Shown here: positions 1-64,000 of the stretch, piece by piece | How the letters are laid out: every line of letters starts with the position of its first letter | Position numbering within the stretch: position 1 is the stretch's first letter | Assembly: GCF_001570605.1 (NCBI RefSeq) | Contig: NZ_BBXG01000003.1 | Coordinates: 186,001 to 250,000 of the forward strand | From: Herbidospora cretacea | GTDB lineage: Bacteria > Actinomycetota > Actinomycetes > Streptosporangiales > Streptosporangiaceae | DNA length: 64,000 nt | Reading direction: 5' to 3' | Translations under genes and position numbers: made by a program | Notes under the pieces: generated by a model | The model's database searches: none | Told to the model about the DNA's origin: nothing | Seen by the model: only the letters and a program-made list of their open reading frames with translations

Positions 1-215
1 AGCACGGCCGGAGCCTTCCCGCCGCCAGCGGGCGCGAAGTAGGAGGCGTCGATCAGGACCTTCTGGTCGTCGGCCGGCCCGTCGACGACGGGGATCACGA
101 CGTCCTCCCCCTGGGGCGGACCGTCGGACGGCCAGACCAGCCACACGATCGCGGCCACGGCGACGAGCACGGCGGCCAGCACGGCGAGGCCGCGCCGGCC
201 CCCGAGAAACGTCAT
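1..215 (-). CDS. membrane-anchored alpha/beta-hydrolase-like protein, N-terminal fragment
   Basis: Only the first 71 or so codons lie in the window; the gene continues past base 1. The protein begins with a short basic stretch, then a hydrophobic segment (about residues 8-27) that would act as a signal peptide or anchor, then an acidic region with DDQKVLIDASYFAP. That arrangement resembles the N-terminus of actinobacterial CocE/X-Pro dipeptidyl-peptidase-like hydrolases, but the nucleophile region is outside the window, so the family call is tentative. Its ATG overlaps the TGA of the upstream GH3 gene (ATGA), so the two are probably translationally coupled. Confidence 0.6.
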   Translation of the reverse strand, partial: MTFLGGRRGLAVLAAVLVAVAAIVWLVWPSDGPPQGEDVVIPVVDGPADDQKVLIDASYFAPAGGGKAPAV

Positions 216-2503
216 ATCTTGAGCCTAGTGGGGCTGACTGAGAGTCCGCTGAGGACCCGGTAGGCGCCCGGCACGGCCTCCCAGCCCCTCTCGGTCCAGA
301 CCTCGACCGCCCGGCGGGGGATCTCGACGGTGACCGAGACCGTCTCACCCGGCTGTGCCGCGCAGGTGGTGAAGGCGGCCAGCCAGCGGGCCGGGCGGTC
401 GCCCGGCTCGTCGGGGGCCAGGTAGACCTGGACGACCTCCCGGCCGGGCCGGGGGCCCGTGTTCGTCAGGGTGACGGTCACCTCCAGGCCGTCGACGGCG
501 ATCTCGTCGTAGGACCAGGTCGTGTAGCCGAGGCCGTGGCCGAAGGGGAACGCCGGGGCGGTCCCGTGGCGGTCCCAGGCGCGGTAGCCGACGAACCGGC
601 CCTCGTCGTAGCGGAGCACGCCCTCCTCCGGTGTGACGTTGATCACCGGGCAGTCGGCGAGCTCGGCGGGCCAGGTCGTGGGGAGGCGGCCGCCGGGCTC
701 CGCCGCGCCGGTGAGCACGTCGGCCAGGGCGTGGCCGCCCTCCTGGCCGGGGAACCAGGTCAGCAGGATCGCGGCGACCTCGTCGCGCCATGGCATCTCG
801 ACCGGCGACCCGGCGTTGACCACGACGACCGTGCGGGGGTTGACGGCGGCGACCCGGGAGACGAGTTCGTCCTGGCGGCCGGGCAGTTTCAGGGAGGTGC
901 GGTCGAAGCCCTCGCTCTCGACCTCCTTCGAGGTGCCGACCACGACGACCGCCACGTCGGCCTCCCGGGCCGCCTCGACGGCCTGGGTGATCATCCGGCC
1001 GGTGGTGGGGCGCGGTTCGCGGTGGCAGAGGGCGAAGCCGACGAAGAACGGCGGCTCGGGGGCGTGCCGGACCGTGTGGACCAGGCTGACCACCACGGGG
1101 CCCGGCAGGTCGGCGAGGACCTCGTGCTGGGGCGGGAAGAAGAACCCGGCCAGGGGGTCGTCGGCGTCCGGGCGGACCGCGCCGTCGAAGAGGGTCCTGC
1201 CGTTGGCCTCCAGCGTGAAGCGGCCGACCCCCTGGACGGCCAGGGTGTTCCAGCCGGGCGCCGCGTCCAGGACGCCGCTGATCTCGACGGTGTGCAGCTC
1301 CTCGTAGGGGACCGGCAGCGTCCCGAGCCACAGCAGCGCGCCGTCCTTGAGGGGGAACTCGCCGAGCACCCGGCCCGCCGCGTCGCGGGCGGTCGCGGTC
1401 GCCGCCATGACGGCCGGGGCGACCGTCGCGCTCGCGTCGGCGCCCCGGCTGTACGCGACGTCGACCCCGGCGGCCGTCAGGCCCTCCAGCGGCGACACGG
1501 TGTGGTCGGGGAACACCATCGCGCTCCCGCCGCCGGTGACGCGCGGGTCGGCGGCCGGTCCGCCGATCAGCGCCACCTTCCGGCCGGGGTCGAGCGGCAG
1601 CACGCCGTCGTTGGTCAGCAGCGTGAACGACCGCGCGGCGATCTCCCGGGCCAACGCCGCGCCGTCCTCGGACTCGCGATCGGCGAGGTCGACCCGGGCG
1701 AACAGCGCCTTCAGCCGGGCCACTTTGAGGTCGAGAATCTCCTCCGGTACGAGCCCCTCCAGCACCGCCCGCGCCAGCGGCTCCCCGTAGACGCTGCCCG
1801 GCCCCGGCATGGCCAGGTCGAGCCCGCCGAGCGCGCACCTGACCGCGTCGCGGGCGGCGGTCCAGTCGGACATCACGATCCCGTCGAAGCCCCACTCGCC
1901 GCGCAGCACTCCTTCGATCAGCCCGGCGTGCTCGCACATCGGGACCCCGTTCACCCCGTTGTAGGCCGCCATCACGCCCCACGGCGCGGCCTTGCGCACG
2001 ACCAGCTCGAACGGCGCCAGATAGAGCTCCCGCAGGGTGCGCTCGTCCACCTGGACGTCCACGGTCATCCGCTCGGTCTCGGAGTCGTTGGCCACGAAGT
2101 GCTTCACCGTCACGCCGACCCCGCCCGACTGCACCCCGGCCACGTAGGCCGCGCCGATCTCGCCGGTCAGCAGCGGGTCCTCGGAGAAGAACTCGAAGTG
2201 CCGCCCGCCCAGCGGCGTCCGGTGCAGGTTGACGCTGGGGGCCAGCAGCACGTGCACCCCCTTGCGGCGGCACTCGGCGGCCAGCACCTCGCCGGCCCGG
2301 CGGACCAGGCCGACGTCCCAGGTGGCGGCCAGGGCGGTCGGCGACGGCAGGGCGAGGGCCGGGTCGCCGGCCATCCACCGCGCGCCGCGGACCCCGATCG
2401 GACCGTCGGAGGTGACCAGGGAGGGCAGGCCGATCTCGGGCGCCGCGGGGAGCGTCCACATGTCCTGCCCGCCGAGAAGGGCTGCCTTGCGGTCGAGATT
2501 CAT
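212..2503 (-). CDS. glycoside hydrolase family 3 beta-glucosidase/beta-xylosidase
   Basis: The 763-residue protein has the full GH3 layout: an N-terminal (beta/alpha)8 domain, a C-terminal alpha/beta sandwich domain, and a fibronectin-III-like tail (ending LEVTVTLTNTGPRPGREVVQVYL...). An extra segment around residues 390-490 could be a PA14-like insertion. The nucleophile is Asp213 in GIVMSDW; KHFVANDSE (about 134-142) is the usual substrate-binding block. There is no signal peptide, so it should act on imported oligosaccharides in the cytoplasm. It is the first gene of a minus-strand unit with the partial hydrolase. Whether the substrate is gluco- or xylo-oligosaccharide cannot be told; the xylan locus nearby makes both plausible. 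No CGAAA/TTTC operator is seen upstream. Confidence 0.93.
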   Translation of the reverse strand: MNLDRKAALLGGQDMWTLPAAPEIGLPSLVTSDGPIGVRGARWMAGDPALALPSPTALAATWDVGLVRRAGEVLAAECRRKGVHVLLAPSVNLHRTPLGGRHFEFFSEDPLLTGEIGAAYVAGVQSGGVGVTVKHFVANDSETERMTVDVQVDERTLRELYLAPFELVVRKAAPWGVMAAYNGVNGVPMCEHAGLIEGVLRGEWGFDGIVMSDWTAARDAVRCALGGLDLAMPGPGSVYGEPLARAVLEGLVPEEILDLKVARLKALFARVDLADRESEDGAALAREIAARSFTLLTNDGVLPLDPGRKVALIGGPAADPRVTGGGSAMVFPDHTVSPLEGLTAAGVDVAYSRGADASATVAPAVMAATATARDAAGRVLGEFPLKDGALLWLGTLPVPYEELHTVEISGVLDAAPGWNTLAVQGVGRFTLEANGRTLFDGAVRPDADDPLAGFFFPPQHEVLADLPGPVVVSLVHTVRHAPEPPFFVGFALCHREPRPTTGRMITQAVEAAREADVAVVVVGTSKEVESEGFDRTSLKLPGRQDELVSRVAAVNPRTVVVVNAGSPVEMPWRDEVAAILLTWFPGQEGGHALADVLTGAAEPGGRLPTTWPAELADCPVINVTPEEGVLRYDEGRFVGYRAWDRHGTAPAFPFGHGLGYTTWSYDEIAVDGLEVTVTLTNTGPRPGREVVQVYLAPDEPGDRPARWLAAFTTCAAQPGETVSVTVEIPRRAVEVWTERGWEAVPGAYRVLSGLSVSPTRLKI

Positions 2504-2559
2504 CTGCTCACCTCATCGTTTGATTGCGCCGTGAGTAAAGGGAACGGCACAATTCGCGC

Positions 2560-3681
2560 GTGGCGACTGGAACAACGATGCTCACGCGGGTGCCCCGCCA
2601 GGTCGTGGCCTGGGGCCTGCCCCTCTGGTCGCGTGGCCTGCCCGGCCGCCCGACACCTCCCGACGTCTTCCGGCTGATCTACACGGCCTGGCTGGTGGCG
2701 TTCGCGCTCAAGGTGCTCGGGGCGTCCTGGGACGTCTCGTGGCACTTCCGCTGGCTGCGCGACGACCTCGCGCCGCCCCATCTGATCAACACCGTCGGGA
2801 CGATGATCGTCGTCGGCCTGACCATCGTGCACTGGTACACCGGCTACGGCGTCGACAAGGCGGCCCAGCGGCTGATCCTGTGGGGGACCGGCACCTTCCT
2901 GGTCGCCATCCCGCTCGACCTGATCAACCACAAGGTCAACGGCCTCGACATCACCGCGTGGAGCCCGTCCCACGCGCTGCTGTTCATCGGCACCGCGTTC
3001 ATGATCGCCGGGGTGATCCGGGGGTGGTACGTCGGCGCGCAGCCGGGCCGCCGGCGGACCGTCGTGCTGGCGGCGCTGTTCGGCTTCTTCCTGGAGAACG
3101 CGATCTTCCCGAGCGAGCACCAGGAGTACGGGGTCATCGGCCTGGCCGCCTGGATCCGGGGCGAGCCGGAGGCCGAGCCGTCGCTGCTCGCCTTCGCGGC
3201 CGAGGACCTCGGGCGGCCGGTCGACCTGATCGCGGTGCAGAACTTCGCGCTGCCGGTGCCCGACCAGGTCTACTCGCTGTGGGCCGGGATCGTCGGCATG
3301 GCCATCCTGGTGGCGGCCCGGAAGGCGACCGGCTACCGGTTCACCGCGACGCTCATCGCGGCGGGCTACCTGGCCTACCGGATGGTGATCTGGCCGCTGC
3401 TGGCCGGGATCGGCTTCCCCACCTCGGCGATCCCGTTCTTCCTGCTCCTCGGCGCGATCTGCGTCGACCTGGCGTTCCTGGTGCCGCAGGCGTACGTGCG
3501 GGTCGCCGCCGGGGCGCTGCTCGTCACCGGCGGGGTGTTCGGGGGGCTCTGGCTCCAGGAGGCCTACCTCATCGCGCCGCCCTACGCCCCCTGGGCGTGG
3601 CCCTACGCGCTCGGCGGCCTCGCGGTGGCGTGGCTCGTCGTCGAGCTCGCCGGGAGACGGCTCAGCCGCCCGTCCGTGTGA
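2560..3681 (+). CDS. polytopic membrane protein of unknown function
   Basis: The 373-residue protein is dominated by hydrophobic segments (roughly nine membrane helices), with loops containing SWDVSWHFRWLRDD, GLDITAWSPSHALLF and ENAIFPSEHQEYG. Conserved-looking His residues (WHFRW, PSHA, SEHQ) inside or next to helices could bind a metal or haem, but I recognise no family. The start may be the GTG at 2560 or the ATG at 2578; neither has a strong ribosome site. It is convergent with the CopD-like gene, overlapping its 3' end by 20 bases, and divergent from the GH3 gene. The neighbouring copper genes suggest, weakly, a membrane metal role. Confidence 0.8.
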   Translation: MATGTTMLTRVPRQVVAWGLPLWSRGLPGRPTPPDVFRLIYTAWLVAFALKVLGASWDVSWHFRWLRDDLAPPHLINTVGTMIVVGLTIVHWYTGYGVDKAAQRLILWGTGTFLVAIPLDLINHKVNGLDITAWSPSHALLFIGTAFMIAGVIRGWYVGAQPGRRRTVVLAALFGFFLENAIFPSEHQEYGVIGLAAWIRGEPEAEPSLLAFAAEDLGRPVDLIAVQNFALPVPDQVYSLWAGIVGMAILVAARKATGYRFTATLIAAGYLAYRMVIWPLLAGIGFPTSAIPFFLLLGAICVDLAFLVPQAYVRVAAGALLVTGGVFGGLWLQEAYLIAPPYAPWAWPYALGGLAVAWLVVELAGRRLSRPSV

Positions 3682-4684
3682 TGACCACGGCCACGCCGTA
3701 GGCGAGGCCCAGCACGGTCAGCTCGACCGCCGCCCAGGCCGCGAAAGCGGTCGGGCGGCGGGCGGTCACGCCGGGCAGCAGCCGCCACCGGATGTTGGCG
3801 GCCAGCAGCGCGATCACCCCGGCCAGCACGGTCTTGACGACCACCAGCAGGCCGTAGTGGGTCGTCACCAGCGAGGCCGGGAACGCCTCCGCGGGGGAGA
3901 GCAGCAGCTCGACGAGCCCGGTGAACAACCCTGACAGGCTGACCACGAGCAGCGCGGTGGTGGCGAGCCTGGAGAACCTCGGCAGGGTGCGGCCCAGCAG
4001 CTCGCGGTCGGACACCAGCAGCAGCGCGACCGCCAGCAGGCCGCCGGTCCACAGGGCCGCGCCGATGACGTGGAGCTCCATCGCGACCATGCTCAGGTCG
4101 TGCCAGTACCAGTTCGAGGCATGCCCGGTCACCGGCAGCGGCAGCAGCCCGAACACCGCCGCGCCCACGCGCAGCTCGGCGGGGACCTTCTCGCCGAACC
4201 TGACCGCGAAGATCCCGATGGCCGCGCTGAAGACGGCCGCCGCCCCGCTCACCACCAGGCCCTGGCCGGAGCCGATCGCGTCCACGTACAGCGGCACGTC
4301 GGGGAAGCGGCCCGGCATCACCTCGGCGGCGCTCAGCAGCGTCGAGACCAGGGCCGCGAAGGCCCACACGACCGCCGAGTAGACGGCCCAGCGGCGGGCC
4401 CGGGACGCGGCCGGTTCGGTGGCCTCGGGATGGTCGAACCCGAGCAGCTTCGGCAAGAGGCTGAGACCGACGGTGACGAGCGCGGCGACGTCCAGGACGA
4501 ACCTGGTCACCGGGAGCCCGAACTCGACCCAGGGGCCCGCTGTGGGCAGCCCGAAGGGGGGTTCGGGGAGGGTGGCCCAGGTGGCCACCACGGCGGCGGT
4601 CAGCCCGGCGCCGGTCAGCCCCGCCAGGGGCAGCGCGCGCAGCCGCCGGTCGGCGGCGGCGGGGCGGGAGTCGAGCAGGGTCAT
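3662..4684 (-). CDS. CopD-domain copper resistance/uptake membrane protein
   Basis: The 340-residue protein has about eight predicted membrane helices. Segments typical of CopD/YcnJ copper proteins are visible: GHASNWYWHDLSMVAMELHV with clustered His and Met, and TTHYGLLVVVKTVLAG. CopD-family proteins move copper across the membrane together with the periplasmic or external CopC. It lies 43 bases downstream of the CopC-like gene on the same strand, so the two form a copC-copD unit. Its 3' end overlaps the convergent unknown membrane protein gene. Whether it imports or exports copper cannot be decided here. Confidence 0.87.
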   Translation of the reverse strand: MTLLDSRPAAADRRLRALPLAGLTGAGLTAAVVATWATLPEPPFGLPTAGPWVEFGLPVTRFVLDVAALVTVGLSLLPKLLGFDHPEATEPAASRARRWAVYSAVVWAFAALVSTLLSAAEVMPGRFPDVPLYVDAIGSGQGLVVSGAAAVFSAAIGIFAVRFGEKVPAELRVGAAVFGLLPLPVTGHASNWYWHDLSMVAMELHVIGAALWTGGLLAVALLLVSDRELLGRTLPRFSRLATTALLVVSLSGLFTGLVELLLSPAEAFPASLVTTHYGLLVVVKTVLAGVIALLAANIRWRLLPGVTARRPTAFAAWAAVELTVLGLAYGVAVVITRTGG

Positions 4685-4727
4685 GCGGCGGTCCTGTCGG
4701 GGGCGGGGTGCGGGCGGGCGGCGCGAC

Positions 4728-5294
4728 TCACGCGAGGGTCCGGTCGTGGGCGGGAGGGGTCGTCCCGGCGTGGCGGGGCCGCGACTCGTGGCGGTGCAGC
4801 ACCCAGGTGGCCAGTCCGAGCATCAGCAGCGCGAAGACCATCAGGCCCCAGACCCAGCTGCCGCCCGAGGCGGCCGGGATCGGCGCCGACACCGCGCCGG
4901 GCGCGGGCGCGAGGGTCGCCGCGGCTCCCGCCGGGGCCGCCCCGGCGCCCGTGTACGTGAACCTGATCGTCCCCGACACCGGGTGGCCGTCGTTGGAGAC
5001 GATCTGCCAGCCGATGACGTAGGCCCCGCCGGTGGTCAGGGGCTTCACCGTCGCGGTCACCACCTCGTCGCGGACCGTCAGGCCCGCGTCGTAGCGCGCC
5101 CCGTCGGGCCCGGTGAGGGCCAGTTTCGCGAAGTCGGCGCGGACGGGCTGGTCGAAGGTCAGGGTCACCCGGTCGAGGTGGGGGACCGACGCGCCCTCGG
5201 CCGGGTCGCTGCCCTTCAGGACGTTGTGGGCCGACGCCGGGACCGGCCACAGCACGGCGGCCAGGAGCACCAGCGAGACGGTGAGAAATCGCAC
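4728..5294 (-). CDS. CopC-domain copper-binding protein with C-terminal membrane anchor
   Basis: I chose the GTG at 5294 because it places a clean signal peptide (RFLTVSLVLLAAVLWPVPASA) before the mature start HNVLKGSDPAEGA; the upstream extension to 5417 looks like leader DNA. In CopC proteins the mature N-terminal His is a Cu(II) ligand, matching this cleavage site. The DGHPVSGTIRFTYTG block near the domain end is also typical. A Pro/Ala linker leads to one C-terminal membrane helix (WVWGLMVFALLMLGLATWVL) and a short His-containing tail. The length (188 aa) fits membrane-anchored YobA/CopC proteins. It is the first gene of the unit with the CopD-like protein. Confidence 0.9.
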   Translation of the reverse strand: MRFLTVSLVLLAAVLWPVPASAHNVLKGSDPAEGASVPHLDRVTLTFDQPVRADFAKLALTGPDGARYDAGLTVRDEVVTATVKPLTTGGAYVIGWQIVSNDGHPVSGTIRFTYTGAGAAPAGAAATLAPAPGAVSAPIPAASGGSWVWGLMVFALLMLGLATWVLHRHESRPRHAGTTPPAHDRTLA

Positions 5295-5475
5295 GATTGG
5301 CAGGGTAAGCCCGGGCCGCGTGAGCGTCACCTTTCTCACGCGGCCCGGACGCCTCGGCGGGCAGGATCGTTCCGCCCCGATGACCGTGAACCTAAGCCGC
5401 GTGATCAGGTGAGTCAATGCGTTCTTTTAAGAAAGTTTCCTGATAGTACTGCTTTAAGCCGCTCTTAAGCCTCGC

Positions 5476-6114
5476 TTAGCCGGGATAGGTGAAGAGGTGC
5501 CCGCACATGCCGTCGCGCGGCTCGCCGGACGCCTCGGTGATGCGGGCCTCCCGCAGATAGTCGTAGTCGCCCCGGCGCAGCGACGCGAGCTGCTTCTCGG
5601 TGTCCTCGACCGCCTTGAGCGGGCCTTCCCGCCACAGGTCCTCGAAGTCGTCGAGCCGCCCGCCGACCAGGCGCACGGCGTGTTCCAGGAACTTCTCGAA
5701 GCCCGGCTGCCCGGCCTCCTTGAGCTGCCGGAAGCCCTCTAACGCCAGGTCGCGCCGCCAGCGCGGGGCCATCCCCGCGGCCCGGTCGTAGTCACCGGTC
5801 AGCACCGCGTTGGGGAAGGTGAACACGGCGTCGCCCGCCTCGGGCAGGCCGCTGTTCTGCATGACCACGACGATCTTCAGATCGCCGTCGTTGACGAGCC
5901 GGTGGACGGTCCCCGGGGTGAACCACACCACCGCCCCGGGGGCCAGCGGGGTCTCCTGGAAACCCTCCCAGGTGAGGGTCTGCACCGACCCGGTGCCGGC
6001 GACCACGACGTACGCCTCCGCGCACAGCGTGTGCAGGTGGGGCGAACCGCCGCACCGGCCGTCGGCGGCGGGCCAGTCGTAGACACTCAGGGCGGTGACG
6101 CCTATGCCGAACAT
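5476..6114 (-). CDS. cupin-domain protein
   Basis: The 212-residue protein has one cupin fold in its first half. Metal ligands follow the classic spacing: His26, His28 and Glu33 in PHLHTLCAE, and His71 in PGTVHRLVN. The second half (about 100-212) is helical and unfamiliar to me. Single-domain cupins of this kind are often sugar isomerases, dioxygenases or binding proteins. It follows the PmoA-like gene with a 13-base overlap and is the last gene of a three-gene minus-strand unit with the Gfo/Idh/MocA enzyme, so a role in modified-sugar metabolism is a reasonable guess. Confidence 0.85.
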   Translation of the reverse strand: MFGIGVTALSVYDWPAADGRCGGSPHLHTLCAEAYVVVAGTGSVQTLTWEGFQETPLAPGAVVWFTPGTVHRLVNDGDLKIVVVMQNSGLPEAGDAVFTFPNAVLTGDYDRAAGMAPRWRRDLALEGFRQLKEAGQPGFEKFLEHAVRLVGGRLDDFEDLWREGPLKAVEDTEKQLASLRRGDYDYLREARITEASGEPRDGMCGHLFTYPG

Positions 6115-6941
6115 GGGTGCTCCTTCACGTACGCGGCCAGCCGGGATCTGTCCCAGCCCCCCGAGCAGACGACGACGCGATAGCCCAGCCGCATGCTCTC
6201 TCCACGCGGCAGGTTAACAATCTCGTCAAAGGCGATCGAGGGGTTGACCGCCGCGAATGGTGTCGTTCGCACGAACCACGTGACCGGGGCGGGGGCCTGG
6301 AAGAGCAGCGTCGACGAGCGGTCGACACCGTCGTGGCGGCCGACGTAGGCCAGCCACTGGGAGGTACGGCCCATCATCTCAGGACCTTCCCCCGTCTCGG
6401 CGATCACGTCGCCGTTCTCGAAGGAGCGCGGGCCGCGCCAGAAGAGGCCGCAGTAACCCGCCGTCGGACGGCCGTTGGTCGTCGGGCTGCCGAACACCAG
6501 GTCCGCGCCCCGCACGTTGCGCAGGGTGGTGGTGAACTCCAGCGCCCACGAGTCGTCCTCGACGTCGGTGACCCGGAACTCGCGCAGTTCGTCGACCCAG
6601 TGCTCGCCGGCCTGGGTGTGCCAGCTCAGCCGCTGCGCGCCCGGCCGGTCGAAGCCGTCGTGCCGGATCGTGCCGGTGTTCGGCAGGTCGACGTAGCCCG
6701 CCGACTCGCGGACGTAGGTCCCGCCGCCCCAGAAGTTCTCACCCGACAGGTCGGAGACCGTCATCGCCAGGCCCTTGTGCCAGCGGTGGTCGTGCGGGCG
6801 GAAGGCGGTGACCAGGTCGCCCTCGAGGGTCCTGATCGGGTGGAAGTAGGGCTTGGGGGACTCGAAGACGTCGGTGTCGCGGTCGTCGTACACGTAGCGG
6901 AGGATCTCCACGCCGCGTTCGTCGTAGATCAGCTCGTCCAT
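6102..6941 (-). CDS. PmoA-family (DUF6807-like) protein
   Basis: The start at 6941 (MDELIYDERGVEILRYVYDD) is chosen because the upstream extension reads as antisense-like low-complexity sequence; it gives 279 residues. Motifs of this family are present: FHPIRTLEGDLVTAFRPHDHRWHKGL, WGGGTYV, and FWRGPRSFENG. The name PmoA comes from automatic annotation and no methane oxidation is implied; members sit in carbohydrate-utilisation loci and look like sugar-mutarotase-type beta-sandwich proteins. The gene overlaps the end of the Gfo/Idh/MocA gene by 13 bases and the start of the cupin gene by 13 bases, so the three are coupled. Confidence 0.85.
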   Translation of the reverse strand: MDELIYDERGVEILRYVYDDRDTDVFESPKPYFHPIRTLEGDLVTAFRPHDHRWHKGLAMTVSDLSGENFWGGGTYVRESAGYVDLPNTGTIRHDGFDRPGAQRLSWHTQAGEHWVDELREFRVTDVEDDSWALEFTTTLRNVRGADLVFGSPTTNGRPTAGYCGLFWRGPRSFENGDVIAETGEGPEMMGRTSQWLAYVGRHDGVDRSSTLLFQAPAPVTWFVRTTPFAAVNPSIAFDEIVNLPRGESMRLGYRVVVCSGGWDRSRLAAYVKEHPCSA

Positions 6942-7963
6942 GCGCCGCCGTCCAGCCGGTGGTAGAAGGGGTCGTCGGGGGTGAGCTCGGCCCGGGTCAC
7001 GGGCCGCCTCCGGTGGGCCGAGGCGTAGATCCCCGTCGCCAGTTCCAGGGCCTGCCGGCCCTGGCGGGCGCTCATGGGCGGGCGTTCGTTCTTCTCGTAG
7101 GCGTCGAGCAGCACGCTCAGCTGGGCCTCGTGGGAGCTGGGCACGTCGTCGGGGGGCTGCCACAGGTCGGTCGTGGCGGTCCAGTCCTCGTTGCGGTAGC
7201 CGTACAGATGACGGAGTTCCACGGACGCGCCGGTGAAGTCGAAGCGCAGGTAGCTCTCCTCACGGCGGGAGAGCAGGCTCGTCGCGACGGAGGCCAGCGC
7301 GCCGGAGGCGAAGCGGACCGTGGCCATGGCGACGTCCTCGTACTCGACGTCACGGTCGAGGGTCGCGGTCATCGCGCTCACCTCGGTCCAGTCGCCGAGG
7401 ACCGAGAGCATGACGTCCATCTGATGGATCGCGTGGCCGACCGTCGGGCCGCCGCCCTCGGTCCGGAACCGGCCCCGCCACGGGACCTGGAAGTAGTCGT
7501 GGTCGCGGAACCAGGCCGTCACGCACAGGGCGGCCACCGGGCGGCCGAGGAGCGGGGCGATCTCCCTCAGGTGCCGGGCGCCGGAGCCGAAGCGGTGCTG
7601 CGAGACCACGGAGGCGTAGCCGGGCCCTTCGGCGGCGGTGATGGCGTCCCACTCAGCAAGTGAACGACATGCGGGCTTCTCGATCCACACCCAAGCGCCC
7701 GATTTGAGACATTCGATCGCCTGGACGGCGTGTCCGCCCGGCGGCGTGCACAGATGGACCACGTCCGGACGGGCCTGGTCGAGCAGCTCGGCGACCGATC
7801 CGTGGAAGCTCGGGATGCCGTGTTCCCTCGCGAACACGGCGGCTCGGGCCCGGTCGACGTCGGCGACCGCGACCACCTCGGCCCGGTGGGCCTGGGCGCG
7901 CAGCGCCGGAAGATGGCAGACGCCGGCGATCCCACCGGTCCCGACGACGGCGACCCGGATCAT
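6929..7963 (-). CDS. Gfo/Idh/MocA-family NAD(P)-dependent oxidoreductase
   Basis: The 344-residue protein starts with a Rossmann fold (VAVVGTGGIAGVCHLPAL) and carries the family EKP motif at Glu95-Lys96-Pro97 (WVWIEKPAC). The second domain holds GGGPTVGHAIHQMDVML, where the His and Asp are the usual catalytic residues. Such enzymes oxidise or reduce sugars, inositols or sugar acids. An AGGAGG ribosome site lies about 9 bases upstream. It leads the unit with the PmoA-like and cupin proteins. A 15-bp perfect hairpin (7992-8031) separates it from the GH30 gene upstream, so it is probably a separate transcript from that xylanase. Confidence 0.92.
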   Translation of the reverse strand: MIRVAVVGTGGIAGVCHLPALRAQAHRAEVVAVADVDRARAAVFAREHGIPSFHGSVAELLDQARPDVVHLCTPPGGHAVQAIECLKSGAWVWIEKPACRSLAEWDAITAAEGPGYASVVSQHRFGSGARHLREIAPLLGRPVAALCVTAWFRDHDYFQVPWRGRFRTEGGGPTVGHAIHQMDVMLSVLGDWTEVSAMTATLDRDVEYEDVAMATVRFASGALASVATSLLSRREESYLRFDFTGASVELRHLYGYRNEDWTATTDLWQPPDDVPSSHEAQLSVLLDAYEKNERPPMSARQGRQALELATGIYASAHRRRPVTRAELTPDDPFYHRLDGGAWTS

Positions 7964-7991
7964 CCGGCCCTACCTCCTGTTGTGTTGGTGA

Positions 7992-8031
7992 CCCGGGCGG
8001 GCGCCCACGCTCCCAGGGGCGCCCGCCCGGG
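7992..8031 (-). terminator. strong GC hairpin downstream of the GH30 gene
   Basis: A perfect 15-bp inverted repeat (arms 7992-8006 and 8017-8031, CCCGGGCGGGCGCCC and its complement) with a 10-base loop starts 5 bases after the GH30 stop codon. There is no T-run, which is common for actinobacterial terminators. Confidence 0.75.
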
Positions 8032-8035
8032 CGTC

Positions 8036-9391
8036 TCACCTCACGACGAGCGTCGTGAGAGAACGCGGGGCCAGGGTGAGGTTCCTGTTCGGACCCCGGC
8101 CGGGCAGTGGTGTCTCCGCCAGGTCGCGCGTCCCGTCGGTCAGGTGGACGGTCGCCCTTCCGGCTCTGGTGTTGATCTTCGTGCGGATCTCGGTGGCCGC
8201 CGTGTTCAGGATCTCGACCACCTCCGAGCCGTCCCTGTTGCGGAAGGCGGTGACCTTCAGCGCGGGGTCGGCCGCGGTGACGTCGACCCGGACCGCGTCG
8301 GGCCGGATGAAGCGGCTGTAGGCGGCCAGCGCCCAGAAGCGCTTGGAGATCCGGTAGGTCCCGGTCGCCTCGTCGATCTGGAGCATGCCCCGGGTGGCCC
8401 CCCGGGAGGCGCCGAACCAGAACACGTAGCCGTTGACGTTGCCGGTGGTGAACGAGTCGTGGATCTGCTGCGCCACCGCGAAGCCGTCGTATCCGCTGCC
8501 GTCGTCCCAGTTCTCGTTCCAGGTGTCGCCGTTGGGCGACCACTCCGACATCCATACGGGCTTGTCCGTCGGCAGCGGGCCGTCGATCGGGCTGACGTAG
8601 GGGTGGCCGGTGTGCGTGGCCACCCACCTGCGGGCGACCGGGTCGGCCTCGATGGCCTCGGTGAACTGCCGCTGCTCCGACCATCCGGCGGCGTCGCAGC
8701 AGGCCACCTTGATGCCCGCCCTGGCCGCCGTCGGGCCGAGGACCTTGACGAAGTCGGCGGCCTGCTGCGGGGTGAACCGCATCGAGGCGTAGGAGACCGT
8801 CAGGTCGGGCTCGTTGGTGAACCCGAGGTCGGTGATCCTGATGCCCTCCTTGGCGTAGAACCTGGCGTACTGCACCAGGTAGTCCGCGTAGGCCTGGCGC
8901 CACTCCGGCAGGAGCTCGCCGCCGTTGCTGTCGCTGCCGTTGGTCTTCATGTAGCCCGGCGCGCTCCACGCGTCGGCGTAGAACCGCTCGACCCCGTAGC
9001 GCTTGGCCTCCTTGGCCAGCCAGACCTGGCCGCCGTCGTCGCCGTCCCAGACGTATTTGGGCTTGGCGGTCGGGCCGCCGGGGTTCTCCGGCTGGATGGA
9101 GACCATGAGGTCGTAGGGGCTGCCCGCGGGCGAGGAGCCGATGCCCAGGCGCAGGATGCTGAACCCGGCGCCCTTCGACCGGCTCAGCCACAGGTCCAGG
9201 ATCTCGCGCTGCTTCTCGGGCGACAGCGCGCGCACCAGCTCGTTACGCCGGAACGCCTGGGAGAAACCGAACCCGTCGATCCGCTGCTTCACCGACCACG
9301 AGCGCACGTCGATGCCCGCGCGCTCGGGAGTGAAAGCGACGAGGGGGAGGATCAGCAGTGGAACGAAGAGCGCCTTGTGACGTCGAGACAT
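8036..9391 (-). CDS. secreted GH30 family xylanase/glucuronoxylanase
   Basis: The 451-residue protein has an N-terminal export signal (hydrophobic ALFVPLLILPLVAF after MSRRHK), a (beta/alpha)8 domain to about residue 360 and a C-terminal beta domain. The acid/base is Glu194 in FTNEPDL and the nucleophile Glu283 in WMSEWSP. The opening IDGFGFSQAF and RLGIGSSP blocks are GH30 hallmarks. GH30 enzymes of this type usually cut xylan at glucuronic acid branches, although other beta-glycanase activities occur in the family. The start codon is 16 bases from an operator-like CCGAAAGTTTCA, matching sites before the ABC transporter and GH5 genes. It is transcribed alone and ends in a strong hairpin. Confidence 0.9.
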   Translation of the reverse strand: MSRRHKALFVPLLILPLVAFTPERAGIDVRSWSVKQRIDGFGFSQAFRRNELVRALSPEKQREILDLWLSRSKGAGFSILRLGIGSSPAGSPYDLMVSIQPENPGGPTAKPKYVWDGDDGGQVWLAKEAKRYGVERFYADAWSAPGYMKTNGSDSNGGELLPEWRQAYADYLVQYARFYAKEGIRITDLGFTNEPDLTVSYASMRFTPQQAADFVKVLGPTAARAGIKVACCDAAGWSEQRQFTEAIEADPVARRWVATHTGHPYVSPIDGPLPTDKPVWMSEWSPNGDTWNENWDDGSGYDGFAVAQQIHDSFTTGNVNGYVFWFGASRGATRGMLQIDEATGTYRISKRFWALAAYSRFIRPDAVRVDVTAADPALKVTAFRNRDGSEVVEILNTAATEIRTKINTRAGRATVHLTDGTRDLAETPLPGRGPNRNLTLAPRSLTTLVVR

Positions 9392-9406
9392 GCGGGAACC
9401 CGCTTT

Positions 9407-9418
9407 CCGAAAGTTTCA
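9407..9418. promoter_or_regulatory. putative LacI-family operator before the GH30 gene
   Basis: CCGAAAGTTTCA matches the motif CGAAA-(1-2)-TTTC found at 11437, 15655 and 15777. Two weaker look-alikes follow within 50 bases, at 9427-9439 (CCGAGACTTTTCG) and about 9452-9464 (TAAAGGTTTCACG), so the region may carry several sites. Confidence 0.6.
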
Positions 9419-9497
9419 CAAGATTACCGAGACTTTTCGTTGCGGGTAACGTAAAGGTTTCACGGCGCGCGCGTCAACGCCGTGAGTCGGAAAAGCG

Positions 9498-11252
9498 TCA
9501 GAGAACCCATCCGATGAGCCAGGCGGTGAAGATGAGCCCGGTCGCCGCGGGCAGGATGAGCACCCCGGGGGCCCGGTCGCGGAACGCCGCCACGACCGAC
9601 AGGCACGTCGCCGCGATCGGCAGCAGGCTCGCCCAGAAGATGATCGGCGGGATGCCGACGGTGAACGCCACCCGGTCGGAGACCGCCCACACGCTCCACG
9701 CCGCCACGGCGCAGAACGCCGCCCCGGCGAGCCCGGCCAGCAGGGTCAGCAGCCCGCCCCGGCGCACCGTGATCGCCCCGCCCGCCACCTGGAACAGCGA
9801 CAGCAGCGCGAACGCGCCCAGCGGCGCGACCGCCCATGGGAAGCCGGTGGTGGTGTAGCCGGCCGGGGTCAGGTGCACGTCGCCCGGCTCGACCAGGGCG
9901 CGGGGCGCTTTCGCCGGGTCGCAGGGCGCTGGCGCGGCCGGGTCGGCCAGGAACGCCCCGATGGTCTTCCGGCCGCAATCGCTGACCTCGAAGACGCCGT
10001 AGCCGACCCCGGCGAACTCCTGGAACCGGGCGGCGGGCAGCTTCTCGCTGGCGGTCCGGACCTTCTCGGCGGGGATCGCCGGGTCGTACTGGCCTGCCAG
10101 GACCAGCACCGGCGACTGGGTCAGCGCGCCCTCCTCGCCGGAGGCGGGCAGCCGCCACTCGGCGCACGTCGTCGCGTCGTTGAACACCGTGAACAGGGCC
10201 CTGGAGCGGATCTGGTTGGACGGCCACTCGTCCTGGCACTGCACGGAGTAGTAGAGGCCCCACTCGCGGCCGGTCATCGTCGCGGCGGCGGCGTCGACCA
10301 GCGGCGACAGCAGGTCGGTCTGCCCGTCGGCCAGGCCGTCGATCAGCGCCGGCAGGATCGGCAGCACCTCGGGGTCGGAGACCGACTCGGCCAGCAGGGT
10401 GGCCACGTCGTCGCCGGACAGGGAGACCTCGACGCGGGCGCGGGTGAGCGGGTCGCGGGTGGCCAGGCTGACCGGTTCGGCGTTGAGGTTCCGGACCATC
10501 TGGTCGTAGCGGCCGGCCACGCCGAGCCGGTCGGCCATGGAGCGCAGGGCGGCCGGGGCCTCGTCGTAGACGGCGTAGGACTCGGGCAGGTAGGAGTCGA
10601 GCACGACCGAGGCGGTGCCCTCGGGGTCCATGGCGGCGGCCAGCAGCATCATGCGGGTGGAGTAGCCGACGCCGAAAAGGCTCCACTTGTCGTAGCCGAG
10701 GGTGCGGCGCAGCTCGACCACGTCGGCGGCGATCTCCTGGGTGCGGAAGCCGCGCAGGTCGCTGGTCAGCCGGGCCCGGCAGGCGCGCGCGGCCAGCGCC
10801 ATGTCGCCCTTGGCCGGCCCGGTGGAGGTGAGCTCCTTGAGCGCGCCGGTGACGATCTCGGGGCACTCCAGGCGCGGTTCGGAGAAGGCGCCGCCGCGCT
10901 GCTCCATGACCACCACGTCACGGTCGGGCGCGATCGCGGCGATCGTCCCGGTCAGCTGGATGGAGGACATCCCCGGGCCGCCGTTGGTGAACACCACCGG
11001 CGGGCCGGCGGGAGAGTCGACCCGGCGCACCGCGAACCCCACCCTGACGGTGTCGCTCCGGTAGGCGTCGCGCCGCTCGGGGACCAGCAGGTAGCCGCAC
11101 GTGGTGCCGGCCGGGACCGGCGCCGGGCAGGGGTGCTCCTCGACGCCCTCTCGCACGCCGCTTTCGCGCGCGCCCGCGAGCGCGGGTGCTGAAAGTCCCA
11201 TGAGCGTGACGGAAGCCGCGATCAGGCTCACCGCCGTCTTCCATCCGGGCAC
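9498..11252 (-). CDS. TAP-like alpha/beta hydrolase fold protein with C-terminal membrane domain, apparently lacking catalytic residues
   Basis: The 584-residue protein has a signal peptide (to about ALAGA), an alpha/beta hydrolase fold with VVFTNGGPGMSS and VVMEQRGGAFSEP like proline-iminopeptidase/tripeptidyl-aminopeptidase relatives, then about four membrane helices after residue 470. Where the family has GxSxG, this protein reads FGVGYSTR, so the nucleophile position is Gly. Where a GxGH catalytic His is expected it reads GVGYGVF. Only the acid region GQYDPAIP is intact. It may be a pseudoenzyme acting as an external binding or signalling protein. It is divergent from the sugar-binding protein gene. 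I read the sequence twice; an assembly error is unlikely as the frame is intact. Confidence 0.85.
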   Translation of the reverse strand: MPGWKTAVSLIAASVTLMGLSAPALAGARESGVREGVEEHPCPAPVPAGTTCGYLLVPERRDAYRSDTVRVGFAVRRVDSPAGPPVVFTNGGPGMSSIQLTGTIAAIAPDRDVVVMEQRGGAFSEPRLECPEIVTGALKELTSTGPAKGDMALAARACRARLTSDLRGFRTQEIAADVVELRRTLGYDKWSLFGVGYSTRMMLLAAAMDPEGTASVVLDSYLPESYAVYDEAPAALRSMADRLGVAGRYDQMVRNLNAEPVSLATRDPLTRARVEVSLSGDDVATLLAESVSDPEVLPILPALIDGLADGQTDLLSPLVDAAAATMTGREWGLYYSVQCQDEWPSNQIRSRALFTVFNDATTCAEWRLPASGEEGALTQSPVLVLAGQYDPAIPAEKVRTASEKLPAARFQEFAGVGYGVFEVSDCGRKTIGAFLADPAAPAPCDPAKAPRALVEPGDVHLTPAGYTTTGFPWAVAPLGAFALLSLFQVAGGAITVRRGGLLTLLAGLAGAAFCAVAAWSVWAVSDRVAFTVGIPPIIFWASLLPIAATCLSVVAAFRDRAPGVLILPAATGLIFTAWLIGWVL

Positions 11253-11436
11253 CCGTCGACCTCACTGCCAAATATCCGCACTTGATGGGGGATTGCACGC
11301 TTTTTCACGTGATCTCCGCCCGGACCACGGCAGCACCCTAGCGGCAAGGGCCGAGTAACAGCTCCACAACGGCCGTTGATCCCATGGAAAACGCGATGTA
11401 ACCTCCCTGCCATCAAGGGAAACTATCGGAACTTCA

Positions 11437-11448
11437 TCGAAAGTTTCT
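11437..11448. promoter_or_regulatory. putative LacI-family operator before the sugar ABC transporter
   Basis: TCGAAAGTTTCT lies 36 bases before the binding-protein ATG. It shares the CGAAA-G-TTTC core with the GH30 site and differs by one central base from the GH5 site, pointing to one shared repressor. Confidence 0.62.
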
Positions 11449-11483
11449 TGCAGTGCATTCCCGGGACGGAAGGAACCACCGAT

Positions 11484-12776
11484 ATGTCGTTGACACGACG
11501 CGCAGTGGTGACGGCGGCTGCTGCCGCGCTGTTACTCGCAGGCTGCGGATCCGGAGCCGAGGAGACGCCCGCGCCCGGTGGAGGGCAGGCGGCGCAGGAG
11601 AAGGTCGTCATCGACTGGTGGCACATTCAGAACATCGAGCCCATGCTGCCGGTCTGGGACGCGATGGCCAAGGAGTACATGGCCGCCCACCCCAACGTGA
11701 CGATCAACATCAACCCGTTGGAGAACGAGGCCTTCAAGGCCAAGATGACCACCGTCGCCCAGTCGGGCGAGGGCCCGGACATCTACCAGACGTGGGGCGG
11801 CGGCGTGCTCCAGCAGCAGGCCGACGGCGGCATCGCCAAGGACATCACCGCCGACATCGCCGACTGGTCGGGCACCTTCAACCCGGCCGCCCTGGCGGCC
11901 TACCAGCTGGGCGGCAAGACCTACGGCGTCCCCTATGACATCGGCATGGTCGGGTTCTGGTACAACAAGGACCTCTTCAAGAAGGCCGGCATCGAGCAGC
12001 CGCCTGCGACCTGGACCGAGTTCCTCGACGCGGTCAACAAGCTGAAGGCCGCCAACATCACCCCGATCGCCCTGGGCGGCAAGGCCAAGTGGCCCGGCCA
12101 CTACTACTGGACCTACCTCGCGATGCGCATCGCCGGTCTGCCCGCGCTCCAGGAGGCGGCGTCCGCCAAGTCGTTCGAGAACCCCGACTTCATCGCCGCC
12201 GGTCAGAAGCTCAAGGAACTGGCCGACCTCAAGCCGTTCCAGAACGGCTTCCTGGGCGCCCCCTACGACACCCCCGACGGCCAGGCCGCCGCGATGGGTG
12301 GCGGCAAGGCCGCCATGGAGCTGATGGGCCAGTGGGCCCCGACCGTCCAGAAGGACACCGCCGGTGACCTCGGCGACGCGCTCGGCTTCTTCCCCTTCCC
12401 CTCGGTCGAGGGCGGCAAGGGCGCGGCCACCGAGGCGCTCGGCGGCGGCGGCGGCTTCGCCGTCGGCGTGGACGCCCCCAAGGAGGCCACCGACTTCCTG
12501 AAGTTCATCCTGTCGGCGGAGAACGCCCGCAAGGAGATCGCCACCGGCGCCCTGCTGCCCGTCGTCAAGGGCACCGAGGACGCCGTCACCGACCCCCGCG
12601 GCAAGATGGTCGTCGACGTGCTGGCCAAGGCCACCGGCTTCCAGCTCTACCTCGACCAGGCCTACCCGCCGGCCGTCGGCGCGCAGGTCAACGACAGCGT
12701 GGCCGAGCTGATCGCCGGGACCAAGTCGCCGGAAGAAGTGGTCAAGGCCATCACCGAGACCGCGCAGTCGGAGTAG
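11484..12776 (+). CDS. ABC sugar transporter solute-binding lipoprotein
   Basis: The ATG at 11484 is chosen because it follows a GGAAGGAA ribosome site and starts a lipoprotein signal ending in the lipobox LLLAGC (Cys21). The 430-residue protein is a family-1 carbohydrate-binding protein: WWHIQNIEPM, AQSGEGPDIYQTWGGG, GVPYDIGMVGFWYNKDLFKKAGI. It would bind oligosaccharides (probably xylo-oligosaccharides, from context) outside the cell and deliver them to the two permeases that follow. The gene is 7 bases from the first permease. An operator-like TCGAAAGTTTCT is just upstream. No ATPase is encoded here; a shared MsiK-type ATPase elsewhere is expected. Confidence 0.93.
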   Translation: MSLTRRAVVTAAAAALLLAGCGSGAEETPAPGGGQAAQEKVVIDWWHIQNIEPMLPVWDAMAKEYMAAHPNVTININPLENEAFKAKMTTVAQSGEGPDIYQTWGGGVLQQQADGGIAKDITADIADWSGTFNPAALAAYQLGGKTYGVPYDIGMVGFWYNKDLFKKAGIEQPPATWTEFLDAVNKLKAANITPIALGGKAKWPGHYYWTYLAMRIAGLPALQEAASAKSFENPDFIAAGQKLKELADLKPFQNGFLGAPYDTPDGQAAAMGGGKAAMELMGQWAPTVQKDTAGDLGDALGFFPFPSVEGGKGAATEALGGGGGFAVGVDAPKEATDFLKFILSAENARKEIATGALLPVVKGTEDAVTDPRGKMVVDVLAKATGFQLYLDQAYPPAVGAQVNDSVAELIAGTKSPEEVVKAITETAQSE

Positions 12777-12783
12777 TCGCGGC

Positions 12784-13785
12784 GTGAAGACGACGAAAGG
12801 ACCGGAGAGCGCCGTCACGGCCTCTCCGGTCCCGCGACGCTTGATCCCCCCGCCGCAGCCCCACAGGCCCAAGAGCCGGGGCAAGGCGCGTAAGCGGATC
12901 ACCATCATCCTGTTCCTGCTCCCCGGCGTGCTGCTGTTCTCGTTCCTGGTGCTGGCGCCGATCCTGCTGGCGATGTACTCCAGCGTCTTCAAATGGAACG
13001 GCTTCGGGCTCCTGCCGAAGAACTTCGTCGGGCTGGACAACTTCACCCGGCTGTTCGACAACGAGATCTTCCTCGGCGACCTGCGGCGCGGCGCGCTCCT
13101 GATCGTGCTGGGGCTGGTGGTCCAGCTGCCGCTGGCCCTGGCCATCGCGCTGCTGCTGAACCAGAAGATGAAGCTGCGGGCCCTCTACCGGCTGCTGTTC
13201 TTCATGCCGTACGTGCTCAGCGAGGTCATCGCGGCCGTGCTGTTCAGCATGCTGCTGTCGCCGGAGCGCGGGTTCGCCAACGAGGTCCTCGGCTTCCTGG
13301 GCCTCGGCGAGTCGAGCTTCCTGTCCGAGCCCGACACGGTCATGACCTCGCTGTTCGTCGTGATCACATGGAAGTACTTCGGCTTCTACATGATCCTCTA
13401 TCTGGCCGGACGGCAGAGCATCCCCAAGGAGCTCACCGAGGCGGCCCAGATCGACGGGTGCGGCCCCTGGCACGTGTTCCGCTACGTGACGCTGCCGCTG
13501 CTCGGCCCGACGATCCGGATCACGGTCTTCCTGTCGGTGATCGGCACCATCCAGCTCTTCGACCTGGTGTACGTGCTGACAGGGGGCGGTCCCGTGCACG
13601 CGTCGGAGACTCTCGGCGTGACGATGTACGACTTCGGTTTCAAACGCTTCCAGGTCGGCTACGCCAGCGCGATCAGCGTGGTGATGTTCGCGCTCAGCCT
13701 GGTCTTCGCCATCGGCTACCAGCGGTTCGTGCTCAGGCGCGACCTCGACGGGGCCACCACGACCATGGGAGGTGGCCGCCGATGA
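12784..13785 (+). CDS. ABC sugar transporter permease, first subunit
   Basis: The 333-residue protein has a basic N-terminus (KSRGKARKR) and six expected membrane helices. The EAA loop, which contacts the ATPase, is visible as ELTEAAQIDGCGPWHVFRYV near residues 217-236. This matches UgpA/MalF-like permeases. A GTG start 7 bases after the binding-protein stop is used. Its TGA overlaps the ATG of the second permease (ATGA), so the pair is translationally coupled. Confidence 0.93.
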   Translation: MKTTKGPESAVTASPVPRRLIPPPQPHRPKSRGKARKRITIILFLLPGVLLFSFLVLAPILLAMYSSVFKWNGFGLLPKNFVGLDNFTRLFDNEIFLGDLRRGALLIVLGLVVQLPLALAIALLLNQKMKLRALYRLLFFMPYVLSEVIAAVLFSMLLSPERGFANEVLGFLGLGESSFLSEPDTVMTSLFVVITWKYFGFYMILYLAGRQSIPKELTEAAQIDGCGPWHVFRYVTLPLLGPTIRITVFLSVIGTIQLFDLVYVLTGGGPVHASETLGVTMYDFGFKRFQVGYASAISVVMFALSLVFAIGYQRFVLRRDLDGATTTMGGGRR

Positions 13786-14639
13786 GCGTCCACGCGCGGG
13801 AACGCCGGACCACGCCGGGGCGGGTCCTCAGGCCCATCGCCCTGCACACGATCGTCGTCATCATCGGCGTGTTCATCCTCGTCCCGATCGTCTACGGGAT
13901 CCTGGGCGGGTTCAAGGACAACCAGCAGCTGGCCAACAACCCGATCGGGCTGCCGGCGCCGTGGGTGCCGGAGAACTACACGAACGTGCTCGCCTCGTCG
14001 GACTTCTGGCGGCAGGTGTTCAACAGCTCCCTGATCGCGCTGACCACGGCGTTCATCACCGTCGCGGTCTCCGCCCTGGCGGCGTTCGTGTTCGCCCGCT
14101 TCGCGTTCCGGGGCCGGGAGCTGCTGTTCACCGTCTTCGCGGCCGGGCTCATGTTCCCGTTCGCGGTGGCGATCCTGCCGCTGTTCATCATCCTGCGGTT
14201 CTTCGGCCTGCTGAACAACCCGCTGGGGGTGATCCTGCCCCAGGCGGCTTTCGGCCTGGCGTTGACGATCATCATCCTGCGGTCGTTCTTCCGGTCGATC
14301 CCGCACGAGGTGGAGGAGGCCGCCATCCTCGACGGCTGCACGCCGTTCGGGTTCTTCTGGCGGATCCTGCTGCCGATGGCCCGCCCCGCGCTGGCCACGG
14401 TGTCGGTGCTGGCCGTCGTCAACAGCTGGAACAACTTCTTCCTGCCGCTGGTGGTCTTCAACGACAAGGACTGGTGGACGCTCCCCGTGGGCGTGCAGCA
14501 GTTCACCGGCCAGTATTCGGCCGACACCGCCAAGATCCTCGCGTACGTGGTCCTGGCGATGATCCCGGCGCTGGCCTTCTACTCGGTCGCCGAGAGGCAG
14601 CTCATCGGCGGCCTCACGGCGGGGGCGACTAAAGGGTGA
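13782..14639 (+). CDS. ABC sugar transporter permease, second subunit
   Basis: The 285-residue protein has six membrane helices and the EAA loop EVEEAAILDGCTPFGFFWRI, as in UgpE/MalG-like subunits. The ATG at 13782 overlaps the previous stop and has GGGAGGTGG upstream. Its 3' end overlaps the convergent LacI gene by 11 bases, so there is no room for a separate terminator. With the first permease and the binding protein it forms an importer missing only its ATPase. Confidence 0.93.
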   Translation: MSVHARERRTTPGRVLRPIALHTIVVIIGVFILVPIVYGILGGFKDNQQLANNPIGLPAPWVPENYTNVLASSDFWRQVFNSSLIALTTAFITVAVSALAAFVFARFAFRGRELLFTVFAAGLMFPFAVAILPLFIILRFFGLLNNPLGVILPQAAFGLALTIIILRSFFRSIPHEVEEAAILDGCTPFGFFWRILLPMARPALATVSVLAVVNSWNNFFLPLVVFNDKDWWTLPVGVQQFTGQYSADTAKILAYVVLAMIPALAFYSVAERQLIGGLTAGATKG

Positions 14640-15642
14640 TCGGCGCGGTGCTCTCGCGGACCACCAGATCGGTGGCCAGCTCGACGCGGCGGGCCTCGGG
14701 GTGTTCCCCGCGGCCCATCGCCAGCACCATCCGGGTGGCCAGCTCGGCCATGTCCTGGAGCGGCTGGCGGACCGTGGTGAGCGGCGGCCACGCCGACTGG
14801 GCCAGCGGCAGGTCGTCGAAGCCGACCACGCTGAGGTCCTCGGGCACTCGCAGCCCGCGCTGCCGGGCCGCCTCGAACACCCCGAAGGCCTGCATGTCGC
14901 TGCCGGCGAAGATGGCCGTCGGGCGGTCGGGCAGTGACAGCAGGGCATGACCGTGGTCGTGACCCGCGTCGGCGAGGAAGCTGCCGTATCGGATCAGGCC
15001 CGGCTCGACGGCCACCCCGGCGGTCTCCAGGGCGGCCCGGTAGCCGTCTATGCGGGCCCGGCTGCACAGCATGTCGGCCGGGCCGCCGATCATCCCGATC
15101 CGGCGGTGGCCGAGCTCCAGCAGATGCCGGGTGGCGGCCAGGCCGCCGTGCCAGTTGGTGGCGCCGACGGAGGCGACGCCACCAGCCGGCTCACCCTCGG
15201 GGTCGACCACGACGAACGGCATCGACCGGGCCGACAACTGGTTCTGGAGCCCGGACGACAGGCGCGAGGCGACGACGACCACGCCGTCGGTCCGGCGCGA
15301 GGCGATGCGCTCCAGCCAGTCGCGGCCGGGCCCGGCGTGGGTGTGGAGCACGGAGATGACGACGCTGGACTCCGACTCGCGGGCGGCCGTCTCGGCGCCG
15401 CGCACGATCTCCATCGCCCAGGGGCTCTCTATCTCGGCGAACACCAGGTCGATGAGACCGACGGGGCCGTCGCCGGGGCTGACCCGGCGCTGGTAGCCGT
15501 GCTTGTGCAACAGGCGTTCGACGCGCTGCCGGGTCTCCGGAGCGACCTCCGGACGGCCGTTGATGACCTTGGACACCGTGGGGACCGACACACCCGCCTC
15601 TTGGGCGATTACGGCGATCGTCACCCGCCTTTTCGCTGGCAT
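14629..15642 (-). CDS. LacI-family transcriptional regulator of the xylan locus
   Basis: The 337-residue protein begins with a LacI helix-turn-helix (VTIAVIAQEAGVSVPTVSKVINGRPEVAPET) followed by a periplasmic-binding-protein-like effector domain (SEIESPWAMEIVRGAE region through VVGFDDLPLAQ). Such repressors release DNA on binding a sugar. A symmetrical site, ATCCGAAA-GG-TTTCGGAT, lies 13 bases before its start codon, suggesting autoregulation. The same core precedes the GH30, ABC transporter and GH5 genes, so this is the best candidate for the regulator of all four units. The gene is convergent with the permeases and divergent from the GH5-GH10 unit. Confidence 0.93.
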   Translation of the reverse strand: MPAKRRVTIAVIAQEAGVSVPTVSKVINGRPEVAPETRQRVERLLHKHGYQRRVSPGDGPVGLIDLVFAEIESPWAMEIVRGAETAARESESSVVISVLHTHAGPGRDWLERIASRRTDGVVVVASRLSSGLQNQLSARSMPFVVVDPEGEPAGGVASVGATNWHGGLAATRHLLELGHRRIGMIGGPADMLCSRARIDGYRAALETAGVAVEPGLIRYGSFLADAGHDHGHALLSLPDRPTAIFAGSDMQAFGVFEAARQRGLRVPEDLSVVGFDDLPLAQSAWPPLTTVRQPLQDMAELATRMVLAMGRGEHPEARRVELATDLVVRESTAPITL

Positions 15643-15654
15643 GGCCGGAAGTGT

Positions 15655-15672
15655 ATCCGAAAGGTTTCGGAT
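15655..15672. promoter_or_regulatory. palindromic operator in the LacI-GH5 divergent region
   Basis: ATCCGAAAGGTTTCGGAT has perfect 8-base arms around a 2-base centre. It is the most symmetrical copy of the motif and sits 13 bases upstream of the LacI gene start, where it could repress both the regulator and the divergent GH5 gene. Confidence 0.72.
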
Positions 15673-15698
15673 ATGCGTACCTGGGGCGTCATTCCCGG

Positions 15699-15712
15699 TG
15701 GTAGCGCTCCCA
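15699..15712. promoter_or_regulatory. CebR/CelR-like box before the GH5 gene
   Basis: TGGTAGCGCTCCCA differs at one position from TGGGAGCGCTCCCA, the known operator of the cellobiose-responsive repressors CebR (Streptomyces) and CelR (Thermobifida). It lies 88 bases before the GH5 start. No CebR gene is in the window. Confidence 0.55.
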
Positions 15713-15776
15713 GCACTTTATTGACGGTCCGCGAGCTGGATATCTATGCTGCGGCTTGCGAAATATTCGGTAACAC

Positions 15777-15789
15777 TCCGAAACTTTCA
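15777..15789. promoter_or_regulatory. second operator copy at the GH5 ribosome site
   Basis: TCCGAAACTTTCA carries the core CGAAA-C-TTTC and abuts the AAGGGGAA ribosome site of the GH5 gene, a position expected to block elongation or initiation. Confidence 0.6.
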
Positions 15790-15799
15790 AGGGGAATCG

Positions 15800-17179
15800 A
15801 TGCCCGACTTGCGCGTGTCCGGATCTCACCTCGTCGACCCGTCCGGGCGTCCGGTGCGCCTTCGTGGCGTCGGGCTCGGCGGCTGGCTCAACATGGAGAA
15901 CTTCATCACCGGCTACTCGGCCAACGAGTCGACCATGCGGTCGGCCGTGCGCGAGGTGCTGGGTGAGGAGCGCTCCGAGCTCTTCTTCGACCGCCTGTTA
16001 ACCTCCTTCTTCGGCCCGGCCGACGCCGACCTGCTGCGTGACCTGGGCATGAACTGCGTCCGCATCCCGGTCAACTACCACCACTTCGAGTCGGACGACC
16101 GCCCCTTCGAGATCATCGAACACGGCTTCCGCCACCTCGACCGGGTCATCGCCCTGCTGGCCGAACGCGGCATCTACAGCGTCATCGACCTGCACGCCCT
16201 CCCCGGCTCGCAGAACCAGCACTGGCACTCCGACAACCCCACCCACATCGCCGCGTTCTGGAAGTTCCGCCAGTTCCAGGACCGCGCCGTCCACCTGTGG
16301 GAGGTCATGGCCGACCGCTACAAGGACAACCCGTGGGTGGCCGGCTACAACCCGATCAACGAGCCCGGCGACGTGCACGGCCGGGTCGTCGGCCCCTTCT
16401 ACGACCGGCTGGTCAAGGCGATCCGCGCGGTCGACCCCGGCCACGTGCTGTTCCTCGACGGCAACACCTACTCGACCGACTTCTCCATCTTCCGCGAGGT
16501 CTACGAGAACACGGTCTTCGTCTGCCACGACTACGCCCTGGCCGGCTTCGCCCACGGCGGCCCCTACCCCGGCGAGACGCGCGGCGAGTGGGTCGACCGC
16601 TCGACCCTGGAGGCCACCTTCGAGAAGCGCACGGTGTTCCAGCGCGAGACCGGCACGCCGATCTGGGTGGGCGAGTTCGGCCCCGTCTACACCGGCCGGC
16701 CCGAGGTCGACGACATGCGCTACCAGATCCTCCGCGACCAGCTGGAGATCTTCGACGCGCACTCGGCGGGGTGGTCGCTCTGGACGTACAAGGACGTGGG
16801 CCTGCAGGGGCTCGTCACCGCCGGTGAACCGTACATGGGGACCTTCGGTGACTTCATCGCCAAGAAGGGCCGCCTCGGCGCCGACCGGTGGGGCTCGACG
16901 ATGGAGGAGAGCGCGGCCGAGATCTCGCCGCTGCACCAGCTCATGGAGGCCGAGTTCCCCTCCTGGGACCCCTACCCGTGGGGCGCCCGCTACCAGATCG
17001 ACGACCTCATCCGGCACATCCTGATCGCCCAGGCGCTCCTCCCCGAGTACGCCGAGATCTTCCGCGGCAGGAGCGACGAGGAGCTGCTGGCCCTGGCCGA
17101 CTCCTTCGCCTTCGCCAACTGCGCCCGGCGTCAGCCGCTGCTCGACCTGCTCAGCGCGAACCTGCGCCCTGCTCGATAG
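15800..17179 (+). CDS. cytoplasmic GH5 family glycosidase
   Basis: The ATG at 15800 is preferred over an upstream in-frame start because AAGGGGAA lies 4 bases before it and the extension overlaps an operator. The 459-residue protein has the GH5 (beta/alpha)8 core: LRGVGLGGWLNMENF, LGMNCVRIPVNY, acid/base Glu188 in YNPINEPG and nucleophile Glu292 in WVGEFGP. There is no signal peptide, so it acts on imported oligosaccharides. The N-terminal blocks resemble exo-glucanase-type GH5 members, but substrate is open. It is 17 bases upstream of the GH10 gene, and its promoter region carries both a LacI-type operator pair and a CebR-like box. Confidence 0.88.
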   Translation: MPDLRVSGSHLVDPSGRPVRLRGVGLGGWLNMENFITGYSANESTMRSAVREVLGEERSELFFDRLLTSFFGPADADLLRDLGMNCVRIPVNYHHFESDDRPFEIIEHGFRHLDRVIALLAERGIYSVIDLHALPGSQNQHWHSDNPTHIAAFWKFRQFQDRAVHLWEVMADRYKDNPWVAGYNPINEPGDVHGRVVGPFYDRLVKAIRAVDPGHVLFLDGNTYSTDFSIFREVYENTVFVCHDYALAGFAHGGPYPGETRGEWVDRSTLEATFEKRTVFQRETGTPIWVGEFGPVYTGRPEVDDMRYQILRDQLEIFDAHSAGWSLWTYKDVGLQGLVTAGEPYMGTFGDFIAKKGRLGADRWGSTMEESAAEISPLHQLMEAEFPSWDPYPWGARYQIDDLIRHILIAQALLPEYAEIFRGRSDEELLALADSFAFANCARRQPLLDLLSANLRPAR

Positions 17180-17196
17180 TCCAGGAGACACCCCCC

Positions 17197-20076
17197 ATGT
17201 CCCGAGCCGTGACGGCCTTGCTGCTCGTCCTGTTATGCCTGGCCGTCCCGGCCCGGGCCGACGTCACCACCATCGCCACCTACGACTTCGCCTCGGGCGC
17301 CCAGGGCTGGGGCCCGCGCGGTGACGGGGTCGCCCTCGACACCTCCACCGGCGCGCTGCGCGTGACCGGGCGCACCCAGACCTGGATGGGCGCCCAGATC
17401 ACCCCGCCCTTCGAGAAGGGCGTCACCTACAACGTGACCGCCCGCGTCTCCGGAGCGGTCGCGCTGACCGTCGAGCGGACCCCGGCGGGTGGCTCGACCA
17501 CCTGGGAGCGCGTCGGGGCGGCGACGTCCGCCCCCGGCGAGTTCACCGAACTGTCCGGCTCCTACAGCTACTCCGCCGACTCCACCCTGAACCTCTACTT
17601 CGAGAGCTCCGAGGCGACGGCCGACTTCACCGTCGACGACGTCGTCATCACCTCGGACAGCGACCCCACGCAGTCGGGCCTGACCACCGACTTCGAGACC
17701 GGGACCGCCCAGGGCTGGAACCCCCGCGCCGCCGCGACGCTGACCGCCACCGGCCAGGCGGCGCACGCCGGGAACTTCGGGCTCGCCGTCGCCAACCGGC
17801 AGGCCTCCTGGGACGGCCCTTCGCTGAACGTCCTCGGCAAGCTGGCCAAGGGGTCGAAGTACACCGTGTCGATCTGGGTCAGGTCCGCCCAGGCGCAGTC
17901 ACTGGGCCTGTCGATCGAGCGGCGGCAGAACGGCACCCCTTCCTACGAGCGCATCGCCGCGCCCGTGGCGGTCACCGGCTGGACCCACCTGACCGGGACC
18001 TACACGCTGGCCCACGACGTCGACTTCCTGAGCGTCTACGTCGAGTCGGCCGAGGGTGCGCTGCCGTTCGAGATCGACGACTTCGCGCTGGAGTACATCG
18101 CGCCCAAGCCCATCCAGACCGGCATCCCGTCGCTCAAGGACACCGTGCCCTTCACCCTCGGCGCGGCCTTCCACCGGGGGGCCACCCTCGGCGAGCACGC
18201 CAAGCTCATCGAGAAGCACTACGGGAGCGTCACCCCCGGCAACGCCCTCAAGTGGGACGCCACCGAGCCGGCCGAAGGACAGTTCACCTTCGACGAGGGC
18301 GACGCGCTGGTCGACTTCGCGACCGGCAACGGGCTGGAGTTCCGCGGCCACACCCTCGTCTGGCACAGCCAGACCCCCGCGTGGGTCTTCGAGGGCGCGA
18401 CCAAGGAGGTCCTGCTCCAGCGGATCGAGAACCACATCCGCGCCGTGATGGGCCGCTACAAGGGCCGCATCGGCACCTGGGACGTGGTCAACGAGGTCAT
18501 CGACGAGAACCAGCCCGACGGCCTGCGCCGCTCGCCGTGGTTCGAGATCACCGGCCTCGACTACATCCGCACCGCGTTCCGGGTGGCCCGCGAGGTCGAC
18601 CCCGCCGCGACGCTGGTGTTCAACGACTACAACACCGAGTTCCCGCGCAAGCGGGAGGCGATGTACAAGGTCGTCAAGCAGCTCCGCGACGAGGGCGTGC
18701 CGATCGACGCCGTCGGCCACCAGCTCCACGTCAACATCGAGAACCCGCCCGCCCACTTCATCGAGGACTCCATCGAGCGCTTCGCGACGCTGGGCGTGGA
18801 GCAGCAGGTCACCGAGCTCGACGTGTCGGTCTACACCGACTTCGTGTCGACCTACGCGACCGTCCCGGCCGAGGTGCTGGCCCAGCAGGGGCACCGCTAC
18901 AAGGAGATCTTCGACGTCTTCCGCCGCCAGGCGGCCAAGCTGACGTCGGTGACGATCTGGGGCGTGGCCGACGACGAGACCTGGCTGTCGACCTTCCCGA
19001 TCACCCGCGTCAACGCGCCGCTGCCCTTCGACGACGAACTCCAGGCCAAGCCCGCGTTCTGGGGCATCGCCGACCCGTCGGAGCTGCCCGCCTCGCGGCT
19101 CGCGGTGACCGTGCCGGCCGGGACCGTCACCGTCGACGGCAAGCGGGACGAGCAGTGGGACCGCCTGCCCGACACGCGGGTGGCCCGGACCGGGAACCTG
19201 TCGGCCTCCTTCCAACTGCGCAAGGCCCCTTCGGGTGTGTACGTCCTCGCGGACGTCACCGATGCGACCGACGACCGGACCGACTCCCTGTCGGTGAAGC
19301 TCGGATCCACGACGTACAAGATCCCGCGCGGCGCCCCCGCCCAGGGCTTCAAGGCGCACACGAGGAAGACCGCCACGGGCTGGCAGGCGGAGGCCCTGCT
19401 GCCCTCCGGCGCGGCCACCGCCCTCGACCTGACGGCCGACGACGTCCGCACCGGCCCCGACGCGGTCTTCAGCGGGACCCTGACGTTCGTCCCCGAGGTC
19501 AGGGAGTTCACCGCGCCGAAGGAGACCCCGGTGGTCGACGGCGTCGCCGAGGCGGTCTGGAACAAGGCCACTCCGGTCGACACCGGCACCTGGATCCAGG
19601 GCACGTCCGGCGCCACCGCCAAGGTCCGCGCGCTGTGGTCGCCCTCGGGCGTCCTGTACGTCCTGGCCAAGGTGACCGACCCCGTGCTCAGCGACGAGTC
19701 GCCGAACGCGTGGGAGGAGGACAGCGTCGAGATCTTCGTCGACCCCGAGAACAACAAGACCAAGGGCTACGACGACGACGACGGCCAGTACCGGATCTCC
19801 TTCACCGGAGCCGAGTCGATCGGCGGCACGTTCGACGCGTTCGCGATCAGGGACAACCTGACCAGCGCGGTCTCCCGCACCTCGACCGGCTACATCGTCG
19901 AGGCGGCGATCAAACTGCCCACGGTGACCCTGGCCCGCGACCGGGTGCTCGGCTTCGACGTGCAGATCAACGACGCGACCGGGACGGCCCGTACCGCGGC
20001 GGTGACCTGGCACGACCCGACCGGACAGAGCTATCTGTCCACGGCGCGATGGGGAGCGCTACGGCTCGGTAAGTAG
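17197..20076 (+). CDS. secreted multidomain GH10 endo-beta-1,4-xylanase
   Basis: The ATG at 17197 follows a CAGGAGA site and starts a signal peptide cleaved near PARA (residue 21). The 959-residue protein then has two CBM4/9-like binding modules (about 24-153 and 160-300), a GH10 catalytic domain (about 315-625) and two CBM9-like modules (about 635-780 and 785-958). Catalytic residues are Glu433 in WDVVNEV and Glu540 in VTELDVS; WHSQTPAW is the family substrate-binding block. CBM9 modules bind reducing ends of glucans and xylan. It is cotranscribed with the GH5 gene. A perfect 14-bp hairpin follows at 20098, before the GH43 gene. Confidence 0.95.
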   Translation: MSRAVTALLLVLLCLAVPARADVTTIATYDFASGAQGWGPRGDGVALDTSTGALRVTGRTQTWMGAQITPPFEKGVTYNVTARVSGAVALTVERTPAGGSTTWERVGAATSAPGEFTELSGSYSYSADSTLNLYFESSEATADFTVDDVVITSDSDPTQSGLTTDFETGTAQGWNPRAAATLTATGQAAHAGNFGLAVANRQASWDGPSLNVLGKLAKGSKYTVSIWVRSAQAQSLGLSIERRQNGTPSYERIAAPVAVTGWTHLTGTYTLAHDVDFLSVYVESAEGALPFEIDDFALEYIAPKPIQTGIPSLKDTVPFTLGAAFHRGATLGEHAKLIEKHYGSVTPGNALKWDATEPAEGQFTFDEGDALVDFATGNGLEFRGHTLVWHSQTPAWVFEGATKEVLLQRIENHIRAVMGRYKGRIGTWDVVNEVIDENQPDGLRRSPWFEITGLDYIRTAFRVAREVDPAATLVFNDYNTEFPRKREAMYKVVKQLRDEGVPIDAVGHQLHVNIENPPAHFIEDSIERFATLGVEQQVTELDVSVYTDFVSTYATVPAEVLAQQGHRYKEIFDVFRRQAAKLTSVTIWGVADDETWLSTFPITRVNAPLPFDDELQAKPAFWGIADPSELPASRLAVTVPAGTVTVDGKRDEQWDRLPDTRVARTGNLSASFQLRKAPSGVYVLADVTDATDDRTDSLSVKLGSTTYKIPRGAPAQGFKAHTRKTATGWQAEALLPSGAATALDLTADDVRTGPDAVFSGTLTFVPEVREFTAPKETPVVDGVAEAVWNKATPVDTGTWIQGTSGATAKVRALWSPSGVLYVLAKVTDPVLSDESPNAWEEDSVEIFVDPENNKTKGYDDDDGQYRISFTGAESIGGTFDAFAIRDNLTSAVSRTSTGYIVEAAIKLPTVTLARDRVLGFDVQINDATGTARTAAVTWHDPTGQSYLSTARWGALRLGK

Positions 20077-20097
20077 TGCATGGTCCAATAGGTTCTG

Positions 20098-20137
20098 GCG
20101 CCGGGCCCCGCCTTCCGCAGCGTGCGGGGCCCGGCGC
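20098..20137 (+). terminator. strong hairpin between the GH10 and GH43 genes
   Basis: Arms 20098-20111 and 20124-20137 (GCGCCGGGCCCCGC and its complement) pair perfectly around a 12-base loop, followed by CCTTCTTCCC. It may end the GH5-GH10 transcript or lower GH43 expression. Confidence 0.7.
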
Positions 20138-20161
20138 CCTTCTTCCCGGAGGCTCCCGCCG

Positions 20162-21688
20162 GTGTCTGCCAACCCGATCCTTTCCGGCTTCCACCCCGAC
20201 CCCTCGATCTGCCGCGTGGGCGACGACTACTACCTCGTGACGTCGTCGTTCGAATGGTTTCCCGGGGTCCCGATCTTCCACAGCCGCGACCTGGTGCACT
20301 GGCGGCAGCTCGGCCACGTGCTGCACTCCCTCGACCTCGACGGGCTGAAGCCGTCGGCGGGCATCTTCGCCCCCACCATCCGCCACCACGACGGCGTCTT
20401 CTACATGATCACGACGCTCATGGAGACGGCGGGGAACTTCATGGTCACCGCCACCTCGCCCGAGGGGCCGTGGAGCGAACCGGTGTGGTTCCCCGAGACC
20501 CGCGGCTTCGACCCGTCGCTCTTCTTCGACGACGACGGCCGCTGCTGGATGCACGGCAGCCGCGAACGCGAGAACAAGGAGTACGACGGCGACACCGAGA
20601 TCTGGCTCCGCGAGCTCGACCTGGAGTCGCTGAAGCTCGTCGGCGACGAGCACGTCATCTGGACCCCCCACCTGCGCCGCGCCATCTGGACCGAGGGCCC
20701 GCACATCTACAAGGCCGGCGGGTGGTACTACCTGCTGACCTCCGAGGGCGGCACCGCCGAGGAGCACGCCGTCATGGTCGCCCGCTCCCGCTCGGTCACC
20801 GGCCCCTACGAGGGCAACCCCCGCAACCCGGTGCTGACCCACCGCCACCTGGGCCTGGGCCACCCCATCACCTCGACGGGCCACCCCGACCTGGTGGAGA
20901 CGCCGTCGGGGGAGTGGTGGTCGGTCCTCCTCGCCACCCGCCCCTACGGCGGCACCACCTTCACCGACATGTCCACGGTGCGGCGCGAACACGGCTACAA
21001 CCTGGGCCGCGAGACCTTCCTGACCAGGGTGACCTGGGAGGACGAGTGGCCCGTCTACGCCCAGGTGACGCCGGTCTTCGACGGCCCGTCGCTGCCCGCG
21101 CACCGGTGGCCGGCCGGCCCGGCGTGCGACCACTTCGACCGCCTCGACCCGGTCTGGCAGTTCCTCCGGACTCCGCGCGAGACGTTCTGGACCGTCGGCG
21201 ACGGACTGACCCTCGACGTGCGCCCGCCCTCGCTGACCGAATGGGGCAACCCCAGCCTGGTGGCCCGCCCCCAGGCCCACGTGAACTTCGCCGCCCACAC
21301 CGAACTGACCTTCTCACCCGGGTCGGCCGAACACGCGGGCCTGGCCCTCATCCAGAACGACGCCTTCCACATCCGCCTGTCCCTGGGGGCGAGAGGCCTC
21401 GAACTGGTCAGCCGCGCCGAAGGCATCGACACCCTCCTGGCCCGCGCCGACGCCCCCGGCGGGCGGGTCTGGCTCGCCTTCGAGGCCTGGGGCCAGGACT
21501 ACCAGGCGCGGTACGCCCTCTCACCCGGCGAGTGGCAGCCCCTCGGGCAGCCGGTCGACGGCCGGATCCTGAGCTCGACGGTGGCGGGCGGCTTCATCGG
21601 CACGATGATCGCCCTGTACGCGACCTCGGAGGGCCGTTCGAGTTCGAATTCCGCGCGTTTCTCCTGGTTCGACTATCGAGCACTCTGA
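20162..21688 (+). CDS. GH43 family beta-xylosidase/alpha-arabinofuranosidase
   Basis: The 508-residue protein starts at a GTG with GGAGG 9 bases upstream. The five-bladed propeller active site is visible: base Asp13 in GFHPDPS, pKa modulator Asp117 in GFDPSLFF, acid Glu178 in AIWTEGPH. The C-terminal 200 residues form the beta-sandwich domain seen in XynB-type beta-xylosidases. No signal peptide is present, so it would split imported xylo-oligosaccharides to xylose. It completes the extracellular xylanase, importer and intracellular xylosidase pathway of the region. Confidence 0.92.
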   Translation: MSANPILSGFHPDPSICRVGDDYYLVTSSFEWFPGVPIFHSRDLVHWRQLGHVLHSLDLDGLKPSAGIFAPTIRHHDGVFYMITTLMETAGNFMVTATSPEGPWSEPVWFPETRGFDPSLFFDDDGRCWMHGSRERENKEYDGDTEIWLRELDLESLKLVGDEHVIWTPHLRRAIWTEGPHIYKAGGWYYLLTSEGGTAEEHAVMVARSRSVTGPYEGNPRNPVLTHRHLGLGHPITSTGHPDLVETPSGEWWSVLLATRPYGGTTFTDMSTVRREHGYNLGRETFLTRVTWEDEWPVYAQVTPVFDGPSLPAHRWPAGPACDHFDRLDPVWQFLRTPRETFWTVGDGLTLDVRPPSLTEWGNPSLVARPQAHVNFAAHTELTFSPGSAEHAGLALIQNDAFHIRLSLGARGLELVSRAEGIDTLLARADAPGGRVWLAFEAWGQDYQARYALSPGEWQPLGQPVDGRILSSTVAGGFIGTMIALYATSEGRSSSNSARFSWFDYRAL

Positions 21689-21753
21689 GATTCGAGCGAC
21701 TGTTCTACCGAATGCCATGTGCGGAAGGTAATCAGTCGGTAACGTCCTGACAC

Positions 21754-22593
21754 GTGCCGACAACCCAACACGACTCCCTCAACCAGCTCTTCCGAGAACG
21801 GCCCCGGCTCGCCCTCGACCTGGTCAGGCAGGCCAAGCTGCTGGAGATGCCCGGCGATCCACCCGTCCGGGCCCATCTGCTCGAACTGAGCGACCGCGTC
21901 TCGAAAGAGCTCCGCCCCGACCTGCTGCTCACGCTCGGCCCCGAGCGTGAGCCCACTGCCGCGCTGATCGTCGAGATGCAACTCCAGCCGTCGGAGGCCA
22001 AGGCCCGGCAACTCCCGCGCTACGCGGCCGCGGTGTGGCTGCACCTCGACTGCCCCGTCCACGTCGTGGTCGTCTGCCCCGACAGGCGCACCGCCCGCTG
22101 GGCCGCCACCCGCATGCCCACCCAGCTGGAGACCTTCCACATCGACCCGCTGGCCATCGGGCCGGACGACATCCCTCTGGTGACGGGCGCGCAGGTCGTC
22201 GACAACCCCGAGCTGGCCACGCTCTCCCTGATGGCCCACAGCGACGACGAGGCGGTGGTCGACGACATCCTGGAGGGATTCGAGGCCCTGCCCGTCAAAC
22301 ACGCTGCGTATTACTATGAATACGCTTATCACTTCGCCGTCGAGTCGGCCAAACACCGATTGGAGAAGGCCTTGGAGACCAAACCCGTGTTCAGCCCGTT
22401 CGCGAAAGAGCACTTCGGCAAGGGGATGGTCGAACAGGGCATCGCCGACGTGCTCGAAGTCCTCGAACTGCGGCGGATCCCCCTTACTGCGGAGCAGCGC
22501 GCCCGCATCACCGAAAGCGACGACATCGCCGACGTCAGGAAACTGCTCAGGCGGGCGGTCCTCGTCGACGACGCCGGGGAGTTGTTCGCGTGA
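21754..22593 (+). CDS. PD-(D/E)XK-like protein of unknown function
   Basis: The 279-residue protein has a region with Asp55 (RPDLLL) followed by Glu74-x-Gln76 (VEMQLQ), the spacing seen in PD-(D/E)XK nuclease-fold proteins related to Rpn/transposase-associated families. The remainder is helical with a charged C-terminus. Such genes are multicopy in Streptosporangiaceae-type genomes, by recollection. It begins at a GTG soon after the GH43 gene but shows no functional link to it. Enzyme activity is unproven. Confidence 0.72.
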   Translation: MPTTQHDSLNQLFRERPRLALDLVRQAKLLEMPGDPPVRAHLLELSDRVSKELRPDLLLTLGPEREPTAALIVEMQLQPSEAKARQLPRYAAAVWLHLDCPVHVVVVCPDRRTARWAATRMPTQLETFHIDPLAIGPDDIPLVTGAQVVDNPELATLSLMAHSDDEAVVDDILEGFEALPVKHAAYYYEYAYHFAVESAKHRLEKALETKPVFSPFAKEHFGKGMVEQGIADVLEVLELRRIPLTAEQRARITESDDIADVRKLLRRAVLVDDAGELFA

Positions 22594-22670
22594 GCGACGA
22601 CGAGCCGATCCCGGTCTGGTCCTGCTGCGGCGAGCCTGTTCCGTGGTGTCCCGGTCGCCACTGACTCGCC

Positions 22671-24458
22671 TCAGCCCAGGTGGTCGTCGAGCCAGTGGAG
22701 CATGCGTTCTGAGCGGTCGATGCGGCGGTCCAGGCGGGCGTCGTGGGTCAGGGAGTGGCCCGAGTCCGGATAGAGGACGTACTCGACCTTCTTGCCCTGG
22801 CGTCTGAGGGCGACGAACAGTTGTTCCGCGTCTGACGGTGGGCAGCGGAGGTCCTGTTCTCCCTGGAGGAGCAGCAGCGGGGTGCCGATTCTCGACACGT
22901 GGCGCAGGGGGCTGATTCTCCAGAGGTGGTCCACGCCCTCTTCCGACCAGGTGTCGCCCAGGCCAGAGTCCACGTCGTAGACGGCTCCGAGGTCGCAGGC
23001 GGCGAAGCCCGACACCTGGTTGGTCACGCCGTTCTGGCTGATGGCGGCGGCGAAGCGGTCGCTGGTGCCGATGAGCCAGTTGACCAGGAAGCCTCCGTAG
23101 GAGTTGCCGTAGCAGGCCAGCTTTCCGGCCAGGCCCGACTCCGTCAGGTGGTCGAGGACGGTGTGGCAGTCGGCGGCGTCCGGGCCGCCCCAGTCCGCGC
23201 CGAGCGCCTCGCCCCACGCGCGGCCCCGGTGGAAGGAACCCCGGATGTTGGGGCGGACGACCAGGTAGCCGGCCGACGCCAGGAGCAGCGCGTCGGAGTC
23301 GGGGGCGACCGGCCACGCCCATGCGGGGCCGCCGTGCAGGGCCAGGACCGTCGGGAGAGCCTGGGCGGTCTCCAGGTCGGTGCCGGGCGGGGCGGTGAGG
23401 AAGACCTGGATGCCGTCGACCTCGATCTCCCGGTGGACCGGGGCGGGGTGGGCGGCGAGCCAGGTCGAGCCGGAGGACATCAGGCGCTTCAGGGGGTTGA
23501 GGCGGTAGAGGTCGGGGCGGGCGGCGGGGCCGAACGACGCCACGGCGCAGACGACGCCGCCGCCTTCCGCGAGGGCGTGCACCACCGGGTCGAGTTCCCT
23601 CGGGGTCAGGTCGCGGCCGGTCCTCAGGTCGTGGGCGTAATCGCGGCCGTCGTCGCAGATGACCGTCAGGCGTTCGTCGGTGGTGGGGGCCTGGCCGGCG
23701 AACCGGTCCAGGTGGGCCGTCAGGGGCTCGGTCCCGTGCCAGACGGTTTCCGGGTCCCAGTCGGTGGGGCGGCGTACCGGAGGGGCGACCGTGACGACGT
23801 CGCCCTCCTCTGTGTAGGTGAAACGCAGGACCGGGCCGGGGAGGTCCGTGCGCCGGGTGAGGTCGCCGGTCAACGTGACCTCGTGGACCTGGGGGTGCGG
23901 GTCGCGGTCGTCGCCGCCGGGGTCGGCGATGAAGCCGATCCGCTCCCCGTGGACGCGCAGGCACGACGCCCACCAGTCGCCCGAGGTCAGGCGGGTGACC
24001 CCGTCGCCCACCACGTGGACATGGGTCGGGTAGAGGCGCAGGCCGTGGCCCTCCTCGCGCCAGTCGAGGCGGCGGACGACCCTGGCCACGTCGCCGCGCA
24101 TCACCGGCGACTCGTCGTCGGGGGCCAGCACCGCGAAGCGGGTCTCGTCGAGCCAGGCGAACTCGGCGACGCCCCGTTTGAACGCCGTCACCCTGCGGGC
24201 GGGGCCGCCTGCGGAGGGTCGTACGTGCACCTGGTTCTTGTGCAGGTAGGCGATGGACGTACCGGAAGGGGAGAACGACGGCGCGGAGGCGTCGGCGGTG
24301 AGGACCCTGGGCGGGCCACCGGCGGTCGGGACGACGAGGAGGCGGTGGCGCTCGCGGCCCGCGACGACGCGGCGCTCGATGACGGCGACCCGCGAACCGT
24401 CGGGGGAGACGGCCGGTTCGGAGAGCAGACGGTCGGCCGCCAGGTCCTTCGGTTGCAT
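22671..24458 (-). CDS. S9 family prolyl oligopeptidase-type peptidase
   Basis: The start at 24458 (MQPKDLAADRLLSEPAVSPDG) is chosen since GGGAG precedes it and the upstream extension is antisense to the amidohydrolase gene. The 595-residue protein has a beta-propeller N-terminal half with WD40-like DPP repeats and a C-terminal alpha/beta hydrolase domain. The triad is Ser453 (GNSYGG), Asp536 (GEQDLR) and His568 (DSGHSL). S9 enzymes cleave short peptides, often after Pro or acyl residues. No signal peptide is visible. It is divergent from the catabolic operon at 24534, so peptides may be a shared theme. Confidence 0.92.
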   Translation of the reverse strand: MQPKDLAADRLLSEPAVSPDGSRVAVIERRVVAGRERHRLLVVPTAGGPPRVLTADASAPSFSPSGTSIAYLHKNQVHVRPSAGGPARRVTAFKRGVAEFAWLDETRFAVLAPDDESPVMRGDVARVVRRLDWREEGHGLRLYPTHVHVVGDGVTRLTSGDWWASCLRVHGERIGFIADPGGDDRDPHPQVHEVTLTGDLTRRTDLPGPVLRFTYTEEGDVVTVAPPVRRPTDWDPETVWHGTEPLTAHLDRFAGQAPTTDERLTVICDDGRDYAHDLRTGRDLTPRELDPVVHALAEGGGVVCAVASFGPAARPDLYRLNPLKRLMSSGSTWLAAHPAPVHREIEVDGIQVFLTAPPGTDLETAQALPTVLALHGGPAWAWPVAPDSDALLLASAGYLVVRPNIRGSFHRGRAWGEALGADWGGPDAADCHTVLDHLTESGLAGKLACYGNSYGGFLVNWLIGTSDRFAAAISQNGVTNQVSGFAACDLGAVYDVDSGLGDTWSEEGVDHLWRISPLRHVSRIGTPLLLLQGEQDLRCPPSDAEQLFVALRRQGKKVEYVLYPDSGHSLTHDARLDRRIDRSERMLHWLDDHLG

Positions 24459-24533
24459 CGCCGCTCCCGTTATTGCCAAGGTAAACCCCGCTGTGTTTGA
24501 GTAGCGACTCAGTAAAACAGGAGGGGAGGTGCG

Positions 24534-25757
24534 GTGGCCAGAGCGGTGCGGTGCGCGCGGCTCGTCGACGTCGTCGGCGAGCGGGTGCTGACCGATCAGC
24601 TCATCGTCATCGAGGGTGACCGGATCGTCTCGGCAGGACCTTTCGACGGGTTCGACGGCGAGCTCCTGGACCTCGGCGACGTGACCGTCGCCCCCGGGCT
24701 GATCGACCTGCACACCCATCTGGTCGGGGTGGCGGCGTGCGGCGACTACGCGCAGGAGCTCAAGCACAGCGCCGCCCGGCAGGCCTTCGCCTCGATCCCC
24801 AACGCCCGCGACACCCTCCTCGCCGGGTTCACCACGGTGCGGGACGTCGGGACCTTCCGCGCCTTCGTCGACGTCGCGCTGCGCGACGCCATCGACGCCG
24901 GACACGTCCTCGGGCCGCGCATGGCGGTCGCCGGGGCCTACGTGACGGTCCGGGGCGGCGGCGGGATGCTGACCGGGTTCGCCCACGACGTCGAGGTGCC
25001 GGCGGAGTTCCGCTTCGGCGAGACGTGCTCGGCCGACGACATCCGGGAGCGGGTCCGCGAGATCATCTTCCACGGCGCCGACCTCATCAAGCTGATCGCC
25101 ACCGGCGCGGTGCTGGCCAACGGGACCGTGCCCGGCGCGCCCGAGCTGAGCGAGGCCCAGATGCGCGCCGCCGTCGAGGAGGCCTCCTGGTACGGGCGGC
25201 ACGTCGCCGCGCACGCCCACGGGACCGAGGGCATCAAACGGGCGGTCCGCGCCGGGGTGCGGTCGATCGAGCACGCCTGCTTCCTCGACGACGAGGCCGC
25301 CGAACTGATGGCCGCCCACGGGACCTACCTGTCGGCGGACATCTGGTGGGCCGACTGGATCCGCGAGACCGGCCCGTCGCAGGGCTACGACGCCGAACAG
25401 CTCCGCAAGAACGACGAGACCGCCGAGGCGCAGCGCGAGGGGTTCCGGAAGGCCGTCCGGGCCGGGGTGAAGATCGGCTTCGGCACGGACGCCGGAGGGT
25501 TCCCCCACGGGCTCCAGGGGCGGCAGCTGGCCACCATGGTCGACCACGGCCTCACCCCGATCGGGGCGCTGAAGGCGGCGACGCTGACGAGCGCCGAGTG
25601 CATGGGCTGGGACGACCGGGTCGGCTCCGTCGCCCCCGGCCGGTACGCCGACCTGGTGGCCGTGCCCGGAGAGCTCGACATCACGAAGTTCGCCGACGTG
25701 GCGTTCGTGATGAAGGGCGGCGAGGTCGTCAAGGACATCCTGCGGGCCGTCTCATGA
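24534..25757 (+). CDS. metal-dependent amidohydrolase (Xaa-Pro dipeptidase-like)
   Basis: The 407-residue protein begins at a GTG behind GGAGGGGAGGTG. It is an amidohydrolase-superfamily barrel: metal ligands HTH (LIDLHTHLVG), the likely carboxylated Lys in LIKLIATG, HAHG, EHACF and catalytic Asp in GFGTDAGG. The sequence resembles the branch that includes Xaa-Pro, N-acyl and ochratoxin-type amide hydrolases. It opens the six-gene operon and would release an amino acid or amine for the downstream enzymes; its ATGA overlap with the EamA gene shows coupling. The exact substrate is unknown. Confidence 0.9.
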   Translation: MARAVRCARLVDVVGERVLTDQLIVIEGDRIVSAGPFDGFDGELLDLGDVTVAPGLIDLHTHLVGVAACGDYAQELKHSAARQAFASIPNARDTLLAGFTTVRDVGTFRAFVDVALRDAIDAGHVLGPRMAVAGAYVTVRGGGGMLTGFAHDVEVPAEFRFGETCSADDIRERVREIIFHGADLIKLIATGAVLANGTVPGAPELSEAQMRAAVEEASWYGRHVAAHAHGTEGIKRAVRAGVRSIEHACFLDDEAAELMAAHGTYLSADIWWADWIRETGPSQGYDAEQLRKNDETAEAQREGFRKAVRAGVKIGFGTDAGGFPHGLQGRQLATMVDHGLTPIGALKAATLTSAECMGWDDRVGSVAPGRYADLVAVPGELDITKFADVAFVMKGGEVVKDILRAVS

Positions 25758-26680
25758 CCACCGGAATCGTCGGTGGGAGGCCGAAGCAGCACTACCACCT
25801 GGGGGTGCTGGCGCTGGTCGCCGTCACCGCCATCTGGGGATCCACGTTCCCGCTGACCAAGGACCTGGTCGCGCGGCTGCCGATCGCCGACCTCTACGCC
25901 GCCCGGTTCGGGATCGCCGTGGTGGTCCTGATCGCCATCAGGCCGAGGGCCCTGCTCCGTCTCCCCGCCCGGTTGTGGGCGGTCGGCGCGCTCCTGGGGC
26001 TCGTCTACGGCCTCGCGCTGACCCTCCAGACCATCGGGCTGGCCGAGCTGCCGTCGTCGGTCTCCGGGTTCGTCACCGGGTCCTACCTCGTGATGACGCC
26101 GCTGATCGCCCTCGTCTGGCTGAGGACGCGGGTCAGCCGGTCGACCTGGGCGGCGGTCGGGCTGGCCACCGTCGGCACCGCGTCGTTCAGCCTGCTCAGC
26201 GGGTCGGTCAGCGCCCCCGCCGGCGCGGTCGCGCTGACCGCGGTGTCGGCGGCGCTGTACGCCGTCCATCTGGTCGCGCTGGGGAAGTGGTCGCGGCCGC
26301 AGGACGCGTACGCGCTGTCGGTCGTGCAGATCCTCACGCTGGCCGTCGTCATGACCGTCGCCGCCGCGCCCGGCGGGATCACGCTGCCGCAGACCGGCCT
26401 CGACTGGACCGGGGTGGTCTACCTCGCCACCGTCGCCGGGGCGGGGACCTTCCTCGCCCAGACGTGGGCGCAGGCGCACGTCCCGCCGACCGCCGCCGCC
26501 GTCGTCATCGCGGTCGAGCCCGTGTGGGCGACCGCGTTCGCCGCCGTCCTCTACGGCGAGCCGCTGACCTGGACCGTCCTCGTCGGGGGCGGCTGCATGC
26601 TGGCCGCGATGGGGATCGTGGCCCGGCCCGTACCCGAGGAGAGACCATGCCCAGAGTCCCCCGTCTCGGCCGTGAGCTGA
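25754..26680 (+). CDS. EamA/DMT-family transporter
   Basis: The 308-residue protein has ten hydrophobic segments in two EamA repeats, with the typical AIWGSTFPLTKDL at the first helix and AVEPVWATAFAAVLYGEPL in the second repeat. Members export amino acids, metabolites or drugs. Its ATG overlaps the amidohydrolase stop and its 3' end overlaps the acyl-CoA dehydrogenase gene by 34 bases, so it is embedded in the operon and probably moves the substrate or a product. Confidence 0.9.
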   Translation: MTTGIVGGRPKQHYHLGVLALVAVTAIWGSTFPLTKDLVARLPIADLYAARFGIAVVVLIAIRPRALLRLPARLWAVGALLGLVYGLALTLQTIGLAELPSSVSGFVTGSYLVMTPLIALVWLRTRVSRSTWAAVGLATVGTASFSLLSGSVSAPAGAVALTAVSAALYAVHLVALGKWSRPQDAYALSVVQILTLAVVMTVAAAPGGITLPQTGLDWTGVVYLATVAGAGTFLAQTWAQAHVPPTAAAVVIAVEPVWATAFAAVLYGEPLTWTVLVGGGCMLAAMGIVARPVPEERPCPESPVSAVS

Positions 26681-27813
26681 GCCCGGAGCAGGCCGACGTC
26701 GTCGCGCTGGCCCGCAGGTTCGCCGCCGAGGAGATCCGGCCCCGGGCCCGGGAGGTCGACGAGGGCGATCACGTCTTCCCCCGTGACGTCTGGGTGAAGG
26801 CGGCGAAGGCCGGGCTGACCTCGTTCATGATCCCGGAGGAGTACGGCGGGGGCGGGGTCGCCGACCTGGTCACCCAGTGCCTGGTGCAGGAGGAGCTGTG
26901 CCACGGCGACATCTCCATCGGGAACCTGATCACCTCCGGCGGCTTCTACGCCTCGCCCGTCCTGGAACTCGGCACCGACGAGCAGAAGCGGCGGCTGCTC
27001 GCGCCGCTGACCGGTGACGACCCGCCGCTGACCGCGCTGGCCACGACCGAGCCGGGGGTCGGGTCCGACGCGGCGGCCATCACCACCCGGGCCGAGCGTG
27101 ACGGCGACCACTACGTGCTGACCGGGCAGAAGACGTGGATCTCCAACGCGCCCTTCGCCGAGTGGTTCGTCGTCTTCGCCACGGTCGCGCCCGGCACCCG
27201 TGCCAAGGGGGTGACGGCCTTCGTCGTGCACCGGGACACCCCCGGCCTGTCCGTCGGGCCGCCGATGCCGAAGATGGGGCAGCGCGGCATCGCGTGCGCG
27301 GAGCTGTTCTTCGACGGGGTTCGCGTCCCGGTCGCCGACCGGCTCGGCGGGGAGGGCCAGGGGTTCCGCGGCCTCATGCGGACCTTCGACGCCTCCCGGG
27401 TGCTGATCGCCGCCGCCTGCACGGGCCTGTCGCGCGCCGCCCTGGACGTCTCGGTGGCGTACGCGAAGGAGAGGGAGCAGTTCGGCACGCCCATCATCGG
27501 CCACCAGGCGGTGGCGTTCCGGCTCGCCGACATGGCCGCCAAAACCGACGTGTCGGCCCTGCTGACCCGGCGCGCCGCCGACCTCCACGACGCGGGCGAG
27601 CCGATCACCGAGGAGGCCGCGATCGCCAAGCTGACGGCGTCGGAGAACGCGGTCTGGTGCGCGTGGGCGGCGATGCAAACCTTCGGCGGGTGGGGCTACT
27701 CGCGGGAGTTCCTCGTGGAGAAGTGGCTGCGCGACGCCAAACTGGAGGAGCTGGAAGAGGGCACCTCGGACATCCAGCGGTTGATCATCTCCCGTTCGCT
27801 GGCCCGGTCATGA
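26647..27813 (+). CDS. acyl-CoA dehydrogenase
   Basis: The ATG at 26647, inside the end of the EamA gene, has GAGGAGAG just upstream. The 388-residue FAD enzyme shows LATTEPGVGSDAAAI (flavin and substrate binding), FGGWGYSREF and the EEGTSDIQRLIISR end block, where the second Glu of EEGT is the expected catalytic base. It would oxidise a short or branched acyl-CoA at the alpha-beta bond. Its stop overlaps the ThDP-enzyme start. In this operon it could act on an acyl-CoA made by the ADP-forming ligase. Confidence 0.93.
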   Translation: MPRVPRLGRELSPEQADVVALARRFAAEEIRPRAREVDEGDHVFPRDVWVKAAKAGLTSFMIPEEYGGGGVADLVTQCLVQEELCHGDISIGNLITSGGFYASPVLELGTDEQKRRLLAPLTGDDPPLTALATTEPGVGSDAAAITTRAERDGDHYVLTGQKTWISNAPFAEWFVVFATVAPGTRAKGVTAFVVHRDTPGLSVGPPMPKMGQRGIACAELFFDGVRVPVADRLGGEGQGFRGLMRTFDASRVLIAAACTGLSRAALDVSVAYAKEREQFGTPIIGHQAVAFRLADMAAKTDVSALLTRRAADLHDAGEPITEEAAIAKLTASENAVWCAWAAMQTFGGWGYSREFLVEKWLRDAKLEELEEGTSDIQRLIISRSLARS

Positions 27814-29555
27814 CGGGAGCGACGGCGGTCGCGGCCACCCTGGCCGCCCACGGGGTCGACACCGTGTTCGGCATTCCGGGGACCCACAATCTCGGCCTGT
27901 ACGAGGCCCTCTCCGCCCACGGGATGCGGCTGATCACCCCCCGGCACGAGCAGGGGGCCGGGTACGCCGCCGACGGGTACGCCAGGATCTCCGGCCGTCC
28001 CGGGGTGGTCCTGACCACGACGGGACCCGGGATCCTGAACGCCGCCGCCGCGGCGGGGCAGGCCTACTCCGACTCGGTCCCGCTGCTGCTCATCTCACCC
28101 GGCGTGCCCACGACGCATCCGCGTCGCGGCACCGGCTACCTGCACGAGACCAAGAACCAGTCGGCCGCGATGGACGCGGTGTGCGCGTGGAGCCACCGCG
28201 TGACGACGGTGGCCGAGATCCCCTCGGCGCTGGCGGCGGCGTTCACCTTCTTCGCCTCGGGGCGCGCCCGGCCCGTGCACATGGAGATCCCCGCCGACCT
28301 GATCGACGCCCCCGGCGACTTCACCCTCCCGGCCCGCGGCGGCCTTCCCGAAGCGGTGGCGGCCCTGACGGCGGCGAGGCGCGTGGGCATCGTCCTGGGC
28401 GGCGGGGCCCGGAAGGCGGGAGCGGCGGCCCTCGCCCTGGCCGAGACCCTGAACGCCCTGCTCGTCACCACCGTCAACGGCACCGGCATCCTCCCTCCCA
28501 CCCACCACCGCAACCTCGGCCCCGCCCTCTTCCTGACCTCCACCCAGACGTGGCTGAAGTCGTGCGACGTGGTCGTGGCGGCGGGAACCGAACTGGCCCC
28601 CTCGGACCTGTGGACCGACTTCACCTACGAGGGCACCCTCATCCGCGTCGACGTCGACCCCGGCCAGACGACGACCGCGACCATCCCGATCGTGGCCCGA
28701 GCGGAGGAGGCCCTCCGGGTCCTGGCCGACCTCATCGGGGAGAGCACCAGGCTCGACGAGCCGGCCCTTAGCCCTCACGCATCCAGGCAACCGGTCCCCG
28801 GCGTGATCACGGCATCCCAGGCCCACATCTCCGCCAGACCGGCCACCCCCCAGGCCGACGACTCTGAGCTGGCCGTCGCCGTTCATGCCGTCGATTTCGA
28901 GCTGGCCGCCACCGCCTACGCCGATGCCCCCGAGCTGGCCTCCGCCGCCTACGCCGATGACTCCGAGCTGGCCGCCACCCCCGACGCCGTCGACTCCGAG
29001 CTGACCGCCATCGTGCAGCGGATCGATGCGGAGCGGGCCGCCCTCTCCGCACGCTGGCAGACCGACCTCAAGGCGATCGCCGCCGCTCTCCCCGGCGAGG
29101 CCGTGGTCGCGGCGGACAACTCGATGTTCTGCTACTACGGCGCGCTCGCCACCCTCAGGCGCCGTTTCCTCTTCCCCACCGGCTTCGGCACTCTCGGCTA
29201 CGCCCTGCCCGCCGCCATTGGCGCGAAGGTGGCCGACCCCGGCCTCCCCGTCGTGGTCCTGGCCGGTGACGGCGCGCTCCAGTTCAGCGTCCAGGAACTG
29301 GCCACCGCCGTCGAACTGGGTCTCAATCTCCCCATCGTCGTCTCCGTCAACGGCGGTTACGGCGAGATCAGAGCCGAGATGGAGGCCCGCCCGATGCGCC
29401 CGGTGGCCGTCGACCTCCACACCCCCGACTTCGCCGCGCTGGCCCGCGCCTTCGGCGCGCGGGGCATGGCCGACCCACCCGACCTGACCGAGGAGATCGC
29501 GAAGGCGTTCGCCGCCGACATCCCCACGGTGATCGTCATCCAGGAGCAGCCATGA
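27810..29555 (+). CDS. ThDP-dependent 2-oxoacid decarboxylase/acetolactate synthase-family enzyme with internal repeat insert
   Basis: The 581-residue protein has the three-domain ThDP enzyme layout. Glu47 in PRHEQGAGYAADGYAR activates the cofactor and GDGALQFSVQEL...VNGGYGEI binds Mg-ThDP. It starts VFGIPGTHNLGLYEAL like oxoacid decarboxylases of the AruI/IlvB kind. Between the middle and cofactor domains lies an insert of five 11-residue repeats (ELA-x8, residues about 350-400). It would decarboxylate a 2-oxoacid supplied by the dehydrogenase encoded next. Start and stop overlap both neighbours (ATGA). Confidence 0.9.
   Translation: MTGATAVAATLAAHGVDTVFGIPGTHNLGLYEALSAHGMRLITPRHEQGAGYAADGYARISGRPGVVLTTTGPGILNAAAAAGQAYSDSVPLLLISPGVPTTHPRRGTGYLHETKNQSAAMDAVCAWSHRVTTVAEIPSALAAAFTFFASGRARPVHMEIPADLIDAPGDFTLPARGGLPEAVAALTAARRVGIVLGGGARKAGAAALALAETLNALLVTTVNGTGILPPTHHRNLGPALFLTSTQTWLKSCDVVVAAGTELAPSDLWTDFTYEGTLIRVDVDPGQTTTATIPIVARAEEALRVLADLIGESTRLDEPALSPHASRQPVPGVITASQAHISARPATPQADDSELAVAVHAVDFELAATAYADAPELASAAYADDSELAATPDAVDSELTAIVQRIDAERAALSARWQTDLKAIAAALPGEAVVAADNSMFCYYGALATLRRRFLFPTGFGTLGYALPAAIGAKVADPGLPVVVLAGDGALQFSVQELATAVELGLNLPIVVSVNGGYGEIRAEMEARPMRPVAVDLHTPDFAALARAFGARGMADPPDLTEEIAKAFAADIPTVIVIQEQP
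28857..29010 (+). repeat. 33-bp in-frame tandem repeat inside the ThDP-enzyme gene
   Basis: GAGCTG recurs at exactly 28866, 28899, 28932, 28965 and 28998, a strict 33-bp period. The units encode ELAxxxxxxDx undecapeptides and are diverged in their middles, so this is an old but in-frame minisatellite. Confidence 0.9.
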
Positions 29556-30670
29556 CCCCGTTCCTCCAGGTCGTCTGGACCGACGACGTCACCGGCCGCC
29601 CCGGCTACCTGGTCATCGACCGCCTGGGCCGGGGCGTCAGCAGCGGCGGGCTGCGCATGCGCGCCGGGGTGACGCTGGACGAGGTGGCCGACCTGGCCCG
29701 GGGCATGTCCCGCAAGGAGGCCATCGCCTACGAGCCGGGCCTGGCCTACCAGCCGCTGGGCGGCGCGAAGGGCGGCATCGACTGCGACCCCCTCGACCCG
29801 GCCGCGACCGGCATGCTGCACCGCTACATCGCCGCCATGAAACCGCTGCTGGCCACCTACTGGGCCACCGGCGAGGACCTCGGCCTGCGCCAGGAGTCGA
29901 TCGAGGAGGCCTGCCACGCCGCCGGGCTGCGCACCTCGATCGACGCCGTGCTGCCTCTCCTGGACGACCCCGACACCGCCCTGAAACGCCTCGACGCCGC
30001 CTTCGCCGTGACCGTCGACGGCATCGGCCTGGGCGACCTGGCCGGAGGGTGCGGCGTGGCGGAGTCGGCGCTGACCGCGATCGACCGCCTGGGCATCCGG
30101 AGACCGACGGCCGTCATCCAGGGCTTCGGCTCGATGGGCGGCGCGACCGCGCGGTTCCTCGCGCGGGCGGGCGTCCGCGTGGTCGGCGTCGCCGACGCCG
30201 ACGGCCTCCTCACCGACCCCGGCGGCCTGGACGTGGAGAGCCTGCTCCGCGCCCGCGACCCCTTCGGCCGGGTCCCGGGCGACAAGCGCCCCCGCGACGA
30301 GTGGCTCGAGGTCGACTGCGACGTGCTCATCCCCGCCGCCGTCTCCTACGCGATCGGCGCGGCCGAGGCGGGGCGGGTGCGGGCGAGGCTGGTGGTGGAG
30401 GCGGCCAACGTCCCGGTGACCCCGGAGGCCGAACGCGTCCTCACCGGAAGGGGGGTCGTGGTCATCCCCGACGTGGTGGCCAACTCGGCGACCAACTCTT
30501 GGTGGTGGTGGACGCTGTTCGGCGACATCCCGGCCGACGCGGGCGCGTCGTTCGCCAAGATCCGCTCCTGGATGCGCCGGGTGACCACGGAGATCATGTC
30601 CGACCCGGCCCGGACCCCCCGGGAGGTCGCCCACGCGCTGAGCGCCCGCAACCTGGCCGCCCAGCGATGA
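29552..30670 (+). CDS. Glu/Leu/Phe/Val-type amino-acid dehydrogenase
   Basis: The 372-residue protein has the dimerisation domain with catalytic Lys73 in LGGAKGGID and a Rossmann domain (VIQGFGSMGGATARFLA). Glu/Leu/Phe/Val dehydrogenases convert amino acids to 2-oxoacids with NAD(P). The 30470-30520 region encodes DVVANSATNSWWWWTLFGD, an unusual Trp run in a conserved loop. Placed between the ThDP enzyme and the ADP-forming ligase, it should provide or consume the 2-oxoacid of the pathway. It is coupled by ATGA overlaps on both sides. Confidence 0.92.
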   Translation: MTPFLQVVWTDDVTGRPGYLVIDRLGRGVSSGGLRMRAGVTLDEVADLARGMSRKEAIAYEPGLAYQPLGGAKGGIDCDPLDPAATGMLHRYIAAMKPLLATYWATGEDLGLRQESIEEACHAAGLRTSIDAVLPLLDDPDTALKRLDAAFAVTVDGIGLGDLAGGCGVAESALTAIDRLGIRRPTAVIQGFGSMGGATARFLARAGVRVVGVADADGLLTDPGGLDVESLLRARDPFGRVPGDKRPRDEWLEVDCDVLIPAAVSYAIGAAEAGRVRARLVVEAANVPVTPEAERVLTGRGVVVIPDVVANSATNSWWWWTLFGDIPADAGASFAKIRSWMRRVTTEIMSDPARTPREVAHALSARNLAAQR

Positions 30671-32730
30671 CCGGCCAGGCGGGCGACGCGCTCTTCGACC
30701 CCCGCACGGTCGCCGTGGTCGGGGCCTCCGGCGACCCGGCCAAATGGGGCTACTGGCTGGCGAAAGGCGCTCTCAGCGGCGCGTCCCGACGCCCGGTCCA
30801 CCTGGTCAACGCCCGGGGCGCCGACGTGCTGGGCCACCCCACCCACCGGACCCTCCGCGACCTGCCGGAGACCCCCGACCTGGTCGCGATAGCCACCCCG
30901 CCCGGCACCTACGAACAGGTCGTCGACGACGCCCTGCACACCGGCGCCCGGCACCTCGTCGCCATCACCGCGGGCGTCGTCTACCCGGGCGGCCTGCCCG
31001 CGCTGGCCGAGCGGGTGCGCTCGGCCGGGGCCCGTCTCGTGGGCCCGACCAGCATGGGTGTGTACGACTCCGCCTCCGCCCTCGCCCTCACCTGGGGCAC
31101 GCTGACCCCGGGCCCGATCGGCGTCGTCTCCCAGAGCGGCTCGGTCGGCCTGGAGATCGGCTACCTGGCCGCCCGGGAAGGCCTGGGCCTGTCCCGGTTC
31201 GTCTCCGTCGGCGCGGCGGCCGACCTGGGCGTGCGGGAACTGGCCGAGGCGGTCGTCGCCGCCCCGCACACCCGCGCCGTCATCCTCTACCTGGAGGACC
31301 TGTCGCTCGGCCGCGACCTGATCGCGCTGGCCGGTGACAAGCCGGTCGTCCTGCTGACCGTCGGCGGCTCGGCCGCGGGCCGCCGCGCGGTCACCTCCCA
31401 CACCGGCGCGCTCGCCACTCCCGACGCGGTCGTCGACGCCCTCTGCCGGGCAGCCGGGGCGATCCGCGCCCGCACGCCCCAGGAGGCCGTCCACATCGCC
31501 CAGGCCTGCCTGGCCGTCCCGGCCCCGATCCGGCGGGTGGCCGTGGTCGCCGACAGCGGCGGCCAGGGCGCCATCGCCGCCGAACTGGCCGAACGCCTCG
31601 GCCTGGAGGTCCCCGCCCTCACCCCCGCCACCGTCGAGGCGCTCGCCGAGCTCCTGCCGCCGGAGGCGGGCCTGTCGAACCCGGTGGACCTGGCGGGCGC
31701 GGGGGAGTCGGACCTGTCGACGTATCCCAGGGTCGTGGACCTCGTCGCGAGCGAGGTCGACGCGGTGGTCCTGACCGGCTACTTCGCCAGCTACGCCGCC
31801 GACAGCCCGTCGCTGGGCCCGGCCGAACTCGCGGCCGCCGCCCGCCTGACCGAGACGACCACCACCACGCCCTGCCTGATCCACACGATGCGCCCCGAGG
31901 GCCCGACCGTGGAGTTCCTGAGGGCCGCCGGGATCCCCGTCCACGGCACCGTCGACGCACTGATGGCGGGGCTGAGCGCCGTGACCCCGCGACGGTTCGG
32001 CGACGGGCCCCGGCAGGCGGGCTCGCCGTCGCCATCAACCGAAATATCCGGACATGGTGCCGTCGGCGTCGGACAGCTCCGCGAGCAGTCCTCCACCGCC
32101 GGAGCGCGTGCCCACGCCCGCCGCGCGCAGATCATCGCGCAGGGCGAGATTTCGGGATTCATCGCCCTCCGCCAGGCCCTGATGGCCCACGGCGTCGGTT
32201 TCCCCGAGGGCCGTCTCTACGAGGGGGCCGATCCCGGCCTGGCCTACCCCGTGGTCCTCAAGGTCTTGGGCCCGGCCCACAAGACCGAGCTGGGCGGGGT
32301 CGTCCTCGGCATCGGCTCGCCGGCCGACCTCCACCGGGAGGCGGCGCTGATGCGGGACCGGCTCGGCCTTCCCCTCTGGGTCGAGGAGCAGCTCACCACC
32401 TCAGGCGCCGAGCTGATCGTCGGGGCGCACCGCGACCCCCACGCCGGTCCGGTGGTCACGTTCGGCGCGGGCGGCGTCCTCGCCGAGCTCATCGCCGACA
32501 GCGTCACCGCCCTCGCCCCGCTGACCCACCGGCAGGCGAGAGAGGTGATCGCGGCCACCAGGGTTTCGCGTCTGCTCGACGGCTGGCGCGGGTCCGCGCC
32601 CGCCGACATCGACGCCGTCGCCCATGCGCTCGTCGTGGTGGGGGACATTCTCCACGCCCACCCGGAACTCACCGGAATCGAAATCAACCCGCTGAAAGAC
32701 GGTGTCGCCCTCGACGCCTACGCCAGCTGA
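30667..32730 (+). CDS. ADP-forming acyl-CoA synthetase (acetate-CoA ligase type)
   Basis: The 687-residue protein fuses the alpha part (CoA-binding VAVVGASGDPAKWGYW and ligase domain with GVVSQSGSVG) and the beta ATP-grasp part (from about residue 490). The phosphohistidine is His245 in VTSHTGALA. A low-complexity linker (about 455-485) joins the halves. Such enzymes make ATP from an acyl-CoA, or activate acids, reversibly. It is the last gene of the operon and overlaps the convergent TetR gene by 13 bases. Confidence 0.92.
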   Translation: MTGQAGDALFDPRTVAVVGASGDPAKWGYWLAKGALSGASRRPVHLVNARGADVLGHPTHRTLRDLPETPDLVAIATPPGTYEQVVDDALHTGARHLVAITAGVVYPGGLPALAERVRSAGARLVGPTSMGVYDSASALALTWGTLTPGPIGVVSQSGSVGLEIGYLAAREGLGLSRFVSVGAAADLGVRELAEAVVAAPHTRAVILYLEDLSLGRDLIALAGDKPVVLLTVGGSAAGRRAVTSHTGALATPDAVVDALCRAAGAIRARTPQEAVHIAQACLAVPAPIRRVAVVADSGGQGAIAAELAERLGLEVPALTPATVEALAELLPPEAGLSNPVDLAGAGESDLSTYPRVVDLVASEVDAVVLTGYFASYAADSPSLGPAELAAAARLTETTTTTPCLIHTMRPEGPTVEFLRAAGIPVHGTVDALMAGLSAVTPRRFGDGPRQAGSPSPSTEISGHGAVGVGQLREQSSTAGARAHARRAQIIAQGEISGFIALRQALMAHGVGFPEGRLYEGADPGLAYPVVLKVLGPAHKTELGGVVLGIGSPADLHREAALMRDRLGLPLWVEEQLTTSGAELIVGAHRDPHAGPVVTFGAGGVLAELIADSVTALAPLTHRQAREVIAATRVSRLLDGWRGSAPADIDAVAHALVVVGDILHAHPELTGIEINPLKDGVALDAYAS

Positions 32731-33320
32731 TCGGGCTCCAGGCCGAGTTCGTGGGCGGCGGCCGTCCGGACCAATTCGAACAGGCGGGCCCGGGTCAGCA
32801 TCCGTTTGTGCACGGTCACCTGAACCGTCAGCCCGTCGATCAGCGACATCAACCGCCATGCCGCCCCCTCGGGGTCGGGGCACCGGAAGACCCCGTCGGC
32901 CGCCCCGGCCGTCAGGATTCCCCGCAGCGCGTCCTTCCACCGCAGGTCAAGCGCGCGGGACACGTCCTCCAGGGCGGGATTGCGCATCGATTCCGACCAC
33001 GCGTCGATCCACAGCGCCCAGGATTTCGATTTACCGCTCGGCGAATAGAGTTTCAGCATCGCCCGCAGCTTCTCCAGCGGCTCCCCGGCCGTTTCGAGAA
33101 GCGCCTCCAGATTGTCGAGGTCGCGTTCGGCGGCATATCCGAAAGCGGCGGCGAAAAGCCTCTCCTTCGTTTCGAAATGGTAGAAGAGCAGCGCCTGGCT
33201 CACCCCGGCCGCCTGGGCGATGTCGACCGTCCGGGTGTGCCCGAATCCCTGGGCCGCGATGACTTCGCAGGCGACCTTGAGCAGATCCTCCCGGCGCATG
33301 CGGCTGATTCCCCGTGCCAC
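32718..33320 (-). CDS. TetR-family transcriptional regulator
   Basis: The 200-residue protein has the N-terminal TetR helix-turn-helix (GFGHTRTVDIAQAAGVSQALLFYHFETKERL) and a helical ligand domain. It is convergent with the six-gene operon and separated by only 9 bases from the histidine kinase gene upstream on the same strand. Targets are not evident; the adjacent operon or the acyl-CoA ligase are candidates. Confidence 0.92.
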   Translation of the reverse strand: MARGISRMRREDLLKVACEVIAAQGFGHTRTVDIAQAAGVSQALLFYHFETKERLFAAAFGYAAERDLDNLEALLETAGEPLEKLRAMLKLYSPSGKSKSWALWIDAWSESMRNPALEDVSRALDLRWKDALRGILTAGAADGVFRCPDPEGAAWRLMSLIDGLTVQVTVHKRMLTRARLFELVRTAAAHELGLEPDQLA

Positions 33321-33329
33321 AGCGGAACC

Positions 33330-34649
33330 CTAGCGCGACACGGGGATTCGCAGTACGAATCGGGCGCCTTTGGGGCTGTCCTCGATGCACAGGCTGCCGC
33401 CGTGACCTTCGGAGATCTGGCGGGCGATGGCCAGGCCCAGGCCGGTGCCGCCGGCGTCGCGGGACCGGGCGGCGTCGAGGCGGGTGAAGCGCTGGAAGAC
33501 GTGCTCCCGCTTGTCGGGCGGCACCCCCGCGCCGTCGTCGAGGACCTCCATGACGGCCTCGTCGCCCTCCCGGTAGACCCGGACGACGACGAGCGAGTTG
33601 GCGTGCCGTTCGGCGTTGTCGACCAGGTTGGTCAGGACGCGGCCCAGGCGCAGCCGGTCGCCGGGGATCACCACGCCGGGCTCGAACTCGCGGACGACCC
33701 TGATCCGGCGTCTGCGGCGGTCGAGCTCCATGGCGGCGAGCTGGCCGAGGTCGACGGGGTCGTTGCGCCCCTGGGTGTTCGAGTCGAGGCGGGCGATCTG
33801 GAGCAGATCGTCCACGAGAGCCTGAAGGCGGTCGATGCTGGACAGGATGGCCTCGCCGGTCTCGGCCCAGTCGGTGCCCTCGACGTCGAGGAGGGCGCTC
33901 TCGACCTCGGCGCGCATGGCGGTCAGGGGGCTGCGCAGGTCGTGGGAGGCGTCGGAGGCGAACCGGCGCTGCTGTTCGACGGCCTCCTCCAGGCGGTCGA
34001 GGGTGGCGTTCGCGGTCTCGGCCAGGCGGTGGATCTCGTCGCGGTAGCGGGGCACCGGCACCCGGTGGCCCAGGTCGCTGGCGGTGATCGTGGCGAGTTC
34101 GCGGCTGATCGCGTCGACCGGGCCCAGGGCGCGCCCGAGCAGCCAGTACGTCCCGGCCGCCGTGAACCCGATGAGCGCCGCGCTGCCGAGCAGCAGCAGC
34201 ATGTCGAGCCGGGGGTCGACCCACCACGGGACGGCCGGGTCGGCGCCGTACACCATCCATTCGCCGTCGAGCTCGTAGACCCTTATGGCGACGATCGTCA
34301 TGCAGCCGTCCGGGAAGGCCGGAAGATCGCAGATCACCCGGTCCTGCCGGACGGACGTCTCCGGCGGCACGAAGTCCGTGATGGGTGGCTGGCCCTGAAG
34401 GTTGGGAGTGGCGGCCTGGACCCGCCTGTCGGGCCGCAGGACCTGCACCCCGGCGATCCCCTGATGGGGCAGGGCGGGCGGAAGCTGGTCGAGTTTCACT
34501 AGGCGGACGGTCTTCAGCGCGGCACTGACGATCTGGTCGACGTTGTACTGCCCGGCCAGCCCCCGGATCCCGAAGAGCACGATGGCCGCCACGGCAAGGC
34601 ACACGAGCGTCATGACCAGACCGGCGACCAACGTCAACCGGCCACGCAT
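33330..34649 (-). CDS. orphan sensor histidine kinase
   Basis: I prefer the ATG at 34649 (MRGRLTLVAGLVMTLVCL), which puts the first membrane helix at the start; a GTG at 34703 would add 18 residues. The protein has an external sensor of about 130 residues between two membrane helices, a HAMP region, HisKA with the phospho-His in ASHDLRSPLT, and an ATPase domain with NLVDNAERHA, DDGAGVPP and GGTGLGLAIA. No response regulator gene is adjacent, so its partner must be elsewhere. It runs into the TetR gene. Confidence 0.92.
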   Translation of the reverse strand: MRGRLTLVAGLVMTLVCLAVAAIVLFGIRGLAGQYNVDQIVSAALKTVRLVKLDQLPPALPHQGIAGVQVLRPDRRVQAATPNLQGQPPITDFVPPETSVRQDRVICDLPAFPDGCMTIVAIRVYELDGEWMVYGADPAVPWWVDPRLDMLLLLGSAALIGFTAAGTYWLLGRALGPVDAISRELATITASDLGHRVPVPRYRDEIHRLAETANATLDRLEEAVEQQRRFASDASHDLRSPLTAMRAEVESALLDVEGTDWAETGEAILSSIDRLQALVDDLLQIARLDSNTQGRNDPVDLGQLAAMELDRRRRRIRVVREFEPGVVIPGDRLRLGRVLTNLVDNAERHANSLVVVRVYREGDEAVMEVLDDGAGVPPDKREHVFQRFTRLDAARSRDAGGTGLGLAIARQISEGHGGSLCIEDSPKGARFVLRIPVSR

Positions 34650-34775
34650 CGACCATCGGTGCCATGCGAACAACCTTGTCCCCCTGATGTCCCAGATGAT
34701 CACAGAAAGTCCGGCGGCGGCTACTCGTAGTGGTCAAGGCTGGGCAAACAGGTCGTCTGGCGCAATGCTCGACAT

Positions 34776-36206
34776 ATGGACCCGAGCTTCTACCTGATCG
34801 CCCGGAATGATCCCGACCGCCTCGCGGTGATCGACGTCGACGGCACGAAGGTCCGCGCGGGCGACCTGCTCGCCCTGGCCAACCAGGTCTCCCACGGCCT
34901 GCGCGCGCGGGGCCTGACCGCCGGGGACGTCGTCGCCGGCACCCTGCGCAACGGCCTGGACGCCCTGGTCATGTACCTGGCCACCGGCCAGACGGGCCTC
35001 TACTGGGTGCCGGTCAACTGGCACCTCACCGAGACGGAGATCGGCTACATCGTCTCCGACAGCGACGCGAAACTGGTCGTCCGCGGTCCGGAGGACGTCG
35101 CCGCCCTCGCGCTGGGCAACCCCGTCACCGACCCGCCGGACCGGACGTACGGCCAGGTCATGTGGTATACGAGCGGCACCACCGGCTTCCCGAAGGGGGT
35201 GCTGCGGCCCCGGTCGTCCAGGACGCCGGAAGAGGTCATGCCCGCCTTCCTCTGGTTCGTCGGCGAGGTCCTCGATCTCCGCCCCGGCGACGACGTGCAC
35301 CTGGTCACCTCGCCGATGTACCACTCCGCGCCCTGCGCCCACGCCGGCTTCGCCCTCCACATGGGCCACACGGTCGTCATCGCCCCGAGGTTCGACCCCG
35401 AACCCGTGCTGGAACTGGTCGAGAAGCACCAGGTGACCAACGCGATGATGGTCCCGACCATGTTCCACCGCATGCTCCGCCTCCCCGAGGAGGTCCGGCG
35501 CGGCTACGACGTGTCGTCACTGCGCCAGGTGATCCACACGGCCGCGACCTGCCCCGTCGCGGTCAAGCAGGCGATGATGGACTGGCTCGGCCCGGTCCTC
35601 TACGAGTACTACGGCTCGACCGAGTCGACGATCGCCTTCGCGGTGAAGCCCCACGAGTGGCTCGCCCACCCCGGCACGGTCGGCCGCCCGGTCCCCACGA
35701 TGGAGGCCCGCGTCCTCGACGAGAACGGCCAGGACGTGCCGCCCGGGACGCCCGGGATGGTCTACGTGAAGTCGTCCCTGAACACCTTCGAATACCGCAA
35801 GGACCCGGAGAAGACGGCCGCCTCCAAACGAGGAGACTGGTACGCGCCCGGCGACATCGGCTACCTCGACCCCGACGGCTACCTGTTCCTGCTCGACCGG
35901 CGCACCGACCTGATCGTGAGCGGCGGCGTGAACATCTACCCTGCCGAGATCGAAGCCGCCCTGCTGACGCATCCGGCGGTCGTGGACGCGGCGGTGATCG
36001 GGGTCCCGGACGAGGAGTGGGGCCACTCGGTGGTGGCGCTGGTTCAGACGTCGGAGAAGGTGCCAGAGGAGGAGCTCAGGGAGCACCTGGAGCCTCGGCT
36101 GGCCAGGTTCAAGCATCCCCGGGTGATCGAGTTCCGGGACGACCTGCCGCGAACGCCCACTGGAAAACTGTCGCGTACGAAGGTCCGGGAGGACTACCTG
36201 AGATAG
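34776..36206 (+). CDS. AMP-forming acyl-CoA synthetase
   Basis: The 476-residue enzyme shows the adenylation motifs: phosphate loop WYTSGTTGFPKGV, YYGSTES, GDIGYLDPDGYLFLLDRRTDLIVSGG and the catalytic Lys in RTPTGKLSR near the C-terminus. It would activate a carboxylic acid with ATP to the CoA thioester. At 476 residues it is slightly shorter than typical members, with a compact N-terminus. It is divergent from the kinase gene and its TAG directly abuts the convergent GNAT stop codon, with no spacer. Confidence 0.92.
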   Translation: MDPSFYLIARNDPDRLAVIDVDGTKVRAGDLLALANQVSHGLRARGLTAGDVVAGTLRNGLDALVMYLATGQTGLYWVPVNWHLTETEIGYIVSDSDAKLVVRGPEDVAALALGNPVTDPPDRTYGQVMWYTSGTTGFPKGVLRPRSSRTPEEVMPAFLWFVGEVLDLRPGDDVHLVTSPMYHSAPCAHAGFALHMGHTVVIAPRFDPEPVLELVEKHQVTNAMMVPTMFHRMLRLPEEVRRGYDVSSLRQVIHTAATCPVAVKQAMMDWLGPVLYEYYGSTESTIAFAVKPHEWLAHPGTVGRPVPTMEARVLDENGQDVPPGTPGMVYVKSSLNTFEYRKDPEKTAASKRGDWYAPGDIGYLDPDGYLFLLDRRTDLIVSGGVNIYPAEIEAALLTHPAVVDAAVIGVPDEEWGHSVVALVQTSEKVPEEELREHLEPRLARFKHPRVIEFRDDLPRTPTGKLSRTKVREDYLR

Positions 36207-36917
36207 TCAGAGTCCGTGCTCCTCGACGACGTAGGCGCCGTCCCGGAACCCGGTCACCCGCCAGCCGCGCCGCAGCCGTCCGCCCAGTTCCTCCCGGACG
36301 GTCAGCCGCCAGCGTCTGGCCGTGACCGGGTCGTCCCGGCGCAGCCGTTCGATGTCCTCGGGCAGCGCGATCAGGACGGGGGCGTCGGTCTCCCGCGCGG
36401 AAGGACCGCCGGCCACCGGTGAGCCGTCGCGCCGGGGAACGGTGTCGATCCGCCACACCGCGAGCACCCGGTCGGACTCGTCCCCGGCGTTCACCACGTC
36501 GGCCATCGCCCCGTAGAAGTTCTCGTAGTACTGCTCCGGCCGTGCCCCCAGTTTCACCAGGTTGAAGTAGGCGTTGCGCCGGACGAGGGGGTCGAACGTC
36601 CACGTGATCGTCGAGATCCCGCGCGCCAGCGCCCACGACCGCTGGTGCCGTTTCAGCGCCAGCCCCGCCCCGGCCGCGACCACCCCGGTCACGTGCGAGT
36701 GCAGCGTCGCCTGCCGGGGCGGCGCGCAGAACCCCACCGACCCGCCGGCCAGCCGCCCGTCGACGAAGACCCCCGCCACGTAGTTGCCCACGTGGGAGAG
36801 GGCCCGCATCAGCTCCACGGTCACCGGGGGGTTGGCGGGGTCGGGCCGCCAGATCTCGTCGAACACCGTGTGGAGGGCCTCGAACTCGGCGATCGTCGTC
36901 AGTTCGCGGACGTTCAC
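36207..36917 (-). CDS. GNAT-superfamily acetyltransferase-like protein (COG3375 type)
   Basis: The GTG at 36917 gives 236 residues (MNVRELTTIAEFEALHTVFDEIW). The pattern LHSHVTGVVAAGAGLALKRHQRSWALARGISTITWTFDPLVRRNAYFNLVKLGA is typical of the predicted acetyltransferases of this group. The GTG overlaps the stop of the M20 peptidase gene (GTGA). It is the last gene of a unit containing M19 and M20 peptidases, so it may acylate or process the same peptide-like compounds. Confidence 0.85.
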   Translation of the reverse strand: MNVRELTTIAEFEALHTVFDEIWRPDPANPPVTVELMRALSHVGNYVAGVFVDGRLAGGSVGFCAPPRQATLHSHVTGVVAAGAGLALKRHQRSWALARGISTITWTFDPLVRRNAYFNLVKLGARPEQYYENFYGAMADVVNAGDESDRVLAVWRIDTVPRRDGSPVAGGPSARETDAPVLIALPEDIERLRRDDPVTARRWRLTVREELGGRLRRGWRVTGFRDGAYVVEEHGL

Positions 36918-38017
36918 GCCAGCACCGACCGCACCAGCTCCGTCAGCAGCCGGGCCCGGACGGGCATGTGCTCCACCAGGACGTGCTCCTCCGGCGCGTG
37001 CGCCCCGCCGCCGAGCGCGCCGAGCCCGTCGAGCGTGGGGGTGCCGACCCCGGCGGTGAAGTTGCCGTCGGAGGCCCCGCCGACCGACACCCCGGTCAGG
37101 GGAGGCATCCCGAGAGAGGCCGCGATGCCCACGGCCCGCTCGAACAGCGCCGCCGAGGCCGCCCCGTCGAAGGGGGGCCGGTTGGGGCCGCCGATGAGCT
37201 CCAGCCGGGTGCCCTCCAGGACCGGGGAGAGGCCGCGCATCAGCTCGTCGACCCGCTGCTGGGACGCCACATCGGGGACCCGCACGTCGATGGCCACCCG
37301 CCCCAGGGCGGGGATCGTGTTGGTCGACGTCCCGGCGGACATGAGGGAGGGGGTCACCGACAGCGACCCGGGCCGGGAGGAGGAGGACACCTGCCCGGCC
37401 ACCCGCGTGATGGCGATGATCTGGTGGGCCAGCTCGATCCCGGCGTTGGCCCCCTTCTCCGGCTCCAGGCCGGCGTGGGCGGCCCGGCCGTGCACCAGGA
37501 GTTCGTACCGGGAGATGCCCTTCCTGGCCAGTTTCAGCGCCCCGCCGTCGGCGCTCGCCTCCAGGACGAACGCGGCGGCGAGCCCCCGCGCGGCCTCCTC
37601 GATCAGCGGGCGGGAGGTGGGGGAGCCGAGCTCCTCGTCGCCGACGATCATGACCGAGACGCCGTCGAGGGAGGGCAGCGCCGCCAGGGCGTGGAACAAC
37701 TGCACGAGCCCGGCCTTCATGTCGAAGACACCGGGTCCGCGCGCGATCCCGTCGCGGAAGCTCCACGGCATGTCGCGCAGGGTCCCGACCGGCCAGACCG
37801 TGTCGTGGTGGCCCAGCACCAGGACCTTCGGCTCGCCGAAGGTCCACCGCAGGTGGGACACGCCCCGGACCGTCACCCGCTCGGGCGGCGCGCCCAGGTG
37901 CCGGGCGCCGACCCCGGCGACCACGTCGGCGCTCTTGGCCACCGCCGCGTGGTCGGCGGAGAACGACTCGGCGCAGACCAGTTCCTCCAGGTCGGCCACC
38001 ATCTCGCCCAGGTTCAC
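36914..38017 (-). CDS. M20-family metallopeptidase (carboxypeptidase/deacylase type)
   Basis: The 367-residue protein has metal-binding blocks VLGHHDTVWPVG, PGVFDMKAG and VGDEELGSP, plus a dimerisation domain (HGRAAHAGLEPEKGANAG) typical of CPG2-like M20 enzymes. They remove C-terminal residues or acyl groups from small amides. The GTG start overlaps the M19 gene stop (GTGA); an internal ATG five codons later is a possible alternative. It is coupled to the GNAT gene downstream. Confidence 0.92.
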   Translation of the reverse strand: MNLGEMVADLEELVCAESFSADHAAVAKSADVVAGVGARHLGAPPERVTVRGVSHLRWTFGEPKVLVLGHHDTVWPVGTLRDMPWSFRDGIARGPGVFDMKAGLVQLFHALAALPSLDGVSVMIVGDEELGSPTSRPLIEEAARGLAAAFVLEASADGGALKLARKGISRYELLVHGRAAHAGLEPEKGANAGIELAHQIIAITRVAGQVSSSSRPGSLSVTPSLMSAGTSTNTIPALGRVAIDVRVPDVASQQRVDELMRGLSPVLEGTRLELIGGPNRPPFDGAASAALFERAVGIAASLGMPPLTGVSVGGASDGNFTAGVGTPTLDGLGALGGGAHAPEEHVLVEHMPVRARLLTELVRSVLA

Positions 38018-39039
38018 CGGCGGACCCCCAGCTCGGCCCGGAACAGGCGCAGCACGTTGCCGCCCAAAATCAGCCGGATCTCGTCGGGGGAGAAGCCGTG
38101 TTTCTCCAGCGCCTCGGTCACCAGCGGCAGGCCGCGCGGGCCGTCGAGGCCGGGGATGACGGCGTCGACGTCGAGGCCGGTCGTGCCGTTGGTCTCGCAG
38201 CAGGGCGGGGTCAGGTCGGCCAGCACCTCGCGGATGAAGTCGGGGCCGAGGCCCACGTGGTCGATGCCGGCGACCGAGGCGATGTGGGCGATGTGGTCGA
38301 CCAGGTCGTCGACCGTGACCTTCCTGGGGTGCTCGGTCAGGAACGCCGGGAGGAAGTTCACGCAGATCACGCCGCCGGTCGCGGCGACGCCGCGGAGCTG
38401 GTCGTCGGTCAGGTTCCGGTGGTGGTCGAGCAGCGCCCGCGCCGACGAGTGGGTCGCCATGACCGGCCGCCGGGCCCGTTCGAGCACGTGGGCGACGCCG
38501 GAGGCGCCCAGATGGGAGACGTCGAAGACGATCCCCAGCTCCTCCATGATCTCCAGGGCCTCGACCCCGGCCGCTGTCAGCCGCGAGCCGGTGGCGTCCT
38601 CCCCGCTGCCGTCGGCCAGGGGGGTCCGGCCCCAGTGGGCGATCGAGGCCACCCGCACCCCGAGCCGGTGGAGCGTCGGGATGAGCTCCACGCTGGCGTC
38701 CAGGCCGGGCATGCTCTCCAGGGCCAGCACCAGCGCGATCTTCCCGTCGGCCAGCGCCCCGTCGATCTCGGCGCCGTCGAGGCAGAGGCGGACCTCGCCG
38801 ACCTCGGCGGCGATCACGTGGGCGGCCTCGATCATCCGGAGGGTCTGCCGCAGCGCGCCCTCGGGCCTGTACCAGTCGTCGATGAACACCGGCAGGACCT
38901 GCAGGTTCACCCCGCCCTCGGTGAGCTGGGGGAGCCAGGTGTCGCGGAAGTAGCCGGCCCAGTTCCTCGGCGGGCGGGCGGCCACGGCCATCAGGAGATC
39001 GTTGTGGGTGTCGGCCACCACCGCGTCGAAGTGCAGCAT
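38014..39039 (-). CDS. membrane-dipeptidase-like (M19) metallohydrolase
   Basis: The 341-residue protein has the renal-dipeptidase signatures: DTHNDLL at the start, ESMPGLD, DVSHLGASG, THSSAR and GIDHVGLGPDF. These bind a two-zinc centre that cleaves dipeptides or beta-lactam-like amides. GGAAGGAG lies before the ATG. It starts the minus-strand unit M19-M20-GNAT. Confidence 0.92.
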   Translation of the reverse strand: MLHFDAVVADTHNDLLMAVAARPPRNWAGYFRDTWLPQLTEGGVNLQVLPVFIDDWYRPEGALRQTLRMIEAAHVIAAEVGEVRLCLDGAEIDGALADGKIALVLALESMPGLDASVELIPTLHRLGVRVASIAHWGRTPLADGSGEDATGSRLTAAGVEALEIMEELGIVFDVSHLGASGVAHVLERARRPVMATHSSARALLDHHRNLTDDQLRGVAATGGVICVNFLPAFLTEHPRKVTVDDLVDHIAHIASVAGIDHVGLGPDFIREVLADLTPPCCETNGTTGLDVDAVIPGLDGPRGLPLVTEALEKHGFSPDEIRLILGGNVLRLFRAELGVRR

Positions 39040-39072
39040 GGCGTGGCTCCTTCCGGAAAGGTTGAACGGACG

Positions 39073-40494
39073 TTACCGCCCCGCTCCGAAGTTGTACGCC
39101 CCTGGCCGGGGACGCCGGGTGAGTCTCCGGTAGTCGCGGGCGCTCCTGGGCCAGTTGTTGGTGATCCTCCCGGCCTCGGTCTTGTACCAGCTCCGGCACC
39201 CCTGGTTCCAGACCGTGGCCGCCAGAGCCCTGTTCAAAGCGGTCGTGTACGCCGACATGGCCGCCTCCGTCACCTCCATCCGCCCCCTGCGGGCGATCAG
39301 GTGGAGGCAGCGCATCACGTAGCCGACCTGGGCCTCCAGCATGTGGACGATGGAGTTGTGGCCCAAATTGGTGTTGGGGCCGTACAGGAAGAAGAGATTG
39401 GGGAAGCCGGGGGCGGCCATCCCCAGATAGGCCTCGGCGCCGTCGCGCCACTGCTCGCGGAGGTCGCGGCCGCAGGTTCCGGTGACGGTCATGGGGAGCA
39501 GGAACTCGGTGGTGTGGAAGCCGGTGGCGTACACGATGACCTCGGCCTGCCTGACCCCGGCGGGTGTCTCCACCCCTTCCGGCACGATCCGGGTGATCGG
39601 ATCGGTGATCAGCTCGACGTCGTGCCTGGTCAGAGCGGGATAGAACCGGCTGTCGAGGACGATCCGCTTGCACCCGGGCGGATAGCCGGGCGTCAGCCTG
39701 CGGCGGAGTCCGGGGTCGGCGACCTGGCTCCGGAGGTGCGCGAGCCCGGCCCTCCTGATCAGCCCGGTGCTCCACCCTTCGACCAGGGCCGGGAACACCG
39801 TGTTCTCGAGATAGGCGAACTGCCATTCGCGGTAGAGCCGGTGGGCCCCCGGCACCCGCCGGAACACCGCCCTGGTCAGCGGCGAGAACGCGCCGTCGGC
39901 CTTGGGCAGCACCCAGCTCGGGGTGCGCTGGTAGACGTCCACCTGGCGGGCGGTCCCGGCCAGGGACGGGACGAGCTGGGCGGCCGAGGAGCCCGTGCCG
40001 ACGACGGCGACCCGCTTCCCCGCCAGGTCCCGCGACCCCCAGCGGGCCGAATGGAAGGCCTCGCCCCGGAACGTCTCCGCGCCGGGGATCTCCGGGACGC
40101 GCGGCCGGTTGAGCTGCCCCACGGCCGTCACCACCACGTCGAACCGCTCGACGCCTCCCGGCGTGACCACCAGCCAGCCGCTCCCGTCGTGGGCGAGCTC
40201 GGTCACCTCGGTCCCGAACCGGGGCCGGACGCGGTGCCTGGCCGCGACCATCTCCAGGTAGGCGAGGATCTCCGGCTGCCCCGGATAGCGTCGTGACCAG
40301 TCGCACCAGGGCTCGAACGAGAACGAGTAGAGGTGGGAGGGGATGTCGCAGCCCGCCCCGGGATAGGTGTTGTCGCGCCAGGTCCCGCCGACCCCGTCGC
40401 CCTTCTCGAAGACGACGTGGGGGATGCCCTTCCGCGCCAGGTGCACGGCCATGCACAGGCCGCCGAACCCCGCTCCGACGATGGCGACACGCAT
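39073..40494 (-). CDS. flavin-containing Baeyer-Villiger-type monooxygenase
   Basis: The ATG at 40494 (MRVAIVGAGFGGLCMAV) is favoured; a GTG three codons upstream is possible. The 473-residue protein has an FAD fold (GAGFGG), the BVMO fingerprint FRGEAFHSARW, and an NADPH fold (VVGTGSSAAQL). The C-terminal FLYGPNTNLGHNSIVHMLEAQ is also typical. It would oxidise ketones, steroids or related compounds. It lies 33 bases upstream of the M19 gene on the same strand, with no obvious metabolic link. Confidence 0.92.
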   Translation of the reverse strand: MRVAIVGAGFGGLCMAVHLARKGIPHVVFEKGDGVGGTWRDNTYPGAGCDIPSHLYSFSFEPWCDWSRRYPGQPEILAYLEMVAARHRVRPRFGTEVTELAHDGSGWLVVTPGGVERFDVVVTAVGQLNRPRVPEIPGAETFRGEAFHSARWGSRDLAGKRVAVVGTGSSAAQLVPSLAGTARQVDVYQRTPSWVLPKADGAFSPLTRAVFRRVPGAHRLYREWQFAYLENTVFPALVEGWSTGLIRRAGLAHLRSQVADPGLRRRLTPGYPPGCKRIVLDSRFYPALTRHDVELITDPITRIVPEGVETPAGVRQAEVIVYATGFHTTEFLLPMTVTGTCGRDLREQWRDGAEAYLGMAAPGFPNLFFLYGPNTNLGHNSIVHMLEAQVGYVMRCLHLIARRGRMEVTEAAMSAYTTALNRALAATVWNQGCRSWYKTEAGRITNNWPRSARDYRRLTRRPRPGAYNFGAGR

Positions 40495-40532
40495 GGAGAC
40501 CACGCTAACCCGGAGGCCGGTAACCTCCCAGA

Positions 40533-41363
40533 GTGACTGAGACGACCCTTCAGACGGTGCTGCGCAAGCTGGAGTCGGCCTATGACCCCGCCACCGCCGA
40601 GTCGTGGGACGCCGTCGGCCTGGTCTGCGGCGACCCCGCCCAGCCCGTGGCGAAGGTGCTGTTCGCCGTCGACCCGGTGACGGCCGTCGCCGAGGAGGCC
40701 CTCGACTGGGGCGCCGACCTCGTCGTCACCCACCACCCGCTCTACCTGAAGGGCGTCACCTCGGTCGCCGCGACCACCGCCAAGGGCCGCATCGTCCACC
40801 GCCTCATCAGGGCGGGCGTCGCCCTCTACACCGCCCACACCAACGCCGACGTCGCCGACCCCGGCGTCTCCGACGCCCTCGCGCGGGCGGTCGGCCTGGC
40901 AGGCTCGCTCCGCCCCCTGGCCCCGCTGCCCGACCGCCCCCATCTGGGCCTGGGCCGGGTGGGACAGCTGCCGGTGTCGATGACGCTGGCCAAGTTCGCC
41001 GCCCTGGCCGCCACCGGCCTGCCCCGCACGGCCGGTGGCCTGCGCGTCTCCGGAGACCCCGACCGCCTGGTGAAGACCGTCGCGGTCTCGGGCGGCTCCG
41101 GCGACTCCCTGCTCAGGGCGGCCCGGCGGGCCGACGTCGACGTGTTCCTCACCGCCGACCTGCGCCACCACCCGGCCAGCGAGTACGCGGAAGAGGACGG
41201 CCCGGCCCTGATCGACGCCGCCCACTGGGCGACGGAGTGGCCCTGGCTGACCGACGCCGCCGAACGGCTGACCCAGGCTCTCGCGGCGACGGGCAATAAT
41301 GTGGAGGCGCGCGTCTCCGAGAGGGTCACCGACGCCTGGACCACAACAGCACAGCGAGGATAG
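40533..41363 (+). CDS. Nif3-like dinuclear metal-centre protein
   Basis: The 276-residue protein shows the NIF3/YbgI blocks: ESWDAVGLVCGDP, VTHHPLYL (metal ligands), TAHTNADVADPG, and GGSGDSLL with HWATEWPWL near the end. Members form hexamers with a two-metal site; the reaction is not settled. It is followed after 2 bases by the zinc-ribbon gene, and both precede the RNase H fusion, an order also seen around Rv2228c-Rv2230c in mycobacteria, from memory. Confidence 0.93.
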   Translation: MTETTLQTVLRKLESAYDPATAESWDAVGLVCGDPAQPVAKVLFAVDPVTAVAEEALDWGADLVVTHHPLYLKGVTSVAATTAKGRIVHRLIRAGVALYTAHTNADVADPGVSDALARAVGLAGSLRPLAPLPDRPHLGLGRVGQLPVSMTLAKFAALAATGLPRTAGGLRVSGDPDRLVKTVAVSGGSGDSLLRAARRADVDVFLTADLRHHPASEYAEEDGPALIDAAHWATEWPWLTDAAERLTQALAATGNNVEARVSERVTDAWTTTAQRG

Positions 41364-41365
41364 GG

Positions 41366-42106
41366 ATGAAAGCCGCACCGGACGCACAGAAGCGCCTCCT
41401 TGACCTGGCTGAGCAGGACGCAGCCCTCGACCGGCTCCGCCACCGCCGCCGCACCCTCCCCGAACTGGCCGGCATCGACGACCTGACCAAGCGCCTGGCC
41501 CAGATCGCCACCCAGATGATCGCCGCCGAGACCGAGGCGGCCGACCTGGGCCGCGAGCAGTCGAAGGCCGAGTCCGACGTCGACGCCGTCCGCCAGCGGG
41601 CCGAGCGCGACCAGAAGCGCCTCGACTCCGGCGCCGTCTCCTCCCCGCGCGACCTGGCCGGCCTCCAGTCCGAGATCGCCTCGCTGCACCGCCGCCAGGG
41701 CGACCTGGAGGAGGTCGTGCTGGAGATCATGGAGCGCCGCGAGACCGCCGACGCCCGCGTCGACGCCCTGCGCGCCGAGCGCGAGACCGTCACCGCCGAC
41801 CTGGTCGGCGCGGAGAGCCGCCGCGACACCGCCTTCGCCGAGATCGACAAGGAGGGCTCCGAGGTCACCGCCCGCCGCAAGACCATCTCGGGCGAGATCC
41901 CCGCCGACCTCCTCGCCCTCTACGAGAAGCTGCGCGAGTCCAGCGGGGTCGGCGCCGCCCTGCTGAGCGGCGGCCGCTGCCTGGGCTGCCGCACGACGAT
42001 GTCGATCGCCGACCTCAACGTCATCAAGGCCGCCAAGCCCGACGAGGTCGTGCGCTGTGAGGAGTGCCGCCGGATCCTCGTCCGGACCAACGAGTCGGGC
42101 CTGTGA
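41366..42106 (+). CDS. coiled-coil zinc-ribbon protein (DUF164-like)
   Basis: The 246-residue protein is a long coiled coil (about 1-190, rich in Glu, Ala, Arg and Leu heptads) ending in a zinc ribbon with CLGC and CEEC. This is the HP0958/Rv2229c-type C4 zinc ribbon, reported in other bacteria to bind RNA or act in secretion; here the function is unknown. Its stop overlaps the RNase H start (GTGA). Confidence 0.93.
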   Translation: MKAAPDAQKRLLDLAEQDAALDRLRHRRRTLPELAGIDDLTKRLAQIATQMIAAETEAADLGREQSKAESDVDAVRQRAERDQKRLDSGAVSSPRDLAGLQSEIASLHRRQGDLEEVVLEIMERRETADARVDALRAERETVTADLVGAESRRDTAFAEIDKEGSEVTARRKTISGEIPADLLALYEKLRESSGVGAALLSGGRCLGCRTTMSIADLNVIKAAKPDEVVRCEECRRILVRTNESGL

Positions 42107-43335
42107 CGACCTACTCCATCGAGGCCGACGGCGGCTCCCGCGGCAACCCCGGCCCGGCCGGTTACGGCGCCGTCGTCTTCGCCCCCGACGGCACGGTCGT
42201 CGCCGAGGCGGCCGAGTCGATCGGCGTGACCACCAACAACGTGGCCGAATACCGCGGCCTGATCGCCGGCCTCACCGCCCTGACGGGCCTCGGCCTCGAC
42301 GGGATCCCGGTCGAGGTCCGGATGGACTCGAAGCTGGTCATCGAGCAGATGGCCGGCCGCTGGAAGATCAAGAACGAGGGCCTTCGGCCCCTGGCCACCG
42401 AGGCGGCCGCCCTGGCGCGGCGCTTCCGGGTGACGTGGACGTGGATCCCGCGCGAGCGCAACTCCCACGCCGACGCCCTGGCCAACGAGGCGATGGATGC
42501 GGCGGCACGTGGTGAGAAATGGTCGAGTGCGAGTGCGAGTACGCGTACGACGACGAGGATCCTCGACCCGGGTCCGGATCAGGGTCCGGGGCCGGAAGAG
42601 GCGGCGGCGGGGTCTGAGGGGTCTGCTGGCGCGACTGCTCAGACGTCTCTTCTAGGAGAAGTGACCGTCACCACGTCGTCCGGCCAGACCGGCAACCCGT
42701 GGACCGGCGCGACCCGCGTCGCCACGACGCTGATCCTGCTGCGCCACGGCCAGACCGCGCTCTCCGTCGAGAAGCGGTTCTCCGGCCTCGGCGACCCCCC
42801 TCTCACCGAGCTGGGCGAGTCGCAGGCCGAGAAGGCCGCCACCCGGCTGGCGGAGGCCAAGCTCGACGCGATCGTCTCCTCCCCCCTGGGCCGGGCCCGG
42901 CAGACCGCCGAGGCCGTGGCCAAGGCGACCGGCCTGCCCGTCCACGTCGACGAGGACCTCCGCGAGACCGACTTCGGCGCCTGGGAGGGCCGCACCTTCG
43001 CCGAGATCCGCGAACGCTGGCCCCACGAGACGAACGCGTGGCTGGCCGACCCGGCGGTGGCCCCGCCCGGCGGCGAGAGCTTCCAGGCGGCCGGACACCG
43101 GGTCCAGCGCGCGAGGGAGCGCATCCTGGCCGCCCATCCGGGCGAGACGGTGCTGCTGGTCTCCCACGTGACCCCGATCAAACTGCTGGTCCGCCACGCC
43201 CTGAACGCGCCCCCCGAGGCGCTCTACCGGATGCACCTGGACCTGGCGTGCCTGTCGGCCATCGACTACTACAGCGACGGCCCGTCGGTCCTGCGCGTCT
43301 TCAACGACACGGCCCACCTGACCTACGCGCGCTGA
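42103..43335 (+). CDS. RNase HI-histidine phosphatase bifunctional protein
   Basis: The 410-residue protein fuses an N-terminal RNase HI domain (1-130; carboxylates Asp9 in EADGGSRG, Glu in NVAEYRG, Asp in RMDSKL, Asp in SHADALANE) with a phosphoglycerate-mutase-like histidine phosphatase domain (about 205-405; LLRHGQTALS, LLVSHVTPIK). This is the Rv2228c arrangement of actinobacteria, where the C-terminus dephosphorylates alpha-ribazole phosphate in cobalamin synthesis. A Ser/Thr/Gly/Pro linker (about 135-200) joins them. The GTG start overlaps the preceding stop. Confidence 0.93.
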   Translation: MTTYSIEADGGSRGNPGPAGYGAVVFAPDGTVVAEAAESIGVTTNNVAEYRGLIAGLTALTGLGLDGIPVEVRMDSKLVIEQMAGRWKIKNEGLRPLATEAAALARRFRVTWTWIPRERNSHADALANEAMDAAARGEKWSSASASTRTTTRILDPGPDQGPGPEEAAAGSEGSAGATAQTSLLGEVTVTTSSGQTGNPWTGATRVATTLILLRHGQTALSVEKRFSGLGDPPLTELGESQAEKAATRLAEAKLDAIVSSPLGRARQTAEAVAKATGLPVHVDEDLRETDFGAWEGRTFAEIRERWPHETNAWLADPAVAPPGGESFQAAGHRVQRARERILAAHPGETVLLVSHVTPIKLLVRHALNAPPEALYRMHLDLACLSAIDYYSDGPSVLRVFNDTAHLTYAR

Positions 43336-43391
43336 CGCCCGAGGCCCGTCGGGTGGCCCGGCCAGGCGGAGCCGTAACGGAAGAAAGCTCT

Positions 43392-43961
43392 TCAGCCCCC
43401 GCAGGGTGCGGCCTCGGTCGCGGACGAGCTGAGCGGGAGCCGGACGTCGAGGATCAGACCGGTCATCGACGGCTGTTCGGCCCCCGCGCCCTTCAGGATC
43501 GAGAGCATGCGGCTGTTGGAGGCGTACACACTGGCGGTGATCACCCGCGCCCGCCTCGACGGCGCGAGAGCGAGCGCGTAACGCATCAGCACGTGCCCGA
43601 GCCCCCGCCCCTGCCAGTCGTCCTCCACCAGCAGCGCCACCTCGGCCACCCCCGGCTCCAGGTCCATCAGGTTCGTCATCGCGACGACCCGCCCCGGCTC
43701 CCCTTCGGGATGGGTCACCAGCGTGATCCCCCGCCCGGGATCGGTGAACAGCCGCATGACCGCTTCGCTCAACCGGGGCAGCGGCCCGAAGTACCGCAGC
43801 CGCAGACTCTCCGGGGAACATCTCTCATGCATGTCCCGTACGCCCTGGGCGTCGTCGAGCGTCATGGGCCGCGTGACCAGGTCGACCCCGCCGACCCGCA
43901 GCCGGGGATGCGCCTGCGGGCTGATCCTGATGGGCCGTGGCCCTCTGGGCGGCCGGTTCAT
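43392..43961 (-). CDS. GNAT-family N-acetyltransferase
   Basis: The 189-residue protein has the acetyl-CoA pyrophosphate loop DDWQGRGLGHVLM and the surrounding GNAT strand pattern (AEVALLVEDDW). It begins with a basic N-terminus (MNRPPRGPRPIRI). Substrate is unknown. It is convergent with the RNase H gene and faces away from rnpB. Confidence 0.88.
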   Translation of the reverse strand: MNRPPRGPRPIRISPQAHPRLRVGGVDLVTRPMTLDDAQGVRDMHERCSPESLRLRYFGPLPRLSEAVMRLFTDPGRGITLVTHPEGEPGRVVAMTNLMDLEPGVAEVALLVEDDWQGRGLGHVLMRYALALAPSRRARVITASVYASNSRMLSILKGAGAEQPSMTGLILDVRLPLSSSATEAAPCGG

Positions 43962-44177
43962 GGTGTTCCCCCTCGGTGATGATTGGTGCGACTCCGGTTG
44001 TAGCCGCCCCCGCGGCCTCCGTCTGTGTCATTGGACGCGGTCGCGCTTGCCGTGTCCTTGGGGCCCGCTTGAGGATCGGGCCACTTTCACGGGGACCACT
44101 CAGCGTCCTCCCAGCTCCGCGGCGTGACGCCCGACGGGCCACTTGGAGTGGGCCACATGGGCGGCGTGGAGAGCCGA

Positions 44178-44183
44178 TAGGGT
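44178..44183 (+). promoter_or_regulatory. -10-like element of rnpB
   Basis: TAGGGT lies 10-15 bases before the predicted RNA 5' end and fits the actinobacterial housekeeping -10 pattern (TANNNT). No convincing -35 box is seen at the usual spacing. Confidence 0.4.
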
Positions 44184-44192
44184 TGGAGGCAC

Positions 44193-44592
44193 GGCGGACG
44201 AGCCGGCCGGACGGCCGCGTCGGGACCCTTCCACGGGTCCCGCCGAGGAAGGTCCGGGCTCCACAGGGCAGGGTGGTCGGTAACGCCGACCCGGGGCGAC
44301 CCGCGGGACAGTGCCACAGAGAACAGACCGCCTTTCCCTCACGGGAGAGGTAAGGGTGAAACGGTGGTGTAAGAGACCACCAGCGCCCCCGGTGACGGGG
44401 GTGGCTAGGTAAACCCCACCCGGAGCAAGGTCAAGAAGGGGGTCCCCGGACTCCCGCGCGCGCCGCTTGAGAGCAGCCCGTTCGATGGCGCGCGGGTAGA
44501 CCGCTTGAGACCACGAGCAATCGTGGCCCTAGATGGATGGCCGTCGGTCAGCAATGACCACAGAACCCGGCCTATAGGCCGACTCGTCCGCC
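44193..44592 (+). ncRNA. rnpB: RNase P RNA (class A)
   Basis: The catalytic RNA of RNase P, which matures tRNA 5' ends. The conserved core is plain: GAGGAAGGTCCGGGCTCC at about 44245, CACAGAGAACAGACCGCC, the GGTAAGGGTGAAACGGTGG / GTAAGAGACCACCAG arm, and CACAGAACCCGGCCTATAGG near the end. Helix P1 is closed by 44193-44202 pairing with 44583-44592 (GGCGGACGAG with CTCGTCCGCC), which fixes both ends. The length of about 400 nt is normal for actinobacteria. The last 31 bases are repeated at 46129, and the immediate 3' flank lacks a strong terminator, unlike the flank of the second copy. Confidence 0.97.
44562..44592. repeat. left copy of 31-bp perfect direct repeat (att-like) at the rnpB 3' end
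   Basis: From AGAACCCGGCC to CTCGTCCGCC, these 31 bases are identical to 46129-46159. The right edge coincides with the last base of rnpB, as in att sites of elements that insert in RNA genes. Confidence 0.9.
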
Positions 44593-44840
44593 CCTGAGCC
44601 TTCGATCAGGCGAGAGATCATTTCCAAGATCGCTGGTTCCGTCAGGGTTCCGCGAGCGAAACTGATCATTCTGTCGGTGGGTGCCGTGCCCAGTCTTCCT
44701 CTCCGAGGAACGGTTTATTGGATTTTTCGCCTCCGGCATTTACGAGCTGCATGGATGTGCGCTCCCAGGTAGATCCATCAGCCGTGAGGGCCTTCGAGGT
44801 AGGCGGCGAGCACGGTTCCACTCTCAAGTGAACCTTCGTG

Positions 44841-44868
44841 TTGTATATTTGAGGTACATGGGTACTAG
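44841..44868 (+). promoter_or_regulatory. possible promoter of the ribbon-helix-helix-like gene
   Basis: TTGTAT and TACTAG are 16 bases apart in an unusually AT-rich stretch ending 17 bases before the ATG. GGTAC occurs twice (GAGGTACATGGGTAC), a possible autoregulatory site. Confidence 0.35.
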
Positions 44869-44885
44869 GAGCTCAGGAGGTGTCC

Positions 44886-45170
44886 ATGACGATGCCACGC
44901 CCGGCCAAGAGGCAAGCACCGCTAAAGGTCGACCCGGCAACCGATGAGCTGATCTCGCAAGGAGCCCACTTCCTCGGAGTGACCAAGAAAGACCTGGTCG
45001 CCACCGCAGTACGTGTCTACCTGGACCAGCAACGGGAACAGGTCCGACGCGGGATGATCGAGTCGATGAAGGTTCTGGACGGTTCCCTGTCTTCCAGCGT
45101 GTCCCTGCTGAGCGGTCTGTCGCCCGACCGCGTCACCGAACTCGGCGGCACTGGCGACTGGGAGGAATGA
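44886..45170 (+). CDS. small ribbon-helix-helix-like protein (antitoxin-like)
   Basis: The 94-residue protein starts at the ATG 5 bases after AGGAGG (the ATG at 44892 is equally possible). A basic N-terminus (PRPAKRQAPLKVDPATDELI) is followed by helix-turn-helix-like text GVTKKDLVATAVRVYLDQQREQ, resembling CopG/RHH DNA-binding antitoxins, and an acidic C-terminal tail ending DWEE. The stop overlaps the ATG of the following broken gene (AATGA), an arrangement seen in toxin-antitoxin pairs. I do not recognise the exact family. Confidence 0.68.
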   Translation: MTMPRPAKRQAPLKVDPATDELISQGAHFLGVTKKDLVATAVRVYLDQQREQVRRGMIESMKVLDGSLSSSVSLLSGLSPDRVTELGGTGDWEE

Positions 45171-45946
45171 CATCGCCACGCATCGCGTCCGTCCCACGCT
45201 GCGCGCCCTCCGCGACGATCTGAAGCTGTCCCTGCCCTCGGCGCAGATCCCCTTGGACGCGATCAGCCACCCCCTGCTGGACAAAGGCTTCCGAGCAGTT
45301 CGCCGATCCCGGTACCGCGCACGAGCGCATCCGCGCCATCGACGATGTGGTGCTGTTCAAGGTGAAGGTGCAGCGCTGGCGCGGCGCCGTATGGATCGAC
45401 GATCCCGACGCCGAAGTTTCTGCGTGGTTGGTAGCCGCAGGCACCCGCGAAGACGGCTCCGGCGATGACTTCTACGCGACTCTGGAAGCCGGCGGAAATG
45501 CGGCCCGTGCCCGCCACAACGCGAAGCACGACCAAGCCCTGACCACCAGAACCTACAACAGGCATCTCCTGCCCACTGACGCCGACTACGACCGCTACCA
45601 GCTCGAAGCGGCCACCAGATTCGCCCTGCGTCTCAACTCCACGATTCGCGATCTCGCACGCGGTTCCCTGCGCGACGGACACGAACACGCTGCCGACTTC
45701 CCCGGCTTCCGCCTCGGCATTCTGATCCGCGCTGACGACGGAAATGAGACTTACGCGGCTATTCGCATCACCGGCTCAGCTCCGGCCAACCTGACCGCGA
45801 TGATTCTGAGCCGGGTTCCCGGCTGTGAGGCGGATGCGTGGTTCCCCGAGTACGCGCTTCCCGAACGCGATCTGCTCCCCGCCGAACAGGTCTGGTCCAA
45901 CATCATGGATCCGAAGGCCGCAGCGGAACTCTTTGAGGAATTCTGA
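45167..45946 (+). pseudogene. hypothetical gene, apparently frameshifted, partner of the RHH-like gene
   Basis: An ATG at 45167 overlaps the previous stop but its frame closes after 18 codons. Protein-like text continues in the next frame (DIATHRVRPTLRALRDDLKL to about LLDKGF, near 45289), then shifts to a third stretch starting EQFADPGTAHERIRAID and running intact to 45946 (199 residues from the GTG at 45347). Two shifts would be needed to restore one protein of about 255 residues. The intact part (FKVKVQRWRGAVWID ... AAELFEEF) matches no family I know. If expressed alone, only the C-terminal part would be made. Confidence 0.6.
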
Positions 45947-45982
45947 CCCTTTAGCTTTAGGTCCAGGTGGCAGCCCGTGCCC

Positions 45983-46024
45983 GTGCACTGCCTGACGAGT
46001 TGCCGTCGGGCGTTTTCAGTGCAC
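45983..46024 (+). terminator. double-stem hairpin after the broken gene
   Basis: GTGCACTG pairs with CAGTGCAC as an outer stem, and CCTGACG with CGTCGGG (one G-T pair) as an inner stem, followed by CGTTTTC. It lies 37 bases after the stop codon. Confidence 0.65.
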
Positions 46025-46128
46025 ATGGCGTTGAGAACTGCTGGCAAGCGACGAGAACGAGCGGCAACATTCTTGCAGGTGGCATGCGGTTCCAAGCATC
46101 TTCGTGCAGGCAGCGCTCACGCGGAATG

Positions 46129-46159
46129 AGAACCCGGCCTATAGGCCGACTCGTCCGCC
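46129..46159. repeat. right copy of the 31-bp rnpB-terminal direct repeat
   Basis: Perfectly identical to 44562-44592, but here not preceded by the rest of rnpB. Base 46128 (G against C) and base 46160 (T against C) break the match, so 31 bases is the exact extent. Confidence 0.9.
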
Positions 46160-46184
46160 TTAAGACTTTCTGGCCTGCATGAGT

Positions 46185-46221
46185 GTGCCCTCCCGGCCAG
46201 GTCTTGCGGCGGGAAGGGCAC
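46185..46221 (+). terminator. hairpin downstream of the distal repeat, probably the native rnpB terminator
   Basis: GTGCCCTCCCG pairs with CGGGAAGGGCAC (one bulged base), followed by TTTG. It begins 26 bases after the distal repeat copy, the distance expected for an rnpB terminator. Confidence 0.65.
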
Positions 46222-46379
46222 TTTGTCGGTGATCTAAAACTGCGGGTGAGGCCGGGTCGACCGAGTGACGCGCCCGGCTGGACGCCGACCGTCACCTTGA
46301 TGGGCCTTGGGCCTTTTCATCGTGACTGTGCTGGTCGCAGCAGGTCCGGCGCGTCGGGGTGACATGAGAAGAGGCGCCC

Positions 46380-46440
46380 GGTAGGACAGCAAATCGACCA
46401 AACCCGATGCCCGACCGGGAGCCTCGATTGCTGTCCTACC
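46380..46440 (+). other. inverted repeat around the transposase start
   Basis: GGTAGGACAGCAA (46380-46392) pairs perfectly with TTGCTGTCCTACC (46428-46440). The right arm contains the likely TTG start, so in an RNA read in from outside the start would be buried, a device known to limit transposase expression in other IS. Confidence 0.6.
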
Positions 46441-47205
46441 CTGCCTCGATCCCCTTGTCGAACCACACCCTGATCCGCCTGGCCGAACTGATCCGCGCGC
46501 ACCGCCGGCCTGGGCGGCCGATGGCGCCGTCTCAACTCCAGCCATCAGGCGCTGCGGGTCCTGGCCCATCTGCGTAACGGCGACACCTATACCCGGCTCG
46601 CCTCCGGTTTGGGATCGGCACCAGCACCGCCTGGCGATACGTCCGCGAGACCCTTGGCCTGCTCGCCGGGCTCGCCGATGACGTGCATGCCGCTGTGGCA
46701 CACCCAACGTCTGGCCTACGCGATTCTGGACGGCACGCTCATCCCGATAGACCGACTGGCCGACCAGCAGCCGTACTACTCGGGCAAACACCGCCGGCAC
46801 GGGGTCAACGTCCAGGTGCTCGCCGACCCGGCCGGACGCCTGGTCTGGGCCTCCCCCGCGCTGTCCGGAGCCGCACACGATCTGACGTCCGCCCGCACTG
46901 CAGGTTTAGTCGACGCGCTGACCAGGGCGGGGGTGAAGGTGTTCGCGGACAGGGGCTATCAAGGCGCGGGCGGGACGATCCGCACCCCGTTCAAACGCCA
47001 CCGGCACCGACCGCGGCTGTCGAGCGGGCAGAAGGCCGTCAGTTGCGCGCATGCCCGCATCCGAGCGATCGGCGAACGCGCCGTGGCGACGCTGAAAGCC
47101 TGGAAGATCATCGAGCAGCTCCGCTGCTGCCCTCATCAGGCCACCACGATGGTGCAGGCCATCCTCGTCCTGCACCACATCGAAACCGGCTATCGATCAC
47201 GATGA
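46428..47205 (+). pseudogene. IS5-family DDE transposase, multiply frameshifted
   Basis: The reading runs LLSYPASIPLSNHTLIRL, then shifts near 46510 to WRRLNSSHQALRVLAHLRNGDTYTRLAS, again near 46607 to GIGTSTAWRYVRETLGLLAGLADDV, and again near 46690 to QRLAYAILDGTLIPIDRLADQQPYYSGKH. The DDE residues survive (DGTLIPIDR, FADRGYQG, GERAVATLKAW) but cannot be joined in one protein. The C-terminal frame (46609-47205) is open. Similar to IS112-like transposases of Streptomyces, from memory. Confidence 0.85.
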
Positions 47206-47296
47206 AAAGGGCTCCTTGTAGCCAACCGCTCTGGATTCCGGAGATCGACCTGCACTCCGCGAGGCATGGTCCAGTACGAGCACGCGACAGACCTTT

Positions 47297-48082
47297 TCAG
47301 TAGGCGCTTCGAACCCGGTAGGTGCCGTGACTCTTCTTGCCGCGGCTGCTCACGGGCCGGACATCCGGGCGAACAGCCCGGTACACCGGCACGATCTCCT
47401 CCAGGTAGTGGTTATCCAGCAGCCAGCTGATCGGCACCTCTTCCGGCAGCGGCGGAGCCTCAGGAATGAGCCTGCTGACCACGTGATACTGCGTCCCGCC
47501 TCCAGGCTGCTGGAACGCCGGTGCGATCGGACCCACTTCGACACGGAACGGCTTGAGCACCCGGAACGCATGGTAATTGCAAGGATGCTGAGGATCCGCC
47601 GGATTGGTGTTGAGATTACGCGGCGGCAGCGCGCGCTTGATGAACAGGTCGCCCAGCGGCGACATGAAAGATCCCCCGTTGCCGCCGAAACGATCGAGCT
47701 TCATGCCGATCTGCAGAAACGTCGTCTTGGCCAGCAGCCGCCCGTTCGGGTAATTCCCGGACCGGCCGAATCCGGAGTCAGGCGGGAAACGGTAATTCTG
47801 CACGGCGTAATCCCAGTACCGCGAGAGAAAGTGCTGCGGCGTGAGCCCACCGAACGGCACATAACCGCGCAGGACGGCGCCGAGATAGTGGGCCTTCGGC
47901 AGGTAGGTCGGCCCCAGGTCAGGGTCGCCGGTCACGTACGGCGGCCCGCAGACCAGCCCGGCGGGCGGCGGCGACTGGACCAGACGGGTGTTCGGCTGGA
48001 CGGCGCTGTCGGCGTGCGCGGCCACGCCGCTCATCAGGCACATCGCGGTGGCCAGCATGGCGCTGCGTCGGTGGAATCGCAT
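47297..48082 (-). CDS. secreted TNT-domain protein (NAD+ glycohydrolase-type toxin)
   Basis: The ATG at 48082 follows GGGGAAG by three bases and starts a Sec signal peptide (MRFHRRSAMLATAMCLMSGVAAHA). The 261-residue protein carries a tuberculosis-necrotizing-toxin-like domain (about 75-207): GGLTPQHFLSRYW, LDRFGGNGGSFMSPLGD, RALPPRNL, HAFRVLKPFRV, PAFQQPGGGTQY. The Arg of DRFG (131), Arg150 and Gln198 match the NAD-binding positions I recall for TNT. Two cysteines (45, 168) could form a disulphide. Toxins of this type degrade NAD in target cells. No WXG100 or channel domain and no obvious immunity gene is adjacent. Confidence 0.85.
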   Translation of the reverse strand: MRFHRRSAMLATAMCLMSGVAAHADSAVQPNTRLVQSPPPAGLVCGPPYVTGDPDLGPTYLPKAHYLGAVLRGYVPFGGLTPQHFLSRYWDYAVQNYRFPPDSGFGRSGNYPNGRLLAKTTFLQIGMKLDRFGGNGGSFMSPLGDLFIKRALPPRNLNTNPADPQHPCNYHAFRVLKPFRVEVGPIAPAFQQPGGGTQYHVVSRLIPEAPPLPEEVPISWLLDNHYLEEIVPVYRAVRPDVRPVSSRGKKSHGTYRVRSAY

Positions 48083-48533
48083 GACTTCCCCATTGATCGT
48101 GCACAACAAGGCGAATGACGGTAGACCACAAGCGATTCAGCGACGCATCGGACGGCGAAATACGCACATGTCCGTATGTGTGAATGCGGCGATCGTGATC
48201 TACATTCCCGCCGCTGCCCTTATTGCACACCTTCGATGCGATAAGGGGAAAGTAAAACCTCCACCGAACGATCGGTGTTTGGAATGCGGGCAAAGCCCGC
48301 GAACTGGAGAGAGTCTCCCGCTGGGCCTACTCGCGCATACGTGAACAAATAGGGTGAAAGAGTGCCGCGACGACAGAGGAAATGCCGCTGAGCCGGAAGG
48401 CTCGCCAGCGGCCAGAACGTGGCTTCTGCTCAGGCAGCGGCTGCCACGGGCCGCTTCTCTGGCCGGACAGACGCCCCATGAACCCCCACCGCGAGGTTGG
48501 GCGTCGAGCCGTGCGTATTTGCGTGACCGGCTT
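48083..48533. other. intergenic segment with small palindromes, no gene seen
   Basis: It holds CACAT-GTCCGT-ATGTG (48165-48180), a hairpin CACCGA-ACGA-TCGGTG-TTT (48262-48280) and GCGGGC-AAA-GCCCGC (48286-48300). The first could be an operator for the toxin gene; the other two look like terminators. The segment is AT-richer than average around 48150-48260. Confidence 0.5.
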
Positions 48534-48985
48534 GCTCGTCCTCTCAGGAACGCCTTCGTCAGTCCTCCGTCAGTCGTGACGGCGCATGCCTCCCCCCGAC
48601 CTGGTGGCTCGTCGTCTCAGAAGCGTCTCCGCCAAACCCGCCAGTCGCGATCGCGTAGGCCTCCTCCGACCCGCCGCTCGTCATGTCACCAACACCTTGG
48701 TCACACCTTCCGTAGGTTCGTGATGGCGGGCGTCTCGCGCGACCAGCTGGTTCGCAACGCCTCGGTCAGACCTTCCGGTCTGTGCTGGCGTGCATCTCCG
48801 CGAAGAACTGGCTCGAAACGCCTGGTCAGACCTTCTGGGGGATGGCGTGCATTTCCCACGGCTGGCTGCCTCGTCAGCTCGGGAACGTCTTCGTCGAATC
48901 CCCGTCGGTCGCGAACGCGAACACCTCCCCAACCGGCCGGCTCGTCATCTCCCAAATGCCTCCGTCAAACCCCCCGCCATCCAAG
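48534..48985. repeat. diverged ~58-73 bp tandem repeat array
   Basis: About seven units begin with GCTCG(TC) at 48534, 48607, 48676, 48749, 48811, about 48868 and 48940. Shared pieces include CTCAG-AACGCCT-CGTCA, GGTCAGACCTTC and ATGGCG-GCAT. Spacing varies (about 58-73 bp) and is not a multiple of three, so an open frame through it (48354-49091) is not a convincing protein. Confidence 0.7.
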
Positions 48986-49087
48986 AAAACCTCCGCCCCG
49001 ACGGGCCCCCGCCCCATATCGGGTTGACCCACGCCCCCACCCCCACAAGCATCAAAACGTCCAGGGTCACCGTCCCAAGGAGGAAGC

Positions 49088-50281
49088 GTGAAGTCCGAGC
49101 CCGTCCAGCACACCCCCCACCAGCTCGGACGCCGCTCCAGATGGGCCACCATCGCCCTCGTCTACCTAGGCGGAGTGGCAGCCGCCATGAGCCTAGGCAA
49201 GTTCGCCCCCGTAGGCCCCATAGTCACCGACCAGCTAGAACTCTCCCTCTCCCAGCTGGGCTGGATCATCTCCGCCATCGTCGGCATAGGCGCCGTCTTC
49301 GGTCTCCCCGGCGGCTACCTCGTCCGCCGCTTCGGCGCCCACGGCTCCCTCGTCTACGGCCTGGTCCTGGTAGCCGTAGCCAGCGGCGCGAGCGTCCTGG
49401 CGGGCGACTTCGTCACCCTCCTGGCAGCACGCATCGTCGAAGGGATCGGCTACCTCCTGGTCACCATCGCCGGCCCGGTCCTCGTCCTCCGTCTCGCCGA
49501 CGAGCGCGACCGTAGCGCCGCCCTCTCCTTCTGGGCCACCTTCGTCTCCGTGGGGCTGTTCGCCAGCACCCTCGTCGGCGGCGCGGCGGGGGACGCCTTC
49601 GGGTGGCGGGGCTGGGTCGGGATGCTCGCCGGGCTCACCCTGATCATGGCGGCGCTGCTGTGGCTGCGGCTGCCCCGCGCGGGAGCCGCGGGGCCGCAGG
49701 CGGGCGGGCCGGTGCCGCGGTTGCGGGCGCTGCGGTGGCCGGGGGTGCTGGCGGCCTCGTTCTGCCTGACCGCGCTGGTGACCATCCCGGTCATCGTGCT
49801 GCTGCCGACGGTGCTCATCGAGCAGCACGAGCAGTCGGCCGCCGCGGCGGGGGCGAGCACGTCGGTGATCTCGCTGCTCAGCGCGGCCGGGGGGCTGCTC
49901 GCGGGCCTGCTGCTGCGGCGGGGCGGCAAGGTCGGGGTGCTGGCGCTGTTCGGGCTGCTGGCCGTGCCCGCGGCCTGGCTCGTCTACGGGGGCGGGCCGC
50001 TCGCCGGGGTGCTCGGGGGCGCGGGGGTGCTGTCGCTCACCAACGGGTTCCTGGCCGCCATCGTCTTCGCCGCCCTCCCGCTGATCCTGGAGCGGCTCGA
50101 CCACGCCGACGTCGGCAGTGGGCTCGTCGCCCAGGGGGGAAGCCTCGGGTCGCTGCTCGGGCCGCCGCTGTTCGGCGAGGTCGCGGCCGGGTTCGGGTTC
50201 GCGGCTCTCGCGCCGGTCATCGCCGCCGGGCTCGTCCTCGCCGTCGGCGCTCTGCTGTGGGCCGGGGGACGCCGCACGTGA
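49088..50281 (+). CDS. MFS transporter
   Basis: The 397-residue protein has about twelve membrane helices, with the loop motifs GGYLVRRFGAHGSLVYGLV and ARIVEGIGYLLV in the N-half. It starts at a GTG behind AAGGAGGAAGC. The family exports small molecules (CynX/NimT-like proteins look similar). The first 100 codons use CTA, ATA and GTA several times (for example 49165-49250), whereas the rest uses almost only G- or C-ending codons, suggesting a mosaic origin near the accessory region. Confidence 0.92.
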   Translation: MKSEPVQHTPHQLGRRSRWATIALVYLGGVAAAMSLGKFAPVGPIVTDQLELSLSQLGWIISAIVGIGAVFGLPGGYLVRRFGAHGSLVYGLVLVAVASGASVLAGDFVTLLAARIVEGIGYLLVTIAGPVLVLRLADERDRSAALSFWATFVSVGLFASTLVGGAAGDAFGWRGWVGMLAGLTLIMAALLWLRLPRAGAAGPQAGGPVPRLRALRWPGVLAASFCLTALVTIPVIVLLPTVLIEQHEQSAAAAGASTSVISLLSAAGGLLAGLLLRRGGKVGVLALFGLLAVPAAWLVYGGGPLAGVLGGAGVLSLTNGFLAAIVFAALPLILERLDHADVGSGLVAQGGSLGSLLGPPLFGEVAAGFGFAALAPVIAAGLVLAVGALLWAGGRRT

Positions 50282-50344
50282 CGGTCCGAACCCCTGATGC
50301 CCGGAATCCGTCTCTTCGGGTGGGAACCCGGAACGGGAGGCGAC

Positions 50345-51130
50345 ATGCGCAGGGTCCTCGTGCTCCTGCTCGCCGTCCTCGCCGTCGCCGCCTGCACCCC
50401 TGACCCCACGGCTCCGCCGAAGGCGCCGGGACCGAAGGTGGCCGACCTCTGGCGGGACTTCCCGGTCACCTCGGCGCTCGACCGGCCGCTCATCGTGCTC
50501 GACCCGCTGCCGCTGACCGACGAGGCGGGCCGGGGGCGCGCGCCTGCCTCCGTCGCGCTGCCCGCGTCCGTGCCGCCGCCGAGGCAGCTCACCGTTCAGG
50601 GCCTGTCCCGGTACGTCGCCCTCACCAGCGCGCAGGACGCCCTGGCCGCCGTCCGGTCCCACGTCGCCTCCGGCGGGACCGAGGCCCTCGTCGCGGGGAC
50701 CGAGCTCACCGAGTCGGCCTTCACCACCGACCGGGGGCCGGTGGAGCTGCCGGCGTGGGAGTTCCGGCTGGCCGGCGGCGGCACGCTGACCTGGCCCGCC
50801 CTCACGGCGAGCTATTTCTGGCGGCTGGGCTCGATGGTGCCGTCCACGCTGGTCACCGACCTGTCCGTCGAGGGGCTGACCCTGTCGGCGACCTTCACCG
50901 TCAGCTGGGGGATGCCGTGCCCGGGGGCGGCGGCTCCGCGGATCGTCCCGACGGCGGTGGAGTTCCCGTCGTTCGTCCAGATCGGGCTGAAGGTGTCGGG
51001 CACCGAGACGGGCGACTGCGACCGGCGCGTGGCCGCCCCGCTGACCAAGGCGTCGCTGACGCTGAAGGAGCCGGTGGGCAACCGCGTCGTGGTCGACTTC
51101 ACCGGGCGCGTGGTCAGCCGGGCGGGGTGA
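50345..51130 (+). CDS. lipoprotein of unknown function
   Basis: The ATG at 50345 behind GGGAGG starts a lipoprotein signal with lipobox AVAAC (Cys17), giving 261 residues. The mature part begins with a Pro/Lys linker (TPDPTAPPKAPGPK) and a beta-rich domain of no recognised family; two cysteines (MPCPG and GDCDR) may pair. It is 63 bases after the MFS gene and its 3' end overlaps soxR (convergent) by 17 bases. Confidence 0.85.
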   Translation: MRRVLVLLLAVLAVAACTPDPTAPPKAPGPKVADLWRDFPVTSALDRPLIVLDPLPLTDEAGRGRAPASVALPASVPPPRQLTVQGLSRYVALTSAQDALAAVRSHVASGGTEALVAGTELTESAFTTDRGPVELPAWEFRLAGGGTLTWPALTASYFWRLGSMVPSTLVTDLSVEGLTLSATFTVSWGMPCPGAAAPRIVPTAVEFPSFVQIGLKVSGTETGDCDRRVAAPLTKASLTLKEPVGNRVVVDFTGRVVSRAG

Positions 51131-51572
51131 CGCCGTCGAACAGCCGCCGCGCGCCGGCGCCCTCGCCGCTCAGCACGTCGCCGGGGTTCACCAGCGCGCA
51201 CTCCTGGAACGACAGGCAGCCGCAGCCGACGCAGCGGGTGAACCGGTCGCGCATGCGTTCCAGGCGCTCGATGCGCGAGTCGAGCTCGGCGCTCCAGCAC
51301 GCCGAGGCGCGCGCCCAGAACTCCCGCGTCGGGGCCTCTCCGGCCGGGAGCAGGGCCAGCACCTCGCCGACGACCGAGAGGGGGATGCCCAAGTGGTGGG
51401 CGGCGCGGATGAACGCCACGCGCCGGAGGGTGGCGCGGGCGTAGCGGCGCTGGTTGCCCGTGGTCCGGCGGCTGTCGATGAGGCCCTGGCGTTCGTAGAA
51501 GCGCAGCGCGGAGGCGGGCACGCCGCTGCGGCCGGCCAGTTCGCCGATCGTGATCTCCGGGGGGAGGGTCAT
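51114..51572 (-). CDS. soxR: SoxR, [2Fe-2S] redox-sensing MerR-family activator
   Basis: The ATG at 51572 is preferred over a GTG at 51581. The 152-residue protein has a MerR winged helix (ITIGELAGRSGVPASALRFYERQGL), a dimerisation helix and the cluster ligands CVGCGCLSFQEC. SoxR senses redox-cycling compounds and activates target promoters. It is divergent from an FMN reductase gene with a matching operator in between, as in other actinobacteria where SoxR controls small oxidoreductases. Confidence 0.95.
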   Translation of the reverse strand: MTLPPEITIGELAGRSGVPASALRFYERQGLIDSRRTTGNQRRYARATLRRVAFIRAAHHLGIPLSVVGEVLALLPAGEAPTREFWARASACWSAELDSRIERLERMRDRFTRCVGCGCLSFQECALVNPGDVLSGEGAGARRLFDGVTPPG

Positions 51573-51590
51573 GCCGGGCACCCTAGCTTG

Positions 51591-51610
51591 ACCTCAACCC
51601 TTGTTGAGGT
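51591..51610. promoter_or_regulatory. SoxR operator
   Basis: ACCTCAACCCTTGTTGAGGT has perfect 7-base arms (ACCTCAA/TTGAGGT) around six bases, the known SoxR-box layout. It lies between soxR and the FMN reductase gene, overlapping a TTGACC at 51589. Confidence 0.82.
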
Positions 51611-51624
51611 TCCAGGGTGGAGCC

Positions 51625-52149
51625 ATGAGACTCGTCGTGATCGTCGGCAGTACCCGCCAGGGCCGGTTCGGGCCGACCGTCGCCGCCTGGTTCGCGGGCC
51701 ACGCCCGGGGCCGCGCGGACCTGACCGTCGAGGTCGTCGACCTGGCCGAGGGCGAGCCCGATGGCGGGACCCTGACGGCCGCGGACATGTTCGTCGTGGT
51801 GACGCCCGAGTACAACCACAGTTTCCCCGGCCCGCTGAAGTCGGCCATCGACCGGCATGTCACGCCGTGGCAGGCCAAGCCGGTCGGTTTCGTCTCGTAC
51901 GGCGGCATCTCGGGCGGCCTGCGGGCGGTCGAGCACCTGCGGCAGGTCTTCGCCGAGTTGCACGCGGTGACCGTCCGGGAGACCGTCTCCTTCGTCTGGG
52001 CCCCCGGCCGGTTCGACGCCGGCGGAAGCCCGATCGACCCCGGTCCGTGCGGCGCCGCCGCCGACCGGCTGCTCGACCAGCTCGCCTGGTGGGGCCGCGC
52101 CCTCGCGGCGGCCCGCCTGGCTCACCCTTATGGAGCGAACGTTGCCTGA
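51625..52149 (+). CDS. NAD(P)H-dependent FMN reductase-family protein
   Basis: The ATG at 51625 behind AGGGTGGAG gives 174 residues with a flavodoxin-like fold: VVIVGSTRQGRFGPTVAAWF, VVVTPEYNHSFPGPLKSAID and GFVSYGGISGGLRAVEHL. Such enzymes reduce FMN, quinones or azo dyes. It is the likely SoxR target. The next gene starts 20 bases inside its end in another frame. Confidence 0.93.
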   Translation: MRLVVIVGSTRQGRFGPTVAAWFAGHARGRADLTVEVVDLAEGEPDGGTLTAADMFVVVTPEYNHSFPGPLKSAIDRHVTPWQAKPVGFVSYGGISGGLRAVEHLRQVFAELHAVTVRETVSFVWAPGRFDAGGSPIDPGPCGAAADRLLDQLAWWGRALAAARLAHPYGANVA

Positions 52150-53104
52150 CCTGTTCTTCACGACCGAGTCCAACGCCGCCGACGGCTGGGCGCCGGTCCC
52201 GTGGCCCGAGGGGCTCGTCTCCTTCGAGGTGTACGAGAGCCTCGACGCCACCACCGTCCTGACCTACAGCCGGTGGACCACCGACGGGAGCGCCTTCCTG
52301 ACCGGCCTCACCGGCGCGGTCCCGACCGGCTACCACCTCCACCGCGAGGACACCGACGGACGCGCGCCGGGCTGCGTGGTCGCGGTCGAGGCGGAGTTCG
52401 ACGGGCCCGACCCCGACCGGGTGCGCCGCTGGATCGACACCGTCTTCGAGGTCATGGCGGGGGAGAAGCCCCACCCCGGCGGCATCTCGGGCCGCTTCCA
52501 CGTCAGCCTCGACGGCACCCGCATGCTCAACCTGGCCGGCTGGACCGGCGCCGAGGCCCACGAGGAGGCGATCGCCGACCGCAACCCCGCCTGGCAGCGC
52601 GTCTACGACTTCCCCGGTGTGGAGAGCGGCGGTTTCCGCAGGTACGCCCCCATCAGGCCGCGCGCCGACATCGAGCCCAGCCCCACGGGATGGGTCGCCG
52701 CCCACGTGGCCGGCTACGTCGAGTCGGGCGGCCGGAAGGGCCACACCTTCCAGGGCAGACCGGCCCTCCTGCTGACCACGACCGGCCGAAAGTCGGGCCG
52801 CCCGCGCCGCACCGCGCTCTTCTACGGCACCGACGGCCCCCGCCACCTGCTGGTCGCCTCCAACGGCGGCTCGCCCACGCACCCCGCCTGGTATCTCAAC
52901 CTGACCGCCGACCCCGACGTGACCGTCCAGGTCGGCCCGGACGTCTTCACCGCCCGCGCCCGCACCGCCACCCCCGAGGAGAAACGGGCCCTGTGGCCCA
53001 CGATGACCGAGATGTTCCCCCTGTACGCCACCTACGAGACCAAGTCCCCCCGCGACCTGCCCCTCGTGATCCTCGACCGGACGGTCCCCGGCTGGGGGAG
53101 CTAA
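52130..53104 (+). CDS. two-domain protein: antibiotic-biosynthesis-monooxygenase-like domain plus deazaflavin-dependent nitroreductase-type domain
   Basis: The 324-residue protein has an N-terminal half (about 10-180) resembling dimeric ABM/heme-degrading-type ferredoxin-like folds, in two copies (FEVYESLDATTVLTYSRWTTDG and ISGRFHVSLDGTRMLNLAGWTGAEAHEEAI), and a C-terminal half (about 190-320) typical of the F420-dependent Ddn family (PALLLTTTGRKSGRPRRTALFYG, ASNGGSPTHPAWYLNLTADPDV). It sits in the SoxR-controlled unit and may detoxify quinones or nitro compounds. Start 52130 overlaps the FMN reductase gene; a TTG at 52142 is an alternative. Confidence 0.88.
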   Translation: MERTLPDLFFTTESNAADGWAPVPWPEGLVSFEVYESLDATTVLTYSRWTTDGSAFLTGLTGAVPTGYHLHREDTDGRAPGCVVAVEAEFDGPDPDRVRRWIDTVFEVMAGEKPHPGGISGRFHVSLDGTRMLNLAGWTGAEAHEEAIADRNPAWQRVYDFPGVESGGFRRYAPIRPRADIEPSPTGWVAAHVAGYVESGGRKGHTFQGRPALLLTTTGRKSGRPRRTALFYGTDGPRHLLVASNGGSPTHPAWYLNLTADPDVTVQVGPDVFTARARTATPEEKRALWPTMTEMFPLYATYETKSPRDLPLVILDRTVPGWGS

Positions 53105-53556
53105 CCGAACCAGCCCGGCACGTCCAGCCGGAACGGATCGCCGGGCGTCATCCGGCGCAGCGCGTCCTCCAGGTCGTCGAGCCGCTCGGCCCCGAGCTCG
53201 CGGGCCCAGCGCGCCCGCAGGTCGTCGAACACCGCCGCCGACCGCCGCAGGGCGTCGATCCCGAACTCGGTCAGGACGACCCTCTTGCGGCGGGAGTCGG
53301 CCGGGTCGGGCACCCGGGTGACGTATCCGAGGCCCTCCAGCGTCTCGACGGTCTTCCCGGCCGCCTGCTTCGACACGCCCAGCGTGCGCCCGAGGGAGGC
53401 GGCCGAGTCGCCCCCTCGGGCGATGGCCTGGAGGACGAACCCGTGCATGGGCCGCATGTCGGGGTGTCCCTGGGCGGCCAGCTCCTCGTGGAGGGCGTCG
53501 ATGAGCACCCGGAACGCCATCAGCAGCCGCAGCGGCAGCTCGAACCCGTTTGACAT
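53101..53556 (-). CDS. MarR-family transcriptional regulator
   Basis: The ATG at 53556 is chosen over a TTG at 53565 because AGG sits 9 bases upstream. The 151-residue protein has the MarR winged helix (SAASLGRTLGVSKQAAGKTVETLEGLGYVTRVPDPADSRRK). A palindrome between it and the divergent cupin gene is its likely target. Its stop overlaps the convergent oxidoreductase stop by four bases. Confidence 0.92.
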   Translation of the reverse strand: MSNGFELPLRLLMAFRVLIDALHEELAAQGHPDMRPMHGFVLQAIARGGDSAASLGRTLGVSKQAAGKTVETLEGLGYVTRVPDPADSRRKRVVLTEFGIDALRRSAAVFDDLRARWARELGAERLDDLEDALRRMTPGDPFRLDVPGWFG

Positions 53557-53562
53557 GAAAGA

Positions 53563-53599
53563 CAACCTGGTTGACTATATGGACAACGACATTGTCCAT
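53563..53599. promoter_or_regulatory. MarR operator in the divergent region
   Basis: ATGGACAA-CGACA-TTGTCCAT (53579-53599) is a perfect 8-base-arm palindrome. A second, smaller one, CAACCTGGTTG, lies at 53563-53573 next to the MarR start. A TTGACT at 53571-53576 could be the -35 of the cupin promoter, which the palindrome would cover. Confidence 0.68.
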
Positions 53600-53614
53600 C
53601 TTAGGGGATCAGCC

Positions 53615-53989
53615 ATGACCGTCGTCCGCGCCGCGTCCGCCCGCCGCTCCGAGACCCCCGGCGGGGTCATGACCACCTTCGCCTCGCCCACCCAGGGCGG
53701 CGCCGAACGCTCCCTGTGGCGGGTCGAGGTCCGGCCGGGCGTCGCCGGGCCGAGACACGACTTCGACCGGGAGCAGATCTGGGCGTTCGTCAGCGGCGGC
53801 GCCGTCGTCGAACTCGGCGGCGAGACCTTCGAGGTCGCCCAGGGCGACACCGTGGTGATGCCGCCCCACACCGCCCGCCAGGTCACCGCCGCCGGGGAGG
53901 GGTTCACCGCCGTCGTCACCGCCGCCGGGGGAGCCAGGGCGATCCTGCCCGACGGCACCGTCCACGGCACCCCGCCGTGGATCGCCTAG
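53615..53989 (+). CDS. small cupin-domain protein
   Basis: The ATG at 53615, behind AGGGGATC, gives 124 residues that form a single cupin: SLWRVEVRPGVAGPRHDFDREQIWAFVSGG and DTVVMPPHTARQVTA. Ligand positions are partly altered (RHDFDREQ rather than HxH), so metal binding may use one His, Glu/Gln and the PPHTA His. It is divergent from the MarR gene and probably repressed by it. Confidence 0.88.
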   Translation: MTVVRAASARRSETPGGVMTTFASPTQGGAERSLWRVEVRPGVAGPRHDFDREQIWAFVSGGAVVELGGETFEVAQGDTVVMPPHTARQVTAAGEGFTAVVTAAGGARAILPDGTVHGTPPWIA

Positions 53990-53999
53990 AACAGCGCCG

Positions 54000-54275
54000 C
54001 TAGAAGACCGGCCGGGCCGCCGCCAGCCAGGCGCTCGGGTCGGCGGTGTCGACGGGATAGACGAAGAACAGGTCGGCGTGGCCCGACGACATGCTGTCCT
54101 CCGCCCAGTGGCGGCCACAGGCCGTGCACCGCAGGATCCCGAGCCAGCGGGACGCGTCGCGCTCGACCGGCTCCAGCAGATGGCCGACGGCCCGCAGGTG
54201 CCCGGCCAGGACCAGGCCCTCGGCCCGGTCCCGGGGCGCGGAGAACCGGGCGTGCCCGCAGGCGCAGTCGTCCAC
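54000..54275 (-). CDS. small protein with possible zinc-binding cysteines
   Basis: The 91-residue protein starts at a GTG and has CACGH at residues 4-8 and CTACGRHW at about 50-57, a pattern that could form a zinc ribbon. The C-terminus (ADLFFVYPVDTADPSAWLAAARPVF) is not recognised. It is 44 bases downstream of the sigma-like membrane gene stop on the same strand, with a 10-bp repeat between. Confidence 0.65.
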   Translation of the reverse strand: MDDCACGHARFSAPRDRAEGLVLAGHLRAVGHLLEPVERDASRWLGILRCTACGRHWAEDSMSSGHADLFFVYPVDTADPSAWLAAARPVF

Positions 54276-54285
54276 GACGCCATTG

Positions 54286-54325
54286 TCGGTCAGGGTCGGT
54301 CAGGGTCGGTCAGGGTCGGTCAGGG
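54286..54325. repeat. four perfect tandem copies of a 10-bp repeat
   Basis: TCGGTCAGGG occurs four times in a row without change. The stop codon of the gene at 54320-56071 (minus) lies in the last unit, and the repeat fills the gap to the next gene. Confidence 0.95.
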
Positions 54326-56071
54326 ACTCGTCTCGCGCAGGACCGTCGTCGCCCCCGCGTCCACGGTGACCTCCCCGACCGGCTGGGGCCCGCCCTTCGG
54401 CCCGAGCGCGGCGATCAGCCCGCGCCCGGCCAGGACGTCCCGCACCGTGGGCCCGGTGACCTTGATGGCGGGGACGTCGCGGCTGCCCGCCACCAGGTAG
54501 TACCACTGCCCCGACGGGGCCTGCCACCACGTCGCCGACACCAGGTGGCGCTTCAACCGGCTGCAGTCCCAGGTTCCGGTCAGGCCGCCCGTCGGGATGG
54601 TGACCGTCCGGCCGGGGGTGGCGACGGCGAGCACGCCGCGCACCGAGCTCGTGCCGTCGGCGTTGGCGAACCGGGCGCACATCCACCGCGCCCGCGCCGC
54701 CTCCGGCAGCTCGCCCGACCAGAACTCCCAGGCCGACGCCGCCTCGGCCTCGGCCGTGGGGAACGGCAGCGCGCACGACAGGTGGGCCCACGCGCTGAAC
54801 CCGCCCGGCGACACGTCGATCTCCTCGGGCCCGAGCCGGTTGACCTCGGCCGGCGGCGGCGCCTGGTGGGTCACGTTCGCCAGCCCGATCCGGCCCAGAT
54901 CGAGCATCGTGTACGGCATCCCGTGGGCCACCCCCGGCGCGCGCAGCCGCAGCACCGGGCCGCGCCAGCACGGACCGGCCGTCACCTGCGGCACCGGCTC
55001 GGTCACCCCGCCGGTCACCGCGACCGGACGCCACTTGGCGCCCAGCCGGCTCAGGTTGGCCGCCGACACCTCGGTCACCCACGGCGGCACCAGATAGCGG
55101 CCCCCCGACAGCTTCAGCGGGCTCGACCCGTCGGCCTTCAGCCGGGGCTCGGGGAACACCTCCAGCGACCGCGACCGGCCCGTCTCGGCGTAGCGCGCGA
55201 CCCGGCCCGAGTCGCGCAGCAGCACGACCGCGTTGCCGTCGAGACCCCCCGCGAACAGCAGCTGCGGCGCGACCGGCGGGCTGGGCAGCGCGCCCGACAC
55301 GGGCTGCGGGGTCACCTCGCCCTGCCAGGCCCGGACCGCGCGGGTGACCAGGCCGTCGTCGTCGGTCAGGTCGCCCCGGGGCTCCCAGGTGTGCAGGTCG
55401 AGGGTGGTCGTGGTCCGCCAGGTGCCGGGGGAGACCCTGGCGACCTCGGGCAGCGCGGGTTCGGCGGCGGTGGCGGCGCGGACGTCGTACAGACCCAGCA
55501 GGTGGGGGACGCCGGAGACGGCGAGGAGGCCGCCCGCGGCGGCCAGCGCGATCAGGACCTTGGACGGGCCCCGCCCGTAGATGCGGGCCAGCGTCGGGTC
55601 GGCGGCCGGACGGTGGTCGGCGAAGCGGCCGTGCTCGTCGTCGAGCGCCTCGACGAGTGCCAGCGCGATCGTCGGCTCGGCCACCCCGGCGGCGGCCAGC
55701 AGACGGCGGGCCTCACCCGCGTCGAGGCCCTCGATCCGGGTGAGCGCGTAAGCGGCGCGGGCGGCGGGCGGCAGCTCCTCCAGCGCGGCGGTGAAGGCGC
55801 GCTCGTCGCTGCGGACGACGGCCGGCACCACCTCCAGACGGCGCCCGAACCCGATCAGCGGGTAGGGACGCCGCTTCAGCACCCGCTTCAGCACGTCGAG
55901 ACGGGCCTGGGCCGGGTCGCCCGGACGGCGCAGCAGCGCTCGGGCGGCGAGGCGGTGGGCGAGCAGCACCCGCCGCTCGCCGCTGTCGGGCGGCAGCGTC
56001 AGATAGGCGAGCCACACGAGGTCGCGGTAGGGCCGGGCAAGGGCGGAGTTCCCCTTGATGGACCTTGCCAT
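54320..56071 (-). CDS. sigma-region-4-like, membrane-anchored protein with external domain
   Basis: The ATG at 56071 (MARSIKGNSALARPYRDLVW) follows GGGAGA. The 583-residue protein begins like an ECF sigma factor regulator-type or sigma-70 region 4 domain (RAFTAALEELPPAARAAYALTRIEGLDAGEARRLLAAAGV), has one membrane helix (about 168-185, KVLIALAAAGGLLAVSG) and a large external domain (about 200-583) with predicted beta structure and paired cysteines. It probably links an external signal to DNA or to a partner inside. The exact function is unknown. Confidence 0.8.
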   Translation of the reverse strand: MARSIKGNSALARPYRDLVWLAYLTLPPDSGERRVLLAHRLAARALLRRPGDPAQARLDVLKRVLKRRPYPLIGFGRRLEVVPAVVRSDERAFTAALEELPPAARAAYALTRIEGLDAGEARRLLAAAGVAEPTIALALVEALDDEHGRFADHRPAADPTLARIYGRGPSKVLIALAAAGGLLAVSGVPHLLGLYDVRAATAAEPALPEVARVSPGTWRTTTTLDLHTWEPRGDLTDDDGLVTRAVRAWQGEVTPQPVSGALPSPPVAPQLLFAGGLDGNAVVLLRDSGRVARYAETGRSRSLEVFPEPRLKADGSSPLKLSGGRYLVPPWVTEVSAANLSRLGAKWRPVAVTGGVTEPVPQVTAGPCWRGPVLRLRAPGVAHGMPYTMLDLGRIGLANVTHQAPPPAEVNRLGPEEIDVSPGGFSAWAHLSCALPFPTAEAEAASAWEFWSGELPEAARARWMCARFANADGTSSVRGVLAVATPGRTVTIPTGGLTGTWDCSRLKRHLVSATWWQAPSGQWYYLVAGSRDVPAIKVTGPTVRDVLAGRGLIAALGPKGGPQPVGEVTVDAGATTVLRETSP

Positions 56072-56172
56072 GGAACGCGTCTCCCGAATCATCACGCGGT
56101 GTAGCCGTCTGAACGCGGCTCGTGAATCCTAGGGGCAGCGTCCCACTCTCGGTGGGGATGCCGGGAAAGTCG

Positions 56173-57174
56173 TCAGGCCCGGCTGTCCCAGTCGGCCAGG
56201 ATCGCGGCCTCCTTGTCCGGGTCGATGCCGTGCTGGAACCGCGCCCCGAACACCCGCTCCTCCACCGGGATGTGCCGCAGCCACTCCCACGTGTCGCGCA
56301 CGGTCTCGCTGACCGGCCGGCACGTCAGCCCGGCCGCGTGGGCCTTCGACGAGTCGGTCAGCCACACGCCGGGCATGGTGTCGTCGGCCCAGAGGGGGAA
56401 CTCCGTCCACATCTGCGCCTTGTGCTCGTGGAGCACCGCGTCGTCGACCCAGACGAGCTCGGCGTCCGACCCGGTCACCTCGACGCACTCGCGCAGCCAC
56501 CGGCCGTAGGTGGTGTTGGCCGGGACGCCGCCGGTCAGGAACTTGCCGGTGGTGCCCTTCTCGACCTGCGCGATCGTGAACGCGGCGATGTCGCGGGCGT
56601 CGATGAGCTGCATCTCCCGGTCGGGGTCGCCCGGCGCGACCACCCGGCCGCCGCGCTGGACCCGGGTCAGCCACCACGGCAGGCGGCCGACGTTCTCGTG
56701 GGGACCGAGGATCAGGCCCGGCTGGACGATCAGCGCGCCGCCCTCGAAGTTCTCGGTCACGGCCAGCTCGCAGCCCGACTTGAGCGGGCCGTATTCGCCC
56801 TCGGTCGCCTCGGGGTCGCCGGGGAACTGCTCGGACTCCTCGTTGACCCCGATCTCCTCGGGGAACCCCTTGTAGGCGCTGATGCTGGAGATGAACGTGT
56901 AGTGGGAGGCGTGCCCGTTGAGGACCCGCACGTTGTCGAGCACCGTCGCCGGGGTGTAGCCGCACACGTCGACGACCGCGTCCCAGCTGCGGCCCTCGAC
57001 CAGCCGCACCACGTCGTCGTGGTCGGTCCGGTCTCCGTGGACCACCTCGACGCCGGGCCGGTCGGCGCGGCTGACACCCCGGTTGAACATCGTCACCTCG
57101 TGGCCCCGGGCGAGGGCCTCCTCGACGTGGGCCCGGCCGAGGAAGACCGAGCCGCCGATCACCAGAATTCTCAT
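56173..57174 (-). CDS. extended SDR (NAD-dependent epimerase/reductase)
   Basis: The 333-residue protein has the Rossmann signature MRILVIGGSVFLGRAHVEEAL and the catalytic YGPLK (Tyr-x3-Lys, with ISSISAY upstream). It resembles the nucleotide-sugar epimerase-like and isoflavone-reductase-like branch. Substrate is open. It is a single gene between the sigma-like gene and the SulP fusion, all on the minus strand. Confidence 0.9.
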   Translation of the reverse strand: MRILVIGGSVFLGRAHVEEALARGHEVTMFNRGVSRADRPGVEVVHGDRTDHDDVVRLVEGRSWDAVVDVCGYTPATVLDNVRVLNGHASHYTFISSISAYKGFPEEIGVNEESEQFPGDPEATEGEYGPLKSGCELAVTENFEGGALIVQPGLILGPHENVGRLPWWLTRVQRGGRVVAPGDPDREMQLIDARDIAAFTIAQVEKGTTGKFLTGGVPANTTYGRWLRECVEVTGSDAELVWVDDAVLHEHKAQMWTEFPLWADDTMPGVWLTDSSKAHAAGLTCRPVSETVRDTWEWLRHIPVEERVFGARFQHGIDPDKEAAILADWDSRA

Positions 57175-57216
57175 GACCCCATCCTGGGCGCCCGGAAGCT
57201 GGTCATCCGTGCCGTT

Positions 57217-59421
57217 TCACGCCCGGCCGATTTCACCCTGTGCGAATTCGTCGGGGCGGAGCTCCGGCACGGGGGTGAACCCCTCTACGTCGAGCACGTG
57301 GACCCGGGCGGTGCCGATGTCGAAGTAGAGCCCGGACAGCTCCAGCTTCCCGGCACGTTCCAAACGGTCGACCATCGGATAGCTGCGCAGGTTCTCCAGC
57401 TGCTGGATCACGTTGACCCGGCACAGGTGGTCGAGCGCCGGCTCGTCGGAGCCGTGGGGGGTGTTCTCGAACCGCTCGACCGTGTGGTGGCCGTGGCGCA
57501 GCCAGTTGCCCACCGCCGTCAGGCCCGTGGGGGCCTCGCCGAGCAGCGCCGCCATCGCGCCGCACCCCGAGTGGCCGCAGACCGTGATGGTGGAGACGCC
57601 GAGCACGCCCACGGCGTATTCGATCGCCGCCGCCACCGAGTCGTCGGAGGGCACCGACTCGAACCTGGGCACCAGGTTGCCGACGTTGCGGACCATGAAG
57701 AGGTCGCCCGGCCCGCTCGCGGTGATGACCGAGGGCATCACCCGTGAGTCGGCGCAGGTGATGAACAGGTGGGACGGAGACTGCTTGCGCGCCATGCGGG
57801 TCAGCAGCGGCCGGATCAGCGGCGCGGTCCGGCGCTGGTATTCGCGGGTGCCCTCCAGCAGGTTCGCCTCGGCCTCCGGAGGCCGGCGGTGCGACCACGG
57901 CAGCCACGACCAGTCCATCTTCGGCGGGGTCTTGGCCGGGAACACCCGGATGCCGTTGGCGGCGGCGGTGTACCAGTCGTCGTGGAGCTCGTCGATCTCG
58001 ACCGTGCCGCCGGCCCGTTCGTGTTCCAGCCGCCAGTTGCGCAGCGCCTCGAACGCCGCGTTGTCCATGAAGTCGACGTTGAGCAGCAGGTCGACGTCGG
58101 CCCCGCGCGGGATCGTGCGCAGCGAGTCGGTCAGCCGGGGCACCCCGATGAAGATGAGCGACCCGGTCACCACCACGCGCCAGCGCCCGCCGCCGGGCGT
58201 GACCTCGACCGACACCCAGGTGAGCCGCCGCAGCGCCAGCAGCGCCGCCAGGCCGAGCCCGATGAGGATGCCCTCGGCCAGCCCGAGCAGCACGACCGCG
58301 GCCATGGTGAGGAAGTAGATCGGCATCTCGCCGTGGCCGCGCAGCCCCCGGGCGGTGCCCAGGTTGACCATCTTCACGCCGATGAACAGCAGCAGCGCGG
58401 CCAGCGCCTCCATCGGGATCAGCCCGAGCGCCGAGGCGAACGCGATCGTGGCGATCAGCACCCACACGCCGTGGAGCACCGTCGACCAGCGGCTGCGCGC
58501 GCCCGCCCGGACGTTGGTGGTCGTGCGGACCACCACGCCCGACACCGGCAGGCCGCCCAGACCGCCGGACACGACGTTGGCGACGCCCTGGGCGCACAGC
58601 TCACGGTCGAGGTCGGCGCGCGGCCCGTCGTGCATGCGGTCGGCGGCCACGCAGGTCAGCAGTGACTCGACCCCGGCCAGCACCGCCACCAGCAGGATCG
58701 AGGCGGCGATGGCGTGCCAGTCGCCGGTGGGCAGGATCGGCCCGGCGAGCTGGCTCAGCCCGTTGGCGAGGTCGACCTCGGTGAACTTCCAGCCGGCCAG
58801 CGCCGCCGTCACCGTCGCGATGGCCAGCGCGGCCAGCGGGGCGGGCACGAACCCGACCTTGGGAATGCGGTCCCACACCAGCAGCACGCCGATCGTCAGG
58901 AGCCCGATCATGACGGCGTCGCCGTGGAGCGTGGCCACCTGGGCCGGGACCTCGATCAGGTTGTCGAGCGCGGACCGCTGCGGGCTGCCGCCCAGGACGA
59001 TGTGGAGCTGCGAGAGCGCGATGACGACGCCGACCCCGGCCAGCATGCCGTGGATGACGGCGGGGGAGACCCCCAGGGCGGCCCTGGCCACCCGGAACGC
59101 GCCGAGAACGATCTGCAGCAGCCCGGCCGCGAGTGTGATGGCGCAGGTGGCCCGCCAGCCGTACACCTGGACGAGATCGGCCACCACCAGCGACAGGCCC
59201 GCGGCGGGCCCGCTGACCTGGACGACGGAGCCGCCCAGCGCGCCCGCGACGATGCCGCCGACGATCGCCGCCACCAGCCCGGCCGCGATCGGCGCCCCGG
59301 ACGCGACCGCGATGCCCAGTGACAGTGGAACCGCCACCAGGAACACCACGAGTGAGGCCGGAACGTCATGCCGCAGGACGTCGATGAAACGCTGCGTGGT
59401 CGAACTGTTACCCCCGGTCAT
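57217..59421 (-). CDS. SulP-family anion transporter fused to beta-carbonic anhydrase
   Basis: The 734-residue protein has a SulP/SLC26 transporter domain (about 1-410; FLVAVPLSLGIAVASGAPIAAG, GSVVQVSGPAAGLS), a STAS-like region (about 430-530) and a C-terminal beta-carbonic anhydrase with zinc ligands Cys556, His617, Cys620 plus Asp558-Arg560 (CADSR, CGHSGCG). This suggests bicarbonate uptake or CO2/bicarbonate conversion at the membrane. It starts at ATG 59421, with no promoter motif recognised. Confidence 0.94.
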   Translation of the reverse strand: MTGGNSSTTQRFIDVLRHDVPASLVVFLVAVPLSLGIAVASGAPIAAGLVAAIVGGIVAGALGGSVVQVSGPAAGLSLVVADLVQVYGWRATCAITLAAGLLQIVLGAFRVARAALGVSPAVIHGMLAGVGVVIALSQLHIVLGGSPQRSALDNLIEVPAQVATLHGDAVMIGLLTIGVLLVWDRIPKVGFVPAPLAALAIATVTAALAGWKFTEVDLANGLSQLAGPILPTGDWHAIAASILLVAVLAGVESLLTCVAADRMHDGPRADLDRELCAQGVANVVSGGLGGLPVSGVVVRTTTNVRAGARSRWSTVLHGVWVLIATIAFASALGLIPMEALAALLLFIGVKMVNLGTARGLRGHGEMPIYFLTMAAVVLLGLAEGILIGLGLAALLALRRLTWVSVEVTPGGGRWRVVVTGSLIFIGVPRLTDSLRTIPRGADVDLLLNVDFMDNAAFEALRNWRLEHERAGGTVEIDELHDDWYTAAANGIRVFPAKTPPKMDWSWLPWSHRRPPEAEANLLEGTREYQRRTAPLIRPLLTRMARKQSPSHLFITCADSRVMPSVITASGPGDLFMVRNVGNLVPRFESVPSDDSVAAAIEYAVGVLGVSTITVCGHSGCGAMAALLGEAPTGLTAVGNWLRHGHHTVERFENTPHGSDEPALDHLCRVNVIQQLENLRSYPMVDRLERAGKLELSGLYFDIGTARVHVLDVEGFTPVPELRPDEFAQGEIGRA

Positions 59422-59472
59422 GCGGCGACTTTATGCCAAGGTCAGCCGGGGGGTCGAACACGGACGGGGAAA

Positions 59473-60963
59473 TCAGCGGTAATAGTCGGGTTGGTCGGTC
59501 TCCGGATTGCCGCGGTGGGTGCCGCGCCGCCCGACACCGCTGCGGGTGGTCTGCTCGGGATAGAGCTCGTCGTAGGAGGGCCAGCTCCCGCCGGTGTTCT
59601 GCGGCGGGGCGGGGTTGGGGTAGCCCTGCTGGTCGTAGCCGTAGGCGCCGGCCACCGAGTCGGAGTCGTCGATCGTCGCCCACCCGGCGCTGACCTCGTA
59701 GGACCCGGGCGGCGGGGTCGGCAGGTTGCCGGTCTGGTAGGCCCCGGTCGAGAAGTCGTTGTAGGACGGGGGCGGCGGAGCGGGCATCTGGTAGCCCGCC
59801 GCCTCGCCGGCCGCCCAGGTCGACCCGCTGCCCTGCACCGGCTGCGGGTCGTCGAACACGTCGCCGCCGCCCCACGCCGGGGGAGCCGCGGCCGGCGGCT
59901 GCGGGTAGTTGGGCGCGGGCTGGACGGCCCAGCCGGAGGGCTCGGGGTAGGCCGGGGGGATCGGCTCGGGCTGCGCCGCGGGCGGAACCGGGAAGTTGCC
60001 GCTGGTGTAGCCCGTGTCGTAGCCGGGGCGGCTGGGGAACGGTCCGGTGGCGGGCTGGTCGAAAGCGCCCGGCCGGGTCTCGAACATGCCGGTCGACGGC
60101 CCGGTGGAGAACGGGTCGGTCGAGGCGCCCGGCGGGGGGAACGGGCCGGTCGCGGGGCTGGTCAGATCGGGGGTCGGGGCGGAGAAGGTGACCGTCTTCT
60201 GCTCGGCGAGCTGCGAGGAGGGGGTGGCGCGCAGGCCGTCGACGACGCCGGTGTCGGGGGAGAAGAAACCGTTGGACGGGGTGCCCGCGTTGAGCGCGCT
60301 GCTGATCGGGGTGACCACGCCCGGGGTGAGCGTGGCCGCGATCGGGGTCACCACACCGGGGACCGGGGCGGCGGGCGGCGGCACGGCGGCCGGGCGCTGG
60401 GGGAGGATGCCCTGGACAGTCGCGGCGTTGGGGTCGATCGCCCCGGAGGACACGGAGGAGACCGGGGACACCGGGGAGGAGGCGGCGGGCTCGGGCTCGA
60501 CCGGGCGGGAGTGGGCCATGCGCTGCTTGATGGTCCCCCCGAACGCGCCGTCGTCGGCGCGGACGCGCGACCAGTAGTCGTCGTCGTAGTCGTCGTCGGC
60601 GCCCCACTCGTCGACCCCCCGCTTGCCACGGGGAGCACCGGCGCCGGCGGGCTGCTTGCCACGCTGCGCGGGCTTGGCGCCCTGGCGGCTGCCCGGACGG
60701 GGCTGCGCGCCGGGGGCCTTGGCGACCGGTTTGACCGGCGCCTTCTTCGGCTCCTCGAACGCGTCGAAACCCTCGGGGAAACTCTCGAAGAACGTCTCTT
60801 CGGCCGGCCGGCTGCCCTTCTTCTTCGCGGCGCCCTCGGCCATCGCCTTGATGCGCTCGGAGGAGAGCGCGCTCTCTCTCCGGTTCATCGACCGCATGCC
60901 CAGCGCCACCACTATCAGCACCAGCAGGACAACGGCGACAAGGCCCAAAATGACCGCGGTCAT
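59473..60963 (-). CDS. single-pass membrane protein with long disordered tail
   Basis: The 496-residue protein has one N-terminal membrane helix (TAVILGLVAVVLLVLIVVALG), a charged segment (MNRRESALSSERIKAMAEGAAKKKG) and about 430 residues rich in Pro, Gly, Ser, Ala and Gln with aromatic-Pro repeats. No enzyme motif is present. It may be a cell-envelope or cell-division-associated scaffold. It is 51 bases upstream of the SulP fusion start on the same strand. Confidence 0.88.
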   Translation of the reverse strand: MTAVILGLVAVVLLVLIVVALGMRSMNRRESALSSERIKAMAEGAAKKKGSRPAEETFFESFPEGFDAFEEPKKAPVKPVAKAPGAQPRPGSRQGAKPAQRGKQPAGAGAPRGKRGVDEWGADDDYDDDYWSRVRADDGAFGGTIKQRMAHSRPVEPEPAASSPVSPVSSVSSGAIDPNAATVQGILPQRPAAVPPPAAPVPGVVTPIAATLTPGVVTPISSALNAGTPSNGFFSPDTGVVDGLRATPSSQLAEQKTVTFSAPTPDLTSPATGPFPPPGASTDPFSTGPSTGMFETRPGAFDQPATGPFPSRPGYDTGYTSGNFPVPPAAQPEPIPPAYPEPSGWAVQPAPNYPQPPAAAPPAWGGGDVFDDPQPVQGSGSTWAAGEAAGYQMPAPPPPSYNDFSTGAYQTGNLPTPPPGSYEVSAGWATIDDSDSVAGAYGYDQQGYPNPAPPQNTGGSWPSYDELYPEQTTRSGVGRRGTHRGNPETDQPDYYR

Positions 60964-61148
60964 AGCACCACCCTCAAGGCCATGGCCTTCCAGCGGCGCC
61001 GGTGAGATCGCGCGGCCATCGACGCGACCTGCCCCCTGTGATCACCTGCGCTCAGCAATTCAGGATCCGATTCTGCTCGACCACAATGACCGTTGTCACA
61101 CCCTAGGCGAAGATTGGTCCACCACTACTACCTCCGGTCATCAGCATG

Positions 61149-61706
61149 TCACTCGATGTCAGCCGCCGTGAGGCGACCTCGGGCGATGGTGTGGGACGCG
61201 ATGGTGGCCAGACTCTCCGAGAGGGGGGCGCCCTGAGGGAGGTCCAGCTCCTTGTTCAGGGCGTAGACGGTGAAACGGTAGCTGTCATCGGGCTGGCATG
61301 GGGGCACATATCCGACTTTTCCATTGGTCGTCTGCCCCTGCCGGGCACCTCTAGGGGTGCCGTTCTCCGCGAGCTCGGTGGTGTTGGGGTCGATGTTGAA
61401 CACCACCCAGTGCACCATCGCTTTCTGCCCGTCGGCGTTGTCGTCGACCACGAGGGCCACCGACTTGGCGCCCGACGTACCCGACCAGCGGAGGGGCGGA
61501 TTGCCCAGGTCTCCCTTGCACGAGTAGCCGGACGGCAGTGGATCGCCGTCACGGAACTGCGGGCTCGACACACTGATCACGTCGAGGTCGGCGGGCGAAC
61601 CGCCGCCCACGATCCCGCAGCCCGAGGTCGATGCCGTCAGCGCCACGACAGCCGCCGGTAGGAGAGCGGCTCGGCGCGTGCGAACGGACTTCGTCAGCGA
61701 CCCCAT
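61149..61706 (-). CDS. YbhB/YbcL-like (PEBP) lipoprotein
   Basis: The ATG at 61706 begins a lipoprotein signal (TSGC, Cys30), giving 185 residues. The domain has PEBP signatures: PSGYSCKGDLGNPPLRWSG, VDDNADGQKAMVHWVVFNID and YRFTVYALNKEL. PEBP proteins bind phospholipids or small ligands; bacterial function is unclear. The upstream in-frame extension to 62111 is antisense to the PH-domain gene and is rejected. Confidence 0.93.
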   Translation of the reverse strand: MGSLTKSVRTRRAALLPAAVVALTASTSGCGIVGGGSPADLDVISVSSPQFRDGDPLPSGYSCKGDLGNPPLRWSGTSGAKSVALVVDDNADGQKAMVHWVVFNIDPNTTELAENGTPRGARQGQTTNGKVGYVPPCQPDDSYRFTVYALNKELDLPQGAPLSESLATIASHTIARGRLTAADIE

Positions 61707-61944
61707 GCCCGTTGATGCTACGCGGATCCCGCTGGTGCGCCGACCGGATCGCGATGATCCAGCGCGAGAAGAAACTCCACATAAGCCGGGTTCGTTCACC
61801 CTGCCCCTCCGCCCGAACCCGTGTGACCTGGGATTCCTATGTTTCGGGTGGGGAACGGGTACTCGCCGGTAGAAATCTTCAAGGGGGGGTTGGGGGGTGA
61901 CCAACGGCACATCCCGACGATTTAGGGTGGACTCGTGATGCCAG

Positions 61945-62454
61945 ATGCGTGACGCGTTGCGTGACCCCGCCAACCAGGTGTCGCCGAGGGCCAGGTCGTT
62001 GTGGTTCGCGGAGGCCGTCATCGTGACGGCGCTGCTGGTGGGCGGGCTGGTGCTGCTGTCCATGTGGATGACCGGCTGGGAGTTCCTCCCGCAGTGGCTG
62101 CTCGACCGCACCTGGGTGGTCGCGCTCGTGCTCGGGCTGCTGATGGTGCCGTTCGTGCTCGCCGAGCCGGTCGTGCGGTTCGCCGTGCACCGCTGGGAGC
62201 TGGCCGCCGACGTCGTCTACGCCCGGTCGGGCTGGCTGTCGCGCAAGTGGGTGTTCGTGCCGGTGTCCCGCATCCAGACGGTCGACAAGGCGCAGGGCTG
62301 GCTGGAGCGCTTCTTCGGGCTGGCGACGGTGGAGATCCGGACCGCGTCCTACGCGGGGTCGTCCACGATCAAGGGTCTCGACTACGAGGTGGCCGCGCGG
62401 CTGGCCGAGGAGCTGTCGCGCCGGGCCCAGGAACTCCGGGACGACGCGACGTGA
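61945..62454 (+). CDS. PH-domain membrane protein (YdbS-like)
   Basis: The 169-residue protein has two N-terminal membrane helices (ALLVGGLVLLSMWM and WVVALVLGLLMVPFVL) and a bacterial PH (DUF304) domain with YARSGWLSRKWVFVPVSRIQTVDKAQGWLERFFGLATVEIRTAS. In Bacillus YdbS works with YdbT. Its stop overlaps the GTG of the next gene (GTGA). Confidence 0.93.
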   Translation: MRDALRDPANQVSPRARSLWFAEAVIVTALLVGGLVLLSMWMTGWEFLPQWLLDRTWVVALVLGLLMVPFVLAEPVVRFAVHRWELAADVVYARSGWLSRKWVFVPVSRIQTVDKAQGWLERFFGLATVEIRTASYAGSSTIKGLDYEVAARLAEELSRRAQELRDDAT

Positions 62455-63929
62455 GCCTGCCCTTCCATGAGCCGGTGCCCGAGGCCGCCCGGCTCAGCCC
62501 GCGCCTGCTGCTCATAGACCCCATAAGGGTGCTGCCCTCGCTGCTGGTGCCGCTCGCGGGGGTGCTGGTCGCCGGGGGGTTCTCGCCGCGCTCGTTCATC
62601 TGGGCCGCGTTCGGCGTCGCCGGTTCGGTCCTGTACGCCGTGGTGCGCTGGGCCACCTTCTCCTACACGATCACCGGCGGCCGCCTGGAGCTCTCCCGGG
62701 CCTTCATCGGCCGCTCGACCCGGGTCATCCCGCTGGAGCGCATCCGGGGCGTCGACGTCACCACCCCGTTCCTCCACCGGCTGCTCGGCCTGGCGGTGCT
62801 GAAGCTCGACACCGGCGCGGGCGGCGAGAAGCAGGAGGGCGAGCTCGACGGCATCACGGTCGAGGAGGCCGAACGGCTGCGCGCCGTGCTGCTGGCCCGC
62901 CACGCGGGGGTCACTGGGGCCCCCGGGGTCGCCGGGCAGCCTCTCGAACAGGCCGCCGCCGCGCCGCGCGACCACGTGTTCCTGCGCGTGCCCCCGGCCT
63001 GGCTCCGCTACGGCCCGCTGTCCGGCGCGTTCCTGTTCACCCCTTTCGCGCTGGTCGCCGGCGCGGTCGGCCTGGCGTTCCAGTGGGGCGGCGAGCTCGG
63101 GCTCGACGAGGACGACGCGGTGGCGGTCGGCTCGTGGCTCTGGGGCCACCCGCTGCTGCTCGTCGGCGTCGCGGTCGCGCTGGTCGTGCTCATGCCGTTC
63201 CTGGGCGCGGCCATGTACGCCGTCTTCAACTGGAACTTCGTGTTGTTCGGCCGGGGCGACCACCTGGTCGCCGAGCGCGGCCTGATCAACCGGCGCGTGG
63301 TCTCCCTCGAACGCCGCCGCATCCGGGGCTACGAGATCGCCGAGAGCCCATTGGAGCGCCAGGCGAAGGTGGCCCGCCTGTGGGCCGTGGTGACCGGCCT
63401 CGGCGACTCCCAGACGCGCGGCCAGCTCCTGCCGGTGGCCCCCCGCGCCGCCGTCGGCGACATCGCCGCCGAGGCCGTCGGCCCGTTCAGCGAGGCGCTG
63501 CGCCCTCACCCGCCCGCCGCCCGGCGCCGCCGCCTGTTCCGGGCGATCGCGCCGTGGCTGGTCCTGGCCCTGGTCCTGTACGCCCTGGGCCAGACCATCA
63601 TCGGGATCATCGCCACCGTCCTGGCCGTGGCCGGAATCGCGCTCGGCCTCGACCGTTACCGCTCGCTGGGCCACACCTACGACGGAACCCGGCTGTCGGT
63701 CCGCTCGGGATCGCTGCGCCGGGCCCAGGCGGTCGTCGAACGCCGGGCGGTGGTCGGCTGGACCATCGAGCAGTCGTGGTTCCAGCGCCGGGCCGGACTG
63801 GTCACCGTGATCGCCGGGGTCGGCGCGGGCAGCGGCGGCTACAAGGCGATCGACGCCGGGGAGACCCAGGCGGCCGCCTTCGCCGCCGAGGTCACCCCCG
63901 AGTGGATGGCGCCCTTCCTCAAGCGTTAG
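62451..63929 (+). CDS. multi-PH-domain membrane protein (YdbT-like)
   Basis: The 492-residue protein has several membrane helices and three DUF304/PH repeats: VIPLERIRGVDVTTPFLHRLLGLAVLKLDTG, VVSLERRRIRGYEIAESPLERQAKVARLWAV, and RAQAVVERRAVVGWTIEQSWFQRRAGLVTV. With the upstream gene it forms a YdbS-YdbT-like pair, linked in Bacillus to envelope stress and antimicrobial tolerance. It is convergent with sepH, overlapping by 4 bases. Confidence 0.93.
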   Translation: MSLPFHEPVPEAARLSPRLLLIDPIRVLPSLLVPLAGVLVAGGFSPRSFIWAAFGVAGSVLYAVVRWATFSYTITGGRLELSRAFIGRSTRVIPLERIRGVDVTTPFLHRLLGLAVLKLDTGAGGEKQEGELDGITVEEAERLRAVLLARHAGVTGAPGVAGQPLEQAAAAPRDHVFLRVPPAWLRYGPLSGAFLFTPFALVAGAVGLAFQWGGELGLDEDDAVAVGSWLWGHPLLLVGVAVALVVLMPFLGAAMYAVFNWNFVLFGRGDHLVAERGLINRRVVSLERRRIRGYEIAESPLERQAKVARLWAVVTGLGDSQTRGQLLPVAPRAAVGDIAAEAVGPFSEALRPHPPAARRRRLFRAIAPWLVLALVLYALGQTIIGIIATVLAVAGIALGLDRYRSLGHTYDGTRLSVRSGSLRRAQAVVERRAVVGWTIEQSWFQRRAGLVTVIAGVGAGSGGYKAIDAGETQAAAFAAEVTPEWMAPFLKR

Positions 63930-64000
63930 TCCTGCTTGGGAGCGCCGAACATGATCTCGTCCCACGACGGGACGGACGCCCGGCGCGCCCGCGACTTGCG
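63926..64000 (-). CDS. sepH: SepH (DUF3071) septation protein, C-terminal end
   Basis: Only the last 24 codons lie in the window: RRASVPSWDEIMFGAPKQD. The SWDEIMFG motif is the conserved C-terminal tail of SepH, the actinobacterial FtsZ-stimulating division protein, which supports the call despite the short length. The gene extends beyond base 64000. Confidence 0.85.
   Translation of the reverse strand, partial: RKSRARRASVPSWDEIMFGAPKQD

Follow-up and report, generated by a model that had tools for sequence, protein, structure and literature searches.

AICEs with a tyrosine integrase are, in the vast majority of cases, targeted to the 3′ ends of tRNA genes, according to the survey of Ghinet et al. 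(2011, PMC3218068), whose main text contains neither "rnpB" nor "RNase P." At a tRNA-Arg gene of Streptomyces, one to three AICEs or defective AICEs with different integrases, together with a remnant, have been described between direct repeats (PMC9513070). CIMEs, as outlined in PMC5704250, lack genes for integration or transfer, keep their flanking att sites, and stand in tandem with other elements. Among the matches listed, in which few subscription journals were covered, none was recognized by its title or the start of its abstract as dealing with rnpB as the target of an element. PMC8776855 and PMC2705793, in which rnpB or RNase P RNA is combined with att or integrase terms, were irrelevant to rnpB as a target as far as their matched passages go. 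Accretion and decay of AICEs are known at tRNA genes; we found no report of rnpB as a target.

Here, we describe a 1.57-kb unit at the 3′ end of rnpB in Herbidospora cretacea, located in the window (the whole 64-kb stretch of DNA that was analyzed; the features are listed in Table 1). We consider it likely that the unit is a fused, decayed, and integrase-less remnant of the CIME kind, flanked by att sites, at a site used by AICEs. The locus resembles the pSAM2-type AICEs in that neighbors at the rnpB site carry a tyrosine integrase, RepSA, and FtsK/TraB and in that the 3′ end of an RNA gene is occupied with the gene left intact; it differs in its target, rnpB, and in the window's unit, which has none of these three genes. 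As in CIMEs (e.g., those related to ICESt1), integration and transfer genes are absent from the window's unit, attL and attR are both retained (31 of 31 positions in the cores, E = 4e-22 for the right arm and 1.9e-4 for the left arm), and the unit stands in tandem with another element. Unlike in CIMEs, its two arms are of different kinds; of a putative mobilization in cis by an accreted element, the only sign is an indirect one, a second species with the same unit. The Streptomyces tRNA-Arg accretion shares the AICEs or defective elements plus a remnant between repeats, and the different integrases, whereas here the gene is rnpB, several genera are involved, and the unit is apparently fused from two kinds. 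Integron cassette arrays likewise consist of several small units parted by a repeated recombination site, but the sites here are RNA gene ends with long arms, and integrase fragments or a broken integrase occur in 8 of the 18 small units.

Table 1. Features at the rnpB locus (positions in the window).
Feature	Position	Strand	Evidence
rnpB, RNase P RNA class A, intact	44199..44590	+	Rfam RF00010, 294.2 bits, model 1-367/367
att site 1, 3′-terminal 31 bp of rnpB, including the 3′ strand of the terminal helix	44562..44592	+	31/31 versus 46129-46159
Unit left end, with a left arm resembling type 2 (GTTCCG twice, 11 bp apart)	44593..44849	+	Left-arm HMM
Cargo module of two genes (RHH and partner) with their leader	44850..45950	+	Same left edge elsewhere, blastn
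RHH/VapB-like small protein gene, 96 aa	44880..45170	+	Weak PSK_trans_fac; 7 homologues 71-99% identical
Partner gene, no family match, disrupted	45171..45946	+	Two frames; homologues 255-261 aa
Unit right arm, type-1 kind	46015..46134	+	Right-arm HMM, E 4e-22
att site 2, second copy of the 3′-terminal 31 bp of rnpB	46129..46159	+	31/31 versus 44562-44592
Remnant left arm of another element (type 1) standing in tandem	46160..46286	+	Congener similarity and type-1 arm HMM
IS element, 14-bp terminal inverted repeats, DDE transposase ORF 46609-47205	46312..47210	+	PF13359, E 7.9e-27

rnpB was called with a score threshold of 100 bits for RF00010, and the 31-bp repeat ends 2 bases beyond the end of the Rfam model. 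The first-pass annotation had reported that the final 31 bases of rnpB recur perfectly, and this was confirmed as first described; rnpB itself is intact. None of 100 shuffled sequences matched the repeat with three or fewer mismatches, and its 25-bp core occurs in just two copies (≤2 mismatches) in the 8.28-Mb genome (G000, the window's own; G006 below is another Herbidospora). The core of att site 1 also terminates rnpB in other genomes of the family Streptosporangiaceae. Duplication of the rnpB end in place, without any insertion, has a counterpart in G007, where a partial and internally deleted second copy of rnpB stands ahead of the second core. In the window, however, the second copy is preceded not by rnpB but by an arm common to 19 sites in 12 other genomes, and five of the six congeners have no segment match at E = 1e-10. 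Such a duplication was discarded for the window on the right-arm match (E = 4e-22), and we regard it as extremely improbable.

The unit was annotated as holding a promoter-like AT-rich leader, an RHH-like gene, a broken partner gene, and a terminator, but no integrase. The absence of an integrase was borne out by tblastn of the window's region with the integrases of both types found at rnpB sites (see below), and no protein match to an integrase, a replication initiator, or TraB/FtsK was obtained in 44562–46159. A terminator-like hairpin is present at 45989–46012 (three matches in the terminator scan versus a mean of 1.4 in shuffled sequences). The promoter-like leader gained no support from the sigma-70 scan, which found no promoter. 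The RHH-like gene was retained: its Pfam match to PSK_trans_fac is weak (E = 0.0019, 19.5 bits, below the cut-off of 28.3) and its likeness to VapB/Rv0623 is also weak, and all seven homologues compared align over the full length. As for the partner gene, the start of the G006 protein matches ORF 45253–45468 and the remainder matches another frame, ORF 45347–45946, which is the longest piece from a start codon (199 aa), and five homologues have 255 to 261 aa. These data agree with a broken gene; to the contrary, one whole-genome search found the window partner 96% identical over residues 7 to 229 of the G006 protein, with no stop, in a 240-aa open frame. The open partner gene of G006 lacks the initial stretch present in longer homologues.

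The partner gene and its homologues gave no match in Pfam, NCBIfam, PADLOC, PHROGs, or PDB, and we can only guess that it forms a toxin–antitoxin-like pair with the RHH gene. Homologues of the partner occur in 33 of 341 genomes of the family, G000 included; among plasmids, just three partial relatives were found (38% of the query). In blastn comparisons with 13 other loci, the match of the cargo module begins at cassette base 258 or 259 in nine and further in for the other four (L158, L159, L164, and L165); in five of the 13, which are loci with the same left edge, it also ends at base 1354 to 1358. When AICEs were looked for near the module elsewhere, a simple expression detected no tyrosine recombinase in any of 11 fetched loci; L157 has one weak tblastn integrase match (26% identity) ~8 kb from the module. 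In G007 (L011:1414–3021), a copy of the RHH/partner module stands directly ahead of the partial second rnpB copy, with no element right arm. The proposal that the unit is a cargo remnant fits an att-flanked unit with an RHH gene and a disrupted partner.

The rnpB-end core (≤2 mismatches) was found in 208 of 341 genomes of the Streptosporangiaceae, where absence may just mean a diverged rnpB end, and in all seven Herbidospora genomes, four of which have at least two copies. At least two core matches were counted by hand in 46 of the 341 genomes, some being on separate contigs and those of G072 partly overlapping on both strands. Forty-five core regions from 39 genomes were sampled, and rates within this sample are biased because about half of the regions were picked for several copies. 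They contain 27 units between consecutive cores (≤4 mismatches), ranging from 683 bp to 20 kb, of which 18 are <3.5 kb; small decayed units lie at the rnpB site in other genomes as well. A full-length integrase match was obtained by tblastn in seven of the 27 (that of G074 has an internal stop), and four units (G002, G005, G057, and the second unit of G198) have RepSA and FtsK/TraB beside the integrase. With their own integrase, replication initiator, and TraB/FtsK, these four are AICEs. Between its two rnpB-end copies, G002 encodes an integrase (PF00589, 1.2e-17), RepSA (PF20199, 5.7e-155), and FtsK (PF01580, 1.6e-28), and homologues were detected by tblastn in G005, G057, and G198. pSAM2-type AICEs are found at the rnpB site in Herbidospora galbida, H. 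solisilvae, Planotetraspora, and Planomonospora; the integrase loci of G002 and G005 match H. galbida and H. solisilvae. The 3′ end of rnpB is therefore best read, from these sequence comparisons, as an attachment site for AICEs in the family. In G198 (L024–L025), two AICE-like elements of 17.0 and 18.5 kb with different integrase types stand in tandem at one rnpB, the first of them encoding a different integrase (PF00589, 2.9e-20) together with an FtsK-family protein and showing a weak match to Toprim. The 3′ end of the integrase gene lies 1.3 kb from the rnpB-side core in G005 (L008) and 5.9 kb in G002 (L004–L005), and extra DNA thus seems to have entered the left ends of these two AICEs.

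Integrase relatives were collected from public genomes (the best 80 of 119 were kept). Among these, all eight integrases with at least 59% identity to the type-1 enzyme have an rnpB-end core 0.1 to 5.9 kb past their 3′ end; seven lie at rnpB itself, and L068 lies at one of the inner cores in an rnpB array. The core (≤3 mismatches) was found in two of the remaining 72 loci, L122 (Rugosimonospora) and L129 (Haloactinopolyspora); rnpB was detected by Rfam in L122 and not in L129. In a tree of 79 sequences (77 of the 80 plus two; several branches are long), the rnpB-linked integrases fall into two clades, type 1 (nine rows, one sequence being present twice, support 100/100) and type 2 (two rows, 100/100), which correspond in this small sample to the two kinds of arms described below. 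A phage origin was discarded: one exact core pattern had no match in viral_contigs, and the 248 phage records that gave a match to the type-1 integrase were all <60% identical. A single plasmid relative of this integrase was found (29.8% identity). In a class-level sample, a degenerate core was present in 112 of 394 genomes, and six further pairs of cores on the same contig were fetched. The copies are 17 to 18 kb apart in G430 and G521, with an integrase near the right end, and 9.7 kb apart in G309, with an integrase beside rnpB, which suggests that further lineages use rnpB as a target. A simple expression detected no tyrosine-recombinase signature in the 14 to 30 kb between the cores of G455, G482, and G613. 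In these signature-free stretches of f18/g85 genomes (L175–L176 in G455), GmrSD-like and DEAD-helicase proteins were observed between the rnpB-end copies of G613 (L177–L178) and a P450 between those of G482 (L171).

Past many cores, the left end has a motif that is repeated at a distance of 11 bp, GGGCAC in type 1 and TGTTCCG in type 2 (arm repeats named as GGGCACA and CTGTTCCG); these repeats are putative arm-type binding sites of the integrases. By motif, 23 of 72 core copies have a type-1 and 11 of 72 a type-2 left end, and the rest fall in neither class. Right ends in other genomes have GCAGGT-like repeats and GGAAT..GAACC ahead of the core, and the right arm of the window's unit has two GCAGGT-like repeats ~31 bp apart and the same GGAAT..GAACC. 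Ungapped comparison of the left ends was near chance. The arms of the window's unit were assigned with profiles built without G000 and G006. The right-arm HMM, made from 19 right ends of 12 other genomes (19 of 33 candidates, picked by the GCAGG motif), has its best match in the 64-kb window at the right arm of the unit, and the type-1 right-arm HMM made without any Herbidospora matches 46019–46134 (E = 3.8e-18). The type-2 left-arm HMM, made from 11 left ends of other genera with the core excluded, has its best match in the window at 44614–44712 (E = 1.9e-4, also without any Herbidospora; next best 0.037). The window left end reads GGTTCCG where others read TGTTCCG and was assigned to type 2 by a widened pattern and this profile. 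It resembles the 3′-terminal part of type-2 integrase genes, and tblastn of 44593–44849 gave no match with the type-2 integrase. The unit is integrase-less, and nevertheless its left end resembles those of integrase-bearing elements.

The pairing of the arms bears on how the unit arose. Fourteen units with a type-1 left end were compared: a type-1 right arm scores at least 20 bits in 12, weakly (10.5) in one, and not at all in one. Among the six units whose left end is of type 2, three (G082, G161, and G198) have a right arm of that type as well, with TGTTCCG ~117 bp ahead of the core, and G017 has none; in those of G000 and G006, the left end is paired with a type-1 right arm (75 and 69 bits) that scores nothing with the type-2 right-arm profile. 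Seven units without an assignable left end were left out, the right-arm classes were sorted by eye, and 8 of the 12 type-1 and two of the three type-2 units had been in the training sets of the right-arm profiles. In this small and partly circular sample, the unit is suggestive of a fusion of a type-2 left end with a type-1 right end, and tandem elements seem in the window's case to have been fused into a new att-flanked unit. Alternatively, a single AICE may have lost its middle, the right arms being variable and no kinds being fused. Units with just integrase fragments beside rnpB (e.g., G075, G201a, and G199) would suit such a deletion, as would the low number (three) of other type-2 units with a scorable right arm. 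The TGTTCCG-bearing right arms of those three and the exclusively type-1 scores of the G000 and G006 right arms speak against it, and we judge it unlikely. The fused CIME-like remnant remains the best reading because the left end is of one kind and the right end of the other.

Over 66 to 93 bp, a length that includes the core, the sequence after att site 2 is 81 to 90% identical to what follows rnpB in five of the six congeners, so a cassette-free arrangement exists (five of six congeners by blastn and four of six by the type-1 arm profile made without Herbidospora). In the congeners, this stretch was at one time taken for a native terminator, a view that was dropped when the comparison of left ends revealed a type-1 arm; the type-1 left-arm HMM has its best match in the window at 46167–46286 (E = 4e-5; 0.0085 when built without Herbidospora). 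The predicted empty site, in which rnpB runs straight into 46129–46221, does exist, but what lies past 46159 is the left end of a decayed element and not virgin chromosome. The IS element at 46312–47210 occupies the expected place of the remainder of this second element; its transposase is possibly divided between two frames (ORFs 46407–46577 and 46609–47205). Just past it, a protein with a TNT (Tuberculosis necrotizing toxin) domain is encoded on the minus strand (47297–48109, Pfam E = 6e-29).

Among 341 family genomes, the unit was detected in full in G000 and G006 only, at least part of it being present in 35 (G000 included). The G006 copy is 95.7% identical over 1539 columns and occupies the second slot, behind a 785-bp type-1 mini-unit, whereas the window's unit comes immediately after rnpB and is itself followed by a type-1 left end. 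The upstream chromosomes of the two genomes are 88.7% identical over 23,437 aligned columns, and none of 439 overlapping windows of 1536 columns reaches 95.5% (maximum 93.6%). The first-pass proposal of site-specific integration at the 3′ end of rnpB thus gains from the element-type arms, the AICEs of congeners, the cassette-free sites, and this other slot; with the two identical rnpB-end sites, the evidence from sequence indicates integration at the site and an att-flanked unit.

The same annotation had raised a satellite mobilized in trans, that is, a nonautonomous minimal cassette still excised and integrated by an AICE integrase, whether from a resident or an incoming element. A mobile cassette would suit the perfect att cores, the conserved right arm, and the two GTTCCG motifs of the left arm, as well as the different slot of the G006 copy and its identity above that of the aligned chromosome. 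A single helper would, however, have to act on a type-2 left and a type-1 right arm, with the reserve noted above for the small and partly circular sample, and a helper was not found in either genome: matches to the type-2 integrase in G000 are only 30 to 33% identical, and G006 has no match at E = 1e-10 with this query, which did find the type-1 enzyme in G002 and G005. No resident AICE of the rnpB type is apparent in G000, since the core occurs there only twice, and the partner gene is disrupted. The satellite proposal was not upheld, and we find it very unlikely.

Here, we propose how the CIME-like remnant may have formed. Every incoming element would supply the final ~31 bp of rnpB anew, and rnpB would stay intact for this reason. 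A type-2 element would once have stood upstream of a type-1 element at rnpB. A deletion may then have joined the interiors of both elements and removed the att site between them, leaving a type-2 left end, the RHH/partner cargo, and a type-1 right end. The unit would later have moved between species, either in cis, together with an AICE of its array, or through homologous exchange between arrays; its presence in two species could also reflect homologous recombination of the array. A broader scheme, in which the 3′ end of rnpB is an actinomycete assembly platform where several AICE lineages share a site and small att-flanked gene units, the RHH module among them, are fused, captured, and passed between species as modules made of conjugative-element debris in an integron-like manner, is doubtful, and we would not lean on it.

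The two integrase clades, each with its own arm motifs, are possible natural tools for targeting rnpB in actinomycetes. These observations indicate that conjugative elements in the Streptosporangiaceae and, by signs, beyond share an essential ribozyme gene as their landing site.
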